In this document: piece by piece, positions 1 through 49,887 of the stretch
Layout: each line of letters begins with the position of its first letter
Position numbering within the stretch: position 1 is the first letter of the stretch
Source of the DNA: Baaleninema simplex PCC 7105
GTDB lineage: Bacteria > Cyanobacteriota > Cyanobacteriia > Cyanobacteriales > Geitlerinemataceae
Assembly: GCF_000332355.1 (NCBI RefSeq)
Contig: NZ_KB235958.1
Span: forward strand, 1,308,565-1,358,451
DNA length: 49,887 nt
Direction: 5' to 3'
Position numbers and translations under genes: made by a program
Notes under the pieces: generated by a model
The model's input: the letters and a program-made list of their open reading frames with translations, nothing else
Database searches by the model: none
Told to the model about the DNA's origin: nothing

Positions 1-753
1 GTAAGTCAGGTTTGCCTGATAGAAAGTCCCGAACATCCTGATTCCCTTCGCTTGGTTGCAAGGTTTGCAGGCAAGGCAGAGATTTGAAACGCGGTCGGAG
101 CCACCCTTTGAGCGGGCAAGAATATGCTCGACTTCTAACGGTACATTCTCAGCACCACAGTATGAACATTTCCGTTCCCATTTCTCTAGAAGATATTCTC
201 GGACTTCGTAGCCCTGCAATTCGCCTTGCTGATACTCAACCCCAGACACCTCGGGGTTCTGCATCTTTTGCATGTCAAACCGCACCAGTTCCATCGCAAT
301 TGAACCGATAGGTGCAAGCTTGCGGAGCCGATTCACCCAGGTCATCGTAGTCAAGACTCGGTGTTGCAAACTGGGTGCAAGCCAACCAGCAGGGCGTGCC
401 CGATTCAAGAATCGTGCCTGCCGATAGCGAGTTTTGCGATTCCGTCTACCGCGCCGCAATTGACGGCGGGATAGTAATGCAGCTTTAATCTGCTGCCCTC
501 GATGCTGCAACTGAGCACCAAAGATGATTTGATTCCCTTGTTTCAGGGCAATTCCAGTAACTTTAGAGCCTGGGTCTAACTTAAGTTCGACAGGCTCGGG
601 GTCAGCCTCAACCTCCTTTTTCAGGATGATAGTGAATGGATAACGGCGAAATACCGCCGCTTTCCCAACCTTGAGTAGTGACCGCGCTACCCCTGGCTTA
701 CAGGGTGTGAGCGGCTTACGGTTGGTATCTAGAACAAAAACATGGTTAGACAT
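1..753 (-). CDS. iscB: IscB RNA-guided HNH/RuvC nuclease (3' part outside window)
   Basis: The reverse strand is open from ATG at 753 to the window edge (251 codons, no stop), so the C-terminus is missing. Read directly: N-terminal PLMP-type segment (VFVLDTNRKPLTPCKP, residues 5-20); RuvC-I motif LDPGSKVTGIAL with Asp60; arginine-rich bridge helix about residues 96-118; RuvC-II strand SIAMEL with Glu155; HNH domain with CSYC (Cys196, Cys199), EVEH (His210), Asn224 and CLAC (Cys226, Cys229). RuvC-III would lie beyond the left edge. This order is that of IscB, the transposon-encoded ancestor of Cas9 that is guided by an omega-RNA; usual length is over 400 residues. All catalytic residues in the visible part are intact, so it may be active. 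A bare HNH homing endonuclease is unlikely because RuvC-I, bridge helix and RuvC-II are all present. Confidence 0.9.
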   Translation of the reverse strand, partial: MSNHVFVLDTNRKPLTPCKPGVARSLLKVGKAAVFRRYPFTIILKKEVEADPEPVELKLDPGSKVTGIALKQGNQIIFGAQLQHRGQQIKAALLSRRQLRRGRRNRKTRYRQARFLNRARPAGWLAPSLQHRVLTTMTWVNRLRKLAPIGSIAMELVRFDMQKMQNPEVSGVEYQQGELQGYEVREYLLEKWERKCSYCGAENVPLEVEHILARSKGGSDRVSNLCLACKPCNQAKGIRMFGTFYQANLTY

Positions 754-1005
754 TGTTGCGTCTCTTCTGATTGCCCGTAATGTTTGCTTCGCCAATGTTC
801 AGAGTCGGTACTTTCCAAATTGCACGTCCTTAAACCCCTTAGAGATGTTTAACAATTCAGTTCTAGAGCCTGGAACTAGCAAGCATTCCAGGGTAGGACT
901 TTAACTCTTGCTCTGAACGTAGCCAGTTAAGGCGATAGCTGGTCAGCTACCTGAAGGGGGGCACGAAGCCCCCGTGCTTCAGCCGGGGGTGCTGACGGTC
1001 TTTCC
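754..1005 (-). ncRNA. Probable omega-RNA (HEARO) region upstream of iscB
   Basis: The 250 bases upstream of iscB hold no ORF but contain strong GC-rich stem-loops, notably at 951-1000, where GGGGGCACGAAGCCCCC and an overlapping CCCCCG/CGGGGG stem can form alternative hairpins. In known IscB loci the omega-RNA (HEARO RNA) is transcribed just 5' of the ORF and its guide is taken from DNA outside the element's left end. By that rule the guide would lie on the reverse strand just beyond about position 1005. The exact ends are inferred from position and hairpins only. Confidence 0.6.
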
Positions 1006-1112
1006 CTCAATTCTTTACCCAACGCGATGACGAACGTAATACCGAACGCGATCGCGTGCGTTTGCCCCGATGATACCAACGGATTCAGAAAAGAGGGAAT
1101 TCGCACAAAAAA

Positions 1113-2615
1113 CTATACAGACGAGAGTTCGCGGGGTGTTTTCAAACTCTCAAAAAAGCCGTTCCAATCCTGAATTTTGCCGCGATCTGCCGAGGTTTGT
1201 TTCACCTCAAACGTTGCGTTCGTCGCTTCAGGACGGTCTAAGGCCCGCACGCAGAGTTCGGCGATATCGTCGCGGGTACATTGTCCCTTAATCGTGTCTC
1301 CCGTGGCGGCGACGAGAGGTTTTCCCCCCGGTTCTTCTGTCAGCGCACAGGGGCGAACGATCGCATAGGGAATCCCGCTGTTACGAAGGCTGTTTTCTCC
1401 TTCGAGTTTCCACGTCAGTAGTCCCCCCAACTGGTCGTTCATCCGCACCGCTGGCGGTTCTTCCTCTAAATTCAACCCCGGTTTACCGGGACGCGTCACC
1501 CCCGCCGAACTCACAATGACGAACTGCGGCACCGTTTCGCCACCGTAAGCACTTATCGATTCGAGTTCCAAGCGAAACGAACCGGGTTTGAACTTAGGAT
1601 TGAGCGCTCCGTCGAACTCGAACTTACTCAACATGATTTGAAATGCCGTGATGCGATGGGCGGGAAAGGGTTCGTCCGTCTCGAGGGTTTTGGCGCGAAA
1701 GGTGGGGACGAGGTCGGAAAACGGCACGCGTACGGTCATCGGGATGTTATACACCGTATCGAAGCCGTAAACGTAGCTGATACCGTCCCATTGGTTATCG
1801 CTGCGAAGAATGAATTTGTAGCGGTTTCCGTCTCCCTTCAGGCGCAGTTGAATGCCTTCGTATTGCGATAAGTCTAACGGCGTTTCGAGGACTTGGGTAC
1901 GCACGGAGGCGAAGCCGCCAGAATTGGCAGTAGACACGTTTCCACTAAAAACTGCCGCACCGGGAATTTGGTGAATGTCGCTGTTACTGACGCCGCCCAT
2001 GACCACGTCGTCTACGGCTCCCCAGAGGTCGTTGAAGCGAGGAATCGGTCGGGTGAAGTCAAAAATCGTTTTTTCGTTTTGGCGGCGGCAGAGGTAGGGT
2101 TTCGCGGCGTTGACGAGGTTTTCGATACCGCGATATTCGATATATTCGGGGGTTTCGACGACTTCGGGAAGGTAGAACTTCACTCCTTGATAGTATTTTT
2201 CGCGCGTGGGGGTGTCCCCTTCGACGGGCTGGACGCGGGTTCCGGTACAGCAGATGACGGCGCGAACGTTCTCGAACACTCGGAAATTCAAGGTTTCGGG
2301 AACGGTGATGTCGGCTTCGACGAGTTCGACGTCGGTTCCGAGGAGTTCCCGCCCCCGTCGGGCATCGCGAACGAGACCGCGAACGGGGATGTTGCGCTGT
2401 TGCAGTTGTTTGACGACGCGCTTTCCGACGCCTCCCGTCGCCCCGACGACGAGAACGAGACCGGGGGGTTTAGGGGGAGTCATGGCGGTGTCGTCGCGCA
2501 TACCGAGTTTTTTCTGTATCCATCTAAAGTTGCCGAGGAAGGGAATTTCGCCGAAGAATCCGAGGGTTTGTAGAAACCGCCCGAAATCCCAGGGTTCGCG
2601 GGGTGGGTTGGCCAT
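1113..2615 (-). CDS. SDR/NmrA-like Rossmann protein with an inserted CIA30 domain
   Basis: 500 residues. After a 45-residue leader, a Rossmann NAD(P)-binding start is seen (VLVVGATGGVGKRVVKQL, about residues 54-71), followed by SDR/NmrA-type strands (FENVRAVICCTGTRVQP). Residues of roughly 185-365 form a CIA30-type domain (FNDLWGAVDDVVMGGVSNS, then a jelly-roll pattern with YKFILRSD and FQIMLSKFE). The chain then returns to SDR-like sequence (FVIVSSAGVTRPG, YAIVRPCALTEEPGG, DIAELCVRALD). The CIA30 domain therefore sits inside the SDR fold. CIA30 proteins help assemble mitochondrial complex I; in cyanobacteria a role with NDH-1 or photosynthetic complexes is only an inference. No signal peptide, so probably cytosolic or thylakoid-surface. 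The gene stands alone; iscB's element lies about 110 bases beyond its 3' end. Confidence 0.85.
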   Translation of the reverse strand: MANPPREPWDFGRFLQTLGFFGEIPFLGNFRWIQKKLGMRDDTAMTPPKPPGLVLVVGATGGVGKRVVKQLQQRNIPVRGLVRDARRGRELLGTDVELVEADITVPETLNFRVFENVRAVICCTGTRVQPVEGDTPTREKYYQGVKFYLPEVVETPEYIEYRGIENLVNAAKPYLCRRQNEKTIFDFTRPIPRFNDLWGAVDDVVMGGVSNSDIHQIPGAAVFSGNVSTANSGGFASVRTQVLETPLDLSQYEGIQLRLKGDGNRYKFILRSDNQWDGISYVYGFDTVYNIPMTVRVPFSDLVPTFRAKTLETDEPFPAHRITAFQIMLSKFEFDGALNPKFKPGSFRLELESISAYGGETVPQFVIVSSAGVTRPGKPGLNLEEEPPAVRMNDQLGGLLTWKLEGENSLRNSGIPYAIVRPCALTEEPGGKPLVAATGDTIKGQCTRDDIAELCVRALDRPEATNATFEVKQTSADRGKIQDWNGFFESLKTPRELSSV

Positions 2616-2703
2616 AATTACTGTGGTGAGGTGCGATCGACTGTGGGGTCTCGTTATGATAGCATTCTGAATAAATGGTGTTGTTTTTATTCAGAGAAAA
2701 GAG

Positions 2704-2729
2704 AAAGCCGTCCTTCCAGGGCGGGGCTT
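2704..2729. repeat. Solo stem-loop resembling an IS200/IS605 right end
   Basis: Stem AAGCCGTCC with GGGCGGGGCTT around a TTCCA loop. The same core, inverted, recurs at 19118-19146 next to a TnpB relic, so this is probably a leftover end of an IS1341-type element. No transposase is attached. Confidence 0.5.
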
Positions 2730-2751
2730 GTATCCCATTATTTTTGGTCAT

Positions 2752-3345
2752 TTAATGTAGGGCTTGCTGAATAACTTCAAAAAACAGGGTATGGAAAGTT
2801 GACCAGAAATGGAACAGAGTTAAGCATAAGGGCTCTTCCGACCTTGGTATGTAGGGTAAATGCCTGTAGTCTCCATCTGGAAAGGGATTTCGCGATTTGA
2901 GTTTCCTTTTTATACAGTTTAGCAAAAACTCTTGCTCTGTAAGAGTTTCAGCGATTTCTCGCATAGTAACTTCGGAAGAGCCAGCATAAGCTGTTTTTCG
3001 AGTATAAACTAGCTTGACATAACTCATCCTAATGATTGGAGACGCTAACTCGGAGTTTTGGGAAATTTGACACAAAAAAAGACAGTAAAACTGCCTCAGC
3101 AGCTTCACCAAATTCATCACTAAAAATGTGAGGGAGATTGAGGTTTCTGATGTTTGAGCCAGTTTAGTCATGACTCGCCCCAAACCAAATCTCCGTTTTC
3201 CTTGTCCAAATTTACCCTCAATTTCGTTCCGAACTCTCTCATCTTCTCGTTCTTGTCTTTTCTGTTCTTTGCTCACCTTTTTAGGCGGTCTTCCCAAAGG
3301 CAGACCACTCAGACGAATTCCTCTTTTTCGGGCTCTTGACGTCAC
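2752..3345 (-). pseudogene. C-terminal remnant of IS5-family transposase
   Basis: The reading frame starts within the DDE transposase domain: GIRLSGLPLGRPPKK is followed by the hallmark block VRNEIEGKFGQGKRRFGLG (containing the catalytic Glu region) and TSETSISLTFLVMNLVKLL, typical of the last third of IS5 transposases. The upstream catalytic Asp residues are missing and the frame is closed upstream. The remaining 110 residues run to the element end and overrun the inverted repeat by one codon. The ATG at 3345 is an accidental start inside the old gene. Confidence 0.8.
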
Positions 3346-3405
3346 ATCTAGACTCCTCTAAGCCCTACTCCGTAAGCTTTTCACTTCTTTTCATCAAGCC
3401 CTACA
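2756..3405 (-). mobile_element. Internally deleted IS5-type element
   Basis: The stretch is bounded by an exact 11-base inverted repeat, TGTAGGGCTTG at 2756-2766 and CAAGCCCTACA at 3395-3405, and contains only the C-terminal part of an IS5-like transposase. At about 650 bases it is roughly half of a full element, so the 5' half of the transposase has been lost. A second partial end (AAGCCCTAC, 3360-3368) lies just inside the outer one. I could not find a convincing target-site duplication. It can only move if an intact relative elsewhere in the genome supplies transposase. Confidence 0.75.
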
Positions 3406-3448
3406 TATTTGATGTGTTTTGTCAATCCCAAATCTCGAAAAATTTTCT

Positions 3449-3482
3449 GCACCACAGAGGCACAGAGAACACAGAGAGAGGC
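3449..3482. repeat. Dispersed CACAGAG-type repeat, copy 1
   Basis: Reads ACCACAGAGGCACAGAGAAC and on to ACAGAGAGAGG. Close copies occur at 8170-8200 and 18715-18752, always between genes. Such CACAGAG-rich repeats are common in intergenic DNA of cyanobacteria; no function is evident. Confidence 0.7.
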
Positions 3483-3546
3483 TTGTAGAGTTGGGCGCAC
3501 AGTTTGAGATTCGGGTTCCTGCGCTGTTGACTGCTCGTCGTTCGCT

Positions 3547-3579
3547 GAAAAAAAGCCTGCTCTCCCGAACAGGCTTTTC
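3547..3579 (-). terminator. Intrinsic terminator of psbK
   Basis: Stem AAGCCTG (3553-3559) with CAGGCTT (3570-3576), and on the reverse strand the stem is followed by a run of seven T. It lies about 35 bases beyond the psbK stop. The four T on the other side make weak bidirectional action possible. Confidence 0.75.
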
Positions 3580-3610
3580 TGGAATATCGGAAATTGCCAA
3601 CACAAACCGT

Positions 3611-3748
3611 TTATCTGAAACCCACGGCGGCTTGCCAAACGAACGCTAACAGCAGGAAGAATACCGGAATAATCGGAAGAACGTCCACGAGGGGATCGAA
3701 AATTTGATACGCTTCGGGCAGTTTGGCAAAAAGCAGAGCTGCTTCCAT
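3611..3748 (-). CDS. psbK: Photosystem II reaction centre protein K precursor
   Basis: 45 codons from ATG 3748 to TAA 3611-3613, too short for routine ORF calls. The protein reads [20 protein letters not shown] followed by [25 protein letters not shown]. The segment [17 protein letters not shown] is the highly conserved start of mature PsbK, so the first eight residues form the cleaved presequence; one membrane helix follows. PsbK is a small thylakoid subunit of photosystem II that stabilises CP43 and bound pigments. It lies 89 bases downstream of tgt on the same strand, an arrangement I recall from other cyanobacteria, and is closed by its own terminator. Confidence 0.95.
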
Positions 3749-3837
3749 GTTGTTAAATCCTTCGATCGACAGGTTTTCTCATAATTCAAACAAATATTAA
3801 CATAAGTGCTTCCTGTCGCTGGAAATGTAACGTTACG

Positions 3838-5303
<1,466 letters not shown>

Positions 5304-6572
5304 ATGGCTAAATCCGACGATTTATACGCTTCCGAGCAAGCGCTTTACGAGCATTTGCTCGATTTAGTGAAGGTCGAGCAACCAGACCGGCTTCTCGATC
5401 GTTTTCGCTCCCTGTTCGTACAAGGGTCGGGATATCCCGATCCCGAAATTTCAGCGATCGTCCATCAAATTTCTAAAATCGACGAAGCCGAGCGAGAATT
5501 TAACAGCGTCCTCAACCGTTGCTGCCACATTCTCATCAACCACTGGCAGATGGACACGAAGTCCCAAGCTGCCATTCCTCAGCTCGTGAGCGCCATCGAT
5601 CGCTCGGGAGAACGTCGGATGCAATCGCGAGACGCCCGACGGTTGCAGTTACTACTAAGTCAATTCAAACAAAGCGAAGAGTTCGTCACGCTTCAACGGC
5701 TCGTTCGCGTCGTCGATCGCACCGAAGATCGTAGCCAACCCCCCGAACAGCGACCCCTCAGCAGCTTGATCGGGCGGTATCCCTATCTCTACAACCACTC
5801 TCTGCTCAGCGACAGCAGCAGCTACGAACACCAACAAACAATCAAACAGCTTCAAGCCCAGAAACAACGACAGTACGAAATCCACCTGTCAAAGTACGTC
5901 ACCTACAAGGTTCGACGGGCGCAACTCGCTCGTCAAAACCCCAAACTGCTCTACAACAAGCGCATTATCAAGCCCGTTCGCAACCCGACGTTACTCGACG
6001 ATCGCGAACTCTATCTAGCGGTCAAGCAGTTCGCCGGACGCGCCGAAGGATCTTACACTTACAAAGACTTGGCGCAAAACTTCCGCACCCACACCAGCCA
6101 AACTCGCACCTACAGGGAGTTCAAAGAAGACTTGTTCGAGTATCTCATCACCACGGTCGATGAAGAATACGGCAAGCGGCAGTTTTACGAAAAACTGTAC
6201 CAACATCTGATGAATACGCTACCTCAGTGCGACAACCAAAAACCGACAGACTTTTTGATTATTCGCACCTGTAGCCAGTTGTTGAACTTCTTGGTGGTGG
6301 AAAGCCCCCAAAATCCCAACCACTACGTTTTGATCGACCTGTTGTCAAACATCGGGCCGACGTTCGTGATGGCGTTACTGCTCAAAATTCTGCTGATTTG
6401 CCGAAAAGTGCGCCCTCACCTGGAAAAACGTTTTTCTATCCTGTTCGATCACTACGATCGCTCGACGCGCGAAGCCGTTCAGTGGCTCATCAAATCCCTC
6501 GAAAACCTGCAAGTGGCACTGAGTACCAACTTCGGCTCGGCAGACTTGTCGGTTCTCAGTCAGGCATCTTAA
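5304..6572 (+). CDS. Conserved cyanobacterial protein of unknown function
   Basis: 422 residues; I do not recognise a named domain. The sequence is soluble, charged and predicted mainly helical, with no signal peptide or membrane segment. It begins MAKSDDLYASEQALYEHLLD; a Gln/Arg-rich stretch about residues 185-225 (HQQTIKQLQAQKQRQYEIHL) may form a coiled coil. The C-terminal third is more hydrophobic (PTFVMALLLKILLICRKVRP). The reading is backed by codon usage and HIP1 octamers like those of neighbouring genes and by an ATG with GGGGGC about ten bases upstream. The next gene, a GTPase, starts 104 bases on in the same direction, so the two may be co-transcribed and work together. Confidence 0.75.
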   Translation: MAKSDDLYASEQALYEHLLDLVKVEQPDRLLDRFRSLFVQGSGYPDPEISAIVHQISKIDEAEREFNSVLNRCCHILINHWQMDTKSQAAIPQLVSAIDRSGERRMQSRDARRLQLLLSQFKQSEEFVTLQRLVRVVDRTEDRSQPPEQRPLSSLIGRYPYLYNHSLLSDSSSYEHQQTIKQLQAQKQRQYEIHLSKYVTYKVRRAQLARQNPKLLYNKRIIKPVRNPTLLDDRELYLAVKQFAGRAEGSYTYKDLAQNFRTHTSQTRTYREFKEDLFEYLITTVDEEYGKRQFYEKLYQHLMNTLPQCDNQKPTDFLIIRTCSQLLNFLVVESPQNPNHYVLIDLLSNIGPTFVMALLLKILLICRKVRPHLEKRFSILFDHYDRSTREAVQWLIKSLENLQVALSTNFGSADLSVLSQAS

Positions 6573-6676
6573 GATCGAACACAGAAACTCGATTCCAAAC
6601 AGAGCCGTTCCCTCGAAGGTTAGGACTCCCCAATCTTCGATACTCTCCCCTCTCCACTCTTCCCTCTCCACTGATT

Positions 6677-8107
6677 ATGTCGTCTCGCCGTTCATCAGAC
6701 TTCGAACGAGAACTCGACGAAGCCATTTTTAGTTTTGCCGATATTCAAGCCGAACTGCACTACAAACAGGCTAAAAACGCCCTGCACGAGTTGGTCGATC
6801 GCTTGGATTTGAGCGATCGCGAACGAATGGGGTTAGAAGAACAAATTCGCGGCTTAGAATCGACCCTCGACAAACTCGAATCCGACGTGGTACAAATCGC
6901 CGCTTTCGGAATGGTGGGACGGGGAAAATCTTCGCTGCTCAACGCTCTCGTGGGAAAACCCGTTTTTGAAACCGGGCCGTTGCACGGCGTCACTCAAACC
7001 AGTCAAAGCGTGGATTGGACGCTGACGCGGGACAGCCTCGGCGATGGCTTAGACGACGTGTTACAGGTGTCGCTTCCGAGCGTGGGAACCTCCCGTATCG
7101 AACTGGTAGATACACCGGGACTCGATGAAGTCGATGGCGAAACCCGCGCCGAACTGGCCCATCGCATCGCCAAACGCGCCGATTTGATTTTGTTCGTCAT
7201 TTCCGGCGATTTAACGCAAGTCGAATACGACGCCTTGGTGCAGATACGCGAGGCGGGGAAACCGTTGATTTTGGTGTTTAATAAAATCGACCAGTATCCT
7301 GAAGCCGACGCTTACGCCATTTACGAGCAAGTTCGTAACAAGCGGGTTCGCCAACTGTTAACGCGCGATCGTATCGTCATGGCCGCCGCTTCGCCGTTGG
7401 TGGCGACGGCTGTGCGTCGTCCCGATGGAAGTACGGGGGTGACGCTGCAACCGGGAACGCCTCAAGTGGACGAGTTGAAGCTGAAAATTCTCGATATTCT
7501 CGTTCGCGAAGGAAAATCGCTCGTCGCGCTCAATAGTATGCTGTACGCCGACGAAGTGAACGAACAAGTGGTACGGCGCAAAATGGACATTCGCGATCGC
7601 AGCGCCAATCAGATTATCTGGAACGCGGTCATGGCGAAATCCTTGGCGATCGCCCTCAACCCGGTGACGGTGGTAGACATCCTCACCGCCGCCACCATTG
7701 ACGTGGCGTTGTTGCTCTCCCTGTCGCGGTTGTACGGACTTCCCATGACGCAAACCGGGGCGATCGACCTGCTTCAGAAAATCGCCCTGAGTATGGGGGG
7801 AATTAGCGCCAGCGAACTCCTGGCGAACTTGGGGTTAAGCGGCTTGAAGAGCGTGTTTGGCGTCGCCACTCCCATAACTGGAGGGATCGCATTCGGCGGT
7901 TACGTTTCCGTAGCCGTGACTCAAGCCAGCGTTGCGGGAGTGTCGACTTACGGAATCGGTCAAGTGGCGAAAACCTATTTCGCCAACGGCGCGTCTTGGG
8001 GGCCAGAAGGACCGAAAGCCGTGGTGCGTCAGATTTTGGATTCCCTTGACGAAACCTCGATTCTCAGCCAGATTAAGGACGAGTTACAGCAAAAATTAGT
8101 GGGGTGA
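6677..8107 (+). CDS. GTPase with C-terminal DUF697-type membrane domain
   Basis: 476 residues from ATG 6677. The frame stays open upstream to 6398, but that part overlaps the preceding gene and looks non-coding. G motifs: P-loop GMVGRGKS (78-85), switch region GVTQTSQS, DTPGLDEVDG (G3, 145-154) and NKID (G4, 202-205). A helical segment precedes the G domain. The last 130 residues hold hydrophobic helices (NPVTVVDILTAATIDVALLLSLSRLYG, GGIAFGGYVSVAVTQASVAGVSTYG), the pattern of DUF697 proteins. This family of Era/dynamin-like GTPases with DUF697 tails is common in cyanobacteria and is thought to act at membranes, but the substrate process is unknown. It follows a conserved unknown gene on the same strand. 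Confidence 0.85.
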   Translation: MSSRRSSDFERELDEAIFSFADIQAELHYKQAKNALHELVDRLDLSDRERMGLEEQIRGLESTLDKLESDVVQIAAFGMVGRGKSSLLNALVGKPVFETGPLHGVTQTSQSVDWTLTRDSLGDGLDDVLQVSLPSVGTSRIELVDTPGLDEVDGETRAELAHRIAKRADLILFVISGDLTQVEYDALVQIREAGKPLILVFNKIDQYPEADAYAIYEQVRNKRVRQLLTRDRIVMAAASPLVATAVRRPDGSTGVTLQPGTPQVDELKLKILDILVREGKSLVALNSMLYADEVNEQVVRRKMDIRDRSANQIIWNAVMAKSLAIALNPVTVVDILTAATIDVALLLSLSRLYGLPMTQTGAIDLLQKIALSMGGISASELLANLGLSGLKSVFGVATPITGGIAFGGYVSVAVTQASVAGVSTYGIGQVAKTYFANGASWGPEGPKAVVRQILDSLDETSILSQIKDELQQKLVG

Positions 8108-8169
8108 GGTGCGGACAAGGAGGAGAATTGAACTTTTCATTTCCTTGATGCTGGGTTTCAACAAATCTT

Positions 8170-8200
8170 TCACCACAGAGACACAGAGGACACAGAGGGG
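8170..8200. repeat. Dispersed CACAGAG-type repeat, copy 2
   Basis: TCACCACAGAGACACAGAGG followed by ACACAGAGGGG, in the gap between convergent genes. Same family as 3449-3482 and 18715-18752. Confidence 0.7.
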
Positions 8201-8273
8201 GGCATCTCACTGTGGTAAAACTCTAAGTTGGGGATAGGTTGAGTAGGTGCGACCTATTCCATCAAGACAGTCG

Positions 8274-9641
8274 CTACGAATCGAACTCCTGTTTCAATAA
8301 GCTCACGACGCGATCGAGTAGAACCGAACGAGATGCCTTAAACAAAATGCGATCGCCCGGCTTTACGAACTCCCGCAATCGTTTCGCCAACCGCTCCCGA
8401 GCTTGCTTCGAGTCTAAATTTTCCCAATCCACGAAGGGAGTCCCCTGCGCTCCCGACACCATCGCCTCGGCTTCTGGGGCTTCCGCCAACACGAACAGCG
8501 CGTCTAGATTTAGCGCCTTGACCCGTTCTCCAACCTCTCGGTGAAACTCCAAAGCGCGATCGCCTAACTCCCGCATCGTTCCCAACACCGCAATCCGACG
8601 CGTTCCCGGTGTCTGCACCAGCATTTCCAACGACGCCAACATCGACTCCAATCCGGCGTTATAACTTTCATCGAGAAGCACGATATCGTTGGGAAGTTCG
8701 TACCGTTTCGCTCGCCCTCCCGGTAGATCTACCGTCAGTCCGTCTCGCAACGGGGCCAGATCGATCCCCAGAACTCGCGCCACCGCCAACGCGGCCAGCA
8801 TATTCAAGGCGTTGTGACGGCCCGGAAGCGGTAGTCGATAGCGATCGCCCTCTAATTTCAACGTATCCATATCCACGAGGGTTCCGCACAAATCGCCTCC
8901 CTCTAAGCCAAACGTCACCGTTTTTCCCGACCAAACCCGCGAAGCCGTTTCCATCAACAACGGATTGTCGTAATTGAGAACCGCCACCCCATCCGAAGGC
9001 ATTTCTGCCAACAGCTCGCATTTCGCCTCAGCGATCGCTTCCCGCGACCCCAACAAGCCGATGTGTGCCGTTCCCACGTTCGTAATTACCGCGACCGTCG
9101 GACGTGCAATGTGCGTCAGTTCGGCAATTTGTCCGCGCCCCCGCATTGCCATTTCAACGACCGCGTAATCGTGTTGGGGCGTTAGTTGCAACAGGGTTTT
9201 CGGAACGCCGATTTCGTTGTTGTAATTCGCTTGAGTTTTTAAAACCTGACCCTGCGTCTCTAAGATGGCTGCAATCAGTTCTTTCGTCGTGGTTTTTCCC
9301 ACCGAACCCGTCACCGCCACCACAGGAATCGCATGAATGTCTCGCCACCAGCGTCCTAACGTTTGATAAGCGGTCAGAGTATTAGAAACGACCAGTTGAG
9401 GCAGACTCGGATCGGGATTGCGACGGCGAACCACGACGGCGATCGCGCCAAGCTCGATCGCTTTCCATACGAAATCGTGACCGTCAAAGGTTTCCCCTTC
9501 TAACGCCACGAATAGATTCCCCGGTTCGACACTGCGACTGTCGGTGGAGATTCCCGTGCATGGCGTCTCGAAGCGGGCGTTCGTTATCCCGTGCGACTTG
9601 GCGGAGAGAACGTCTGCGATTTGACAGAGGGCGATGTGCAT
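8274..9641 (-). CDS. murF: UDP-N-acetylmuramoyl-tripeptide--D-Ala-D-Ala ligase
   Basis: 455 residues, normal for MurF. N-terminal Mur domain with STDSRSVEPGNLFVALEGE (substrate-binding region), ATP P-loop TGSVGKTTTKE (111-121), YNNEIGVPKTLL, VVEMAMRGRGQI, NVGTAHIGLLGS, and the C-terminal Mur ligase domain with LLDESYNAGLESMLASLE and AVLGTMRELG. It adds D-Ala-D-Ala to UDP-MurNAc-tripeptide in the cytoplasm, the last soluble step of peptidoglycan precursor synthesis. ddl, which makes its D-Ala-D-Ala substrate, is 8 kb away at 17128. Confidence 0.97.
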   Translation of the reverse strand: MHIALCQIADVLSAKSHGITNARFETPCTGISTDSRSVEPGNLFVALEGETFDGHDFVWKAIELGAIAVVVRRRNPDPSLPQLVVSNTLTAYQTLGRWWRDIHAIPVVAVTGSVGKTTTKELIAAILETQGQVLKTQANYNNEIGVPKTLLQLTPQHDYAVVEMAMRGRGQIAELTHIARPTVAVITNVGTAHIGLLGSREAIAEAKCELLAEMPSDGVAVLNYDNPLLMETASRVWSGKTVTFGLEGGDLCGTLVDMDTLKLEGDRYRLPLPGRHNALNMLAALAVARVLGIDLAPLRDGLTVDLPGGRAKRYELPNDIVLLDESYNAGLESMLASLEMLVQTPGTRRIAVLGTMRELGDRALEFHREVGERVKALNLDALFVLAEAPEAEAMVSGAQGTPFVDWENLDSKQARERLAKRLREFVKPGDRILFKASRSVLLDRVVSLLKQEFDS

Positions 9642-9744
9642 GGTGACAGGGGAGAGGGAACGGGGAAGAGGAGAGGGTGAGCAGGGGAGAAACTGTTAAC
9701 TGTTAACTGTCTTCACTGGTGACTGGTGACTGTAAAAGTGACTG

Positions 9745-10185
9745 CTACAGGCGATCGGACTGTTTCGGCGTTAAGATTTTAGCTTGGAGCGCGAACACGA
9801 TCGACCCACCGAGGAGACAACCGAGGAGATAGTGAGGAAAATCCCACCAGGCGAAGGTACTCCCCAGAAATAGTTTACCGATAACCATCTCTCGCAACGC
9901 AGCCAGTAGCGGTGGATTCCACAGTTGCAAAAACTCTAACAGACAAGTGAGGACAAACACTGCTACGGCGATCGCCCAGGCTTCGAGTTCGGGAAACAAG
10001 AAGGAAATCAGAAAAATGAAAAACATCTCGTACACGATCGCTCCTGCAAACCCGTTTATCCAGGCTTGCCAGACTCCTCGATGGGCTTTTGTCCACAGTC
10101 CCAAGGGAACAGATACCGCTAAAGCCACAGCGAGAGCTTTGCGGTAGTTATAGAGTCTTCGGTTGCGGTCGGTACGAAATCTCAT
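9745..10185 (-). CDS. DUF2809-type integral membrane protein
   Basis: 146 residues from ATG 10185. The frame can be extended to an upstream ATG at 10263, but that extra 26 residues (MREGLCGNPEFGFEWRGEI) look non-coding and precede a basic start MRFRTDRNRRLYNYRKAL that fits an inner-membrane protein. Four hydrophobic segments are visible (ALAVALAVSVPLGLW; GAIVYEMFFIFLISFLF; AIAVAVFVLTCLLEFLQLW; YLLGCLLGGSIVFALQ). The motif ELLQLWNPP-like ELFQ/EFLQLWNPPLLAALR and FxWWDFPHYLLG matches the DUF2809 family of unknown function. It lies 35 bases downstream of nothing obvious and is followed by murF 100 bases on. Confidence 0.75.
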   Translation of the reverse strand: MRFRTDRNRRLYNYRKALAVALAVSVPLGLWTKAHRGVWQAWINGFAGAIVYEMFFIFLISFLFPELEAWAIAVAVFVLTCLLEFLQLWNPPLLAALREMVIGKLFLGSTFAWWDFPHYLLGCLLGGSIVFALQAKILTPKQSDRL

Positions 10186-10298
10186 GTTGGCGACGATCTC
10201 ACTGGCGATCTCCCCTCTCCATTCAAAACCAAATTCGGGATTTCCGCAGAGACCCTCTCGCACCTGAGACTACAACCGCGACAAATCGCGACAACCCC

Positions 10299-11870
10299 TT
10301 AGAAGGTGAAGGTCGTTCGCAGCGTCCCGATGAAAATTCCTTCATTATCGCTGTTCTGGTTCGGATTCACCAACCAGATAAATCCTGGCGTGACGGCAAG
10401 GTTTTCTGAAAGCTGAATTTTATACAACCCTTCGATATGCCAGGGTACGTCGTTCTCGAAATCCGTATCTCCCGGCACGTCCAGACTCCCGAGATAGGGT
10501 TCGGCACCGACGATAATCGCGCCCAAATTCCCCGGAAGTCCCAAATCGGGGAACGACAGCGCGAGGGCGTAGTTCCAGATTTCGGCATCTCCCAACCCCA
10601 CTAAACTCGCATCGGTGAACCCTCCCCAGGCACTGATACGGAACTGCCGAGACGGGTTCCACGAGGCTTGGAGACCGTAGGAGTGGCTGACAACTCCCGT
10701 CGTCAGTTGAGATTCTGTCAGGCCCGAAACGGCTGCATCTAACGCACTCGGCGACAGGATTCCTAAATTCGTTCCCGTTCCGCCCCATCCAAACCGCCGT
10801 CCCTCCGAAACGTCGTAGGCGTGGACGTAAGTGAACCCGAATTTCAAGCGGTTTGTCGGCTCGAGGACTATTTGACCCAAGGCGGAGTAGTTCCCGTTAA
10901 AGAGTCCCGATCCCGCGTTGGGATCGTTACCGCCTCGGGCCAGATATCCCGCTGAAATTTCTAAAACATCGTTAAGGCGGTAGCGCACGCCGATCCCTTT
11001 ACCGCCAGCACCGCTATTGTAGATGGCGTTGCGTTCGGCAAATCGGGAAAGCGCCCCCGTCACGCCGTTTCCGCTGTCGAGTCCTGGGTTGAAGGTATCG
11101 GAGTAAAACAGGTGTGCGCCGACGTTGGCCATGAGCGTGACGTGGAGGTCGTCGGTGACGGGGAAGGCGTAGTGCAGTCGGTGGAGAATGGCAGCGTCGT
11201 CGTTGTCGCCGTCGAAGGTCAAGCGGCCTTCGTTGGTGTGAAGTTCGTCGGCGAAGGTGTTGCCCAGGTTGCCAAATTGGATGCGGGTGGTGAGGCGATC
11301 GCGCCCCGTAAAGCTGGTGAAGAAGTTGAGACGACCCCGGTTGTAGAAGACGGTTTGGACGTCGTTGTCGTCGTCGGAAATGCCGTTTCCTCCCCAAGCG
11401 TCGGCCAGGACGAAGGCTATTTCGCCTTGCAGTTTGGTGGTGGTGGAGAAGGTATCGGACTCGAGTTGACTGATGCGGGATTCGAGACCCTCGACCCGGC
11501 CGCGCAAGGCGGACAGTTCGGCTGCGAATTCGTCTTGTAAGCGGCGTACTGTGGCGAGATCGGTCGGTGCGATCGCCTCGCCGTTTCCGACGGTTCCCAC
11601 GATGCGATCGAGACAGGCGTTCAATCCGGCCGCGAATTCGTAGCGCGTTATCGCGTTGTGACCGTCATAGGTGCGATCGGGATAACCCGCGATACAACCA
11701 TAGCGTTCGGCAAGGGATTGCAAGGCTTGAAATGCCCAGTCCGTCGGCTCTACGTCGGATAGTTGCGAAACTGAGGTCACTTGGGCGGCCGCCAGGTGAG
11801 TCGAGGCGAGAAGGGTAGCCGTGACGATGAAAGGCTGGGCGAGGAAACGTTTAAAACGAAAGGGGTTCAC
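10299..11870 (-). CDS. SLH-domain OprB-type outer-membrane porin
   Basis: 523 residues. Signal peptide MNPFRFKRFLAQPFIVTATLLASTHLAAAQ with a likely cut after AAA; an SLH domain at about 33-95 (LSDVEPTDWAFQALQSLAERYG, then YPDRTYDGHNAITRYEFAAGL) that binds peptidoglycan-linked polymer; a short coiled coil (LSALRGRVEGLESRISQLE); then a beta-barrel of the cyanobacterial OprB/iron-uptake porin family (TKLQGEIAFVLADAWGG, LTTRIQFGNL, terminal aromatic TLRTTFTF). These porins (SomA/SomB-like) dominate the cyanobacterial outer membrane and pass inorganic ions. Family members are 500-600 residues, so this is full length. A 1-kb AT-rich gap full of small elements separates it from folC upstream. Confidence 0.93.
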   Translation of the reverse strand: MNPFRFKRFLAQPFIVTATLLASTHLAAAQVTSVSQLSDVEPTDWAFQALQSLAERYGCIAGYPDRTYDGHNAITRYEFAAGLNACLDRIVGTVGNGEAIAPTDLATVRRLQDEFAAELSALRGRVEGLESRISQLESDTFSTTTKLQGEIAFVLADAWGGNGISDDDNDVQTVFYNRGRLNFFTSFTGRDRLTTRIQFGNLGNTFADELHTNEGRLTFDGDNDDAAILHRLHYAFPVTDDLHVTLMANVGAHLFYSDTFNPGLDSGNGVTGALSRFAERNAIYNSGAGGKGIGVRYRLNDVLEISAGYLARGGNDPNAGSGLFNGNYSALGQIVLEPTNRLKFGFTYVHAYDVSEGRRFGWGGTGTNLGILSPSALDAAVSGLTESQLTTGVVSHSYGLQASWNPSRQFRISAWGGFTDASLVGLGDAEIWNYALALSFPDLGLPGNLGAIIVGAEPYLGSLDVPGDTDFENDVPWHIEGLYKIQLSENLAVTPGFIWLVNPNQNSDNEGIFIGTLRTTFTF

Positions 11871-12195
11871 CGAATAGAGTTCTCCAATCGATCTATACTT
11901 TTTAAGTGATGTTTTGTATAACTGTATAACGAAATACAGCTAATTTGAAAGCCATTGGCATAAATCGCAACAACTGTTTACCGCCAAGCGCGAATAGCGA
12001 ATTGCGTGCAGGGGGAATGGTTAACTGGGTCTTTTTTGTCGGAGTTTCACCAGTTCAAACGCAAATCCAAATTTTTAAATCGCACAATTTATAATAAAAA
12101 AATAAGCACAAAAAATATCGCATTAAATTGAATTAATGCGTCAATTTAAATAGTTTGAATGAATTTAAAATAATGTTTATAAATTAACAAAAATG

Positions 12196-12303
12196 TATAG
12201 CAACTCTAAATTAGTTGTATAACTAAATTGAGACAAAAAGGGAAACAAAGAATCATATTTTTTCTGGTGTTATAATTTTGATGACTCATTTGGGACTGCT
12301 ATA
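12196..12303 (+). mobile_element. TATAGCA-family MITE, copy 1
   Basis: Ends TATAGCAACTCTAAAT and, inverted, TATAGCAGTCCCAAATGAGT form imperfect terminal repeats. The inside is AT-rich with no ORF. Terminal TA dinucleotides fit the TA target preference of IS630/Tc1-mariner transposases, which may supply the transposase in trans. Copies at 12584-12705 and 29646-29774 share most of the sequence, including the GTTTTA/TTTTTCTGGTGT and GAGACAAAAAGG blocks. Confidence 0.75.
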
Positions 12304-12452
12304 GCAAATTAAATATTAACACAAAACGCAAAAACTCATATAAAGGACTGTTTTACAAGAATTGTCCCTCTTTTGTTAGATCGGGGTGAGTTCCGATTAG
12401 AAAAAAACTCCGAACATCTTGAAGGGTTCAAATTTGAGAGATTTTATAGCAG

Positions 12453-12580
12453 GGGTGCATCTCAATTTCGTAGAACGACCCCTCCGCGCCTCGACTGAGC
12501 GCTCGCCGAACGTCCTTCGGAACCTCCCCTTAGTAAGGGGAGGATGGGTGGGGTTCCGGGTGCAAAAGTGAGATGCACCG
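12453..12580 (-). mobile_element. GGGTGCATCTCA-family MITE, copy A
   Basis: 128 bases ending in GGGTGCATCTCA (12453-12464) and TGAGATGCACCG (12569-12580). It is flanked by an exact 11-base direct repeat, TTTTATAGCAG, at 12442-12452 and 12581-12591. That repeat includes the tip of the neighbouring TATAGCA element, so this element jumped into the end of the older one. The arm reading CTCACTTTTG is on the right, i.e. orientation opposite to the copies at 47362 and 48497. An inner palindrome CCTCCCCTTAGTAAGGGGAG lies at about 12526-12545. No ORF. Confidence 0.8.
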
Positions 12581-12583
12581 TTT

Positions 12584-12705
12584 TATAGCAGTCTCAAATG
12601 GGTCGTCAAAAATTAAAACACCGGAAAAAATCTGATTTCCCGTTCTCCGTTCCCGATTCCCTTTTTGTCTCAATTTTGTTACACAACTGATTTAGAGTTG
12701 CTATA
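12584..12705 (-). mobile_element. TATAGCA-family MITE, copy 2
   Basis: TATAGCAGTCTCAAATGGGT at the left, and inverted TATAGCAACTCTAAATCAGT at the right. It is the reverse-orientation sibling of 12196-12303 and close to the copy at 29646-29774, from which it differs mainly in the number of CCCGTTC heptamer units in the middle. Confidence 0.75.
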
Positions 12706-12891
12706 GTAGCCAAAAGTCTACAAATTGTAGGATTCGAGTTGAAAGATCTCTCAAACCTCCCCTTGACAAGGATTAAACGGCTGCGATCGAAATTTTCATT
12801 CCGAAGATGACAGAAGAGGGATTAAACGTGGCGAGATGGCAATTTTAAAGCTGAAGTTCCCCAACCGACCCATGTTTTAACGAACGGGAAT

Positions 12892-14136
12892 TTAAACCGA
12901 AACCTGTTCGACGGGAGAGGAGGCGAAAAAGTCGCCGATGAGATATAACGAACCGCACAACACGGGAAGCCGCGAAGCATCCTCACACGCCGCCACTAAC
13001 GCCGTTTCTACGTTATCGTCGATCGCACCAGTGAGGTCGAGTTCGAGATCGATCGCCATCCGTCGCAAGTCTTCCGGCGGCGTGAAACTGTGGCCCGGAA
13101 CGGGGACGAAACGAACGCTGTCGCGCGATCGCAACAGGGTTTTCAAAATCCCTTCCGCGTCTTTCGTCGAAAGAATTCCCATCACCCACGTTACCGGAGT
13201 GTTCAACGTCTCCACATAGCGACGCAACACCTCAGCCGACGCCAGGTTATGCGCTCCGTCTACCAAAATACGACGCTCTCGCCAGGTTATCCACTCCAAC
13301 CGTCCTCGCCAACGCGCCTGTTGCATTCCCCGACAAATCGCGTCGTCGGAAATTTCCCAGCCTTGCTGTCTTAACTGCTTGATGGTGGCGATCGCTAAGG
13401 CAGAATTGAGTAACTGGACATCCCCCGGAAGCGGAAGCGGATAGCGTAATCCCTGGTAAATGGCTTCGGTTTCCGAGAGTGGCGTCGCTGGCTGAATCCA
13501 AACCGCCGGACAGTTTAATTCCTCAATTCGGGGTTCGAACACTGCAACGGCGTCGTCGGGGAGCGTTCCCAAAATGACCGGACGTTCGGGTTTGAGGATT
13601 CCCGCTTTTTCAAAGGCGATTTCAGCTAAAGTCGATCCTAACCGCTGCCAGTGATCGCGACTAATGGACGTAATAACACAAGCCAGGGGGCGATCGCAGA
13701 CGTTGGTGGCGTCGAGTCGTCCGCCGAGTCCCACTTCCAACACGGCGACATCTACGTTAGACTCAGCGAAATAGAGAAAGGCGGCGGCGGTAACGATTTC
13801 AAATTGCGTCGGCGTGGGTTTAGCGGGATCGATCGCCGCTGCAACGCGTTTGACGGTAGCGATAAACTCAGATTCGGATATTGGCGTTCCGTCAATGCAA
13901 ATTCGTTCGCACCAACTGGTAAGGTGAGGCGAGGTATAGCGTCCAGTTCGGTATCCGGCGGCGGTAAGAACGGAACTGAGATAGGCGCAAACTGAACCTT
14001 TTCCGTTAGTTCCCGCCACGTGAACGATAGGAACCCGGTGATGGGGATTGTCTAAGGCGGCGAGAAGTTCCCGAATGCGATCGAGTCCGAGATGAACGCC
14101 GAAGCGAGCGAACTGTTGCAGTAGCGAATCCAGCAT
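12892..14136 (-). CDS. folC: Dihydrofolate/folylpolyglutamate synthase
   Basis: 414 residues, normal for the family. P-loop HVAGTNGKGSVCAYLSSVL (39-57), GRYTSPHL with the omega-loop, FEIVTAAAFLYFAE, VLEVGLGGRLDATNVCDRPLACVITSI, SRDHWQRLGSTLAEIAFEKAGILK and, in the C-terminal domain, RILVDGAHNLASAEVLRRYV. It adds glutamate to dihydropteroate and/or reduced folates in the cytoplasm. FolC and MurF share the Mur-ligase fold; the absence of a MurF-type N-terminal domain and the VEVGLGGRLDATN motif decide for FolC. Divergent from the small gene at 14192, with only 55 bases between the start codons. Confidence 0.95.
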   Translation of the reverse strand: MLDSLLQQFARFGVHLGLDRIRELLAALDNPHHRVPIVHVAGTNGKGSVCAYLSSVLTAAGYRTGRYTSPHLTSWCERICIDGTPISESEFIATVKRVAAAIDPAKPTPTQFEIVTAAAFLYFAESNVDVAVLEVGLGGRLDATNVCDRPLACVITSISRDHWQRLGSTLAEIAFEKAGILKPERPVILGTLPDDAVAVFEPRIEELNCPAVWIQPATPLSETEAIYQGLRYPLPLPGDVQLLNSALAIATIKQLRQQGWEISDDAICRGMQQARWRGRLEWITWRERRILVDGAHNLASAEVLRRYVETLNTPVTWVMGILSTKDAEGILKTLLRSRDSVRFVPVPGHSFTPPEDLRRMAIDLELDLTGAIDDNVETALVAACEDASRLPVLCGSLYLIGDFFASSPVEQVSV

Positions 14137-14191
14137 GAAGCGATAATGGAGATCGGATAATGGGAATTGTATCCCGTTCTCCTCGACTTCT

Positions 14192-14512
14192 ATGCGCTAC
14201 GTTCTCGGGTTTCTCGGCGTTCTCTGTATCGTCATGTTGGCGATCGTACAGATTTTTTCTCATTCTTCCACAGTACGAGCGTCGGACGTTCGCCTTCCCA
14301 TGTGGCAACCCTGCGATGTCTATCTGAATTCTCGCAGCTACGAGGCTTGCGTCGATTTGGTCGATCGCTACGGAATCGATATCGGACGCGCAGACGGAAC
14401 GGTTCCCCAACCGGAGGAAACAGTAACGTATGAAGACTTTTTCTATATGCTCGATCGCAGTCTCGATGTGATGGTAGAACTCTTAGAAACCCTCGATGCC
14501 GATCGACTGTGA
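14192..14512 (+). CDS. Small exported protein of unknown function
   Basis: 106 residues beginning MRYVLGFLGVLCIVMLAIVQ, a clear signal peptide or anchor, with a likely cleavage near STVRA-SDV. The mature part has two cysteines (PCDVYL and EACVDLVDRYG) that could pair, then acidic residues and DFFYMLDRSLDVMVELLETL. I do not recognise a family. Its 3' portion exists twice more as broken fragments at 15009-15138 and 15989-16169, showing that this locus has been duplicated and split. It is divergent from folC and shares a 55-base start region. Confidence 0.7.
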   Translation: MRYVLGFLGVLCIVMLAIVQIFSHSSTVRASDVRLPMWQPCDVYLNSRSYEACVDLVDRYGIDIGRADGTVPQPEETVTYEDFFYMLDRSLDVMVELLETLDADRL

Positions 14513-14530
14513 TGGGGTTTTCGTATGAGA

Positions 14531-14563
14531 TTCCCGGCATCTTGGAGATGCCGGGGATCTGGA
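14531..14563. repeat. Palindromic repeat CCGGCATCTTGGAGATGCCGG, copy 1
   Basis: A near-perfect stem-loop, CGGCATCTTGGAGATGCCG, directly between the small secreted gene and the next ORF. An almost identical copy lies inside the element at 48497-48648 (48566-48598). Such palindromes are common in cyanobacterial intergenic DNA and may act in transcript ends or as passive mobile units. Confidence 0.75.
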
Positions 14564-14575
14564 GAGGAGATTTTT

Positions 14576-14971
14576 ATGAAACTAAAAATAGCAGGTTGTT
14601 ACCGTGAGTTACCACAGGGAGATGAAGATGGAGTTAAGCTTTCTGACCTAGTATCAGAATCCGTCCAACCTCATGAAGACGAGATTATTGCCTATCTTCA
14701 GAGTGGTATTATATTCATCACATGCTTGGGTTTCGTGGGAGATGTGCTGAATCCAGATTCTGACTTTGAGGTTGCTCCTCATCTCTTAACAGATGGTTCT
14801 TGGCTCTGGTACAACGACCTATACTACTATGTCAAGAATTATCACGTCAGACTGCCATCTGAGTTGATTAACCACATGAAATCCAAAAAGTGGAAGATTT
14901 CACCAGAAGAAATTGATTTAGAGGCTATTGAAAAAGAATATGATGAATCAGGTACTACCCCCTACTGGTAA
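14576..14971 (+). CDS. Unknown soluble protein, likely acquired
   Basis: 131 residues from ATG 14576, chosen because GGAGAGGAG lies 6-8 bases upstream; the frame reaches back to 14525 but only through the palindrome. The protein is acidic with many aromatics (DGSWLWYNDLYYYVKNYHV) and ends in a charged tail (SPEEIDLEAIEKEYDESG). No family recognised; size and composition resemble small immunity or antitoxin proteins, but this is only an impression. Its base composition is clearly more AT-rich than flanking genes and it lacks HIP1 octamers, suggesting recent transfer. It lies exactly between copies 1 and 2 of the duplicated 3' fragment. Confidence 0.65.
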   Translation: MKLKIAGCYRELPQGDEDGVKLSDLVSESVQPHEDEIIAYLQSGIIFITCLGFVGDVLNPDSDFEVAPHLLTDGSWLWYNDLYYYVKNYHVRLPSELINHMKSKKWKISPEEIDLEAIEKEYDESGTTPYW

Positions 14972-15008
14972 ACAGCGGGGTAAGTCTTAGATCTGTCCTG
15001 ACCGAGGA

Positions 15009-15138
15009 ACGGAACGGTTCCCCAACCGGAGGAAACAGTAACGTATGAAGACTTTTTCTATATGCTCGATCGCAGTCTCGATGTCATCGTCGAACTGATG
15101 GAAACCCTTCACCCGACACGCGATAAGCGGTGCGTTAC
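15009..15138 (+). pseudogene. 3' fragment of the gene at 14192, copy 2
   Basis: Begins at ACGGAACGGTTCCCCAACCG, identical to 14395 onwards, and runs through the YEDFFYMLDRSLDV coding part. Its last third (CATCGTCGAACTGATGG and beyond) differs from copy 1 but matches copy 3 exactly except for one missing C in the CACCC/CACCCC run, which would shift the frame. No start codon context; non-functional as a gene. Confidence 0.8.
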
Positions 15139-15185
15139 ACTACGGAAACCCAGATTGAATTTAAAAGTACGATCTCATATCCGCC

Positions 15186-15521
15186 TTAACCCACAGCAAA
15201 CTCTGTGAAACGACGAGCATTAGGATCGTGAAAACCCAGCACGATCGATTGTTTAGGGATACCTAATTCAACCAACTCATTGGCAATCCCCACCTCAGTC
15301 CCATCATACTGAATCCAAACCTTATCACCCTTAAGATCGATATGAACTAAACAGCTAAACACTCGACGATCTCCATCCCAACCCACTGTCGCCACCTGAT
15401 AGCGATCGTTCTGCGTGTCAAAAACCGTAAATTGCTCCAGTTCTCCATACGCAGGTTTAACCTTACTATGCTCTGTCAAAACTTGCTGAATCCACTGACG
15501 GTATTGGTTTAGTCGATCCAT
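15186..15521 (-). CDS. xisI: XisI, fdxN element excision controlling factor-like
   Basis: 111 residues, normal length. Opens MDRLNQYRQWIQQVLTEHSK and contains DTQNDRYQVATVGWDGDRRVF, SCLVHIDLKGDKVWIQYDGTE and the C-terminal block IANELVELGIPKQSIVLGFH, all typical of XisI. In Anabaena, XisH and XisI are needed together with the recombinase XisF for excision of the fdxN element, but xisH/xisI pairs are widespread in cyanobacteria without that element and their biochemical role is unresolved. It overlaps xisH by 13 bases, so the two are translationally linked. Confidence 0.93.
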   Translation of the reverse strand: MDRLNQYRQWIQQVLTEHSKVKPAYGELEQFTVFDTQNDRYQVATVGWDGDRRVFSCLVHIDLKGDKVWIQYDGTEVGIANELVELGIPKQSIVLGFHDPNARRFTEFAVG

Positions 15522-15925
15522 TCCAAAACCTCCTCTTGTACGGGATCGAAAACGAGCAGCCTGACCCCATATTCAGTAATACTCAATTGAGCCAACTCCC
15601 CTGTAAAAAAGTTGCGATAGACTTTTACTGGAACCGCTAAAAAGAGAACTCGCTTAGGGTCTTTCCGTTGCAAAACCACTCGATAGTTGAGAAACTGACC
15701 TAGCGCACTGTGAAACTCTGATGTCAGAGAGGGAGCTAAAAAACTCTTGATTTCAACAGCAATTTGGGTATCGTCTCGCTGTGCTGCTAGCAAATTCTCG
15801 GCACCGAGATCGATTTGAAGTCGCCCCGAGGATAGCTCCAGCACTAGGGGATCGTGGGTAACGACCCATCCGTCTTTTGTGAGAGCAACCTTGACTGTAT
15901 CGTGATAGACATCCTTGGCTGACAT
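15509..15925 (-). CDS. xisH: XisH, fdxN element excision controlling factor-like
   Basis: 138 residues. MSAKDVYHDTVKVALTKDGW, WVVTHDPLVLELSSGRLQIDLGAE, IAVEIKSFLAPSLTSEFHSALGQFLNY and RVLFLAVPVKVYRNFF are the standard XisH blocks. The IDLGAE...IAVEIKSF arrangement (D, then E-x-K) resembles a PD-(D/E)xK nuclease core, which fits proposals that XisH is nuclease-like; this is inference. It is the first gene of the xisHI pair and its start is 35 bases from the end of an AT-rich patch. The pair lies between two near-identical 130-base direct repeats. Confidence 0.93.
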   Translation of the reverse strand: MSAKDVYHDTVKVALTKDGWVVTHDPLVLELSSGRLQIDLGAENLLAAQRDDTQIAVEIKSFLAPSLTSEFHSALGQFLNYRVVLQRKDPKRVLFLAVPVKVYRNFFTGELAQLSITEYGVRLLVFDPVQEEVLEWID

Positions 15926-15988
15926 ACAGAGTAGAATTCAGCGTCGATCGGCTCAATTTTATTGTATAGCAATCCTACTTGACTACTA

Positions 15989-16169
15989 GGTTTGCGTCGA
16001 TTTGGTCGATCGCTACGGAATCGATATCGGACGCGCAGACGGAACGGTTCCCCAACCGGAGGAAACAGTAACGTATGAAGACTTTTTCTATATGCTCGAT
16101 CGCAGTCTCGATGTCATCGTCGAACTGATGGAAACCCTTCACCCCGACACGCGATAAGCGGTGCGTTAC
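15989..16169 (+). pseudogene. 3' fragment of the gene at 14192, copy 3
   Basis: Matches the parent from GTCGATTTGGTCGATCGCTA (parent 14351) to the Asp codons of LDRSLDV, then continues with an alternative C-terminus (VIVELMETLHPDTR, stop) shared with copy 2. The 5' half with the signal peptide is missing: the join is at 15988/15989, next to TATAGCAATCCTACTTGACT, which resembles an end of the TATAGCA element family. Copy 3 is the longer and frame-intact version of copy 2. Confidence 0.8.
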
Positions 16170-16325
16170 GCTGAGGTCAAAATTTTGGGTCACGACCTAC
16201 CATTTATCGACGTCGCAACACATCAGCCTTGTTCGATCGCATCCCCAAAACCACTAAACCAAAATCCGTTGTAACTTGAGTACAAACCCCGGCAAAATCG
16301 CCTCTACCGACAACGTACTTGGATT

Positions 16326-16859
16326 TTATAAAACTTCAACCGATCGACCTGCACGATAAATTTCAACTCTCCTATTTTGCGGATCGATTAACCAACCTAA
16401 CTGCGTACCATTTTCCATATACTCTTGCATCTTGGCACGTAGATCGTTAATACGATCTGTTTCCGAACGCAGTTCGATTACAAAATCAGGACAAAGCGGT
16501 GCAAACCCCTTTCTCTGCTCGGGTGTCAGAGCCTCCCACCGCTCTTTACACACCCAAGAAGCATCTGGCGATCGATTGGCCCCGTTGGGTAACTCGAATC
16601 CAGTTGAGGAGTCAAAATATTCTCCAAGTCCCTCGTTGGCTTCACCCCAAACTCCAAGTTGAGTGATAATTTTCGCATTTCGTTTCCCCGATTCGCTACC
16701 CGTTGGTGGATTCACAATGAGATGTCCGGTGGCTGTACGTTCGAGTCTCAGATCTCGATTGGCCGCAGCTAAAGCAGCAAACTGCTCCGGTGTTACCGTT
16801 AGATCGATTTCATGGGGGAGTTGGAGCAAGAGGGGTTTATGCTGAGGAGGAGCTTGCAT
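16326..16859 (-). CDS. Uma2-family (DUF820) putative endonuclease
   Basis: 177 residues. Signatures of Uma2: LTVTPEQFAALAAANRDLRLERTATGHLIVNPPTG, FDSSTGFELPNGANRSPDASWV, and PLCPDFVIELRSETDRINDLRAKMQEYMENGTQLGWLIDP. The D (PDASW), D (CPDFVIEL) and E-x-R/K residues form the restriction-endonuclease-like PD-(D/E)xK core. Dozens of copies occur in many cyanobacterial genomes and their function is not settled. Full length. A single gene with no obvious operon partner; xisHI upstream belongs to a similar class of abundant cyanobacterial accessory genes. Confidence 0.9.
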   Translation of the reverse strand: MQAPPQHKPLLLQLPHEIDLTVTPEQFAALAAANRDLRLERTATGHLIVNPPTGSESGKRNAKIITQLGVWGEANEGLGEYFDSSTGFELPNGANRSPDASWVCKERWEALTPEQRKGFAPLCPDFVIELRSETDRINDLRAKMQEYMENGTQLGWLIDPQNRRVEIYRAGRSVEVL

Positions 16860-17127
16860 GGTTGGTTATCGCGATCGCCGATGAATCTATATTCAGTATG
16901 GCAAAATCGAGATCGAACCCAGACAAATCGCTTTTACGATCGCGGGAATCTTCCCCCCTCGCTCCACCAGTCCGTTGAAGAGCGATCGCCTAGAGGAGTC
17001 GCATCGATGTCGAGTTGTTCCGAGACTTCCACCGAACGCATCCACCCACGCCACGCGGTGGTTCAGTATAATTAGCACATCTTAAATACGAGAAATATAT
17101 TCAAGACATCGCCATTGTGAGGAAACT

Positions 17128-18186
17128 ATGTCGAAGCATCGAGTGGGTTTGCTGTTCGGAGGTCGTTCGGGAGAACATGAAGTTTCGATTTATTCAGCCA
17201 GAGCGATCGCCAACGCTTTCGCCACCGACGACAACGCCACTCGCTACGACGTAATTCCGTTTTATATCGGGAAAGACGGACGCTGGCATCGACCCGAAAT
17301 TGCCCGACAGGTGCTAGACTCGGCGCAACCGCTGAGTGAGGAAAGCGACGACAAAGCGCAATTGTGGCAGTTTCCTCCTCAAGTGACGGAGGTTGATGTT
17401 TGGTTTCCCGTCCTCCACGGACCCAATGGCGAAGACGGAACCGTTCAAGGTTTGCTGCAATTGATGCGGGTTCCTTATGTGGGTTCGGGGGTTCTCGGTT
17501 CGGCGGTGTCGATGGACAAGTTGGCGATGAAGTCGGCTTTCGCGCAGGCGGGTTTACCGCAAGTTCGGTATCGTGAAATTCTGCGATCGCAAATTTGGTC
17601 GAATCCCTGCGTGTTTCCCAAACTCTGCGACGATATTGAAGAAAGTTTGAACTATCCCTGTTTCGTGAAACCGGCGAATTTGGGATCGTCGGTGGGGATT
17701 TCTAAGGTGCGATCGCGCGACGAGTTAGAATCGGCTTTAGATAGCGCCGCCAGTTTCGATCGCCGCATCATTGTCGAAGCGGGTATCGCTAACGCTAGGG
17801 AAGTCGAATGTGCGGTTCTCGGAAACGACAATCCGAAAGCCTCAGTCGTCGGCGAAATTACCTTCGACAGCGACTTTTACGATTACGAAACTAAATATAC
17901 CGAAGGACGCGCCGAGTTGTTAATTCCCGCGCCGCTTCCGGAAACGGTGTCTCGTCGAATTCGCGATTTGGCGATCGAAGCTTTTCTCGCGGTTGACGCG
18001 GCGGGATTGGCGCGAGTGGATTTCTTCTACGCCGAAGACACGGGAGAAATTTACCTCAACGAGATTAACACGCTCCCCGGTTTCACGGCCACGAGTATGT
18101 ATCCCCAACTCTGGAACGCCACGGGAATTCCGTTTTCTGAGTTAGTCCGTCAGCTCGTACAATTGGCGATCGAACGTCAATCTTAG
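17128..18186 (+). CDS. ddl: D-alanine--D-alanine ligase
   Basis: 352 residues, normal length. N-terminal [82 protein letters not shown]-grasp blocks [34 protein letters not shown]-like [22 protein letters not shown] and [33 protein letters not shown]. It joins two D-Ala for peptidoglycan precursor synthesis in the cytoplasm and feeds MurF. A possible -10 box TATAAT lies at 17067-17072, 60 bases upstream of the ATG. The acetyltransferase gene begins four bases after its stop, so the two are probably one transcript. Confidence 0.97.
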
Positions 18187-18190
18187 AATC

Positions 18191-18691
18191 ATGAGAACCT
18201 ATCGTGATTTTTTGATTCGGGATTGGACGCCAGGCGATCGCGATTTGGCTTCCCGCGTCATCGCCACAGTGTTAGCGGAGTACGGCTTACCCTGGGAACC
18301 GGACGATACCGATCGCGATTCCATTGAAGTCGAACGATTCTATCAAAATACCGGAGGTGCGTTTTGGGTCGTCGAACGCCACGGCGAAATTGTGGGAACG
18401 GCGGGATTTTACCCGATTTCTCGCGGCGATCGCGCCGTCGAACTCCGTAAAATGTACCTGCACCCCTCGGCTCGCGGCGTCGGATTGGGTAAATTTCTCC
18501 TTAAAGCAATCGAAACGGACATCGCCAACTGGGGATTCAAACAGATTTGGATTGAAACCGCCAGCGTTCTCGCTGAAGCAGTTAGGTTATACGAGAAATT
18601 CGGCTATCAACCGGCGACGGAAGTGGAAACACCACGCTGCGATCGCGCCTATGTGAAAACCCTCACCAACGCCGTCTCCTCGGAAGTTTAG
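18191..18691 (+). CDS. GNAT-family N-acetyltransferase
   Basis: 166 residues. GNAT motifs: FWVVERHGEIVGTAGFYPI (beta strands 2-4), VELRKMYLHPSARGVGLGKFLLKAIE with the acetyl-CoA pyrophosphate loop ARGVGLGKF, and IETASVLAEAVRLYEKFGYQPATEVE, the usual C-terminal motif B. The acceptor is unknown. Four bases separate it from ddl, implying translational coupling, but a link to cell-wall synthesis is only suggested by position. Codon usage and HIP1 sites match the neighbours. Confidence 0.88.
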   Translation: MRTYRDFLIRDWTPGDRDLASRVIATVLAEYGLPWEPDDTDRDSIEVERFYQNTGGAFWVVERHGEIVGTAGFYPISRGDRAVELRKMYLHPSARGVGLGKFLLKAIETDIANWGFKQIWIETASVLAEAVRLYEKFGYQPATEVETPRCDRAYVKTLTNAVSSEV

Positions 18692-18714
18692 GAATCCTAT
18701 CGCCGGGACGCGAT

Positions 18715-18752
18715 TCACCACAGAGACACAGAGAACACAGAGAATACAGAGG
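18715..18752. repeat. Dispersed CACAGAG-type repeat, copy 3
   Basis: TCACCACAGAGACACAGAGA then ACACAGAGAATACAGAGG, the longest of the three copies in this window, just downstream of the acetyltransferase gene. Confidence 0.7.
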
Positions 18753-18778
18753 TTTAGGACGTTTTTCCGAAAGAACTC

Positions 18779-18812
18779 AAAAAAAAACGGTTCGCTCTTG
18801 CAAACGAACCGT
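18779..18812 (-). terminator. Intrinsic terminator of the 54-residue membrane protein gene
   Basis: Stem ACGGTTCG (18787-18794) with CGAACCGT (18805-18812), followed on the reverse strand by eight or more T. It lies 125 bases beyond the stop codon at 18937 and supports transcription on that strand. Confidence 0.75.
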
Positions 18813-18936
18813 CTCCGTTTGTTCTATCCCAAAACTTGTCTGAAAGAACCCCGTTCCACTGTTGCGATCGAAACGAGAAACTCAATCTAACGAACCCAAC
18901 CGGAACGCCACGACGCCAGCATTCTGACTGAGTGGG

Positions 18937-19101
18937 TTAACGGACGCCAACGGTTTGACCTTGACGTTCTGGATTTCTATTTTGAAACCACGATGTTTCT
19001 TCCAACATCGGTAAAGCCACAGCTCCACCGAGTAGAAGGCTGATGAGCGTTAGCTTAAGCCAGTCAGCAGATGGACTCGTATACGTAGAATTCCCTTTCA
19101 T
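18937..19101 (-). CDS. Small single-span membrane protein, unknown
   Basis: 54 codons from ATG 19101 to TAA 18937-18939. The protein opens MKGNSTYTSPSADWLKLTLI, then one hydrophobic helix (LTLISLLLGGAVALPML), then a polar tail rich in Gln, Arg and Asn (EETSWFQNRNPERQGQTVGVR). I do not recognise the family. Size and topology resemble the small subunits of photosystems, cytochrome b6f or NDH-1, but no diagnostic motif is present. Support for a real gene: the reading frame has a sensible start, the membrane helix is unbroken, and a strong terminator on the same strand lies downstream (18779-18812). The 5' side abuts an IS right-end hairpin only 17 bases upstream, so its promoter may have been altered. 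Confidence 0.6.
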   Translation of the reverse strand: MKGNSTYTSPSADWLKLTLISLLLGGAVALPMLEETSWFQNRNPERQGQTVGVR

Positions 19102-19117
19102 CGAAAAATTTGGGTTG

Positions 19118-19146
19118 GAAACCCCGTCCTTCTAGGACGGCTTTAC
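19118..19146. repeat. IS200/IS605-type right-end stem-loop
   Basis: AAACCCCGTCC-TTCTA-GGACGGCTTT stem-loop. The same hairpin type stands alone at 2704-2729. It probably marks the end of a lost IS1341-type element placed just upstream of the TnpB relic. Confidence 0.55.
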
Positions 19147-19149
19147 AGT

Positions 19150-19452
19150 AGAATGAAATTGGTCAATGACCCACCCGAGACGATGGAGACAGAAAGCCTA
19201 ACTTCAAAGATTGCGGAATCCGCAACGGCGCAGAAAAATCGGTAGACCGGGAAAAGAGGATGGGGCAATGGGCAGTCCAACCCCTGAATCAACAAAGTAC
19301 ATCAAGATTTCTCCTTTGAGATTTCGACACATAAGGCGGTGGGACACACCGTTTCAGCCTGTGGAGCGAACGTAAGACTCGAAAGGCATTGCGATCTCGA
19401 GAGCTGTTGCGAAAAAACCGTTAAGGGACAGAAGCAGGAATCCAAGTCGTGA
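19150..19452 (+). pseudogene. Decayed TnpB C-terminal remnant
   Basis: In the frame ending at TGA 19450-19452 the sequence reads FEISTHKAVGHTVSACGANV and ends EKTVKGQKQESKS, the tail typical of cyanobacterial IS1341-type TnpB proteins (GHTVSACG, then VKGQKQESKS). Upstream the frame is broken by stops and only scattered similarity remains, so the gene is dead. It is followed at once by the element's right-end hairpin at 19461-19494. Confidence 0.65.
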
Positions 19453-19460
19453 GGTTTGGG

Positions 19461-19494
19461 AATCACCGCACTTCTAGGGCGGTGAGGATGTCAA
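19461..19494 (+). repeat. Right end of a TnpB-type element
   Basis: Stem CACCGC with GCGGTG around ACTTCTAGG, then the terminal bases GAGGATGTCAA (19484-19494). The same eleven bases end the TnpB relic at 44323-44333, which fixes this as the element boundary. Confidence 0.7.
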
Positions 19495-20041
19495 GACTCT
19501 TTCCTATATCCCATTGAGGACGCCAACGACGTCAATTTCAGCAATTCAGTCGTTAACCCTCCTCTCTCTTCAAAGCGGGTAGAAGTGACGCCTGAATGAC
19601 AGAGCGAACCGCCTGCCGCGCTTGAGTCGTGTTGCCTGGTGGATTTCTTTACGTAGAAATACGTAAATCTCTTTACTAGCTAGATTAGCTGAGAGAGATA
19701 GCTCTGTCAAGATTATTTTACGAAAAGCGCTCTTTACTGTTTTGTATCGAAAGTGGCTTTATACGATTTTTCAACCCTTTTCAATTGATTCTTGGGGTTT
19801 TTATAATTCAATCTAATTAAAATCTTAAAAATTGATTAAAATTTCTGGTATCGTAAAATCACGGAAGCCAAAGTGTCGGAAGCGCCCTTTGACCGAACGA
19901 TCGCTCGCGTCTTTCTCACTTCATTCTACGCAAAACCTCGCAAGTCGTGCGAGTGGACGCACGGAACGGAGACCGCTCGGGGATGCCGGAACCTGATATG
20001 GTAGCGATCTCCCTACTATCGACGTTGCCCGATCGAACGCT
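19495..20041. other. Intergenic region without recognised genes
   Basis: About 550 bases, partly strongly AT-rich (19640-19860). I see no ORF with coding character, no tRNA and no clear repeat. ACGTAGAAATACGT at about 19650 is a short palindrome. The promoter of the gene at 20042 should be here but cannot be placed. Confidence 0.5.
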
Positions 20042-20449
20042 GTGAAGTTTCCCCTCTCCAACAACTCGAGCGATCGCCTCGAATCTCTCAAAGCAGGCGT
20101 TCTCTGCGCGATCGCCGTGACTCTGACCCACCTTCCCCTGGCGTACACCACCCAAACCGACGCGATCGATCTCCTGTTGCGGATGGCGATCGTCGCCTTC
20201 AGTGGCGTTCTCTTCGGAATGACCTACCGCTACGCCGTACGTCGCGATCGTAACTCCCACCTCAAATCCGGTGTCGTTCTCGCCTTTGGGTTCGTGCGCG
20301 GTTTAGCTCAAATCGAAAACGCCATCGATCCCAGAGCGATCGAACTTTCCCTATTTCTCTATCCCCTCGAAAGCTTGGGACTCTTCGCGATCGCCGGACT
20401 CCTTCTCGACATCGCCCTCCAACGCCGTTGGATCGAACCGATGGGATGA
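20042..20449 (+). CDS. Conserved cyanobacterial membrane protein, unknown
   Basis: 135 residues from a GTG start at 20042 (first ATG would remove the first two helices). Four hydrophobic stretches: AGVLCAIAVTLTHLPLAY, LLLRMAIVAFSGVLFGMTYRYAV, GVVLAFGFVRGLAQIE and ESLGLFAIAGLLLDIALQ, separated by basic or polar loops. The pattern is known to me only as a conserved cyanobacterial hypothetical family. The ABC ATPase gene lies 101 bases downstream in the same direction; a four-helix protein of this size is not a typical ABC permease, so a functional link is unproven. Confidence 0.7.
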   Translation: MKFPLSNNSSDRLESLKAGVLCAIAVTLTHLPLAYTTQTDAIDLLLRMAIVAFSGVLFGMTYRYAVRRDRNSHLKSGVVLAFGFVRGLAQIENAIDPRAIELSLFLYPLESLGLFAIAGLLLDIALQRRWIEPMG

Positions 20450-20464
20450 TGAGACGATAATGAT

Positions 20465-20532
20465 GGGGCAGTGCGTGACGCGGTAACAGTTCATCGAGCG
20501 GATTTCAGTCAAATTTTCCGGCTGCGTCACAT
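20465..20532 (-). repeat. GTGCGTGACGCG inverted-repeat element, copy 1
   Basis: GGGGCAGTGCGTGACGCGGT at one side and CTGCGTCACATAG at the other, about 68 bases. It is related, in inverted orientation, to 24143-24216. It separates the membrane protein gene from the ABC ATPase gene. Confidence 0.6.
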
Positions 20533-20550
20533 AGATTATTCATCACCAAC

Positions 20551-21303
20551 ATGGAACTGCAACTCGAAAACGTCACCCTCACTGCATCCCTCGGAACGGA
20601 GACCCTCCTCGAAGATATCTCCTTCGAGGTCGATCGCGGCGATCGCGTTGCGCTGGTCGGCCCTTCAGGAGCGGGGAAATCTCTACTGTTGCGGCTTCTC
20701 AACCGCCTCAGCGATCCGAGTCGGGGAACGGTGCGCTTTCGCGATCGCGATATCCGCGAGATTCCCGTTCTCGAACTGCGGCGTCAAATCATCCTGGTTC
20801 TGCAAGAATCGAAACTGCTCGAGATGACCGTCGCCGAGGCGATCGCCTATCCCCTACAACTGCGCGGAACGAGCAAACCCCAAATCCAACAACGCGTCGA
20901 TACCTGGTGTCAGCGACTCCACATCCCGAGTGACTGGATGGGTAAAACAGAGTTACAACTCTCTGTCGGCCAGCGTCAACTGGTGGCGATCGCTCGCGCC
21001 TTAGTCACCGAACCCGCCGTTCTCCTCCTCGACGAACCCACCTCAGCCCTCGATGTCGGTCGCACGCACACCCTTTTACAAGTCCTCGCTGACATGGCTT
21101 CCCAGCTCGAGATCGCGATTATCATGGCGAACCACCAACTCGACACGGCGAAATCCTTCGCCAATCGTCTCCTCTATCTCGAACGAGGAAAACTGTCACA
21201 GGATCTCGACGCCGCAACCGCCGACTGGGACGAGATTCACCGCAGACTTCTCGAGGCCGAACGTCAAGTGGCGAAAGAATGGGACGATGAGACGATGGGA
21301 TGA
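20551..21303 (+). CDS. ABC transporter ATP-binding protein with LSVGQ signature
   Basis: 250 residues. Walker A GPSGAGKS (37-44), Q-loop VLQESKLLEMTVAEAIAYPLQLR, signature LSVGQRQLVAIARAL (137-151), Walker B VLLLDEPTSALD (157-168) and switch His in ANHQLDTAKSFANRLLYLERGKL. Domain layout is like the FetA/YbbL group of ATPases. The signature has Val in place of the first Gly of LSGGQ, a change tolerated in a few transporters. No permease or binding-protein gene adjoins, so this is an orphan subunit that must pair with a permease encoded elsewhere. The last residues (EWDDETMG) run into a repetitive GATGAGACGATGGGAT stretch and may be an extension created by it. Confidence 0.88.
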   Translation: MELQLENVTLTASLGTETLLEDISFEVDRGDRVALVGPSGAGKSLLLRLLNRLSDPSRGTVRFRDRDIREIPVLELRRQIILVLQESKLLEMTVAEAIAYPLQLRGTSKPQIQQRVDTWCQRLHIPSDWMGKTELQLSVGQRQLVAIARALVTEPAVLLLDEPTSALDVGRTHTLLQVLADMASQLEIAIIMANHQLDTAKSFANRLLYLERGKLSQDLDAATADWDEIHRRLLEAERQVAKEWDDETMG

Positions 21304-21317
21304 TGGGATGATGAGGC

Positions 21318-21380
21318 GAGATCCCCGAGATCTCTGAGGAGAGATCCCCGAGATCTTGGAGATGCTGGAGATCTCGAAAG
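21318..21380. repeat. GAGATCCCCGAGATCT tandem repeats
   Basis: Two direct copies of GAGATCCCCGAGATCT (from 21318 and from 21340) followed by a diverged palindrome CTTGGAGATGCTGGAGATC that resembles the CCGGCATCTTGGAGATGCCGG repeat family. It lies between the convergent ABC ATPase and kinase genes and might serve as a transcript end. Confidence 0.55.
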
Positions 21381-21383
21381 AGC

Positions 21384-22445
21384 TTAAAATAACTGCCAAT
21401 CGTGCGATCGCAACAGCTTTAACTGTTCCAACCGCTGCGTAAAATAACTATCGTCGAGACGGCTGTAGTTATGAAACGCCGCGTTCGTCAGCGCGATCGC
21501 CCAACTCCAAAAATGCGCCGCTTGCGTCAGCGGTTGCAACATCTCCACTTCCTTCTCTGCAAGCGGGGAAACGCTTTGATACCCTTCTAAAAACCCGTTG
21601 CGAATCCCTCTGCTAATTCCCGTCCGCAAAGCGATATGTAGGAATTTCGCCAGATCGAAGGCTCGCCAACCGTAGCCGCATTGATCGAAGTCGAACAGCG
21701 TCACGCCGCCGTCTGGGGTAAAATGCGCGTTACCGCTGTGGGGGTCGCCCCAACACACCACCCAGTACGGCTCGGTTTTCGGTAACGCCTGCAAACAGGA
21801 TTTGCTGTGGGCGATCGCCTCGTTGAGATAGTCGAGATCGCGAGGGCGATGTTGTAAAAACGGCGAAATCGTCTCGAACGAGCGATCGAATAAATATTCT
21901 TCGCACAAATCGTCCCGACGAAACGGCGTTTGAAACGACAGCGAGGCACAGTGCAACTTGGCTAAAATTTCCCCTAACTGGCGACTTTGAGCGACGTCGA
22001 GATCTCCGAGCGGAACTTCACCGTCAGCATAAACGAACAACGCGGCATACCGCTGACCTTCAGGAGCGTCGATCGTTACCGCAATTTGGTTGTCTGTCGT
22101 TTGCAACGGATGAGCGACGGGCAATCCTTGCTGTCGGAAAAAGTCGAGCAAATTTAATTCAAAATAAATATCGGCGGCCGAGCGCCAGTGATGGTGAGAC
22201 ACTCGCAAAATATAGGGGCGTTTTTCGGTTTTGACCAAGTAAACGTCGCTCAAACCCCGATGCCAAAAACAGCAAGACACCACTGGAGCGATGGCGTATT
22301 GCGATAGCACCTGCGACACGAGCGCCTCAACGGACAACGTTGAATAAATCGTAGGAAACACACCGGAAACAGGTTTGGAATGCTGGTTTCGGAACACAGA
22401 AATATCGCGCGATCGCCTTTCTCGAGGACTTCGATCGACTGGCAT
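21384..22445 (-). CDS. APH/RdoA-type phosphotransferase (protein-kinase-like)
   Basis: 353 residues from ATG 22445, preferred over ATG 22469 because AGGTGAG lies just upstream of it. Kinase-like features: CCFWHRGLSDVYLVKTEKRPYILRVSH (nucleotide-binding strands with the conserved Lys/Arg), a catalytic loop WVVCWGDPHSGNAHFTPDGG (HxD-type WGDPHSGN) and LFDFDQCGYGWRAFDLAKFLH (DFD metal-binding motif). This is the aminoglycoside-phosphotransferase/RdoA fold. Family members phosphorylate small molecules (homoserine, choline, antibiotics) or proteins (stress kinase SrkA); the substrate here cannot be told. Soluble, no signal peptide. Convergent with the ABC ATPase gene. Confidence 0.82.
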   Translation of the reverse strand: MPVDRSPRERRSRDISVFRNQHSKPVSGVFPTIYSTLSVEALVSQVLSQYAIAPVVSCCFWHRGLSDVYLVKTEKRPYILRVSHHHWRSAADIYFELNLLDFFRQQGLPVAHPLQTTDNQIAVTIDAPEGQRYAALFVYADGEVPLGDLDVAQSRQLGEILAKLHCASLSFQTPFRRDDLCEEYLFDRSFETISPFLQHRPRDLDYLNEAIAHSKSCLQALPKTEPYWVVCWGDPHSGNAHFTPDGGVTLFDFDQCGYGWRAFDLAKFLHIALRTGISRGIRNGFLEGYQSVSPLAEKEVEMLQPLTQAAHFWSWAIALTNAAFHNYSRLDDSYFTQRLEQLKLLRSHDWQLF

Positions 22446-22787
22446 CGTCTCACCTATTGGAGTTACCATAGCCCTTACCCTTTATCTTTACACTTTTTCT
22501 AGAAGCCTCCCGATCCCCTCGTTCGCATTCAACTGCGATTGCTGCCCACCTCCCCCCTCATTTGTCAAAATTTCAAGACATTGGCGATCGACGGGTTGTC
22601 TGAATGCGATCGCCTCCTTCGATCGAACCGATCGACAATTTTAATAGGTTGATTTTAGACCGTTAGCTGCCCGAACGTTCGACTTGTAGAGTGTATTTGT
22701 CAAAATTTATTAAAATTTTCGAGACGATCGAAATTCTTGACTTGAAACTGTTCGTTTTTTTACAGTTTTGGATCGCGTTTCATGCTT

Positions 22788-22793
22788 TATAAT
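22788..22793 (+). promoter_or_regulatory. Candidate -10 box upstream of mutY
   Basis: TATAAT within CATGCTTTATAATAGTTAGG, about 110 bases upstream of the proposed mutY start. A weak -35 (TTTGGA, 22767-22772) lies 15 bases further up. The 22446-22903 gap otherwise holds no gene that I can support. Confidence 0.4.
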
Positions 22794-22903
22794 AGTTAGG
22801 CGCATTATCAAAAATCTCAGTCCAAGCGATCGCGTTCCCGAAAATCTGTGGAATTCTCCGATACAATGACACCGGTTAAGCGAGTTCCACCGAGGACAAG
22901 ACG

Positions 22904-24001
22904 ATCTCGAATCTTCTCCCCACCCCCTTCAACAGCAGCGAAATCCAGCAGCTGCGGCGATCGCTCCTCAACTGGTACGATCGCCATGGTCGCGATCTGC
23001 CCTGGAGACGGGAACCGACGCCCTATCGCGTCTGGATTTCCGAGATCGTGCTGCAACAAACCCAAGTCAAAACCGCTCTTCCCTACTTCGATCGCTTGTT
23101 GCAGCAGTTCCCCAATATTGAAACCCTCGCCAACGCCGACATCCAGCACGTGTTAAAAGCGTGGCAAGGATTGGGATATTACGCCCGCGCCCGCAACCTG
23201 CACCGCGCCGCCCAACACATCCGCGATCGACACAACGGCGAATTTCCCCAGCACTACGACGACGTCATCGCTCTCCCCGGAATCGGACGCAGTACCGCAG
23301 GCGGAATCCTCAGTGGCGCATTTAACCAACCCGTCGCCATTCTCGACGGAAACGTCAAACGCGTCTTAGCGCGACTGACGGCTTTACCCGTTCCCCCCTC
23401 AAAAGCCGTAAAATCCCTGTGGGCGCTATCGGAAACCCTACTCGATCGCCAACGTCCTCGGGACTTCAACCAAGCGTTTATGGACTTAGGGGCGACCCTT
23501 TGCACCCCCCAAAATCCCGCCTGTTTGCTGTGTCCCTGGCGCGAATCCTGTCAAGCGTACAACTTAGATCTGCAATCGGAACTTCCCATGCGCGAAACCC
23601 GCAACCCCATCCCCCACAAACACATCGGCGTCGCCGTCATCGTCCGCGAAGACGGAAAAATCCTGATCGATCGTCGTCCACCCAAAGGGCTACTCGGCGG
23701 AATGTGGGAATTTCCCGGCGGAAAAATCGAACCCGACGAATCCGTCACCGACTGCATTCGCCGCGAAATCAAAGAAGAACTCGACATCGACATCGAAGTA
23801 GGCGAGCATATCATCACCGTCGAACACGCCTATACTCACTTCAAAGTTTCTCTCAACGTCTACCGCTGTCGTCACCTTTCCGGCGATCCCAAACCCCTCG
23901 AATGCGACGAAATTCGCTGGGTAACGCTGGACGAACTCGACGAGTATCCTTTTCCCAAAGCCAACGTGAAAATTATCGAAGCGTTGCGTCAAGCAGCGTA
24001 A
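22904..24001 (+). CDS. mutY: A/G-specific adenine glycosylase with C-terminal Nudix domain
   Basis: 365 residues if translation begins at ATC 22904. MutY hallmarks: NWYDRHGRDLPWRREPTPYRVWISEIVLQQTQV with the catalytic Glu in ISEIVLQQ, helix-hairpin-helix ALPGIGRSTAGGIL, catalytic Asp in AILDGNVKRV, and the [4Fe-4S] site C-x6-C-x2-C-x5-C (CTPQNPACLLCPWRESC). The C-terminus is a Nudix fold with a nearly complete box (GGKIEPDESVTDCIRREIKE then EL), as in MutT. It removes A opposite 8-oxoG. Start problem: the frame is closed by TAA at 22877-22879 and holds no ATG or TTG between it and the GTG at 23048, which lies past the catalytic Glu codon. GAGG at 22892-22895 is eight bases before ATC 22904, where homologous proteins begin, so an ATC start is the best guess. 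Confidence 0.88.
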   Translation: MSNLLPTPFNSSEIQQLRRSLLNWYDRHGRDLPWRREPTPYRVWISEIVLQQTQVKTALPYFDRLLQQFPNIETLANADIQHVLKAWQGLGYYARARNLHRAAQHIRDRHNGEFPQHYDDVIALPGIGRSTAGGILSGAFNQPVAILDGNVKRVLARLTALPVPPSKAVKSLWALSETLLDRQRPRDFNQAFMDLGATLCTPQNPACLLCPWRESCQAYNLDLQSELPMRETRNPIPHKHIGVAVIVREDGKILIDRRPPKGLLGGMWEFPGGKIEPDESVTDCIRREIKEELDIDIEVGEHIITVEHAYTHFKVSLNVYRCRHLSGDPKPLECDEIRWVTLDELDEYPFPKANVKIIEALRQAA

Positions 24002-24022
24002 CACCTTCGTCTCAAATTCCCT

Positions 24023-24056
24023 TCCGTAGAGGCATTTCATACAACGCCTCTACGGA
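24023..24056. repeat. CCGTAGAGGC palindromic repeat
   Basis: Perfect 11-base stem TCCGTAGAGGC with GCCTCTACGGA around a 12-base loop, 20 bases after mutY. This is a palindrome type seen widely between cyanobacterial genes; it may also act as a transcript-stabilising hairpin. Confidence 0.7.
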
Positions 24057-24070
24057 GTAAAAAACATTAA

Positions 24071-24109
24071 AAAACTACGCGATGTCGATCGAACATTTTG
24101 CGTAGTTTT
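24071..24109 (+). terminator. Possible intrinsic terminator after mutY
   Basis: Stem AAAACTACGC (24071-24080) with GCGTAGTTTT (24100-24109). The A and T runs at both sides would let it work in either direction. Confidence 0.6.
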
Positions 24110-24142
24110 ATCGAGTATTATCGAACATCCAACCCGAGAATC

Positions 24143-24216
24143 GTAGGGTGTGTGACGCGGGCAAAAAATGGGTCGAAGTCAGGTCAATAAACTGCTACCG
24201 CGTCACGCACCGCCCC
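24143..24216 (+). repeat. GTGCGTGACGCG inverted-repeat element, copy 2
   Basis: GTAGGGTGTGTGACGCGGG at the left and CCGCGTCACGCACCGCCCC at the right form a near-perfect inverted repeat around 32 bases. Related in reverse orientation to 20465-20532. Confidence 0.65.
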
Positions 24217-24259
24217 AACCGAGAGAGGGCGATAAACTGTCAACTGTCAACTGTTCTAT

Positions 24260-25444
24260 CTAGCGATCGACCGATCCCATAATCACGTCGATACTGCCCA
24301 AAATGGCCACGATATCCGCAACCTTAGCCCCCTTCAAAATATGAGGCAAAACCTGTAAGTTATTGAAGTCCGCCGGACGAATCTTAAAGCGCCACGGGAA
24401 GACATTATCGTTCCCCATAATAAACACGCCCAGTTCGCCTTTCCCAGACTCCAAGCGGACGTAATGTTCCCCGGACGGAATCTTAAACGTCGGCGGAATC
24501 CGTTTACCCATAAACTGGTAATCGGCATCGTTCCACTGAGACTTCGGACCTTCGGCCATCCGACGCGCTTCTAAATTCTCGAAGGGGCCGCCGGGAAGTT
24601 GCTTGAGAGCTTGACGGAGAATCTTCACCGACTCGCGCATCTCGCGAATCCGCACCAAATAGCGAGCGAAGCAATCCCCAGCCGTTTCGTAGTGAACGTC
24701 CCAATCCAGCTCGTCGTAGCACTCGTAACGATCGACTTTCCGCAAATCCCACTTCACCCCAGACGCGCGAAGCATCGGGCCCGACAGCCCCCAGTTAATG
24801 GCTTCCTCACGAGAAATAACGCCGATACCTTCAATACGGCGGCGGAAAATCGGGTTGTTGGTGATGAGTTTCTCGTACTCGTCCACCTTCGGATCGAAAT
24901 AATCGCAGAAATCCTCGCACTTATCGACCCAACCGTAGGGTAAATCCGCCGCAACGCCACCGATGCGGAAATAGTTATTGTTAATCAATCGCTGACCCGT
25001 CGCCGCTTCCCAGAGGTCGTAAATCAACTCCCGTTCGCGGAAAATATAGAAAAACGGCGTTTGAGCGCCCACGTCCGCCAAAAACGGACCGAGCCAGAGC
25101 AGGTGGTTGGCGATGCGGTTCAGCTCCAGCATGATGACGCGAATGTAGCTGGCGCGTTTGGGAACCTCGACCCCCGCCAGTTGCTCCGGTGCGTTGACCG
25201 TAATCGCCTCGTTAAACATTCCCGCCGCATAGTCCCAACGGCTAACATAGGGAACGAACATAACGTTCGTGCGGTTCTCGGCAATTTTCTCCATGCCTCG
25301 GTGGAGATAGCCGATAACGGGTTCGCAGTCGAGGACGTCTTCCCCGTCGAGGGTGACGATCAAGCGCAAAACGCCGTGCATTGAGGGGTGGTGCGGCCCC
25401 ATGTTCAGCACCATGGGTTCAGTTCGGGTTTCGATTTTAGGCAT
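24260..25444 (-). CDS. ndhH: NAD(P)H-quinone oxidoreductase subunit H
   Basis: 394 residues, exactly the usual size. [113 protein letters not shown] and the terminal [17 protein letters not shown] are the conserved 49-kDa/NuoD blocks. NdhH forms part of the quinone-binding site in the hydrophilic arm of thylakoid NDH-1, which serves respiration and cyclic electron flow. It is a single gene, divergent from rsmH with 104 bases between. Confidence 0.98.
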
Positions 25445-25548
25445 TTCAGCTATCGGTTATCCGTTTGATGGGTGTCAAAAAAAGCTGTTCGCTTGATGAC
25501 TGAATATGTATTTTTGTTTCGCCTTCTGTACATTATAGGGAGATCGGG

Positions 25549-26463
25549 TTGACTGACCTAGAAATATCTACTGACACTTCAGAAAACCGAGCGCGGTTTC
25601 TTCACGTTCCGGTTCTCGAACGAGAGACGATCGCCGCCTTGGCCGTGCGTCCTGGGGGACGGTATCTCGACGCCACCGTGGGGGCGGGAGGCCACGCGCG
25701 ATCGATTTTAGAAGCCGCACCAGAAACCCACGTGACCGCGATCGATCGCGACGACATGGCACTCGAGACGGCCAAAGCGAATTTAGCCGAATACGGCGAT
25801 CGCGTGACCTTTTGGCGGGGCAACTTTGCCGAATTTCCATACGACGACGAACGCTTCGACGGAATTTTAGCCGACTTGGGGGTCAGCTCCGGCCAGCTCG
25901 ACGTGGTCGAACGGGGGTTCAGCTTTCGTCGCGACGCCCCCCTCGACATGAGAATGGACCGACGCCAGGATTTGACCGCCGAAGAGATAATCAACCATTG
26001 GAACGAAACCGACTTGGCCGACGTGTTTTATCACTACGGCGAAGAACGTTTGTCGCGTCGTATCGCGCGAGCGATCGTCGAACGGCGGCCGTTTTATACT
26101 ACCGTCGCCCTCGCCGAAGCGATCGCCCGGAGTGTCCCCCGTCGCTATCGATATGGTAGAATTCACCCGGCAACCCGCGTATTTCAAGCGTTGAGGATTG
26201 CTGTAAACCGAGAGTTAGACAGCTTGGAAACGTGGCTCGAGCGAGCGCCTCGGGCGCTGAACGTTGGGGGGCGCATCGCCGCGATCGACTTTCACAGCCT
26301 GGAAGACCGCATCGTCAAACATCGCCTTCGGAACTGTCCCGACTTAAAGGTGCTGACGAAAAAGCCCATCGTTCCGCAACCCGAAGAACGCGCCGCCAAC
26401 CCTCGATCGCGTTCCGCCAAACTGCGGTTTGCCGAGCGCATTTCCCACGAGGGGCGATCGTAA
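25549..26463 (+). CDS. rsmH: 16S rRNA (cytosine-1402-N4)-methyltransferase
   Basis: 304 residues from TTG 25549, chosen because TAGGGAGA lies about ten bases upstream and the family N-terminus ([13 protein letters not shown]) follows at residue 19. Conserved blocks: [17 protein letters not shown] (SAM-binding), [84 protein letters not shown] and [14 protein letters not shown]. It methylates C1402 in the ribosomal P site. In many bacteria it heads the division/cell-wall cluster, which is absent here, as is usual in cyanobacteria. Confidence 0.97.
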
Positions 26464-26561
26464 GGACATAAAGGGAATATTGCTGAAAATCGATTCGCAG
26501 AAAAACCGGGGGTAAAAAATAGGGGAAGATACGGTCGATTTCTACAAAATCCTAAGGTACG

Positions 26562-26654
26562 ATGGCAAAGACGCGATCGCCGAATCCGGCCGCATCCTCA
26601 CCCCCACACGGAAGTCTAACCAACGAACTAGCCCGCGCACTGGAGATGGCATGA
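26562..26654 (+). CDS. Possible 30-residue leader ORF
   Basis: ATG 26562, preceded by CTAAGG, runs to a TGA that overlaps the start of the phosphatase gene (ATGGCATGAG). The product MAKTRSPNPAASSPPHGSLT plus ten residues is not recognised. The overlapping stop/start would couple translation, but the ORF could equally be chance. Confidence 0.25.
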   Translation: MAKTRSPNPAASSPPHGSLTNELARALEMA

Positions 26655-28324
26655 GTCGGGGAAAAGGAAAAAAACTCAAACTCTTAGTAGTTGACGACGA
26701 AACAGATAACCTAGACTTGCTCTATCGGACGTTTCGTCGGGAATTTCAAGTTTACAAAGCCGAAAGCGCCCTCGCCGCCCTACAAGTTCTCGAAGAACAG
26801 GGCGAAATGGCCATCATCATCTCCGACCAACGGATGCCGGAGATGAACGGTACCGAATTCCTCAGTAAAACGGTCGATCGCTATCCCGATACGATTCGCA
26901 TCCTGTTGACGGGATACACCGACGTCGAAGACCTCGTCGAAGCGATCAACTCCGGACAAGTCTTCAAATACATCACCAAACCCTGGAACCCCGAAGAACT
27001 GAAAGCTGTCGTCCAGCAGGCATCAGAAACCTACAAAGTCGTCAAACAGCGCACCAACGAACTCAACCGCATCCTACGCCGCGAGTCCTTGCTCAACGCC
27101 ATCATAACGGTGGTGCGCGAGTCTCTCGACTACGAAAGTATGCTGGCCACCATCGTCGAAACCGTGGGGCGCAACTTCGAGGCCACGGGAGCGAAACTCT
27201 ATCCCGTCGAAGGAAGCAAACTTCGCAGTTCCGGAGCTGTCTCCTACAGCTCCAACGACTCCGACGAACTCGACGTTTCCCCCTACGACGAAGTCTTAGT
27301 CAAAACCGCCGTCGAACAACGGGAAAGTCAGCTCGTTCAAGACGAAGAGTCCAACACGACTCACCTCGTCGTTCCCTTGGTGTACCAACAGGATAGCCTC
27401 GCCGTCCTCGCCCTATACCAAAGCGGAAGCGATACCCAATGGGCGCCAGAAGAAGTCAAGCTGATCGAGCTGGTGGCCGAACAAGCCGCACTGGCACTCT
27501 CCCAAGCCCGCCTGTACCATCGCACCCAAGAACAGGCGCAGAAAATGCTGGCCGAACTGGACGTGGCGCGACAAATTCAGTCGAACCTGCTGCGTCAGAG
27601 TTTGCCCGAAACCGATACTGAAAAAGTACAAGCCTGTTGCTATCCCGCTCGGGGCGTCGGCGGCGACTTCTTCGAGGTCTACGTTCACCCGCAAGGGGAT
27701 TTTTGGCTAGCCTTGGGAGACGTTTCGGGGAAAGGGGTTCCCGCCGCCTTGTTTATGGCCAGTGCCATGTCCGTGCTGCGCCGAGAACTGTCCCAGGACA
27801 ACCCCCCCAATCCGGCTGAGGTCATGCAAAACCTTAACAGCAGCCTGTCCGACGACCTAATTAGCAACAACTGCTTTATTACTATGGTTTTGGCGCGGTA
27901 TACCCCGTCGACGAGACAGTTAGTGTACGCCAACGCCGGCCATATTTACCCCCTCATTTGGGCGCATCGAACAGTTGTCGAACAGGTGCAACGAGGCGAG
28001 GAGGTTACAGTCGAACCGAATTTCGTGAAAACGCGGGGGATTCCACTCGGAATTTTGCCCGTTTGGAAAGCCAAAGATGATTCGGTAACGTTGAATCCCG
28101 GCGATGTCTTTTTACTGACGAGCGACGGGATCACTGAAGCCAGCGTGACGCAAGTTGATAGTAACGGACAAGAAACCACGACGATGCTCCAACAAGAAGG
28201 ACTTTGGACACTCCTCCATCAAGAGGGTTCTCCCATCGATCTCTCTCATTTACTCGATCGCGTTCGAGGTAACACTCAAGAGCAGGAAGACGACCAAACC
28301 ATTCTCTCTCTGGAGGTTCTGTAA
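26651..28324 (+). CDS. Response regulator-GAF-SpoIIE/RsbU-type PP2C phosphatase
   Basis: 557 residues. Receiver domain 8-125: LLVVDDETDN acidic pair, phospho-acceptor Asp59 in IISDQRMPEMNG, and Lys110 in YITKPWNP. A linker helix leads into a GAF domain, about 150-295 (LLNAIITVVRESLDYESMLATIVETV, HLVVPLVYQQDSLAVLALYQ). Next a coiled segment (EQAQKMLAELDVARQIQSNLLRQ) and the PP2C/SpoIIE domain, about 325-557: GGDFFEVYVHPQGDFWLALGDVSGKGVPAALFMA (metal-binding Asp residues), NCFITMVLARY, YANAGHIYPLIW and FLLTSDGITEAS. Such proteins dephosphorylate an anti-sigma-factor antagonist on receiving a phospho-signal. The anti-sigma-type kinase gene follows three bases later. No sensor kinase is adjacent. 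Confidence 0.95.
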   Translation: MSRGKGKKLKLLVVDDETDNLDLLYRTFRREFQVYKAESALAALQVLEEQGEMAIIISDQRMPEMNGTEFLSKTVDRYPDTIRILLTGYTDVEDLVEAINSGQVFKYITKPWNPEELKAVVQQASETYKVVKQRTNELNRILRRESLLNAIITVVRESLDYESMLATIVETVGRNFEATGAKLYPVEGSKLRSSGAVSYSSNDSDELDVSPYDEVLVKTAVEQRESQLVQDEESNTTHLVVPLVYQQDSLAVLALYQSGSDTQWAPEEVKLIELVAEQAALALSQARLYHRTQEQAQKMLAELDVARQIQSNLLRQSLPETDTEKVQACCYPARGVGGDFFEVYVHPQGDFWLALGDVSGKGVPAALFMASAMSVLRRELSQDNPPNPAEVMQNLNSSLSDDLISNNCFITMVLARYTPSTRQLVYANAGHIYPLIWAHRTVVEQVQRGEEVTVEPNFVKTRGIPLGILPVWKAKDDSVTLNPGDVFLLTSDGITEASVTQVDSNGQETTTMLQQEGLWTLLHQEGSPIDLSHLLDRVRGNTQEQEDDQTILSLEVL

Positions 28325-28327
28325 TCC

Positions 28328-28768
28328 ATGAAGACGGAATTACACATTCCTAGCGAACTGAGGTTTTTAAACATCGTCGAGAACTGGCTCCTGGGGTGTT
28401 TGGAAATGGACTTGGGCGAAAGTGTAGACTGGCCGCGACAGTCGAATCGCTTGCGCTTGGTTCTCGCAGAAGCCTTTTCTAACGTCGTCCGCCACGCCCA
28501 TCGCGATCGCCCTCACCTTCCGGTTCTGGTACGCCTCGAACTTAAGGAAGAAGATATCTGTTTGGAAGTCTGGGATTACGGGCGGGGATACAACCTCGAC
28601 GAATATATGGCACCGACGCCGGAAGCGATGCAAGAAGGCGGCTACGGTTGGTTGATCATGAACCGCTTGATGGATCGCGTCGAGTACAGTTTGCAGGTGG
28701 ATATGGAAGGCCGCAACTGTCTGAAGCTAGAAGCCAACCTCGTCGATAAAAGTAAAGTCAAATCTTGA
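28328..28768 (+). CDS. Anti-sigma regulatory factor-like Ser/Thr kinase (RsbW type)
   Basis: 146 residues. GHKL/HATPase fold of the RsbW/SpoIIAB kind: N-box LRLVLAEAFSNVVRHAHRDRP, CLEVWDYGRGYNLDEYM (G1 motif DYGRG) and EGGYGWLIMNRLMDRVEY (G2). These kinases bind a sigma factor or phosphorylate a STAS-domain antagonist. It starts three bases after the phosphatase stop, so phosphatase and kinase form a partner-switching pair on one mRNA; the STAS partner is not encoded in this window. Confidence 0.92.
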   Translation: MKTELHIPSELRFLNIVENWLLGCLEMDLGESVDWPRQSNRLRLVLAEAFSNVVRHAHRDRPHLPVLVRLELKEEDICLEVWDYGRGYNLDEYMAPTPEAMQEGGYGWLIMNRLMDRVEYSLQVDMEGRNCLKLEANLVDKSKVKS

Positions 28769-29070
28769 GACTCATCGGGCTATAGCCGCGATAATTCTCG
28801 GGCTATAGAGGAGCCGGAGCTTAACCATTTCCCTGTGGAAAGCCTAGCCTCTCGCCAAGTCTCGCAGGTGTATCCCACTTCAGTTTTTTCGGGTCTATCC
28901 CCAACGCACCCAGCCGCGAAAGTGCTACGCACCGCTTCCGCGAACGGCGCTCCACACCGGGGACAAATTTCAATTCTCTGGCTTCGTTAAAGGGGAGTCA
29001 GACGAACTCGAACATCCTGTTAGGTGAAGCTAACTCAATCCTTTTCCGATAAGCTGGATTTCAAGAAGTC

Positions 29071-29161
29071 GGTAGTGATGAGGAGTAATGCTACTTGGAT
29101 TCTTAAATCCTTTCCACGGGAGGATTTGAGCTGATCGGCATCATTAGAGTGCAGCACTACC
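29071..29161 (+). mobile_element. GGTAGTG-family 91-base element, copy 1
   Basis: Ends GGTAGTGATGAGGAGTAATG and, inverted, GGTAGTGCTGCACTCTAATG: an imperfect terminal repeat of about 20 bases with identical first seven. A second copy of exactly the same length, inverted, is at 49667-49757. Both contain GGATTCTTAAATCC. No ORF; clear target duplication not found. Confidence 0.7.
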
Positions 29162-29488
29162 GATACCGAGATGGGGTGACTGGGTTGAAAGTGACATTTT
29201 GTCACCTTTATAAAGTTTCTTAAAATCGGGAGTTCGATCGCGCGAACCATACCCGATCTTGCCGAAAATTCGGGTAAATTGTTTTACCGTCCTGTCCTAT
29301 CGAAGATATAAATTTAATAAAAAAGAGTCGAAAATTCACAAAAACTTAAAAGAAAGACGATTTAATAATGATATATTTTGGGTATAGTGCGATGTTCGAT
29401 CGCATTGAATAAAAAAAGCGTTAGCGAATTTAGCTTGTCACACTCTCGTTCGATATTGATTTCGATTTCAGATGATATCGAGAAAGTT

Positions 29489-29609
29489 GGGTCTTCGGAG
29501 TTTGTGGTTATAAATGTATACCATAATACAAAAAATTGAGAATTCGAGAGCCAAAACCCTTGAAATCTCGTGAAGTTAGTTTTTCTGTCACCCTAAACTC
29601 CGAAGAGCC
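29489..29609 (+). mobile_element. ISL3-derived MITE with 8-base target duplication
   Basis: 121 bases ending GGGTCTTCGGAGTTTGTGG (left) and, inverted, GGCTCTTCGGAGTTTAGGG (right). An exact 8-base duplication AGAAAGTT flanks it (29481-29488 and 29610-29617); 8 bases is the usual target duplication of ISL3 elements. The left end equals that of the ISL3-type element at 49397, which could be the source of transposase. No coding capacity. Confidence 0.85.
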
Positions 29610-29645
29610 AGAAAGTTTAAGCTGTCATCCGATTTTTTTCGGACA

Positions 29646-29774
29646 TATAGAAGTCCCAAATGAATCGTCAAAAAGTAAAACACCAGAAAAAATCTGATTC
29701 CCCGTTCCCCGTTCCCCGTTCCCGATTTCCTTTTCGTCTCAATTTTGTTACACAACTGATTTAGGGTTGCTATA
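29646..29774 (-). mobile_element. TATAGCA-family MITE, copy 3
   Basis: Left TATAGAAGTCCCAAATG, right (inverted) TATAGCAACCCTAAATCAGT. It is nearly identical to 12584-12705 but has extra TTCCCCG-type heptamer units at about 29699-29727, indicating slippage. Confidence 0.75.
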
Positions 29775-30012
29775 TTTTCCCAATTTAAGAGTCGAACGGT
29801 CTGTTAATGTCAACTCACTTAAGAAAGCTCGCGACCGAATTCAAACTCACTTTTAATTCATAAAAACGCGATCGCCACTCGAGCGCTCCCCGATCGCATC
29901 AAAAGATTGTTTCCCCGCAAAGCTCGAGAGTTTGTGAATTCGGAAAGTATTCAGAGTATTGGAACCCGAAGTCTCGCCCGATCGTTCCTCGAACTCACAA
30001 TCAGCTCGACCC

Positions 30013-31518
30013 ATGAATAGCAAACTCACCCCCGATCGACCCCCAACTGATTTAGCCGACGATCGCCTCCTCAACCCCAGGCTCAGGCGTTGGAGCGTCT
30101 CGTTCGCCGTCACTACCGCGATCGCGATCGCCCTTCCCCAACCGGCACGATCGGTCTCGTTTCATTTCGACTACGCCCCCGACACCACCCTCGACCAAAT
30201 GCTCGGCTTTGAAACGGCCGCAGCCCTGTGGTCGGACTACCTAGACGACGACGTAACCGTCAACTTGTATATCGACATCGTCGATACACTACCGAACCAG
30301 GTCATCGGCGGAGCGTTACCGGGAATCCGTGCCAACCAACGTTACGAAACCTGGCGAGAACAGCTCGAACTCGACGCCACGACTGCTGACGACGCTCTGG
30401 CGATCGCCAACCAGCAAGACGACGACGACAAATTTACCGCTTTAGTCAACGGTCACAAAGTCGATAACAACGAATATATGAAGATGACCCGTGCCAACGC
30501 CAAGGCATTGGGAATGCTCGACGGCAACGCCAGCGATCTAGACGGCTACATCCTGATGAGTGACTTGAGCAATACCAAACAGTACGACTGGAACTACGAT
30601 TACTTTAGCGACATCGTTCCGAAGAAAACCATCGACTTCGCGAGCGTGGCGATTCACGAAATCGGTCACGTCTTGGGGTTTGTCAGTGGCGTTGATAAGC
30701 CTGGGTGGTTAACTCAAACAAATTTACACTCTTACGATAACGATACCTATTACGATACCCTCATTGGCAATCTCAACCACGCCACGCCGTTAGATATGTT
30801 TCGCTACTCCAATAAAAGCTTGGAGATCAGTGGCAGTGACGACGTTTGGATCGATATGTCTGTAGGCAGGAATCCCTTCTTTTCTGTCGAAGGCAACCAA
30901 GCCTTATGGACAAAACACAAAGATCGCACGTACTTTTCAACGGGCAAAAATGGCTTGTTGGGAGGAGACGGCGCTCAAGCAAGTCACTGGAAATCCCATC
31001 CCAACAAGCCCATTGGCATTATGGATCCGTACCTCAAAGCCGGACAGCGACGAGAAATTTCAGAAGTTGACTTGCTGGCCTTCGACGCGATCGGTTGGGA
31101 TCGCACTGCTGGCGGTACCGATCTCGCGACCCTGTACGCCCGAGCCGAACAGAACCTCGCCGATCGCCTGGGAATCGAGGTGGGCGACCTCTCCGACGAC
31201 ATCGCTCGAACCCTGACTACATTTGAAGATGCAGACGACAACGGCATCGACGATCGCGTCGAGAAAATGGTCGTCGATAGCGAAATCTACGAATGGGGAG
31301 GTGGCGGAAGCGGTGGCGGAAGCGGTGGCGGTGGTTCTTGGCAAGAATTTCTCGAACAAGAACTCTCAGCGCAAACGATCGGCACGGCTAGCACATCGAC
31401 CTCCGTTCCCGAACCGAGTTTCCTGTGGGGTTTGGGGTTGCTGGGAATCCATGTCGGACTCAAACGGTCGGCTCGAGAGGGAAAACGTCCGAACCGACGA
31501 GTACAACAAGTACAATAA
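30013..31518 (+). CDS. Exported zinc metalloprotease with PEP-CTERM anchor
   Basis: 501 residues from ATG 30013; an in-frame TTG at 29959 is possible but unneeded. A basic N-region is followed by the hydrophobic signal VSFAVTTAIAIALPQPARS. Zinc site HEIGHVLGF (His215, Glu216, His219), with LSNTKQYDWNYDYFSD just upstream, in the layout of the NF038122-type metalloproteases. A Gly/Ser linker (EWGGGGSGGGSGGGGSW) precedes the PEP-CTERM sorting signal VPEPSFLWGLGLLGIHVGLK plus a basic end, which is cut by an exosortase in organisms that make extracellular polysaccharide. So the enzyme should end up outside or at the cell surface. It stands first in a same-strand run of exported proteins, 96 bases ahead of the adhesin. 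Confidence 0.88.
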   Translation: MNSKLTPDRPPTDLADDRLLNPRLRRWSVSFAVTTAIAIALPQPARSVSFHFDYAPDTTLDQMLGFETAAALWSDYLDDDVTVNLYIDIVDTLPNQVIGGALPGIRANQRYETWREQLELDATTADDALAIANQQDDDDKFTALVNGHKVDNNEYMKMTRANAKALGMLDGNASDLDGYILMSDLSNTKQYDWNYDYFSDIVPKKTIDFASVAIHEIGHVLGFVSGVDKPGWLTQTNLHSYDNDTYYDTLIGNLNHATPLDMFRYSNKSLEISGSDDVWIDMSVGRNPFFSVEGNQALWTKHKDRTYFSTGKNGLLGGDGAQASHWKSHPNKPIGIMDPYLKAGQRREISEVDLLAFDAIGWDRTAGGTDLATLYARAEQNLADRLGIEVGDLSDDIARTLTTFEDADDNGIDDRVEKMVVDSEIYEWGGGGSGGGSGGGGSWQEFLEQELSAQTIGTASTSTSVPEPSFLWGLGLLGIHVGLKRSAREGKRPNRRVQQVQ

Positions 31519-31614
31519 ATGCATCCATTGGCGATCGCAGCGAGATGTAGAGTCGCTCCTCTCTCCTCAGCTCGGACAACTCGTCTACCTTCTCAGGGGA
31601 AGTTCACAGGTTGC

Positions 31615-34600
31615 ATGAAACCCCAAACCCAGTTTTACCCAACCCAGGTCAGACCCAGTGTCATTGTTGCCATCGCAACAACCGCAAGCCTTTTCGCGAC
31701 TCTACCGAACCAGACTGCGGCTCAAATTGTCCCCGATACCACGCTGCCCCAAAATTCGAGGGTGACTGTCAACGGTAACACCCTCGACATTAACGGAGGC
31801 ACGATCGCCGGAGACAACTTATTTCACAGCTTCGAGCAGTTTTCCGTTCCTACAGGGTCGGAAGCCGTTTTCAACAACAGCCTCGCCGTCGAAAACATCA
31901 TTAGTCGCGTAACCGGAGGACGAGTCTCCAGCATCGACGGTTTAATTCGTGCCAACGGCCGCGCCAATCTCTTTTTACTCAATCCCAACGGCATTCTGTT
32001 CGGGCCGAACGCGGCCTTAAACATCGGCGGTTCGTTTGTCGGGAGTACCGCAGAGAGCCTTCACTTCAGCGACGGTCGCACCTTCGACACCACCGCACCT
32101 CAGACGAACTCTTCCCTGCTCAGCGTCAGCGTTCCCTTGGGCTTGCAATACGGCGCAAATCCCGGCCAGATCGACGTTCGGGGTTCGGGAAACAACGTCT
32201 TTTTAGACGGGCCGTTCGTCATTCGCGTTTTTCGACCGGACGGACTTCGCGTCGCCGACGGTCAGACCCTAGCATTGCTCGGGGGTAACGTGGCGATCGC
32301 CGGGGGAAACCTCACCGCCGCAGACGGACGCATCGAACTCGGCAGTCTCGGCGGCGAGAGCTTTATCGAACTCGTCGCGACGAATCCCGGTTTTCGCGTG
32401 AAGTACGACGGCATCAGTCAATTTCAAGATATCGCCTTGTCCGAAGCCGCCTCCGTCGAAACTAGTGGCAACAGCGGCGGCGCGATCGCCGTTCGGGGAC
32501 GTCGCATTACCCTCACCGACGGTTCGACTCTGCTTGCCGATACCTTGGGCAACGGCGACGGAGGCACGTTACAAATAACTGCCTCGGAGTCCCTCGAACT
32601 CCGGGGAACCTCGCGCTTTACCCCACCGCCGACCGAAACAGAAACCTTTCCCGAATTCTTCTTTTCAACCCGATTATCTACAGACGTGGGGCGATTCCCC
32701 GACTCCACCGGCCGGGGGGGGACGGTAGCGATCGAAACCGATCGCTTGGTCGTGGCGGACGGAGCGCAAATTTCGAGCGGGACGTTTAGCGCGGGAAATG
32801 CCGGTCAGTTAAAGGTAACGGCTCGAGACATCCTTCTCAGCGGTGGCGCTAGAGGTATCGGACCGAGCGGTCTGTTCGTTCCCGTAGCACCAGAAGCCTC
32901 GGGAAACGGGGGAACCCTTATCGTCGAAACCCACCGGCTACAGATCGACAACGGAGCGCGGATTTTAGGCAGTACCTTCGGCTTGGGAGATGCCGGAACA
33001 GTCACCCTGCAAGCGGACGAAATCAATCTCGAGGGAACCTCCCCGAGCGGAAGTTCGAGCGGCGCGTTCGTCAACGTCGAAGAGGGTGCAGAGGGAAACG
33101 GAGGCAACATCACGGTCGAGACCGATCGCTTGCGAGTTGCCGATGGCGCTCAGATCGCAACGCTGACCTTTGGCGACGGTAATGCGGGAACCATCACCGC
33201 GATCGCGCCAGAGATAGAGTTGAACGAGACTTCGGCAGACGGTCGGTTGCCGAGCGGTTTGTTAACGAACGTCGAACCCGGTGCCTCCGGCCGGGGGGGC
33301 AATATCATCGTCGAAGCCGATCGCTTGTACGTGACGAATGGCGCGCAAATTGCAGCGACGACCCGCAGCTCGGGTAATGCCGGAACCGTACTCGTGACGG
33401 CAGGCGACATCGCATTGAGTCGCACGTCGGCAGACGGTCGGTTGCCGAGCGGCTTGTTTTCCAACGTGGCGGCCGAGGCAACGGGAAACGGCGGCAACAT
33501 CATCGTCGAAGCCGATCGCCTACGCGTGACCGATGGCGCTCAGATCGCGACGCTGACCTTTGGGGTAGGCAATGCGGGAGAACTGGCGGTTCGGGCAACG
33601 AATACGGAACTGGTGGGAACGTCCCCGAACGGATTTCCCAGTAGCTTTTTAGCCGCCGTCGAGGGAGGCGCAACGGGTGACGGCGGTAACTTACGCGTTG
33701 AGAGCGATCGCCTGCGGCTCGTCGGTGGCGCTCAAATTGCCGTCAGTACCGAAGATGTCGGAAATTCAGGAACCTTGACCGTTCGCGCGAACGAAATCGA
33801 AGCGATCGGGACTTCAGAATTCGGTCGCAGCGGTTTTTTTGCCAGCGCGATCGCCGGAACGGGAAACGGCGGCAACCTGAACGTGACAGCCGACTCACTA
33901 CGACTGGCAGAGGGGGCGATCGTCAGCGCCAGTAACTTCCAAAGCCAAAACCTCGCGCCCCCCGGACGCGGTGCGGCGGGAAACGTTCGCATCGATGCCC
34001 CCAACCTACGCTTGCAAGATGGAGCCGTAATTACGGCCGAAGCCAACGCAGGCGATCGCGGCAATATTTTCATTCAGTCGGAAGACTTGCGGATGCGTCG
34101 GAACAGTCAAATGACCACGAATGCCCGAGGAACCGCCACGGGAGGCAACATCGAAATCGAGACGAACACCCTCGTCGCGTTAGACAACAGCGATATCACC
34201 GCCAACGCGATCGCCAATTTCGGAGGACGGGTCGCAATCCGTGCCGATGCGATCTTCGGCATCGAGTTTCGGGACTCCCAAACCTCCGAGAGCGACATCA
34301 CCGCCAGCTCGGAACTCGGCCCGGCCTTCAGCGGCATCGTCCAAATCAAAACCCCCGATGCCGACACCACAGTTGGATTAGTTCAGCTTCCCGACTCCGT
34401 CGTAGACGTTAACAACTTAATTGCTCGACGCTGTCCGATCGATCGCGGCAGCGAATTTCACGTGACCGGGCGCGGAGGGTTACCGCCCGCCCCACAAGAC
34501 GGGATTTCGACCGATCTCGGTTGGCAAGATTGGCGAGATTTAGAACGACTCAGCCAACAGCTCGATCCTCGGGAAACCGAACCCGGACGCCCCCTCGACG

Positions 34601-34737
34601 CGTCGGAAATCGAACCCCTCATCGAAGCTACCGGTAGCATCACGACCGCCGACGGCACTGTGATGCTCGTGGCCGATCCCCCGTCCTCTCCCTCTCCACG
34701 CTTTGGGTCGAGTCCCCAATCCTGCTATGTTCGGTAA
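31615..34737 (+). CDS. Filamentous-haemagglutinin-type exoprotein (TpsA-like, S-layer family)
   Basis: 1040 residues from ATG 31615; the frame opens earlier at 31519 but the signal peptide (PSVIVAIATTASLFATLPNQTAAQ) favours this start. Residues about 40-165 are the TPS secretion domain: NGNTLDINGGTIAGDNLFHSF, SRVTGGRVSSIDG, LFLLNPNGILFGPNAAL with the NPNG motif. The rest is a beta-helix built from recurring units of about 40-75 residues with the pattern GGNI-VE-DRLRV-DGAQIATLTFG-GNAG, seen at least six times. The C-terminal part has a conserved Cys (ARRCPIDRGSEF), as in cyanobacterial members. These proteins are secreted through an Omp85-type TpsB partner, which is not in this window. Its last 11 bases overlap the CHAT gene. 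Confidence 0.93.
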   Translation: MKPQTQFYPTQVRPSVIVAIATTASLFATLPNQTAAQIVPDTTLPQNSRVTVNGNTLDINGGTIAGDNLFHSFEQFSVPTGSEAVFNNSLAVENIISRVTGGRVSSIDGLIRANGRANLFLLNPNGILFGPNAALNIGGSFVGSTAESLHFSDGRTFDTTAPQTNSSLLSVSVPLGLQYGANPGQIDVRGSGNNVFLDGPFVIRVFRPDGLRVADGQTLALLGGNVAIAGGNLTAADGRIELGSLGGESFIELVATNPGFRVKYDGISQFQDIALSEAASVETSGNSGGAIAVRGRRITLTDGSTLLADTLGNGDGGTLQITASESLELRGTSRFTPPPTETETFPEFFFSTRLSTDVGRFPDSTGRGGTVAIETDRLVVADGAQISSGTFSAGNAGQLKVTARDILLSGGARGIGPSGLFVPVAPEASGNGGTLIVETHRLQIDNGARILGSTFGLGDAGTVTLQADEINLEGTSPSGSSSGAFVNVEEGAEGNGGNITVETDRLRVADGAQIATLTFGDGNAGTITAIAPEIELNETSADGRLPSGLLTNVEPGASGRGGNIIVEADRLYVTNGAQIAATTRSSGNAGTVLVTAGDIALSRTSADGRLPSGLFSNVAAEATGNGGNIIVEADRLRVTDGAQIATLTFGVGNAGELAVRATNTELVGTSPNGFPSSFLAAVEGGATGDGGNLRVESDRLRLVGGAQIAVSTEDVGNSGTLTVRANEIEAIGTSEFGRSGFFASAIAGTGNGGNLNVTADSLRLAEGAIVSASNFQSQNLAPPGRGAAGNVRIDAPNLRLQDGAVITAEANAGDRGNIFIQSEDLRMRRNSQMTTNARGTATGGNIEIETNTLVALDNSDITANAIANFGGRVAIRADAIFGIEFRDSQTSESDITASSELGPAFSGIVQIKTPDADTTVGLVQLPDSVVDVNNLIARRCPIDRGSEFHVTGRGGLPPAPQDGISTDLGWQDWRDLERLSQQLDPRETEPGRPLDASEIEPLIEATGSITTADGTVMLVADPPSSPSPRFGSSPQSCYVR

Positions 34738-37375
34738 CACTTCGCCCCTCCTCTCGATTTGGCGTCGGTTTTGGCCTCGGGGCAGAGTCGGCCTCGTGTT
34801 ACTGGCGCTCTTCAGCTTGGCGATCGCCCTGGTTTTCGCCCGTCCCGCCACGAGTACCGACGAGTTTCGATCTCCCGAGACTCCAGCGATCGCGCAAACT
34901 GCTCCACTGGCGATCGACGATCGCCTCGAGCGGGGTCGAGATCTCTATCGAGCCGGTCAGTTTGCCGAGGCCGTCACCGTTTGGCAAGCGGCCGCGATCG
35001 CCGCCGACCGTCGGGGAGACCGTCTCGATCTCGCCTTAGTGTCGAGCTATCTGGCCTCGGCCTTCGAGCGACTGGGACAGTCGGAGCGAGCCGACCGCGC
35101 CATCGACGAGGCCATGGCCTCGATTTCGGAGGTTTTGACAGACGAGACCTCCCAGCAACCCACCTATGCTCGATTGGTGGCAGCCCGCACCTTCAACACT
35201 CGAGGTCACCTGCAACTGGGACGCGGACAGGCCGCAGACGCCCTCGAAAGCTGGCAGCAAGCCGAAGCGTACTATCGTCAGGCAGGAGACGAAGAAGGCG
35301 TTCTCGGCACTCAAGTCGATCGCGCGACGGCCTTCCGAGCCTTGGGACAATATCGACGCGCCCGAGAGATCCTCGAGGCAGTGGAGCGATCGCTCTCGGA
35401 TCAACCCGACTCGTCCCTGAAGGCGGCTGGACTGCTCGATTTGGGGAATACGTTACGGGCGCTCGGGGAGTTGGAGCGATCGCAAACCGCGTTACAGCAA
35501 AGCTTGGCGATCGCCGAACGGGTACAGTCCCCGTCTCACGAACGCGCGGCGCTTTTAGGTTTAGCTAGAACTGCCCGCGTTCGAGGCGATCGCGATCGGG
35601 CTTTCGACTGGTACGATCGGGCCGACACCATGGCCTCCTCGCCGCGCGATCGGGTTCTCGTGGGGGTCGATCGCCTCAGCTTCGCCATCGAGACCGAACA
35701 GTGGGAACGGGCGCGTACCTTTTGGCAACAGGTACGACCTCAATTTTCCCAGTTGCCGAGCGATCGCACGGCCGTTGAGTTGCGGACGAACGCCGCCCAC
35801 AGTTTGATGGACTGGCAGGCGGCCGGTCTCGGGGACGCGCCCCCTCCCGCCGTAGCGGCCGACCTGTTGGCGACTGCCGTGCGAGACGCCCGAAGCTTGC
35901 GCGACCGACGGGCTCAATCCTACGCCCTCGGGGAGTTGGCACGCTCGTACGAACGCACGAACCGACTACCGGAAGCACTGGACTTGACACAACGGGCGTT
36001 GGCACTGGCCGAAACCGCCGACGCCCCCGAGGTGGCTTATCAATGGCAGTGGCAGACCGGACGTCTGTTGCGAGAGCGCGACGATCGCGCGGGGGCGATC
36101 GCGGCGTATACGGAAGCTGTCAATACTTTAAATCGCCTTCGCAAAGATCTCGTGGCCACGCCCGAACTGCAATTCGGGTTTCGCGATCGCGTCGAACCGG
36201 TATATCGGGAGTTGGTAGATTTGCTGCTGGTTCCCGAGGCCGGTCGTTCGGATCTCGAACAAGCCCGGCAAACCCTCGAAGCGATGCAACTGGCCGAACT
36301 CGAAAACTTTTTTCGGGAAGCCTGTTTGGAAGGACATCCCCAGCAAATCGACGAGATCGATCGGGCGGCCGCTGCGTTCTACCCGATTATTTTGCCCGAT
36401 CGCCTCGTCGTGATGCTTTCGATCCCCGGAGAGCCACTGCGCTACTACGACACCCCGATTCCCCAAGCGGAGGTCGAAGCGGTTCTCGAGGAGATGCAAA
36501 CCTCCCTCAACCCGTCGTATCCCAATCAATGGCGTTTGCAACTCTCTCGCCAGGTTTACGACTGGTTGATTCGTCCGGCCGAGACCGACTTGGCCGGACA
36601 CGACATCGAAACCTTGGTGTTCGTTCTCGACGGACTGCTGAGAAACCTGCCGATGGCGGCGCTTTACGACGGCGATCGCTACCTCGTCGAACAGTACGGT
36701 ATCGCCTTGACTCCCGGCTTGCAACTGCTCCCGTCTGCGTCGCCAGACTCCCAACAATTGAAAGTTTTGATGGGAGGACTGACAGAAGCCCGTCAGGGAT
36801 TTTCTGCCTTACCGGGGGTCAGCCTGGAACTCGAACAGATCGAATCGGAAGGGGTCTCGACCTCCGAACCGTTGTTGAACGAGCGATTTACCGAATTGAA
36901 CCTCGAACGTCGGATCGGGACGACTTCGTTTCCCATCGTTCATTTGGCAACTCACGGTCAGCTCAGTTCCGAACCTGAAGAAACGTTCGTTCTCACCTGG
37001 GACGACAAAATCGACGTTAGAGAGCTGGGAAGCGTGCTGCAATCTCGCACTTTTGAAGTGGCGACTCCCATCGATTTGCTCGTTCTCAGTGCTTGTCAAA
37101 CCGCTTCGGGGGACGATCTCGCGGCGTTGGGACTGGCGGGACTGGCCGTGCGATCGGGCGTTCGCAGTACGTTAGCGACCTTGTGGTCGGTCAACGATCG
37201 CTCGACGGCGATGCTCGTCGGACGCTTTTATCGAGAATTCATTCAAAACGGGACGAGCAAAGCTGAAGCACTCCGACAGTCGCAGCTGGCACTGTTACGC
37301 CAGTCTCAATACCAGCATCCTTTTTATTGGTCTGCTTTTGTCATTGTTGGAAATTGGTCTCGAACTGTTTTTTGA
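34727..37375 (+). CDS. Exported TPR-CHAT caspase-like protease
   Basis: 882 residues from ATG 34727. A hydrophobic N-terminal segment (RVGLVLLALFSLAIALVFA) should export or anchor it. Residues about 65-480 are TPR helices (RGRDLYRAGQFAEAVTVWQ; ALESWQQAEAYYRQAGDEEG; EALDLTQRALALAETADAPE). The C-terminal CHAT domain has both catalytic residues: His743 in VHLATHGQLSS and Cys790 in LLVLSACQTASGDD, then GLAGLAVRSGVRSTLATLWSVND and HPFYWSAFVIVGNW. CHAT proteases belong to the separase/caspase clan; some are effectors in defence (for example in type III-E CRISPR), others stand beside adhesins in cyanobacteria. The 11-base overlap with the adhesin gene means coupled translation and suggests that the two act together, perhaps in adhesin processing; that is inference. 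Confidence 0.94.
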   Translation: MFGNTSPLLSIWRRFWPRGRVGLVLLALFSLAIALVFARPATSTDEFRSPETPAIAQTAPLAIDDRLERGRDLYRAGQFAEAVTVWQAAAIAADRRGDRLDLALVSSYLASAFERLGQSERADRAIDEAMASISEVLTDETSQQPTYARLVAARTFNTRGHLQLGRGQAADALESWQQAEAYYRQAGDEEGVLGTQVDRATAFRALGQYRRAREILEAVERSLSDQPDSSLKAAGLLDLGNTLRALGELERSQTALQQSLAIAERVQSPSHERAALLGLARTARVRGDRDRAFDWYDRADTMASSPRDRVLVGVDRLSFAIETEQWERARTFWQQVRPQFSQLPSDRTAVELRTNAAHSLMDWQAAGLGDAPPPAVAADLLATAVRDARSLRDRRAQSYALGELARSYERTNRLPEALDLTQRALALAETADAPEVAYQWQWQTGRLLRERDDRAGAIAAYTEAVNTLNRLRKDLVATPELQFGFRDRVEPVYRELVDLLLVPEAGRSDLEQARQTLEAMQLAELENFFREACLEGHPQQIDEIDRAAAAFYPIILPDRLVVMLSIPGEPLRYYDTPIPQAEVEAVLEEMQTSLNPSYPNQWRLQLSRQVYDWLIRPAETDLAGHDIETLVFVLDGLLRNLPMAALYDGDRYLVEQYGIALTPGLQLLPSASPDSQQLKVLMGGLTEARQGFSALPGVSLELEQIESEGVSTSEPLLNERFTELNLERRIGTTSFPIVHLATHGQLSSEPEETFVLTWDDKIDVRELGSVLQSRTFEVATPIDLLVLSACQTASGDDLAALGLAGLAVRSGVRSTLATLWSVNDRSTAMLVGRFYREFIQNGTSKAEALRQSQLALLRQSQYQHPFYWSAFVIVGNWSRTVF

Positions 37376-37687
37376 ATGTTAAGACAAGTAACACAAGCTC
37401 TAAAAATAGACGAAATTTCGTCACTGTTTGGGGTTACTAAAAGTCACAATTCCCAACAAATTTAAACATCTTTAAAGATTTTAAAAAGATTTAAATATCG
37501 AAATCTTCAAAATTGTAAAAATTTAAATAAGATTCAATTGCAAGCGTTCTGTCGAGGAAGCAATCGGGCGACAATGAACGTGAAAACAAACTTATAATGC
37601 AAGAATTTCGCATTTGCATACCGAAATCGGTATCCTCTAGAAATAGCAAAAACCCAGAACAATTTCAAGTTACCAGAGGACTTTGTG
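37376..37687. other. AT-rich spacer within the adhesin-CHAT cluster
   Basis: About 310 bases of very AT-rich DNA with repeated AAATTT-like tracts (37440-37525) and no ORF. It probably holds a separate promoter for the DUF928/CHASE2 pair. Confidence 0.45.
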
Positions 37688-38470
37688 ATGACTTGGTTCG
37701 ATGGTCTCCGCCCTCGAATAACGTTGGCGATCGCCTCGATTCTAGAACTCGCAATCGTGGTTAGCAGTGGAACCCCAGTGCGATCGCAACCCACATCCGA
37801 TTCGAGCGACCCAACTGGCAGACCGACCCCCATTGTCAACTTCGAGCCGCCCCCAGGAAGCGGCCAACCGAGCGGAAATCGCAGCGGCGGCAACCGAGAT
37901 TGCTTTGCCGGTACAGCCGACTCGAACGGGAACAGCTTTCTCACGCTGCTCGTTCCCGAAACGCTCCAAGGCTTAACCGTCAACGCTCGTCCGGCTCTCT
38001 TTGCCTACCTCCCGCCCACCCAGGCGCGATCGGTTCGTTTGAAGCTCGAAGACGAAGACGGAAATCTGTACTTTTACGACGACGACCTGCCCGTCGCCGA
38101 CACTCCAGGGATTTATCAGTTCGCGTTTCCCGACGAAGCCCCCGACCTCGAAGTCGGTCGGCGATACCAGTGGACGATCGCCGTCACCTGTCGCGAAGAA
38201 GCTCGCTACGACGATCCGGCCGTGGCCGGTTGGGTCGAACGCATCGAAGCGGACTCGAGCCTCGCTCTCCCCGAGACAGAGGCGTCGATCGCACTCGCCG
38301 CGACCTATGCCGCAGAGGGACTATGGTTCGATACCCTCGCGATCTTGGCCGAACTCCGACAAGCTCGACCCAACGACCCGAACGTGCGTCGGGAATGGGA
38401 ACACCTAATCGAGTCGATCGGTTTGGCAGAACTCGCCACAGAACCCTTGAAAACTCGCTCTACCCCCTAA
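37688..38470 (+). CDS. DUF928-family exported protein
   Basis: 260 residues from ATG 37688 (a GTG precedes it by one codon). Signal peptide RITLAIASILELAIVVSSGTPVRS, then a Pro/Gly/Ser-rich linker (PPPGSGQPSGNRSGGNRDC). The folded part follows: LTLLVPETLQGLTVNARPALFAYLPP, VRLKLEDEDGNLYFYDDDLPV, PGIYQFAFPDEAPDLEVGRRYQW and GWVERIE, matching DUF928, a cyanobacterial family of unknown function that commonly occurs beside CHAT and haemagglutinin genes. The C-terminus is helical (YAAEGLWFDTLAILAELRQARPND). The diguanylate cyclase gene follows 20 bases on. Confidence 0.9.
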   Translation: MTWFDGLRPRITLAIASILELAIVVSSGTPVRSQPTSDSSDPTGRPTPIVNFEPPPGSGQPSGNRSGGNRDCFAGTADSNGNSFLTLLVPETLQGLTVNARPALFAYLPPTQARSVRLKLEDEDGNLYFYDDDLPVADTPGIYQFAFPDEAPDLEVGRRYQWTIAVTCREEARYDDPAVAGWVERIEADSSLALPETEASIALAATYAAEGLWFDTLAILAELRQARPNDPNVRREWEHLIESIGLAELATEPLKTRSTP

Positions 38471-38490
38471 CCCCACTACACAACCCAGCC

Positions 38491-40665
38491 ATGTGGTCAA
38501 CGCTCCAGCAAGCCGTTCGGCAATGGGCAGACGTTCTCGTCATCGCTCCGAGCGTCGCGGCAGTCGTCATCGGGTGCAATCTTACCGGGGGGCTTCAACT
38601 GTTAGAGTGGGCAGCCCTCGATCGCTTTTTCCGCTTGCGCTCCCTCGAGCCGGTCGATTCCCGTATCGTCATCGTGGGCATTAACGAGGCTGACATCGCC
38701 GAATTCCAACAGTGGCCGATATCTGACGCCCAGCTCTCCCGCGCGATCGCCAACATCAAACAACAGCAACCGCGAGCGATCGGTCTCGATCTGTATCGCG
38801 ACTTGCCCGTTCCCCCCGGACACGAAGAATGGCTCGACACGATACAAACGACGCCGAACCTCATCGGCATCGAAAAAGTTAACGGCAATGCCGTTGCTGC
38901 TCCCCCACTCCTCCGTCAACGCGATCGCGTCGGCGTTTCCGATCTCGTCTCGGATGCCGACGGCAAAATACGCCGCGCCCTGTTGGCCGTTCGCCCCAAG
39001 GGTCGCCCGACGCGGTTGAGTTTTGGCGCGCAGTTGGCGTTAACTTATCTGAAAGCAGAGGGCGTTACTTTAGAAACGCTCGATATGGCAAAACGGCAGT
39101 ATCGTTTGGGAAAGGCGATCTTTACACCTTTTCAGTCTAACGATGGGGGTTACGTCCGCGCCGACGACGGAGGCTATCAAATTTTATTGAATTTTCGCGG
39201 TCCTTCGGGAAGTTTCGAGACGATCTCGATGACAGAGATTCTCGAAAACCGCATTCCTCCCGACCTGCTGCGCGATCGCATTGTCTTGATCGGACCGACG
39301 GCTTCGAGCCTCGAAGATGCCTTTTACAATCCTTACAGCACCGACGATTTTACAGCCCTCTACGGACTCGAAATCCACGCCCATATCGCCAGTCAGCTCG
39401 TGAGTGCGGCCTTGGACGGTCGTACTCTGATTCGCGTTTGGCCCGATCCCCTCGAATGGCTGTGGATTTTAGGCTGGTCGGGGTGCAGTGCGGCTTTAGG
39501 TTCGACCTGCCTCCGCAAACGATGGACGGCCGCCAGTATCCTGCTACTCGGCGGCATTCTGGTAGCCGTTTCCTACGGGGTTTTTCTCATGGGGTGGTGG
39601 GTTCCCATCGTCGCACCGCTGTTGGCCGTTACCGGCTCTGCCGTAACCGGAACGAGTTACGTACTGTGGAAAAACCTAAGATTGTCGCACCGACAGTTAG
39701 AAGAGTACGCTCGAACTCTCGAACAAAAGGTGGCCGAACGGGCCGAACAGTTACAGCGCTCCGAAGAAAAATTTGCCAAGATATTTCGCGTCAGTCCGAG
39801 TCCGATCGCCATCGTCTCGTTAGAGGATGAGAAATACCTCGAGGTCAACCAAAGTTTTCTCAAAATCACGGGCTACAGCCGCGAAGAAATCGTCGATCGT
39901 GCGGTTGACGAGATCGAATTGTGGGGCAGTCGGCGATCGCGATTGGAACTGCTCGCACTCCTGACCCGTCGGGAAGTTGCCAATAACTACGAACTGAAGT
40001 TTCGGACGAAAAACCGCGATAAAAGAACCGCTCTGTTTTCGACTGAAACGGTCGACCTACGCGGACAAGAGTGTTTGTTAGCGATACTCCACGATATTAC
40101 TGAGCGCAAACGTGCTGAAGCCGCTCTCGAAACGGCCAACCGACAGCTCCATCACATCGCCACCTCAGACAGCTTGACCCAAATCGCCAACCGCCGACGG
40201 TTTGACGAATACTTAAACCATGAATGGCAGCGAATGGCTCGCGAACGACAACCCCTATCGTTAATTTTGTGCGATGTCGATGATTTCAAGCGCTTTAACG
40301 ACACCTACGGCCATCCCACGGGAGATGTGTGTTTGAAGCAAATCGCCCAGGCCATGCGTCGCTCTGTGAAACGTCCGGCAGATTTAGTCGCTCGCTATGG
40401 CGGCGAGGAGTTTGCGGTCGTTTTACCCAACACGCACGCCAACGGAGCGCTAAAAGTCGCGCGGGCAATTCGAGAGGAAGTCTGGAAACTCGCGATTCCC
40501 CATGCCACCTCTCGCGTGAGCGATCGCGTTACCTTGAGTCTGGGGGTCGCGACTCAAATTCCCGTTTTCGCTCGTCTGCCAGAGTTACTCGTCGCCGCCT
40601 CCGATCGCGCCCTTTACGAAGCGAAAGCTCGAGGTCGAAACTGTGCCGTCGCGCAAACGATTTGA
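38491..40665 (+). CDS. CHASE2-PAS-GGDEF diguanylate cyclase
   Basis: 724 residues from ATG 38491; the frame runs back to 37900 only through the DUF928 gene. N-terminal membrane helix (VLVIAPSVAAVVIGCNL), CHASE2 sensor domain about 50-310 (LDRFFRLRSLEPVDSRIVIVGINEADI; AIGLDLYRDLPV; LRDRIVLIGPTASSLEDAFYNPY), three transmembrane helices about 325-395, a short coiled coil, PAS about 425-530 (KIFRVSPSPIAIVSLEDEKYLEVNQSFLKITGYSREE) and GGDEF about 560-724 (DSLTQIANRRRFDEYL; GGEEF at 637-641). An allosteric I-site RPAD (628-631) lies five residues before GGEEF. It should make c-di-GMP in response to an extracytoplasmic signal, with product inhibition. It closes the adhesin/CHAT/DUF928 cluster. Confidence 0.95.
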   Translation: MWSTLQQAVRQWADVLVIAPSVAAVVIGCNLTGGLQLLEWAALDRFFRLRSLEPVDSRIVIVGINEADIAEFQQWPISDAQLSRAIANIKQQQPRAIGLDLYRDLPVPPGHEEWLDTIQTTPNLIGIEKVNGNAVAAPPLLRQRDRVGVSDLVSDADGKIRRALLAVRPKGRPTRLSFGAQLALTYLKAEGVTLETLDMAKRQYRLGKAIFTPFQSNDGGYVRADDGGYQILLNFRGPSGSFETISMTEILENRIPPDLLRDRIVLIGPTASSLEDAFYNPYSTDDFTALYGLEIHAHIASQLVSAALDGRTLIRVWPDPLEWLWILGWSGCSAALGSTCLRKRWTAASILLLGGILVAVSYGVFLMGWWVPIVAPLLAVTGSAVTGTSYVLWKNLRLSHRQLEEYARTLEQKVAERAEQLQRSEEKFAKIFRVSPSPIAIVSLEDEKYLEVNQSFLKITGYSREEIVDRAVDEIELWGSRRSRLELLALLTRREVANNYELKFRTKNRDKRTALFSTETVDLRGQECLLAILHDITERKRAEAALETANRQLHHIATSDSLTQIANRRRFDEYLNHEWQRMARERQPLSLILCDVDDFKRFNDTYGHPTGDVCLKQIAQAMRRSVKRPADLVARYGGEEFAVVLPNTHANGALKVARAIREEVWKLAIPHATSRVSDRVTLSLGVATQIPVFARLPELLVAASDRALYEAKARGRNCAVAQTI

Positions 40666-40724
40666 AATAAGGGGAACAAGTCTGTTGGCGGTGTACGTTG
40701 GCGGTGCGCCTCTTTCAGGGAAGA

Positions 40725-40800
40725 GTTAAGAGTGTAGAGTGAAGAGTTAAAGAGGAATTCCCACTCTACACTCTGCCCTCTGCACTCTTCACTGATAAAC
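40725..40800. repeat. Imperfect inverted repeat of GAGTGTAGAGTG units
   Basis: AGAGTGTAGAGTGAAGAG on one side and CCACTCTACACTCTGCCCTC plus TGCACTCTTCACT on the other can pair into a long hairpin. It separates the cyclase gene from the TnpB element and may end the cluster's transcript. Confidence 0.5.
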
Positions 40801-40819
40801 ATGCACCCTACCACTCATG

Positions 40820-41000
40820 AAGCTCACCCCACCTGCTAGGGCGCGAGGTGGGGGTGTCGGTGCTAACCTGGAACTGTGCTAGTCCACAGATCACACAGAC
40901 AAGCCCAGCTTCTAGGCGAACGTCCAGAACGTTTGCTGGAGCGTTCCTTACGGTCATTTCTGCACGTAAGCTTAAGGATGCCTCGGGCAGCAATGTTCAG
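40820..41000 (-). ncRNA. Predicted omega-RNA (reRNA) at the tnpB 3' end
   Basis: By analogy with studied TnpB loci, the guide RNA overlaps the last part of tnpB and ends with the right-end hairpin (40826-40855); the guide would be copied from flanking DNA below about position 40820. Extent inferred, no direct evidence in the sequence beyond the hairpin. Confidence 0.45.
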
Positions 41001-42215
41001 CGCCCCATTGAGGTCTGCGTTGTATCGCTTGCCCGAAGAAAATTTGGCCAGTGTATAGTTTTTGGAGTCCCGTCGCACCACTCCACTCCCGTCATAAGCC
41101 AGCTTTGAGGTATAAGCGGCAACGACATCCACGACTTTACCGCCAATCTCTTGCCACTTCATTTCAGTAAAATCTCGAATCATCCCTTTGAGCCAACCAT
41201 GAAAGCGCTGGCGCAGGTTAGACCGTTTTCGTCCACCTTTAGCTTTCCATCCTTTCAGGTTCTCAAAGACGATGGCATCGGCTTTGAATTGTCTGGCAAT
41301 CTGGACAATACGCTTGGAGACGATCTGTCCGATTTGACGGTTGATGTTACGGCATTTCCGATAGGTATGGGAGCAGAAGCCTTTCTGGAGACTTCCACCT
41401 TTTCCCATCGTCTTACTGGCTCGTTTCGATACCGATTTCAGTCGCTTATCTCGACAGTCTATGTCTCTTCCAGGGTAAACGAACTCCCGATGGATTACAG
41501 TGCCGTCAAAATTCACGACTGCAACGGTTGCGGTGGTGTTAATACCGAGGTCAACACTCACTACATTGCCATCTACCTCCCGTTGGGGTGGATGACACTC
41601 AAACGGAACTGAGAGGTGACAGACCTTCTTCTCCTCATTAAAAATGAGTGAGGGTGACAGTAGTTTGTTGCTGTCTACCGTATGCCGTTCTCGTAGACCT
41701 GTAATCTGAACGGTTGTCCAAATCCAATCTGTTCCGTTAAATACCTTGATTTCGATGCGATCGTACCCGTGCAGTTTGTAGCACTGACCTTTGTACAAGG
41801 TGGGATAGCATCCGGTATTCGCATTCAGGACGGGTGGCTTGGCCTTGCGATGTTGGCGAATGCCACTCTGCCATTCCCGATACCGGGTCATGTAGCTACT
41901 CACCTGGCCGGCGGCGAAGACAATGGCGGCTCTTCGGTAGTAGCTGGGGAACTTGTAAAAGGTCGAGTCGAACTGAGGATATTTAGGTTGGGGATTCTGT
42001 GCGGTTTGGTGAATCAGTTTTTCAACCGCCAGTACTCGTTTTTGGCTGGACAACCCCGCCAGAGAAGACCAATGGGTAAACAGAATTCCGACCAAGTGCC
42101 GACACACACGACGATAGACCTTAACCGTCTCGTGAAACAGTCGTCGCTGTTCTTTTGTGGGGTTAAGACTCCATTTATCGGTGCGAACGATCTGGCCAGG
42201 TTTCTGGATTACCAT
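40863..42215 (-). CDS. tnpB: TnpB RNA-guided endonuclease
   Basis: 450 residues from ATG 42215; the frame continues 31 codons further into the left-end hairpin, which is not coding. N-terminal helix-turn-helix/WED part (WSLNPTKEQRRLFHETVKVYRRVC). Split RuvC: VSVDLGINTTATVAVV (Asp), AIVFENLKGWKAKGG (Glu) and GKRYNADLNGALNIAARGI (Asp), so the catalytic triad is intact. The usual four-cysteine zinc ribbon between motifs II and III is absent and replaced by YTSKLAYDGSGVVRRDSKNYTLAKFSSG, a variant I have seen in cyanobacterial TnpBs. TnpB cuts DNA guided by an RNA made from the 3' end of its own gene plus right end. The C-terminus (after CRNDRKERSSKRSGRSPRS) is basic and unlike the core. Confidence 0.92.
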   Translation of the reverse strand: MVIQKPGQIVRTDKWSLNPTKEQRRLFHETVKVYRRVCRHLVGILFTHWSSLAGLSSQKRVLAVEKLIHQTAQNPQPKYPQFDSTFYKFPSYYRRAAIVFAAGQVSSYMTRYREWQSGIRQHRKAKPPVLNANTGCYPTLYKGQCYKLHGYDRIEIKVFNGTDWIWTTVQITGLRERHTVDSNKLLSPSLIFNEEKKVCHLSVPFECHPPQREVDGNVVSVDLGINTTATVAVVNFDGTVIHREFVYPGRDIDCRDKRLKSVSKRASKTMGKGGSLQKGFCSHTYRKCRNINRQIGQIVSKRIVQIARQFKADAIVFENLKGWKAKGGRKRSNLRQRFHGWLKGMIRDFTEMKWQEIGGKVVDVVAAYTSKLAYDGSGVVRRDSKNYTLAKFSSGKRYNADLNGALNIAARGILKLTCRNDRKERSSKRSGRSPRSWACLCDLWTSTVPG

Positions 42216-42320
42216 AACGGTATGATAACTCAAGGCTTTGAGTGGTGCGGCTCCTTGACCCCCACCTGCGTCCCGCGAGGTGGGGGAGTGCGTCGCGATC
42301 TTGTTCAATCTTCCCTGTCT

Positions 42321-43577
42321 TCATCTTCCCAAACGATTGGGAATTCCTTCGCAGCCACCGGGAATGGTTTTACGGGTTTTTTCGCCTCCCCAGGCGCAAC
42401 AGTAGTATCGCTGGGCGTCGGACATCCGCTGTACGTCGGTAAAATCGGCATCTTCGACGACTGCGCCCGTGTATTCTCCAGTTTGATAGTTCGGCGGATC
42501 GGTGCGACTGCGGGGCGTGGCACGTTCGGCGGTTCCGTAAAACAAACGGGTTCCTTTTAAATCCACCCCGGCTAAATTGGCTTCGTACAAGATCGATCGC
42601 GCGAGGTTCGCTTTGACTAAATCGCTGTGACTCAAATTCGCTCGTACCATGTTCGCGTCGCTGAGATCGGTCCAGCGTAGATCGGTGTGTTCTAAGTTGG
42701 CCGCTGCCAACATGACCCCCAAATCGATGACTCGGGTTCCGTAGGCGCGATCTTCGGCGTAACCGCCCGTGCCGTCGAGAATCGGACGCCCCAACCGACG
42801 ATCGCGCTTCAACGGCGTCAACAATCGAGATTGGGAGAGAAATCGTATAATTTTGGCTTTTCCGGCTGCATCGACGCTGCTGAGAATGGCGGCGGTACGT
42901 CCTTCGGCGATCGCGCGTTCTTGGGGCCAGTCTTCGAGCAATCCTTCGTCGTTGATGGTTAAATCGGAAACCCCTTGAAAATAAGCGTCGATGGTTTGTT
43001 GTTGGGTGATGCGGTTTTGTTGAATCGTCAGATCCCGCGAAATCACGTACTGCTGCCACGCTACGTATACCGCGAGGATGGCGATCGCGATCTGTCCTAA
43101 CGCCCCGACGATTTCCCCGAGGGCGCCGACGGCGTCCCAGTTGATTTGAATGGCGCGGGCTCCCTGTTGGTTGGAGGTACTCAGCATCAACAGTCCCGTG
43201 GCGGCGGCGAGTAACCCCAAAATGGCGATAATGAGTTTGCGCCAAGGTTCTGGAACGAGGTGCGTCCAAAGTTTCGTCCAACTCGGTAGCAACAACACCA
43301 ACGACACCAGCAAACTCGCGAGCGATCCCGTCAAGGCTAACCAGAGGCTGTCGAAGGCGAGTCCCACGATCGCGATGACGATCGAACCTAAGACAATGGC
43401 GCTCGGGTAACGTTGTACGAATGATAAGGTTTGCGATCGCACGGCAACTTCATCGGCCGCTGGGGAAGGTGTCGGAGATGCCGACCGACTCTGGCTCGTT
43501 TGGCTCGAAACCTCTGCCTGCTCTACGGTAGACTCGTTTTTCTGCGGCGACGCAGCGGTATTGGATTCCTGGTTCAT
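42321..43577 (-). CDS. Membrane protein with pentapeptide repeats
   Basis: 418 residues. A low-complexity Ser/Gln/Glu-rich N-terminus (SSQTSQSRSASPTPSPAADE) leads to helices IVLGSIVIAIVGLAFDSLW, LTGSLASLLVSLVLLL, LIIAILGLLAAATGLLML and GALGQIAIAILAVYVAWQQYV. After a coiled region (RDLTIQQNRITQQQ), a soluble domain follows with short pentapeptide runs: LAAANLEHTDLRWTDLSDAN then MVRANLSHSDLVKANLARSI, and a split one (YTGAVVEDADFTDV). It ends CCAWGGEKTRKTIPGGCEGI, typical of a cyanobacterial family whose function is unknown. Probably in the plasma or thylakoid membrane. The TnpB element lies just past its 3' end and has not broken the gene. Confidence 0.85.
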   Translation of the reverse strand: MNQESNTAASPQKNESTVEQAEVSSQTSQSRSASPTPSPAADEVAVRSQTLSFVQRYPSAIVLGSIVIAIVGLAFDSLWLALTGSLASLLVSLVLLLPSWTKLWTHLVPEPWRKLIIAILGLLAAATGLLMLSTSNQQGARAIQINWDAVGALGEIVGALGQIAIAILAVYVAWQQYVISRDLTIQQNRITQQQTIDAYFQGVSDLTINDEGLLEDWPQERAIAEGRTAAILSSVDAAGKAKIIRFLSQSRLLTPLKRDRRLGRPILDGTGGYAEDRAYGTRVIDLGVMLAAANLEHTDLRWTDLSDANMVRANLSHSDLVKANLARSILYEANLAGVDLKGTRLFYGTAERATPRSRTDPPNYQTGEYTGAVVEDADFTDVQRMSDAQRYYCCAWGGEKTRKTIPGGCEGIPNRLGR

Positions 43578-43787
43578 CAGCAGTTGGATTTGTCGATCGG
43601 GAGGTTAGGGAGATATACTCGTGGGTAGGAAATGTAAACGAGTATGTGTAAATCTAAAGAAAAGTTTAATTAATTAAATATTTCCGTAGTATTGCGGTAG
43701 TCTAAACCTATAGAAAGTGCTTAGCACATCTGTTTAAAGTCACTAGCCGCCGTTCCCATAATAGGGCTAGTTCATAACAAAACCATG

Positions 43788-43822
43788 CCCGCCCAGACTG
43801 AAACTCAAACAGCCTGGGCGGG
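43788..43822 (-). terminator. Hairpin CCCGCCCAG/CTGGGCGGG
   Basis: Perfect nine-base GC-rich stem around 17 bases. On the + strand it is followed by TTAAATTT and on the reverse strand by CATGGTTTTGTT, so it may terminate either way. The 43578-43787 stretch beside it is AT-rich and without genes. Confidence 0.55.
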
Positions 43823-43828
43823 TTAAAT

Positions 43829-44146
43829 TTACAGATTCGATATAATCGCTCTATCAAGATCCGTCGCAGTACTCCGCCTATACCGCGAAGCGGTTAGGGG
43901 GTGGTGAAGCGGCGGTGAGTTGAGGTGCGTCCCCTGAACAATGCGATAGCGAGAGAAGGGGATAGCGCCGAAACGAGCCATCAAATATAATTGATAAGGT
44001 GGTAACACGCTGAAAACATACGGATAGCTCATCCAGTAGGCAGCCCAGAAGTAACGGTTAAGACACTGGCAACACGGACATCTCACGGTGGCGAACTCGG
44101 TTCGCCACCCGTGTCCTCCTGTATAGAGCATAAAGCCCAAAACCAA
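43829..44146 (-). CDS. Uncertain ORF inside an IS-derived region
   Basis: 105 codons with VRCPCCQCLNRYFWAAYWMS and QGTHLNSPPLHHPLTASRYR. I cannot assign a family. It ends seven bases before a strong hairpin, which favours a gene, but it overlaps a TnpB relic on the other strand and includes a palindromic stretch (GGTGGCGAAC/GTTCGCCACC, 44087-44109), so it may only be the antisense of an element's end. Confidence 0.3.
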   Translation of the reverse strand: MVLGFMLYTGGHGWRTEFATVRCPCCQCLNRYFWAAYWMSYPYVFSVLPPYQLYLMARFGAIPFSRYRIVQGTHLNSPPLHHPLTASRYRRSTATDLDRAIISNL

Positions 44147-44311
44147 AAATCAGATCCGTCCGGCTTGGGGGCACCAAGTGGACGTAAAACAAAAAGCCTG
44201 TGGAATCGTTCTGGCGGGGACTTGAAGTTATCTGAGTTCAAGTCTAGTCAAGAGGTTGAGAAGCAGGAAATCCTTGGTGTGAACCAGGGAATCTCCCTGC
44301 ATACCCGATAG
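44111..44311 (+). pseudogene. TnpB C-terminal remnant with right end
   Basis: The frame reads PSGRKTKSLWNRSGGDLKLS then EVEKQEILGVNQGISLHTR and stops at 44309-44311. EVEKQE-LG-NQGISLHTR is a familiar C-terminal tail of cyanobacterial TnpBs; the RuvC region is missing. The element continues with GGTTGCTGGGAGAGGATGTCAA, whose last 11 bases (44323-44333) equal the end of the relic at 19461-19494. These bases contain the ATG of the next gene. Confidence 0.6.
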
Positions 44312-44326
44312 GGTTGCTGGGAGAGG

Positions 44327-45082
44327 ATGTCAAATCCAGAAGAGACGCTGGCGATGGAACATCTAGAGCAATACTATCGAGTGTTGGGGCTAGAACCGGG
44401 CGCTTCGCTCGAGGAGATCGATCGCGCCTACAGAGACTTGGCATTCGTCTGGCATCCCGATCGCATTCCTGGGGATAACTCGCGGCTCCAACATAAAGCC
44501 CAAGAAACCTTAAAATCGATCAACAACGCCCGCGATCGCCTGCGTTCCCTACACCGAAACGGCAGCCAAAACGGACACCGGAACGGAGCGCGATCGTCCG
44601 CTTCGCCGCCGAAATCGCCTCAACCGCCGCCCCATTACGACGACGATCGCCATCACCACCACCATCACCACCACCATCACCATCACCACCATCATCGCGG
44701 CTACCGACGCCCCCACACCCGCGACTACTGTAACGCCGATTTACACGGGGCGAACTTGCGAGAAAAAGACTTATCCGGGCGCAACCTCGAAGGCGCGAAT
44801 CTCGTCGAAGCCAATCTCAGCGACGCCTTCATGCACCGCGTCAACCTGGCTGGGGCGAACCTGTGGGGAGCGAACTTATTTCGTGCCAACCTCCTCGAAG
44901 CCGATCTCAGTTACGCTATCTTGCGAGATACCAACCTCATCGGTGCCGATTTAAGCGGTGCCGATCTGACGGGGGCGGATTTAACCGGGGCGAAGGTGGG
45001 AACGGGAAACCGCCTCCTCGTCAAACTCACGGGGGCGAACTTAACGGGTGTCACGCTGCCAGACGGTAGAATTTACGAGTAA
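44327..45082 (+). CDS. J-domain, poly-His, pentapeptide-repeat protein
   Basis: 251 residues. J domain 15-80: YYRVLGLEPGASLEEIDRAYR and the HPD motif (43-45) in FVWHPDRIPG, which stimulates Hsp70. A Ser/Pro linker is followed by an unbroken run of 15 histidines (109-123) flanked by DDDR and RGYRRPH. From about 132, right-handed pentapeptide repeats with A(D/N)LxG units: CNADLHGANLREKDLSGRNL, EGANLVEANLSDAFMHRVNL and so on to 245. J-domain/pentapeptide fusions occur in cyanobacteria; the His tract could bind Ni or Zn, which is inference. ATG 44327 and its Shine-Dalgarno GGGAGAGG lie in the right end of a TnpB relic; a second ATG (44354, MEHLEQYY) would start right at the J domain and may be the ancestral start. 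Confidence 0.88.
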   Translation: MSNPEETLAMEHLEQYYRVLGLEPGASLEEIDRAYRDLAFVWHPDRIPGDNSRLQHKAQETLKSINNARDRLRSLHRNGSQNGHRNGARSSASPPKSPQPPPHYDDDRHHHHHHHHHHHHHHHRGYRRPHTRDYCNADLHGANLREKDLSGRNLEGANLVEANLSDAFMHRVNLAGANLWGANLFRANLLEADLSYAILRDTNLIGADLSGADLTGADLTGAKVGTGNRLLVKLTGANLTGVTLPDGRIYE

Positions 45083-45113
45083 ATCTGTTCTGTTTGTTTT
45101 CGTCCGTTCGTCC

Positions 45114-47291
45114 ATGACTGCACTGCCATCTCTGTCGCCCGATATTACTAACCGTCTCGCCGAGGAATTGTCCCTGTCGCGTTCCCAGGTTCAAAACGCC
45201 CTCGAACTGTGGAACGAGGGGGCGACGGTTCCGTTTATCGCCCGGTATCGGAAGGAACGCACTGGGGAAATGACAGAGGTGCAGTTGCGGGAACTGTTCG
45301 ATCGCGCGACGTATTTAAAGGAACTCGACGATCGCAAAACGACGATTCTCGAGGAGATCGATCGCCAAGGAAAACTGACAGACGAGTTGCGCGACAAGAT
45401 TCTCGAGTGTTCTCAAAAAACCGAACTCGAAGATCTCTATCTTCCCTATCGCCCCAAACGCCGCACCCGCGCGACGATCGCTCGAGAACGGGGCTTAGAT
45501 CCCCTGGCGAGGGCGATCGCAGCCTGCAATACGCCCCAAAGTCGCCAGATCGATCTGTACGCAGAAGCCGAAAAATACCTCAACCCAGACCAAAAAATCG
45601 CCACCGCTGAAGACGCGTTAAACGGAGCGTCGGACATTCTCGCCGAAGCCGTCTCCGAAGACGCCGAACTGCGATCGCACCTGCGAGACATCTTCCTCAA
45701 AGACGGGATGTTTACCGCTCGCGTTAAAAAAGACTATCCCGAAGGAACCACCAAATACGAAACCTATCGCGATTACCAAATTTCCGTTCGTAAAATCGCC
45801 CCTCACAACGTTTTAGCCCTGTTGCGCGGGGAACGGGAAGGGATTTTAGACGTGAAACTCACCGCCGACGACGATCGCGTTTTAGCCCATCTCGAATCGC
45901 GGATAATTCAGACTCGCGAGCGATCGCTGCGTCAGTTTTACCAACATCTCGTCAAAGACGCTTACACGCGACTCCTCAAACCTTCGATCGTCAACGGCGT
46001 TCTCGCCGAAGTCAAAACCCAAGCCGACGAAGCCTCCGTCAAAACCTTTGAAGCCAACCTGCGGGCGTTGTTACTAGCTGCACCGGCGGGGCGAAAACCG
46101 ACGCTGGGAGTCGATCCGGGCTTCCGCACGGGATGTAAAGTCGCCGCCCTCGACGATACGGGAAAATTCCTCGAATACCAAGCGATTTTCCCTCACCAAT
46201 CCCAAGCCAAACGAGAAGCGGCGGCGAAAACTCTCGCGGCGTTGATTCGACGCCACCGTATCGAACTTATCGCGATCGGAAACGGAACCGCCAGCCGAGA
46301 AACCGATCGCTTCGTCGGCGAGGTGCTGAAAGGGTTGGAAAATTCCCCGGTGAAGGTGATGGTGAACGAGTCGGGGGCGTCGGTGTATTCAGCCAGTGAG
46401 GTGGCGATCGCGGAATTTCCCGATCTCGATGTGACGGTACGAGGTGCGATTAGCATCGCACGGCGGTTACAAGATCCCCTGGCGGAGTTGGTGAAAATCG
46501 ATCCCAAATCCATCGGCGTGGGACAATACCAACACGATGTAGACCAAAAGTTACTCAAACAGAAACTCGACGAAACCGTCGAAAGTTGCGTGAACTACGT
46601 CGGCGTCGATCTCAACACCGCTTCCAACGCCTTGTTAACGTCGGTGTCGGGATTGTCGGCGTCGGTAGCGAACAATATTGTGGCGTATCGCGATAAAAAC
46701 GGCGCGTTTACCAACCGCCGCCAACTATTGAAAGTGCCGAAATTGGGTCCGAAAGCCTTTGAGTTATCAGCGGGATTTTTACGAATTCGCGATGGCGAGA
46801 ATCCGTTGGATAACACGGCGGTTCACCCGGAAAGTTACAAGGTCGTGGAGACGATCGCCCAAGATTTAGAAGTATCGTTAGAACGACCGGAAGCGATCGC
46901 CAAACGGTTGAAGGCGATCGATCTCAAGAAATACACCACCGACCGCGTTGGCGAACCGACACTGCGCGATATTTTAGCTGAATTGGAAAAACCGGGACGC
47001 GATCCCCGCGACGAGTTTACTTATGCGACTTTTAAAGAAGGAATTAACGAACTTTCCGATTTAAAAGTAGGACTAATATTAGAAGGGGTGGTCACGAACG
47101 TTGCTAACTTCGGGGCGTTCGTGGATATCGGCGTTCATCAAGACGGCTTAGTTCACATTTCCCAACTCGCCAATCGTTTCGTGAAAGACCCGAATACAGT
47201 GGTCAAAGTTGGGGAAGTGGTGAAAGTCAAAGTGTTGGAGGTTAACGAGAAATTGAAGCGAATTAGTTTGTCGATAAAAGCCGTCGATTGA
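45114..47291 (+). CDS. tex: Tex-type RNA-binding transcription accessory protein
   Basis: 725 residues from ATG 45114; the 22-codon upstream extension of the frame is not conserved-looking and overlaps the previous gene. Order of domains: Tex N-terminal helical region (FIARYRKERTGEMTEVQLRELFDR, LYLPYRPKRRTRATIARERGL), YqgF-like nuclease fold (TLGVDPGFRTGCKVAALDDTG), helix-hairpin-helix (NTASNALLTSVSGLSASVANNIVAYRDKNG then LLKVPKLGPKAFELSAGFLRI) and a C-terminal S1 domain (GLILEGVVTNVANFGAFVDIGVHQDGLVHISQLANRFV). Tex binds nucleic acid and affects transcription and stress tolerance. It starts 31 bases after the J-domain gene in the same direction. Confidence 0.97.
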   Translation: MTALPSLSPDITNRLAEELSLSRSQVQNALELWNEGATVPFIARYRKERTGEMTEVQLRELFDRATYLKELDDRKTTILEEIDRQGKLTDELRDKILECSQKTELEDLYLPYRPKRRTRATIARERGLDPLARAIAACNTPQSRQIDLYAEAEKYLNPDQKIATAEDALNGASDILAEAVSEDAELRSHLRDIFLKDGMFTARVKKDYPEGTTKYETYRDYQISVRKIAPHNVLALLRGEREGILDVKLTADDDRVLAHLESRIIQTRERSLRQFYQHLVKDAYTRLLKPSIVNGVLAEVKTQADEASVKTFEANLRALLLAAPAGRKPTLGVDPGFRTGCKVAALDDTGKFLEYQAIFPHQSQAKREAAAKTLAALIRRHRIELIAIGNGTASRETDRFVGEVLKGLENSPVKVMVNESGASVYSASEVAIAEFPDLDVTVRGAISIARRLQDPLAELVKIDPKSIGVGQYQHDVDQKLLKQKLDETVESCVNYVGVDLNTASNALLTSVSGLSASVANNIVAYRDKNGAFTNRRQLLKVPKLGPKAFELSAGFLRIRDGENPLDNTAVHPESYKVVETIAQDLEVSLERPEAIAKRLKAIDLKKYTTDRVGEPTLRDILAELEKPGRDPRDEFTYATFKEGINELSDLKVGLILEGVVTNVANFGAFVDIGVHQDGLVHISQLANRFVKDPNTVVKVGEVVKVKVLEVNEKLKRISLSIKAVD

Positions 47292-47361
47292 AGCGATCGT
47301 CGAGATGAAACAGACACTTACCGGACGCGCTGATACTCCAAAATTCACAAGTTTTCAGGAA

Positions 47362-47514
47362 GGGTGTATCTCACTTTTGTAAAAATATGAGTCTGGAGTA
47401 GGTTGGACTTCGGCAACGCTGCCGTCCAGGGGGGTAGCGATCGCGAAACCCAAAAACAGATCGATTCAGTGCAGAGACTCCGATCTGATAAATTTGCATT
47501 TTTGAGATGCACCC
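47362..47514 (+). mobile_element. GGGTGCATCTCA-family MITE, copy B
   Basis: 153 bases: GGGTGTATCTCA (47362-47373) to TGAGATGCACCC (47503-47514), with an exact 9-base target duplication TTTCAGGAA on both sides (47353-47361 and 47515-47523). It lies 72 bases upstream of the beta-lactamase start, between tex and that gene, so it may shape the gene's promoter. Same orientation as copy C at 48497. Confidence 0.85.
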
Positions 47515-47586
47515 TTTCAGGAATACCTCTTACTGAGTTTGTAGTGGCTGCTGTTCTTCAGTTACAACGAGCGAGGAGGTTTTTGT

Positions 47587-48447
47587 ATGAGCTGTCTCGG
47601 GTTTAAATTCGGCAGTTGGGTCGTGTTAGGTTTGATGGTAAGTTTAACGTGGCCGGTATTGGCGGAGTCGGGAGTGGAGTTCACTTCTCAACCCGTCGCG
47701 AACGCCTCAGATGAAACGAACGTGGACTTTTCAGCGCAGTTTCAAACGCTGGGGGTAGACGGTTCGATCGTGGTATACGACTTCAATCGCGATCGCACGT
47801 ACCAACATAACCCCGAACGCAACGCGACGCCGTTTTTACCTGCTTCGACGTTCAAAATTCTCAATTCGCTCGTCGCACTCGAAACCCGCGCGATCGCCAA
47901 CGATCTGGCAATTTTAACCTGGGATGGCGTCGAGCGGAGTTTTCCGGCTTGGAACCGCGATCTTAATATGCGGACTGCTTTTCGTATTTCGGCGGTTTGG
48001 TTCTATCAGGTGTTAGCACGTCGGATCGGTTACGATCGCATGAGAGAGTGGGTCGCCCAAGCAGATTACGGGAATCAAAACATTGGAAACGCTGAGGCGA
48101 TCGATCGTTTTTGGCTCGATGGTGATTTACGCATTACGCCTCGAGAGCAAATTCAGTTTTTGCAACGTTTGTATCTCGACGATCTGCCATTTTCTGAGGA
48201 GGTTATGGCGACCGTAAAAGACATTGCAATCGTCGAGCAAACACCAGAGTATACGATTCGTGCAAAAACAGGTTGGGTGACGTTCGAACGCAGCGGTCAG
48301 ACTGATGTCGGTTGGTATGTGGGATACGTGGAGCAAAACGATAACGTCTATTTTTTTGCAACGAATATCGATATTCGAGATGATGACGACCTTCAAGCGA
48401 GAATTGAGTTGACTCGTCGCTGCTTGGAAACACTTCAGTTACTATAA
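47587..48447 (+). CDS. Class D (OXA-type) beta-lactamase
   Basis: 286 residues, typical for OXA enzymes. Signal peptide WVVLGLMVSLTWPVLA with cleavage near LAES. All class D active-site motifs are intact: PASTFK with nucleophile Ser87 and Lys90 (the carboxylated lysine), SAV at 135-137 (S-x-V), YGN at 161-163, and KTGW at 227-230. FWLDGDLRITPREQIQFLQRLYLDDLPF matches the region after the YGN motif. It should be exported to the periplasm and hydrolyse penicillins; the spectrum cannot be read from sequence. Start ATG 47587 is supported by GAGGAGG eight bases upstream. Two same-family mobile elements bracket it (47362-47514 and 48497-48648). A BlaR-like sensor is a less likely reading because no membrane-spanning sensor part is present. 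Confidence 0.94.
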   Translation: MSCLGFKFGSWVVLGLMVSLTWPVLAESGVEFTSQPVANASDETNVDFSAQFQTLGVDGSIVVYDFNRDRTYQHNPERNATPFLPASTFKILNSLVALETRAIANDLAILTWDGVERSFPAWNRDLNMRTAFRISAVWFYQVLARRIGYDRMREWVAQADYGNQNIGNAEAIDRFWLDGDLRITPREQIQFLQRLYLDDLPFSEEVMATVKDIAIVEQTPEYTIRAKTGWVTFERSGQTDVGWYVGYVEQNDNVYFFATNIDIRDDDDLQARIELTRRCLETLQLL

Positions 48448-48496
48448 AGATGGTGACGTAAGATGTTTAAAACTACTGTTGGGACGATCTTCCAAT

Positions 48497-48648
48497 GGGT
48501 GCATCTCACTTTTGCAAAAACATCAGTTTGGGGTGGCAAAATTCCCGATTAGCACTTCCGGTATAAGATCCCCGGCATCTTGGAGATGCCGGGGATCTGG
48601 AAATTGAGTGCGCCCAATTCGATGAATTTACATTTTTGAGATGCACCC
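48497..48648 (+). mobile_element. GGGTGCATCTCA-family MITE, copy C
   Basis: 152 bases: GGGTGCATCTCA (48497-48508) to TGAGATGCACCC (48637-48648), with an 8-base target duplication CTTCCAAT (48489-48496 and 48649-48656). Starts 49 bases after the beta-lactamase stop. Inside it lies the CCGGCATCTTGGAGATGCCGG palindrome at 48566-48598, shared with 14531-14563, so one repeat is nested in the other. Confidence 0.85.
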
Positions 48649-48704
48649 CTTCCAATCTTCATGACTGTCTCGATCGAGGTCTTTTAGCGGTACTTAAACA
48701 AATT

Positions 48705-49396
48705 TCAAGCCCAAACCAAGCCAAAACGCGCTTTGTGAGCGGCAAACAGGTCTCGATTCTCGTTCAGCCATGCCACAAAACGAAAAGACATGGCTGTCCG
48801 AAAAGCCTCTAAAGCATCTACAAAAGTTTCCAAAGGTTGGTTCGCCCACTTCCTTCGTAAACCGCCCGTCAACTTATGCCAAAGGATAAAAGTGTAGGCA
48901 CAAAATACCAAAATTAAATGCCGCTGTAAACTCTTCAAACCTCTCGCCTGGCATTCCCTCCAACCCAACCATCCTTTGGCTTCCCGATAGAAGACTTCTA
49001 CCCAGTTTCGCCCTGAGTAAGTGTTCACGACCCATTCGGCAGTCACTTTTTCGGAGTCTTCATTCGTGATAAAATAATCAATTTCTGTCGCGTCCGCATA
49101 AGAACTTGCATTCATGACGATAGCAAAGGTTCTTTCTCCTTGTAGACGTGACAGCTCTGCCGTACCCGTCGCCACCCACAGGGTTTTTGGGCTTGTTTGA
49201 ATTTAGAGAAACTGGCGTAAAGTCCTCTTCTGGTAAGCTTTTTGGCATATTCATCAAGGCGAATCTTTTGCCAATTTTCTCCCGATTGATTCAGCCAGAT
49301 TTTCCGATTTTTGGCGACGGCTCCTAGATACTTCAGTCGGCGAGATTCGAGTCCCTTTAAAAAATTTGTGTTGTTACCATAGCCGGCATCCATGAG
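48705..49396 (-). pseudogene. IS701-type transposase, frameshifted and 5'-truncated
   Basis: Read backwards from 49396 the frame gives MDAGYGNNTNFLKGLESRRL, YLGAVAKNRKIWL; after a frameshift at the A-run opposite 49184-49188 (five A where four would keep frame) it continues TLWVATGTAELSRLQGERTF, EVFYREAKGWLGWRECQARG, LVFCAYTFILWHKLTGGLRRK and ends RDLFAAHKARFGLVWA. These are IS701/IS4-group DDE transposase blocks (catalytic Asp in DAGYG, Glu in FYREAKG). The first half is missing: the sequence is cut exactly where an ISL3-type end begins at 49397. Dead on two counts. Confidence 0.85.
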
Positions 49397-49457
49397 GGGT
49401 CTTCGGAGTTTGAGGTGATAATAGTATAATAGAAAACAAATGCAGGCGGATCTAAAG

Positions 49458-49666
49458 ATGAACTTTTTTGTAGAAGACTTAATCAACTTACCCAAAGTAA
49501 GAGTGAGAAGCGTGGTCAGGGAACGCGAAGCAATATTTTTGCAGCTAGGCTTTAGAGAAGAGGAAGTTGCCTGTCCTCATTGTGGCAAAAAGACGGGCGA
49601 ACTTAACCAAACACGAACCGTTAGAGTTCGAGACTTGCCCATTTCGGGTCAACTCGTATATTTGCA
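49458..49666 (+). pseudogene. N-terminal part of ISL3-family transposase
   Basis: ATG 49458, about 60 bases inside the element. The product begins MNFFVEDLINLPKVRVRSVV and has a zinc-binding VACPHCGKKTGELNQTRTVR (CxxC) followed by RDLPISGQLVYLQV, the standard N-terminus of ISL3 transposases. The frame then enters the GGTAGTG element and ends out of homology at 49799. Without the DDE domain it cannot be active. Confidence 0.8.
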
Positions 49667-49757
49667 GGTAGTGCTGCACTCTAATGATGCTGTTCGGTCA
49701 GAATTCTTGCCACGGAGGGATTTAAGAATCCAAATAGCATTACTCCTCATCACTACC
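49667..49757 (-). mobile_element. GGTAGTG-family 91-base element, copy 2
   Basis: GGTAGTGCTGCACTCTAATG at the left and CATTACTCCTCATCACTACC at the right; inverted relative to 29071-29161 and the same length. It abuts codon 70 of the ISL3 transposase. Because the transposase does not resume after it, this is either an insertion followed by deletion or the edge of a rearrangement. Confidence 0.7.
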
Positions 49758-49887
49758 CACAAACTCAGGAGATCCACTCGACTTCAAAGTCAAGCCTAGA
49801 TACCATAAGCATAGCTAGCTTGAAGACAAGCCTCACCAGTCTCTACATTGTAGAGTAAGAAAAAACTATCGAAGATACCAGCACTGT

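What the first reader, a model, noticed from the sequence alone, without database searches (positions are those of the whole stretch)
1..1010. IscB nuclease with omega-RNA region at the window edge
The visible 251 codons hold PLMP, RuvC-I Asp60, bridge helix, RuvC-II Glu155 and an intact HNH, i.e. a potentially active OMEGA nuclease. The 250-base non-coding, hairpin-rich upstream region fits the place of the omega-RNA, so the guide may be readable from the flank near 1005-1030.
Basis: partly seen in the sequence, partly recalled or inferred. Interest (0 to 1): 0.6.

Follow-up and report, generated by a model that had tools for sequence, protein, structure and literature searches.

The report
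Broken IscB nuclease, guide RNA intact
At the window's left edge lies a known kind of mobile element: its guide-RNA gene looks complete, but its RNA-guided cutting enzyme is out of frame and then lost in a gap in the assembly, so this copy is probably dead unless a sister enzyme elsewhere in the genome uses its RNA.

Summary
The element is real. Window 1-753 (-) is IscB (guided_IscB 384 bits, cut-off 175); 777-996 (-) is a full-length HEARO/omega-RNA (148.7 bits). The guide should be 997-1012, not 1005-1030, because this copy's homology to the others starts at base 996. "Potentially active" does not hold as assembled: a -1 frameshift near bases 40-56, just after the HNH, puts the last 14 codons out of frame. 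A 100-N scaffold gap follows, and the contig resumes at what aligns with the last IscB codon, so RuvC-III is unseen. The genome, probably a cyanobacterium's, holds 23 HEARO loci above cut-off and five unbroken, insert-free HEARO-linked IscB genes. One has an omega-RNA identical at 205 of 217 aligned bases and could serve the window RNA in trans (inference). One relative has both neighbour genes without the element. Verdict: a degraded member of a known family. In passing: short palindromic repeats sit in frame in 12 sister IscB genes and in TnpB-like genes.

The parts
1..753 (-). iscB, 5' part: PLTP motif, RuvC-I Asp60, bridge helix, RuvC-II Glu155, HNH; codons 238-251 out of frame
   Evidence: NF040563 384.1 bits; PF14239, PF01844; motif positions and the other frame
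40..56 (-). -1 frameshift relative to the sister copy (exact base not fixed by the alignment), or an assembly error close to the contig edge
   Evidence: alignment with the sister copy; GNQDVRDFLSGKPDL in another frame
777..996 (-). HEARO / omega-RNA, full length
   Evidence: RF02033, 148.7 bits, model 1-211 of 211
997..1012 (-). predicted 16-nt guide AATTGAGGGAAAGACC (read 1012 to 997)
   Evidence: homology of the window copy to other copies starts at HEARO base 1; guide length recalled from the IscB literature; only exact match in the genome is its own locus
1113..2615 (-). upstream neighbour on the same strand, CIA30/NAD(P)-binding protein; may supply the transcript that carries the guide (inference)
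   Evidence: PF08547 148.5 bits, PF13460 101.4 bits

Best explanation
The feature is one of 23 above-cut-off IscB/HEARO loci of the IS200/IS605-associated OMEGA kind in a probably cyanobacterial genome. It stands between a CIA30-type gene and a DUF308 gene, all on the minus strand. Its omega-RNA gene is complete by model, and its guide is read from the 16 bases outside the element's left end. Its own IscB is frameshifted after the HNH and is probably not made as an active enzyme. When such elements work, the IscB-omega-RNA complex is thought to cut the empty donor site, [guide][TAM], after excision and so to favour keeping the copy (recalled from the OMEGA literature). Here that could happen only in trans, for instance with the enzyme of the sister copy (profile match C4:475804-476739). 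Shown: the RNA model match, the IscB domains, the frame break as assembled, the gap, an empty site in one relative, the sister copy. Inferred: transcription, trans use, target-adjacent motif GGAGG, cutting.
For: HEARO full length; IscB family and domains; frameshift; after the gap the contig resumes with GCC-TGA, which aligns with the end of the sister's IscB, followed by hairpins like its right end; 23 HEARO loci above cut-off; sister IscB with no stop inside, its omega-RNA 205 of 217 aligned bases identical; empty site in G002 between the same two gene families; Y1 transposase genes elsewhere in the genome, 4 above cut-off; right-end pentamers GATGG, GCTGG, TCTGG, AGAGG, GGAGG; the ATG of GATGG opens a frame of at least 70 codons at 9 of 13 distinct sites against 20 of 113 GATGG sites in the window (binomial p 6e-5), so that the pentamer looks like host target rather than element.
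Against: The frameshift lies within about 60 bases of a contig end, where consensus errors are common, so the gene may be intact in the cell. The C-terminal part is not seen. No sigma-70-like promoter was found in 740-1140; expression is unknown. The empty site rests on one relative: of the 14 relatives' loci compared, 13 did not show the DUF308 gene beside the CIA30-type gene and say nothing. The right-end boundary of the window copy was set by eye and by analogy; GGAGG is also a plausible Shine-Dalgarno of the DUF308 gene, which fits a host origin but proves no TAM. The GATGG test was thought of after the pattern was seen.
Confidence: 0.8

Rival explanations
1. The gene is intact and the frameshift is an assembly error at the contig edge; the element is a complete, active OMEGA system.
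For: The break lies beside a 100-N gap; 7 of 24 catalogued copies have an N run within the 1,700 bases downstream of the HEARO match, so the assembly is poor exactly here; the residues before the break are well conserved (82% to Phormidium willei over 234 residues).
Against: The assembled sequence is out of frame; other copies in this genome also decay by stop, frameshift or deletion, so decay is usual here.
Confidence: 0.2
2. A pure relic within the best explanation: neither RNA nor protein is used; the RNA is conserved only because the insertion is young.
For: Broken frame; no promoter-like site in 740-1140; a guide matching no other genomic place exactly.
Against: The HEARO match is the highest-scoring of the genome's 24 although its protein partner is damaged; an unbroken sister enzyme exists.
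Confidence: 0.45

Closest known systems
IscB-omega-RNA (OMEGA) systems, IS200/IS605-associated; HEARO RF02033
   Same: PLMP-RuvC-I-bridge helix-RuvC-II-HNH order, HEARO directly upstream, guide position at the 5' end; solved relatives OgeuIscB and others. No tnpA in the element, as is usual for HEARO nucleases (passages of PMC9755519)
   Different: This copy's frame is broken after the HNH as assembled and RuvC-III is unseen
Sister element in the same genome (HEARO C4:476775-476996, IscB profile match C4:475804-476739)
   Same: 80% DNA identity over query 1-996; omega-RNA 205 of 217 aligned bases
   Different: Open frame of 438 codons, other flanks and so another guide
IscB of Phormidium willei BDU 130791 (L108)
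   Same: 82% over 234 in-frame residues
   Different: Full length: it matches residues 1-423 of the sister IscB

Membership tests
IscB (OMEGA nuclease) | PLMP / RRXRR N-terminal region with RuvC-I Asp | tested here: met
   PF14239 256.9 bits; PLTP 14-17, Asp60
IscB (OMEGA nuclease) | HNH inserted in the RuvC fold, RuvC-II Glu | tested here: met
   PF01844 42.4 bits; Glu155; aligned to solved IscBs
IscB (OMEGA nuclease) | RuvC-III and C-terminal TAM-interacting part in the same frame | tested here: inconclusive
   -1 frameshift as assembled, then 100 N; only what aligns with the last codon and stop reappears
HEARO / omega-RNA RF02033 | Covariance-model match above the gathering score, directly 5' of iscB | tested here: met
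   148.7 bits, cut-off 83; 23 bases lie between its end (777) and the ATG (753)
HEARO / omega-RNA RF02033 | RNA expressed, bound by IscB and guiding cleavage | not testable with these tools
   no expression or binding data here; reported for other members (passages of PMC9755519)
IS200/IS605-type mobile element | Defined ends, empty site in a relative, own or trans TnpA | tested here: inconclusive
   left end exact; empty site in G002 but too divergent to align the junction to the base; no tnpA seen in the element, whose C-terminal part is hidden by the gap; 4 Y1 transposases above cut-off elsewhere

The most novel reading that the evidence does not exclude
In this genome short 48-base palindromic repeats (94 copies of the core) have gone in frame, at CTCAA sites, into two unrelated kinds of RNA-guided nuclease gene (IscB at two places, TnpB at one), and many guide-RNA loci, the window's included, now depend on the few undamaged IscB genes in trans: a population of orphan guides sharing a small enzyme pool.
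Probability: 0.2. Interest if true: 0.5.

Novelty: new member of a known kind. Interest (0 to 1): 0.25.

Why it matters
For the window itself, little: it corrects a tempting 'active nuclease' to a damaged copy with a usable-looking RNA. The genome as a whole matters a little more. It holds 23 HEARO loci but only five unbroken, insert-free HEARO-linked IscB genes, and a right-end pentamer ending in GG at the copies whose right end could be read, from which a target-adjacent motif can be predicted and tested. Its IscB paralogues also show at which places in-frame insertions have been kept.

Tried and rejected
Rejected: a full-length active IscB at this locus as assembled (frame break). Rejected: reading the 303-codon frame as real; it runs through 100 N of unknown true length. 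Rejected: hairpin-richness as evidence (z -1.77).

Led nowhere: other genomic targets of the guide. Nine further sites have two mismatches; the backwards control gave one, and this excess is unexplained. None of the nine is followed by one of the observed pentamers; the nearest is GATGA at L163. A same-genus comparison was not possible: one search examined one genome, the window's own. One search covered 148 genomes with the right flank and 102 matched; I compared only the 14 loci fetched from relatives (L064-L077), and only L064 has the DUF308 gene beside the CIA30-type gene.

The tree of the copies was used only for orientation. E14 sits on a zero-length branch in the clade of the E09/E16 pair although its N-terminal part is like the common type, so recombination between copies is likely, and I counted no insertion events on it. 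The site-1 pattern missed two variant inserts visible (E09, E17). Some rows list a neighbour's sequence: E20's under E02 and E14's under E22; I counted them once.

Literature: the listings (in-frame palindromes, cyanobacterial small repeats, Rickettsia elements) showed no title or abstract start on in-frame repeats in IscB or TnpB. The library is limited, so this is no proof of absence. Seen of papers: passages of PMC10969869, PMC9755519 and PMC8400943; otherwise listings only.

Full report
Observation. The minus strand of window 1-753 encodes 251 codons with IscB features. It scores 384 bits with NCBIfam guided_IscB (cut-off 175) and has Pfam RRXRR and HNH matches. Solved IscB structures are its best sequence matches in the PDB (residues 1-232 given). 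Upstream, bases 996-777 match the whole HEARO covariance model at 148.7 bits, the best of the 24 matches in the genome, of which 23 pass the cut-off. The free-energy fold alone is unremarkable (z -1.77).

Frame and gap. Compared with the nearest paralogue (HEARO C4:476775-476996; 80% DNA identity over query 1-996), the window copy lacks one base at about window 40-56. The last 14 visible codons are therefore out of frame, while another frame continues GNQDVRDFLSGKPDL, 14 of 15 residues as in that paralogue. The window begins right after a run of 100 N (L033 1901-2000), the usual sign of a scaffold gap of unknown length. On the other side the contig resumes with GCC-TGA, which aligns with the last codon and stop of the sister IscB, and then hairpins like the sister's right end. 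The RuvC-III part is thus unseen. The base loss may be real or an edge error.

Ends and guide. In the all-against-all comparison the window copy's homology to other copies begins exactly at HEARO base 1. Most copies start there or within a few bases, with unrelated flanks before it; three (E11, E12, E20) share a left flank, probably a duplicated or mis-assembled stretch, and E18's alignable part starts further in. The guide is then the 16 bases 1012-997, AATTGAGGGAAAGACC; the length of 16 is recalled from the IscB literature. It has one exact match in the genome, its own locus, and nine places with two mismatches (backwards control 1), none followed by an observed right-end pentamer (nearest GATGA at L163).

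Right end and target. Where the right end could be read, most copies stop at ..TTTTAGATGG and then diverge; others stop at GCTGG, TCTGG or AGAGG, and the window copy probably at GGAGG. I take the pentamer as host target. One search gives 15 GATGG rows; E17 and E20 repeat the right flanks of E07 and E02 and were dropped. At the 13 distinct sites the ATG opens a frame of at least 70 codons in 9, against 20 of 113 GATGG sites in the window (p 6e-5). The test was thought of after seeing the pattern. At the window locus GGAGG stands as a Shine-Dalgarno before the GTG of the DUF308 gene. These elements therefore seem often to land at translation starts. The boundary of the window copy was fixed by analogy only.

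Surroundings. The CIA30-type gene (1113-2615), the omega-RNA, iscB and the DUF308 gene all lie on the minus strand. With no promoter-like site in 740-1140, read-through from the CIA30-type gene is the simplest source of a transcript that includes the guide (inference). In a same-family relative, G002 (L064), homologues of the two genes lie about 150 bases apart with no blastn match to the HEARO query; the sequence is too divergent to place the junction to the base. Of the 14 relatives' loci compared, this is the only one that shows both genes side by side.

The genome-wide family. One search lists 43 matches to the IscB profile in the genome. Five HEARO-linked genes are unbroken and free of inserts (profile matches at C4:2026698, C4:3362006, C8:203448, C6:160231, C4:475804). 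Three copies (C4:3407015, 3409594, 3439355) lack profile region 131-266, which holds RuvC-II and the HNH. Y1 transposases occur at four places above cut-off, none beside the window element. Of 45 loci found with the sister protein in named genomes, 36 are cyanobacterial by record title.

In passing: in-frame repeats. By reading, 12 of the 23 above-cut-off loci have an IscB with a 48-base repeat (63, 78 or 168 bases with extra 15-base units; one irregular) inserted in frame at CTCAA: 9 after ETQL/ESQL, 9 after PPSL, 6 at both. Three (E03, E20, E21) carry another palindromic insert inside the HNH. The genome has 94 copies of the repeat core at up to 3 mismatches, 67 exact, against 0 for the backwards control. 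Of the first 30 exact copies listed (not a random sample), 6 lie in five IscB genes, 10 share the local peptide of one TnpB-like family (one, L082, scored: guided_TnpB 242 bits), and 14 are elsewhere and were not examined further. Among the 45 relatives' loci, three (L121, L134, L142) show in-frame inserts of other sequence (L151, at 26% identity, set aside). In-frame palindromic elements are known from Rickettsia (passages of PMC10969869). The window copy has none of these inserts in its visible part.

Conclusion. This is an IscB/HEARO element of a known kind, with an intact-looking guide RNA and, as assembled, a damaged nuclease. What it does in the cell, if anything, most likely depends on a sister enzyme.

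Noticed in passing
own genome, e.g. L046, L050, L048, L051 (IscB) and L082 (TnpB): A 48-base palindromic repeat, with optional 15-base tandem units, inserted in frame at CTCAA in IscB (two sites) and TnpB (one site); 94 copies of its core in the genome.
   Followed up: partly
L037, L054, L055: Three IscB copies (E03, E20, E21) with a second palindromic insert between the first two HNH cysteines (KCA...YCG).
   Followed up: partly
L055 (C4:3222626-3222955): A HEARO RNA of 330 instead of about 231 bases, with a palindromic insert of roughly 100 bases near its 3' end; a similar sequence starts at the right end of E13.
   Followed up: no
L041, L046, L051: IscB copies that lost the profile region holding RuvC-II and the HNH; L046 and L051 keep an open frame to the end, L041 runs into an N gap.
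   Followed up: no
C5:747577, C4:702508, C4:385511, C4:1110055 (L153-L156): Four RRXRR proteins of 382-384 aa; the only one examined (L153) has no HNH match, and no HEARO locus is listed at any of the four: IsrB-like.
   Followed up: partly
C4:3338230-3338460 region (L048): IscB copy E14 looks like a hybrid of two subfamilies, with an N-terminal part of the common type and a C-terminal part as in E09/E16.
   Followed up: no
L045, L046, L054 (E11, E12, E20): Three HEARO loci share the same left flank and so the same predicted guide; a duplicated stretch or an assembly tangle.
   Followed up: no
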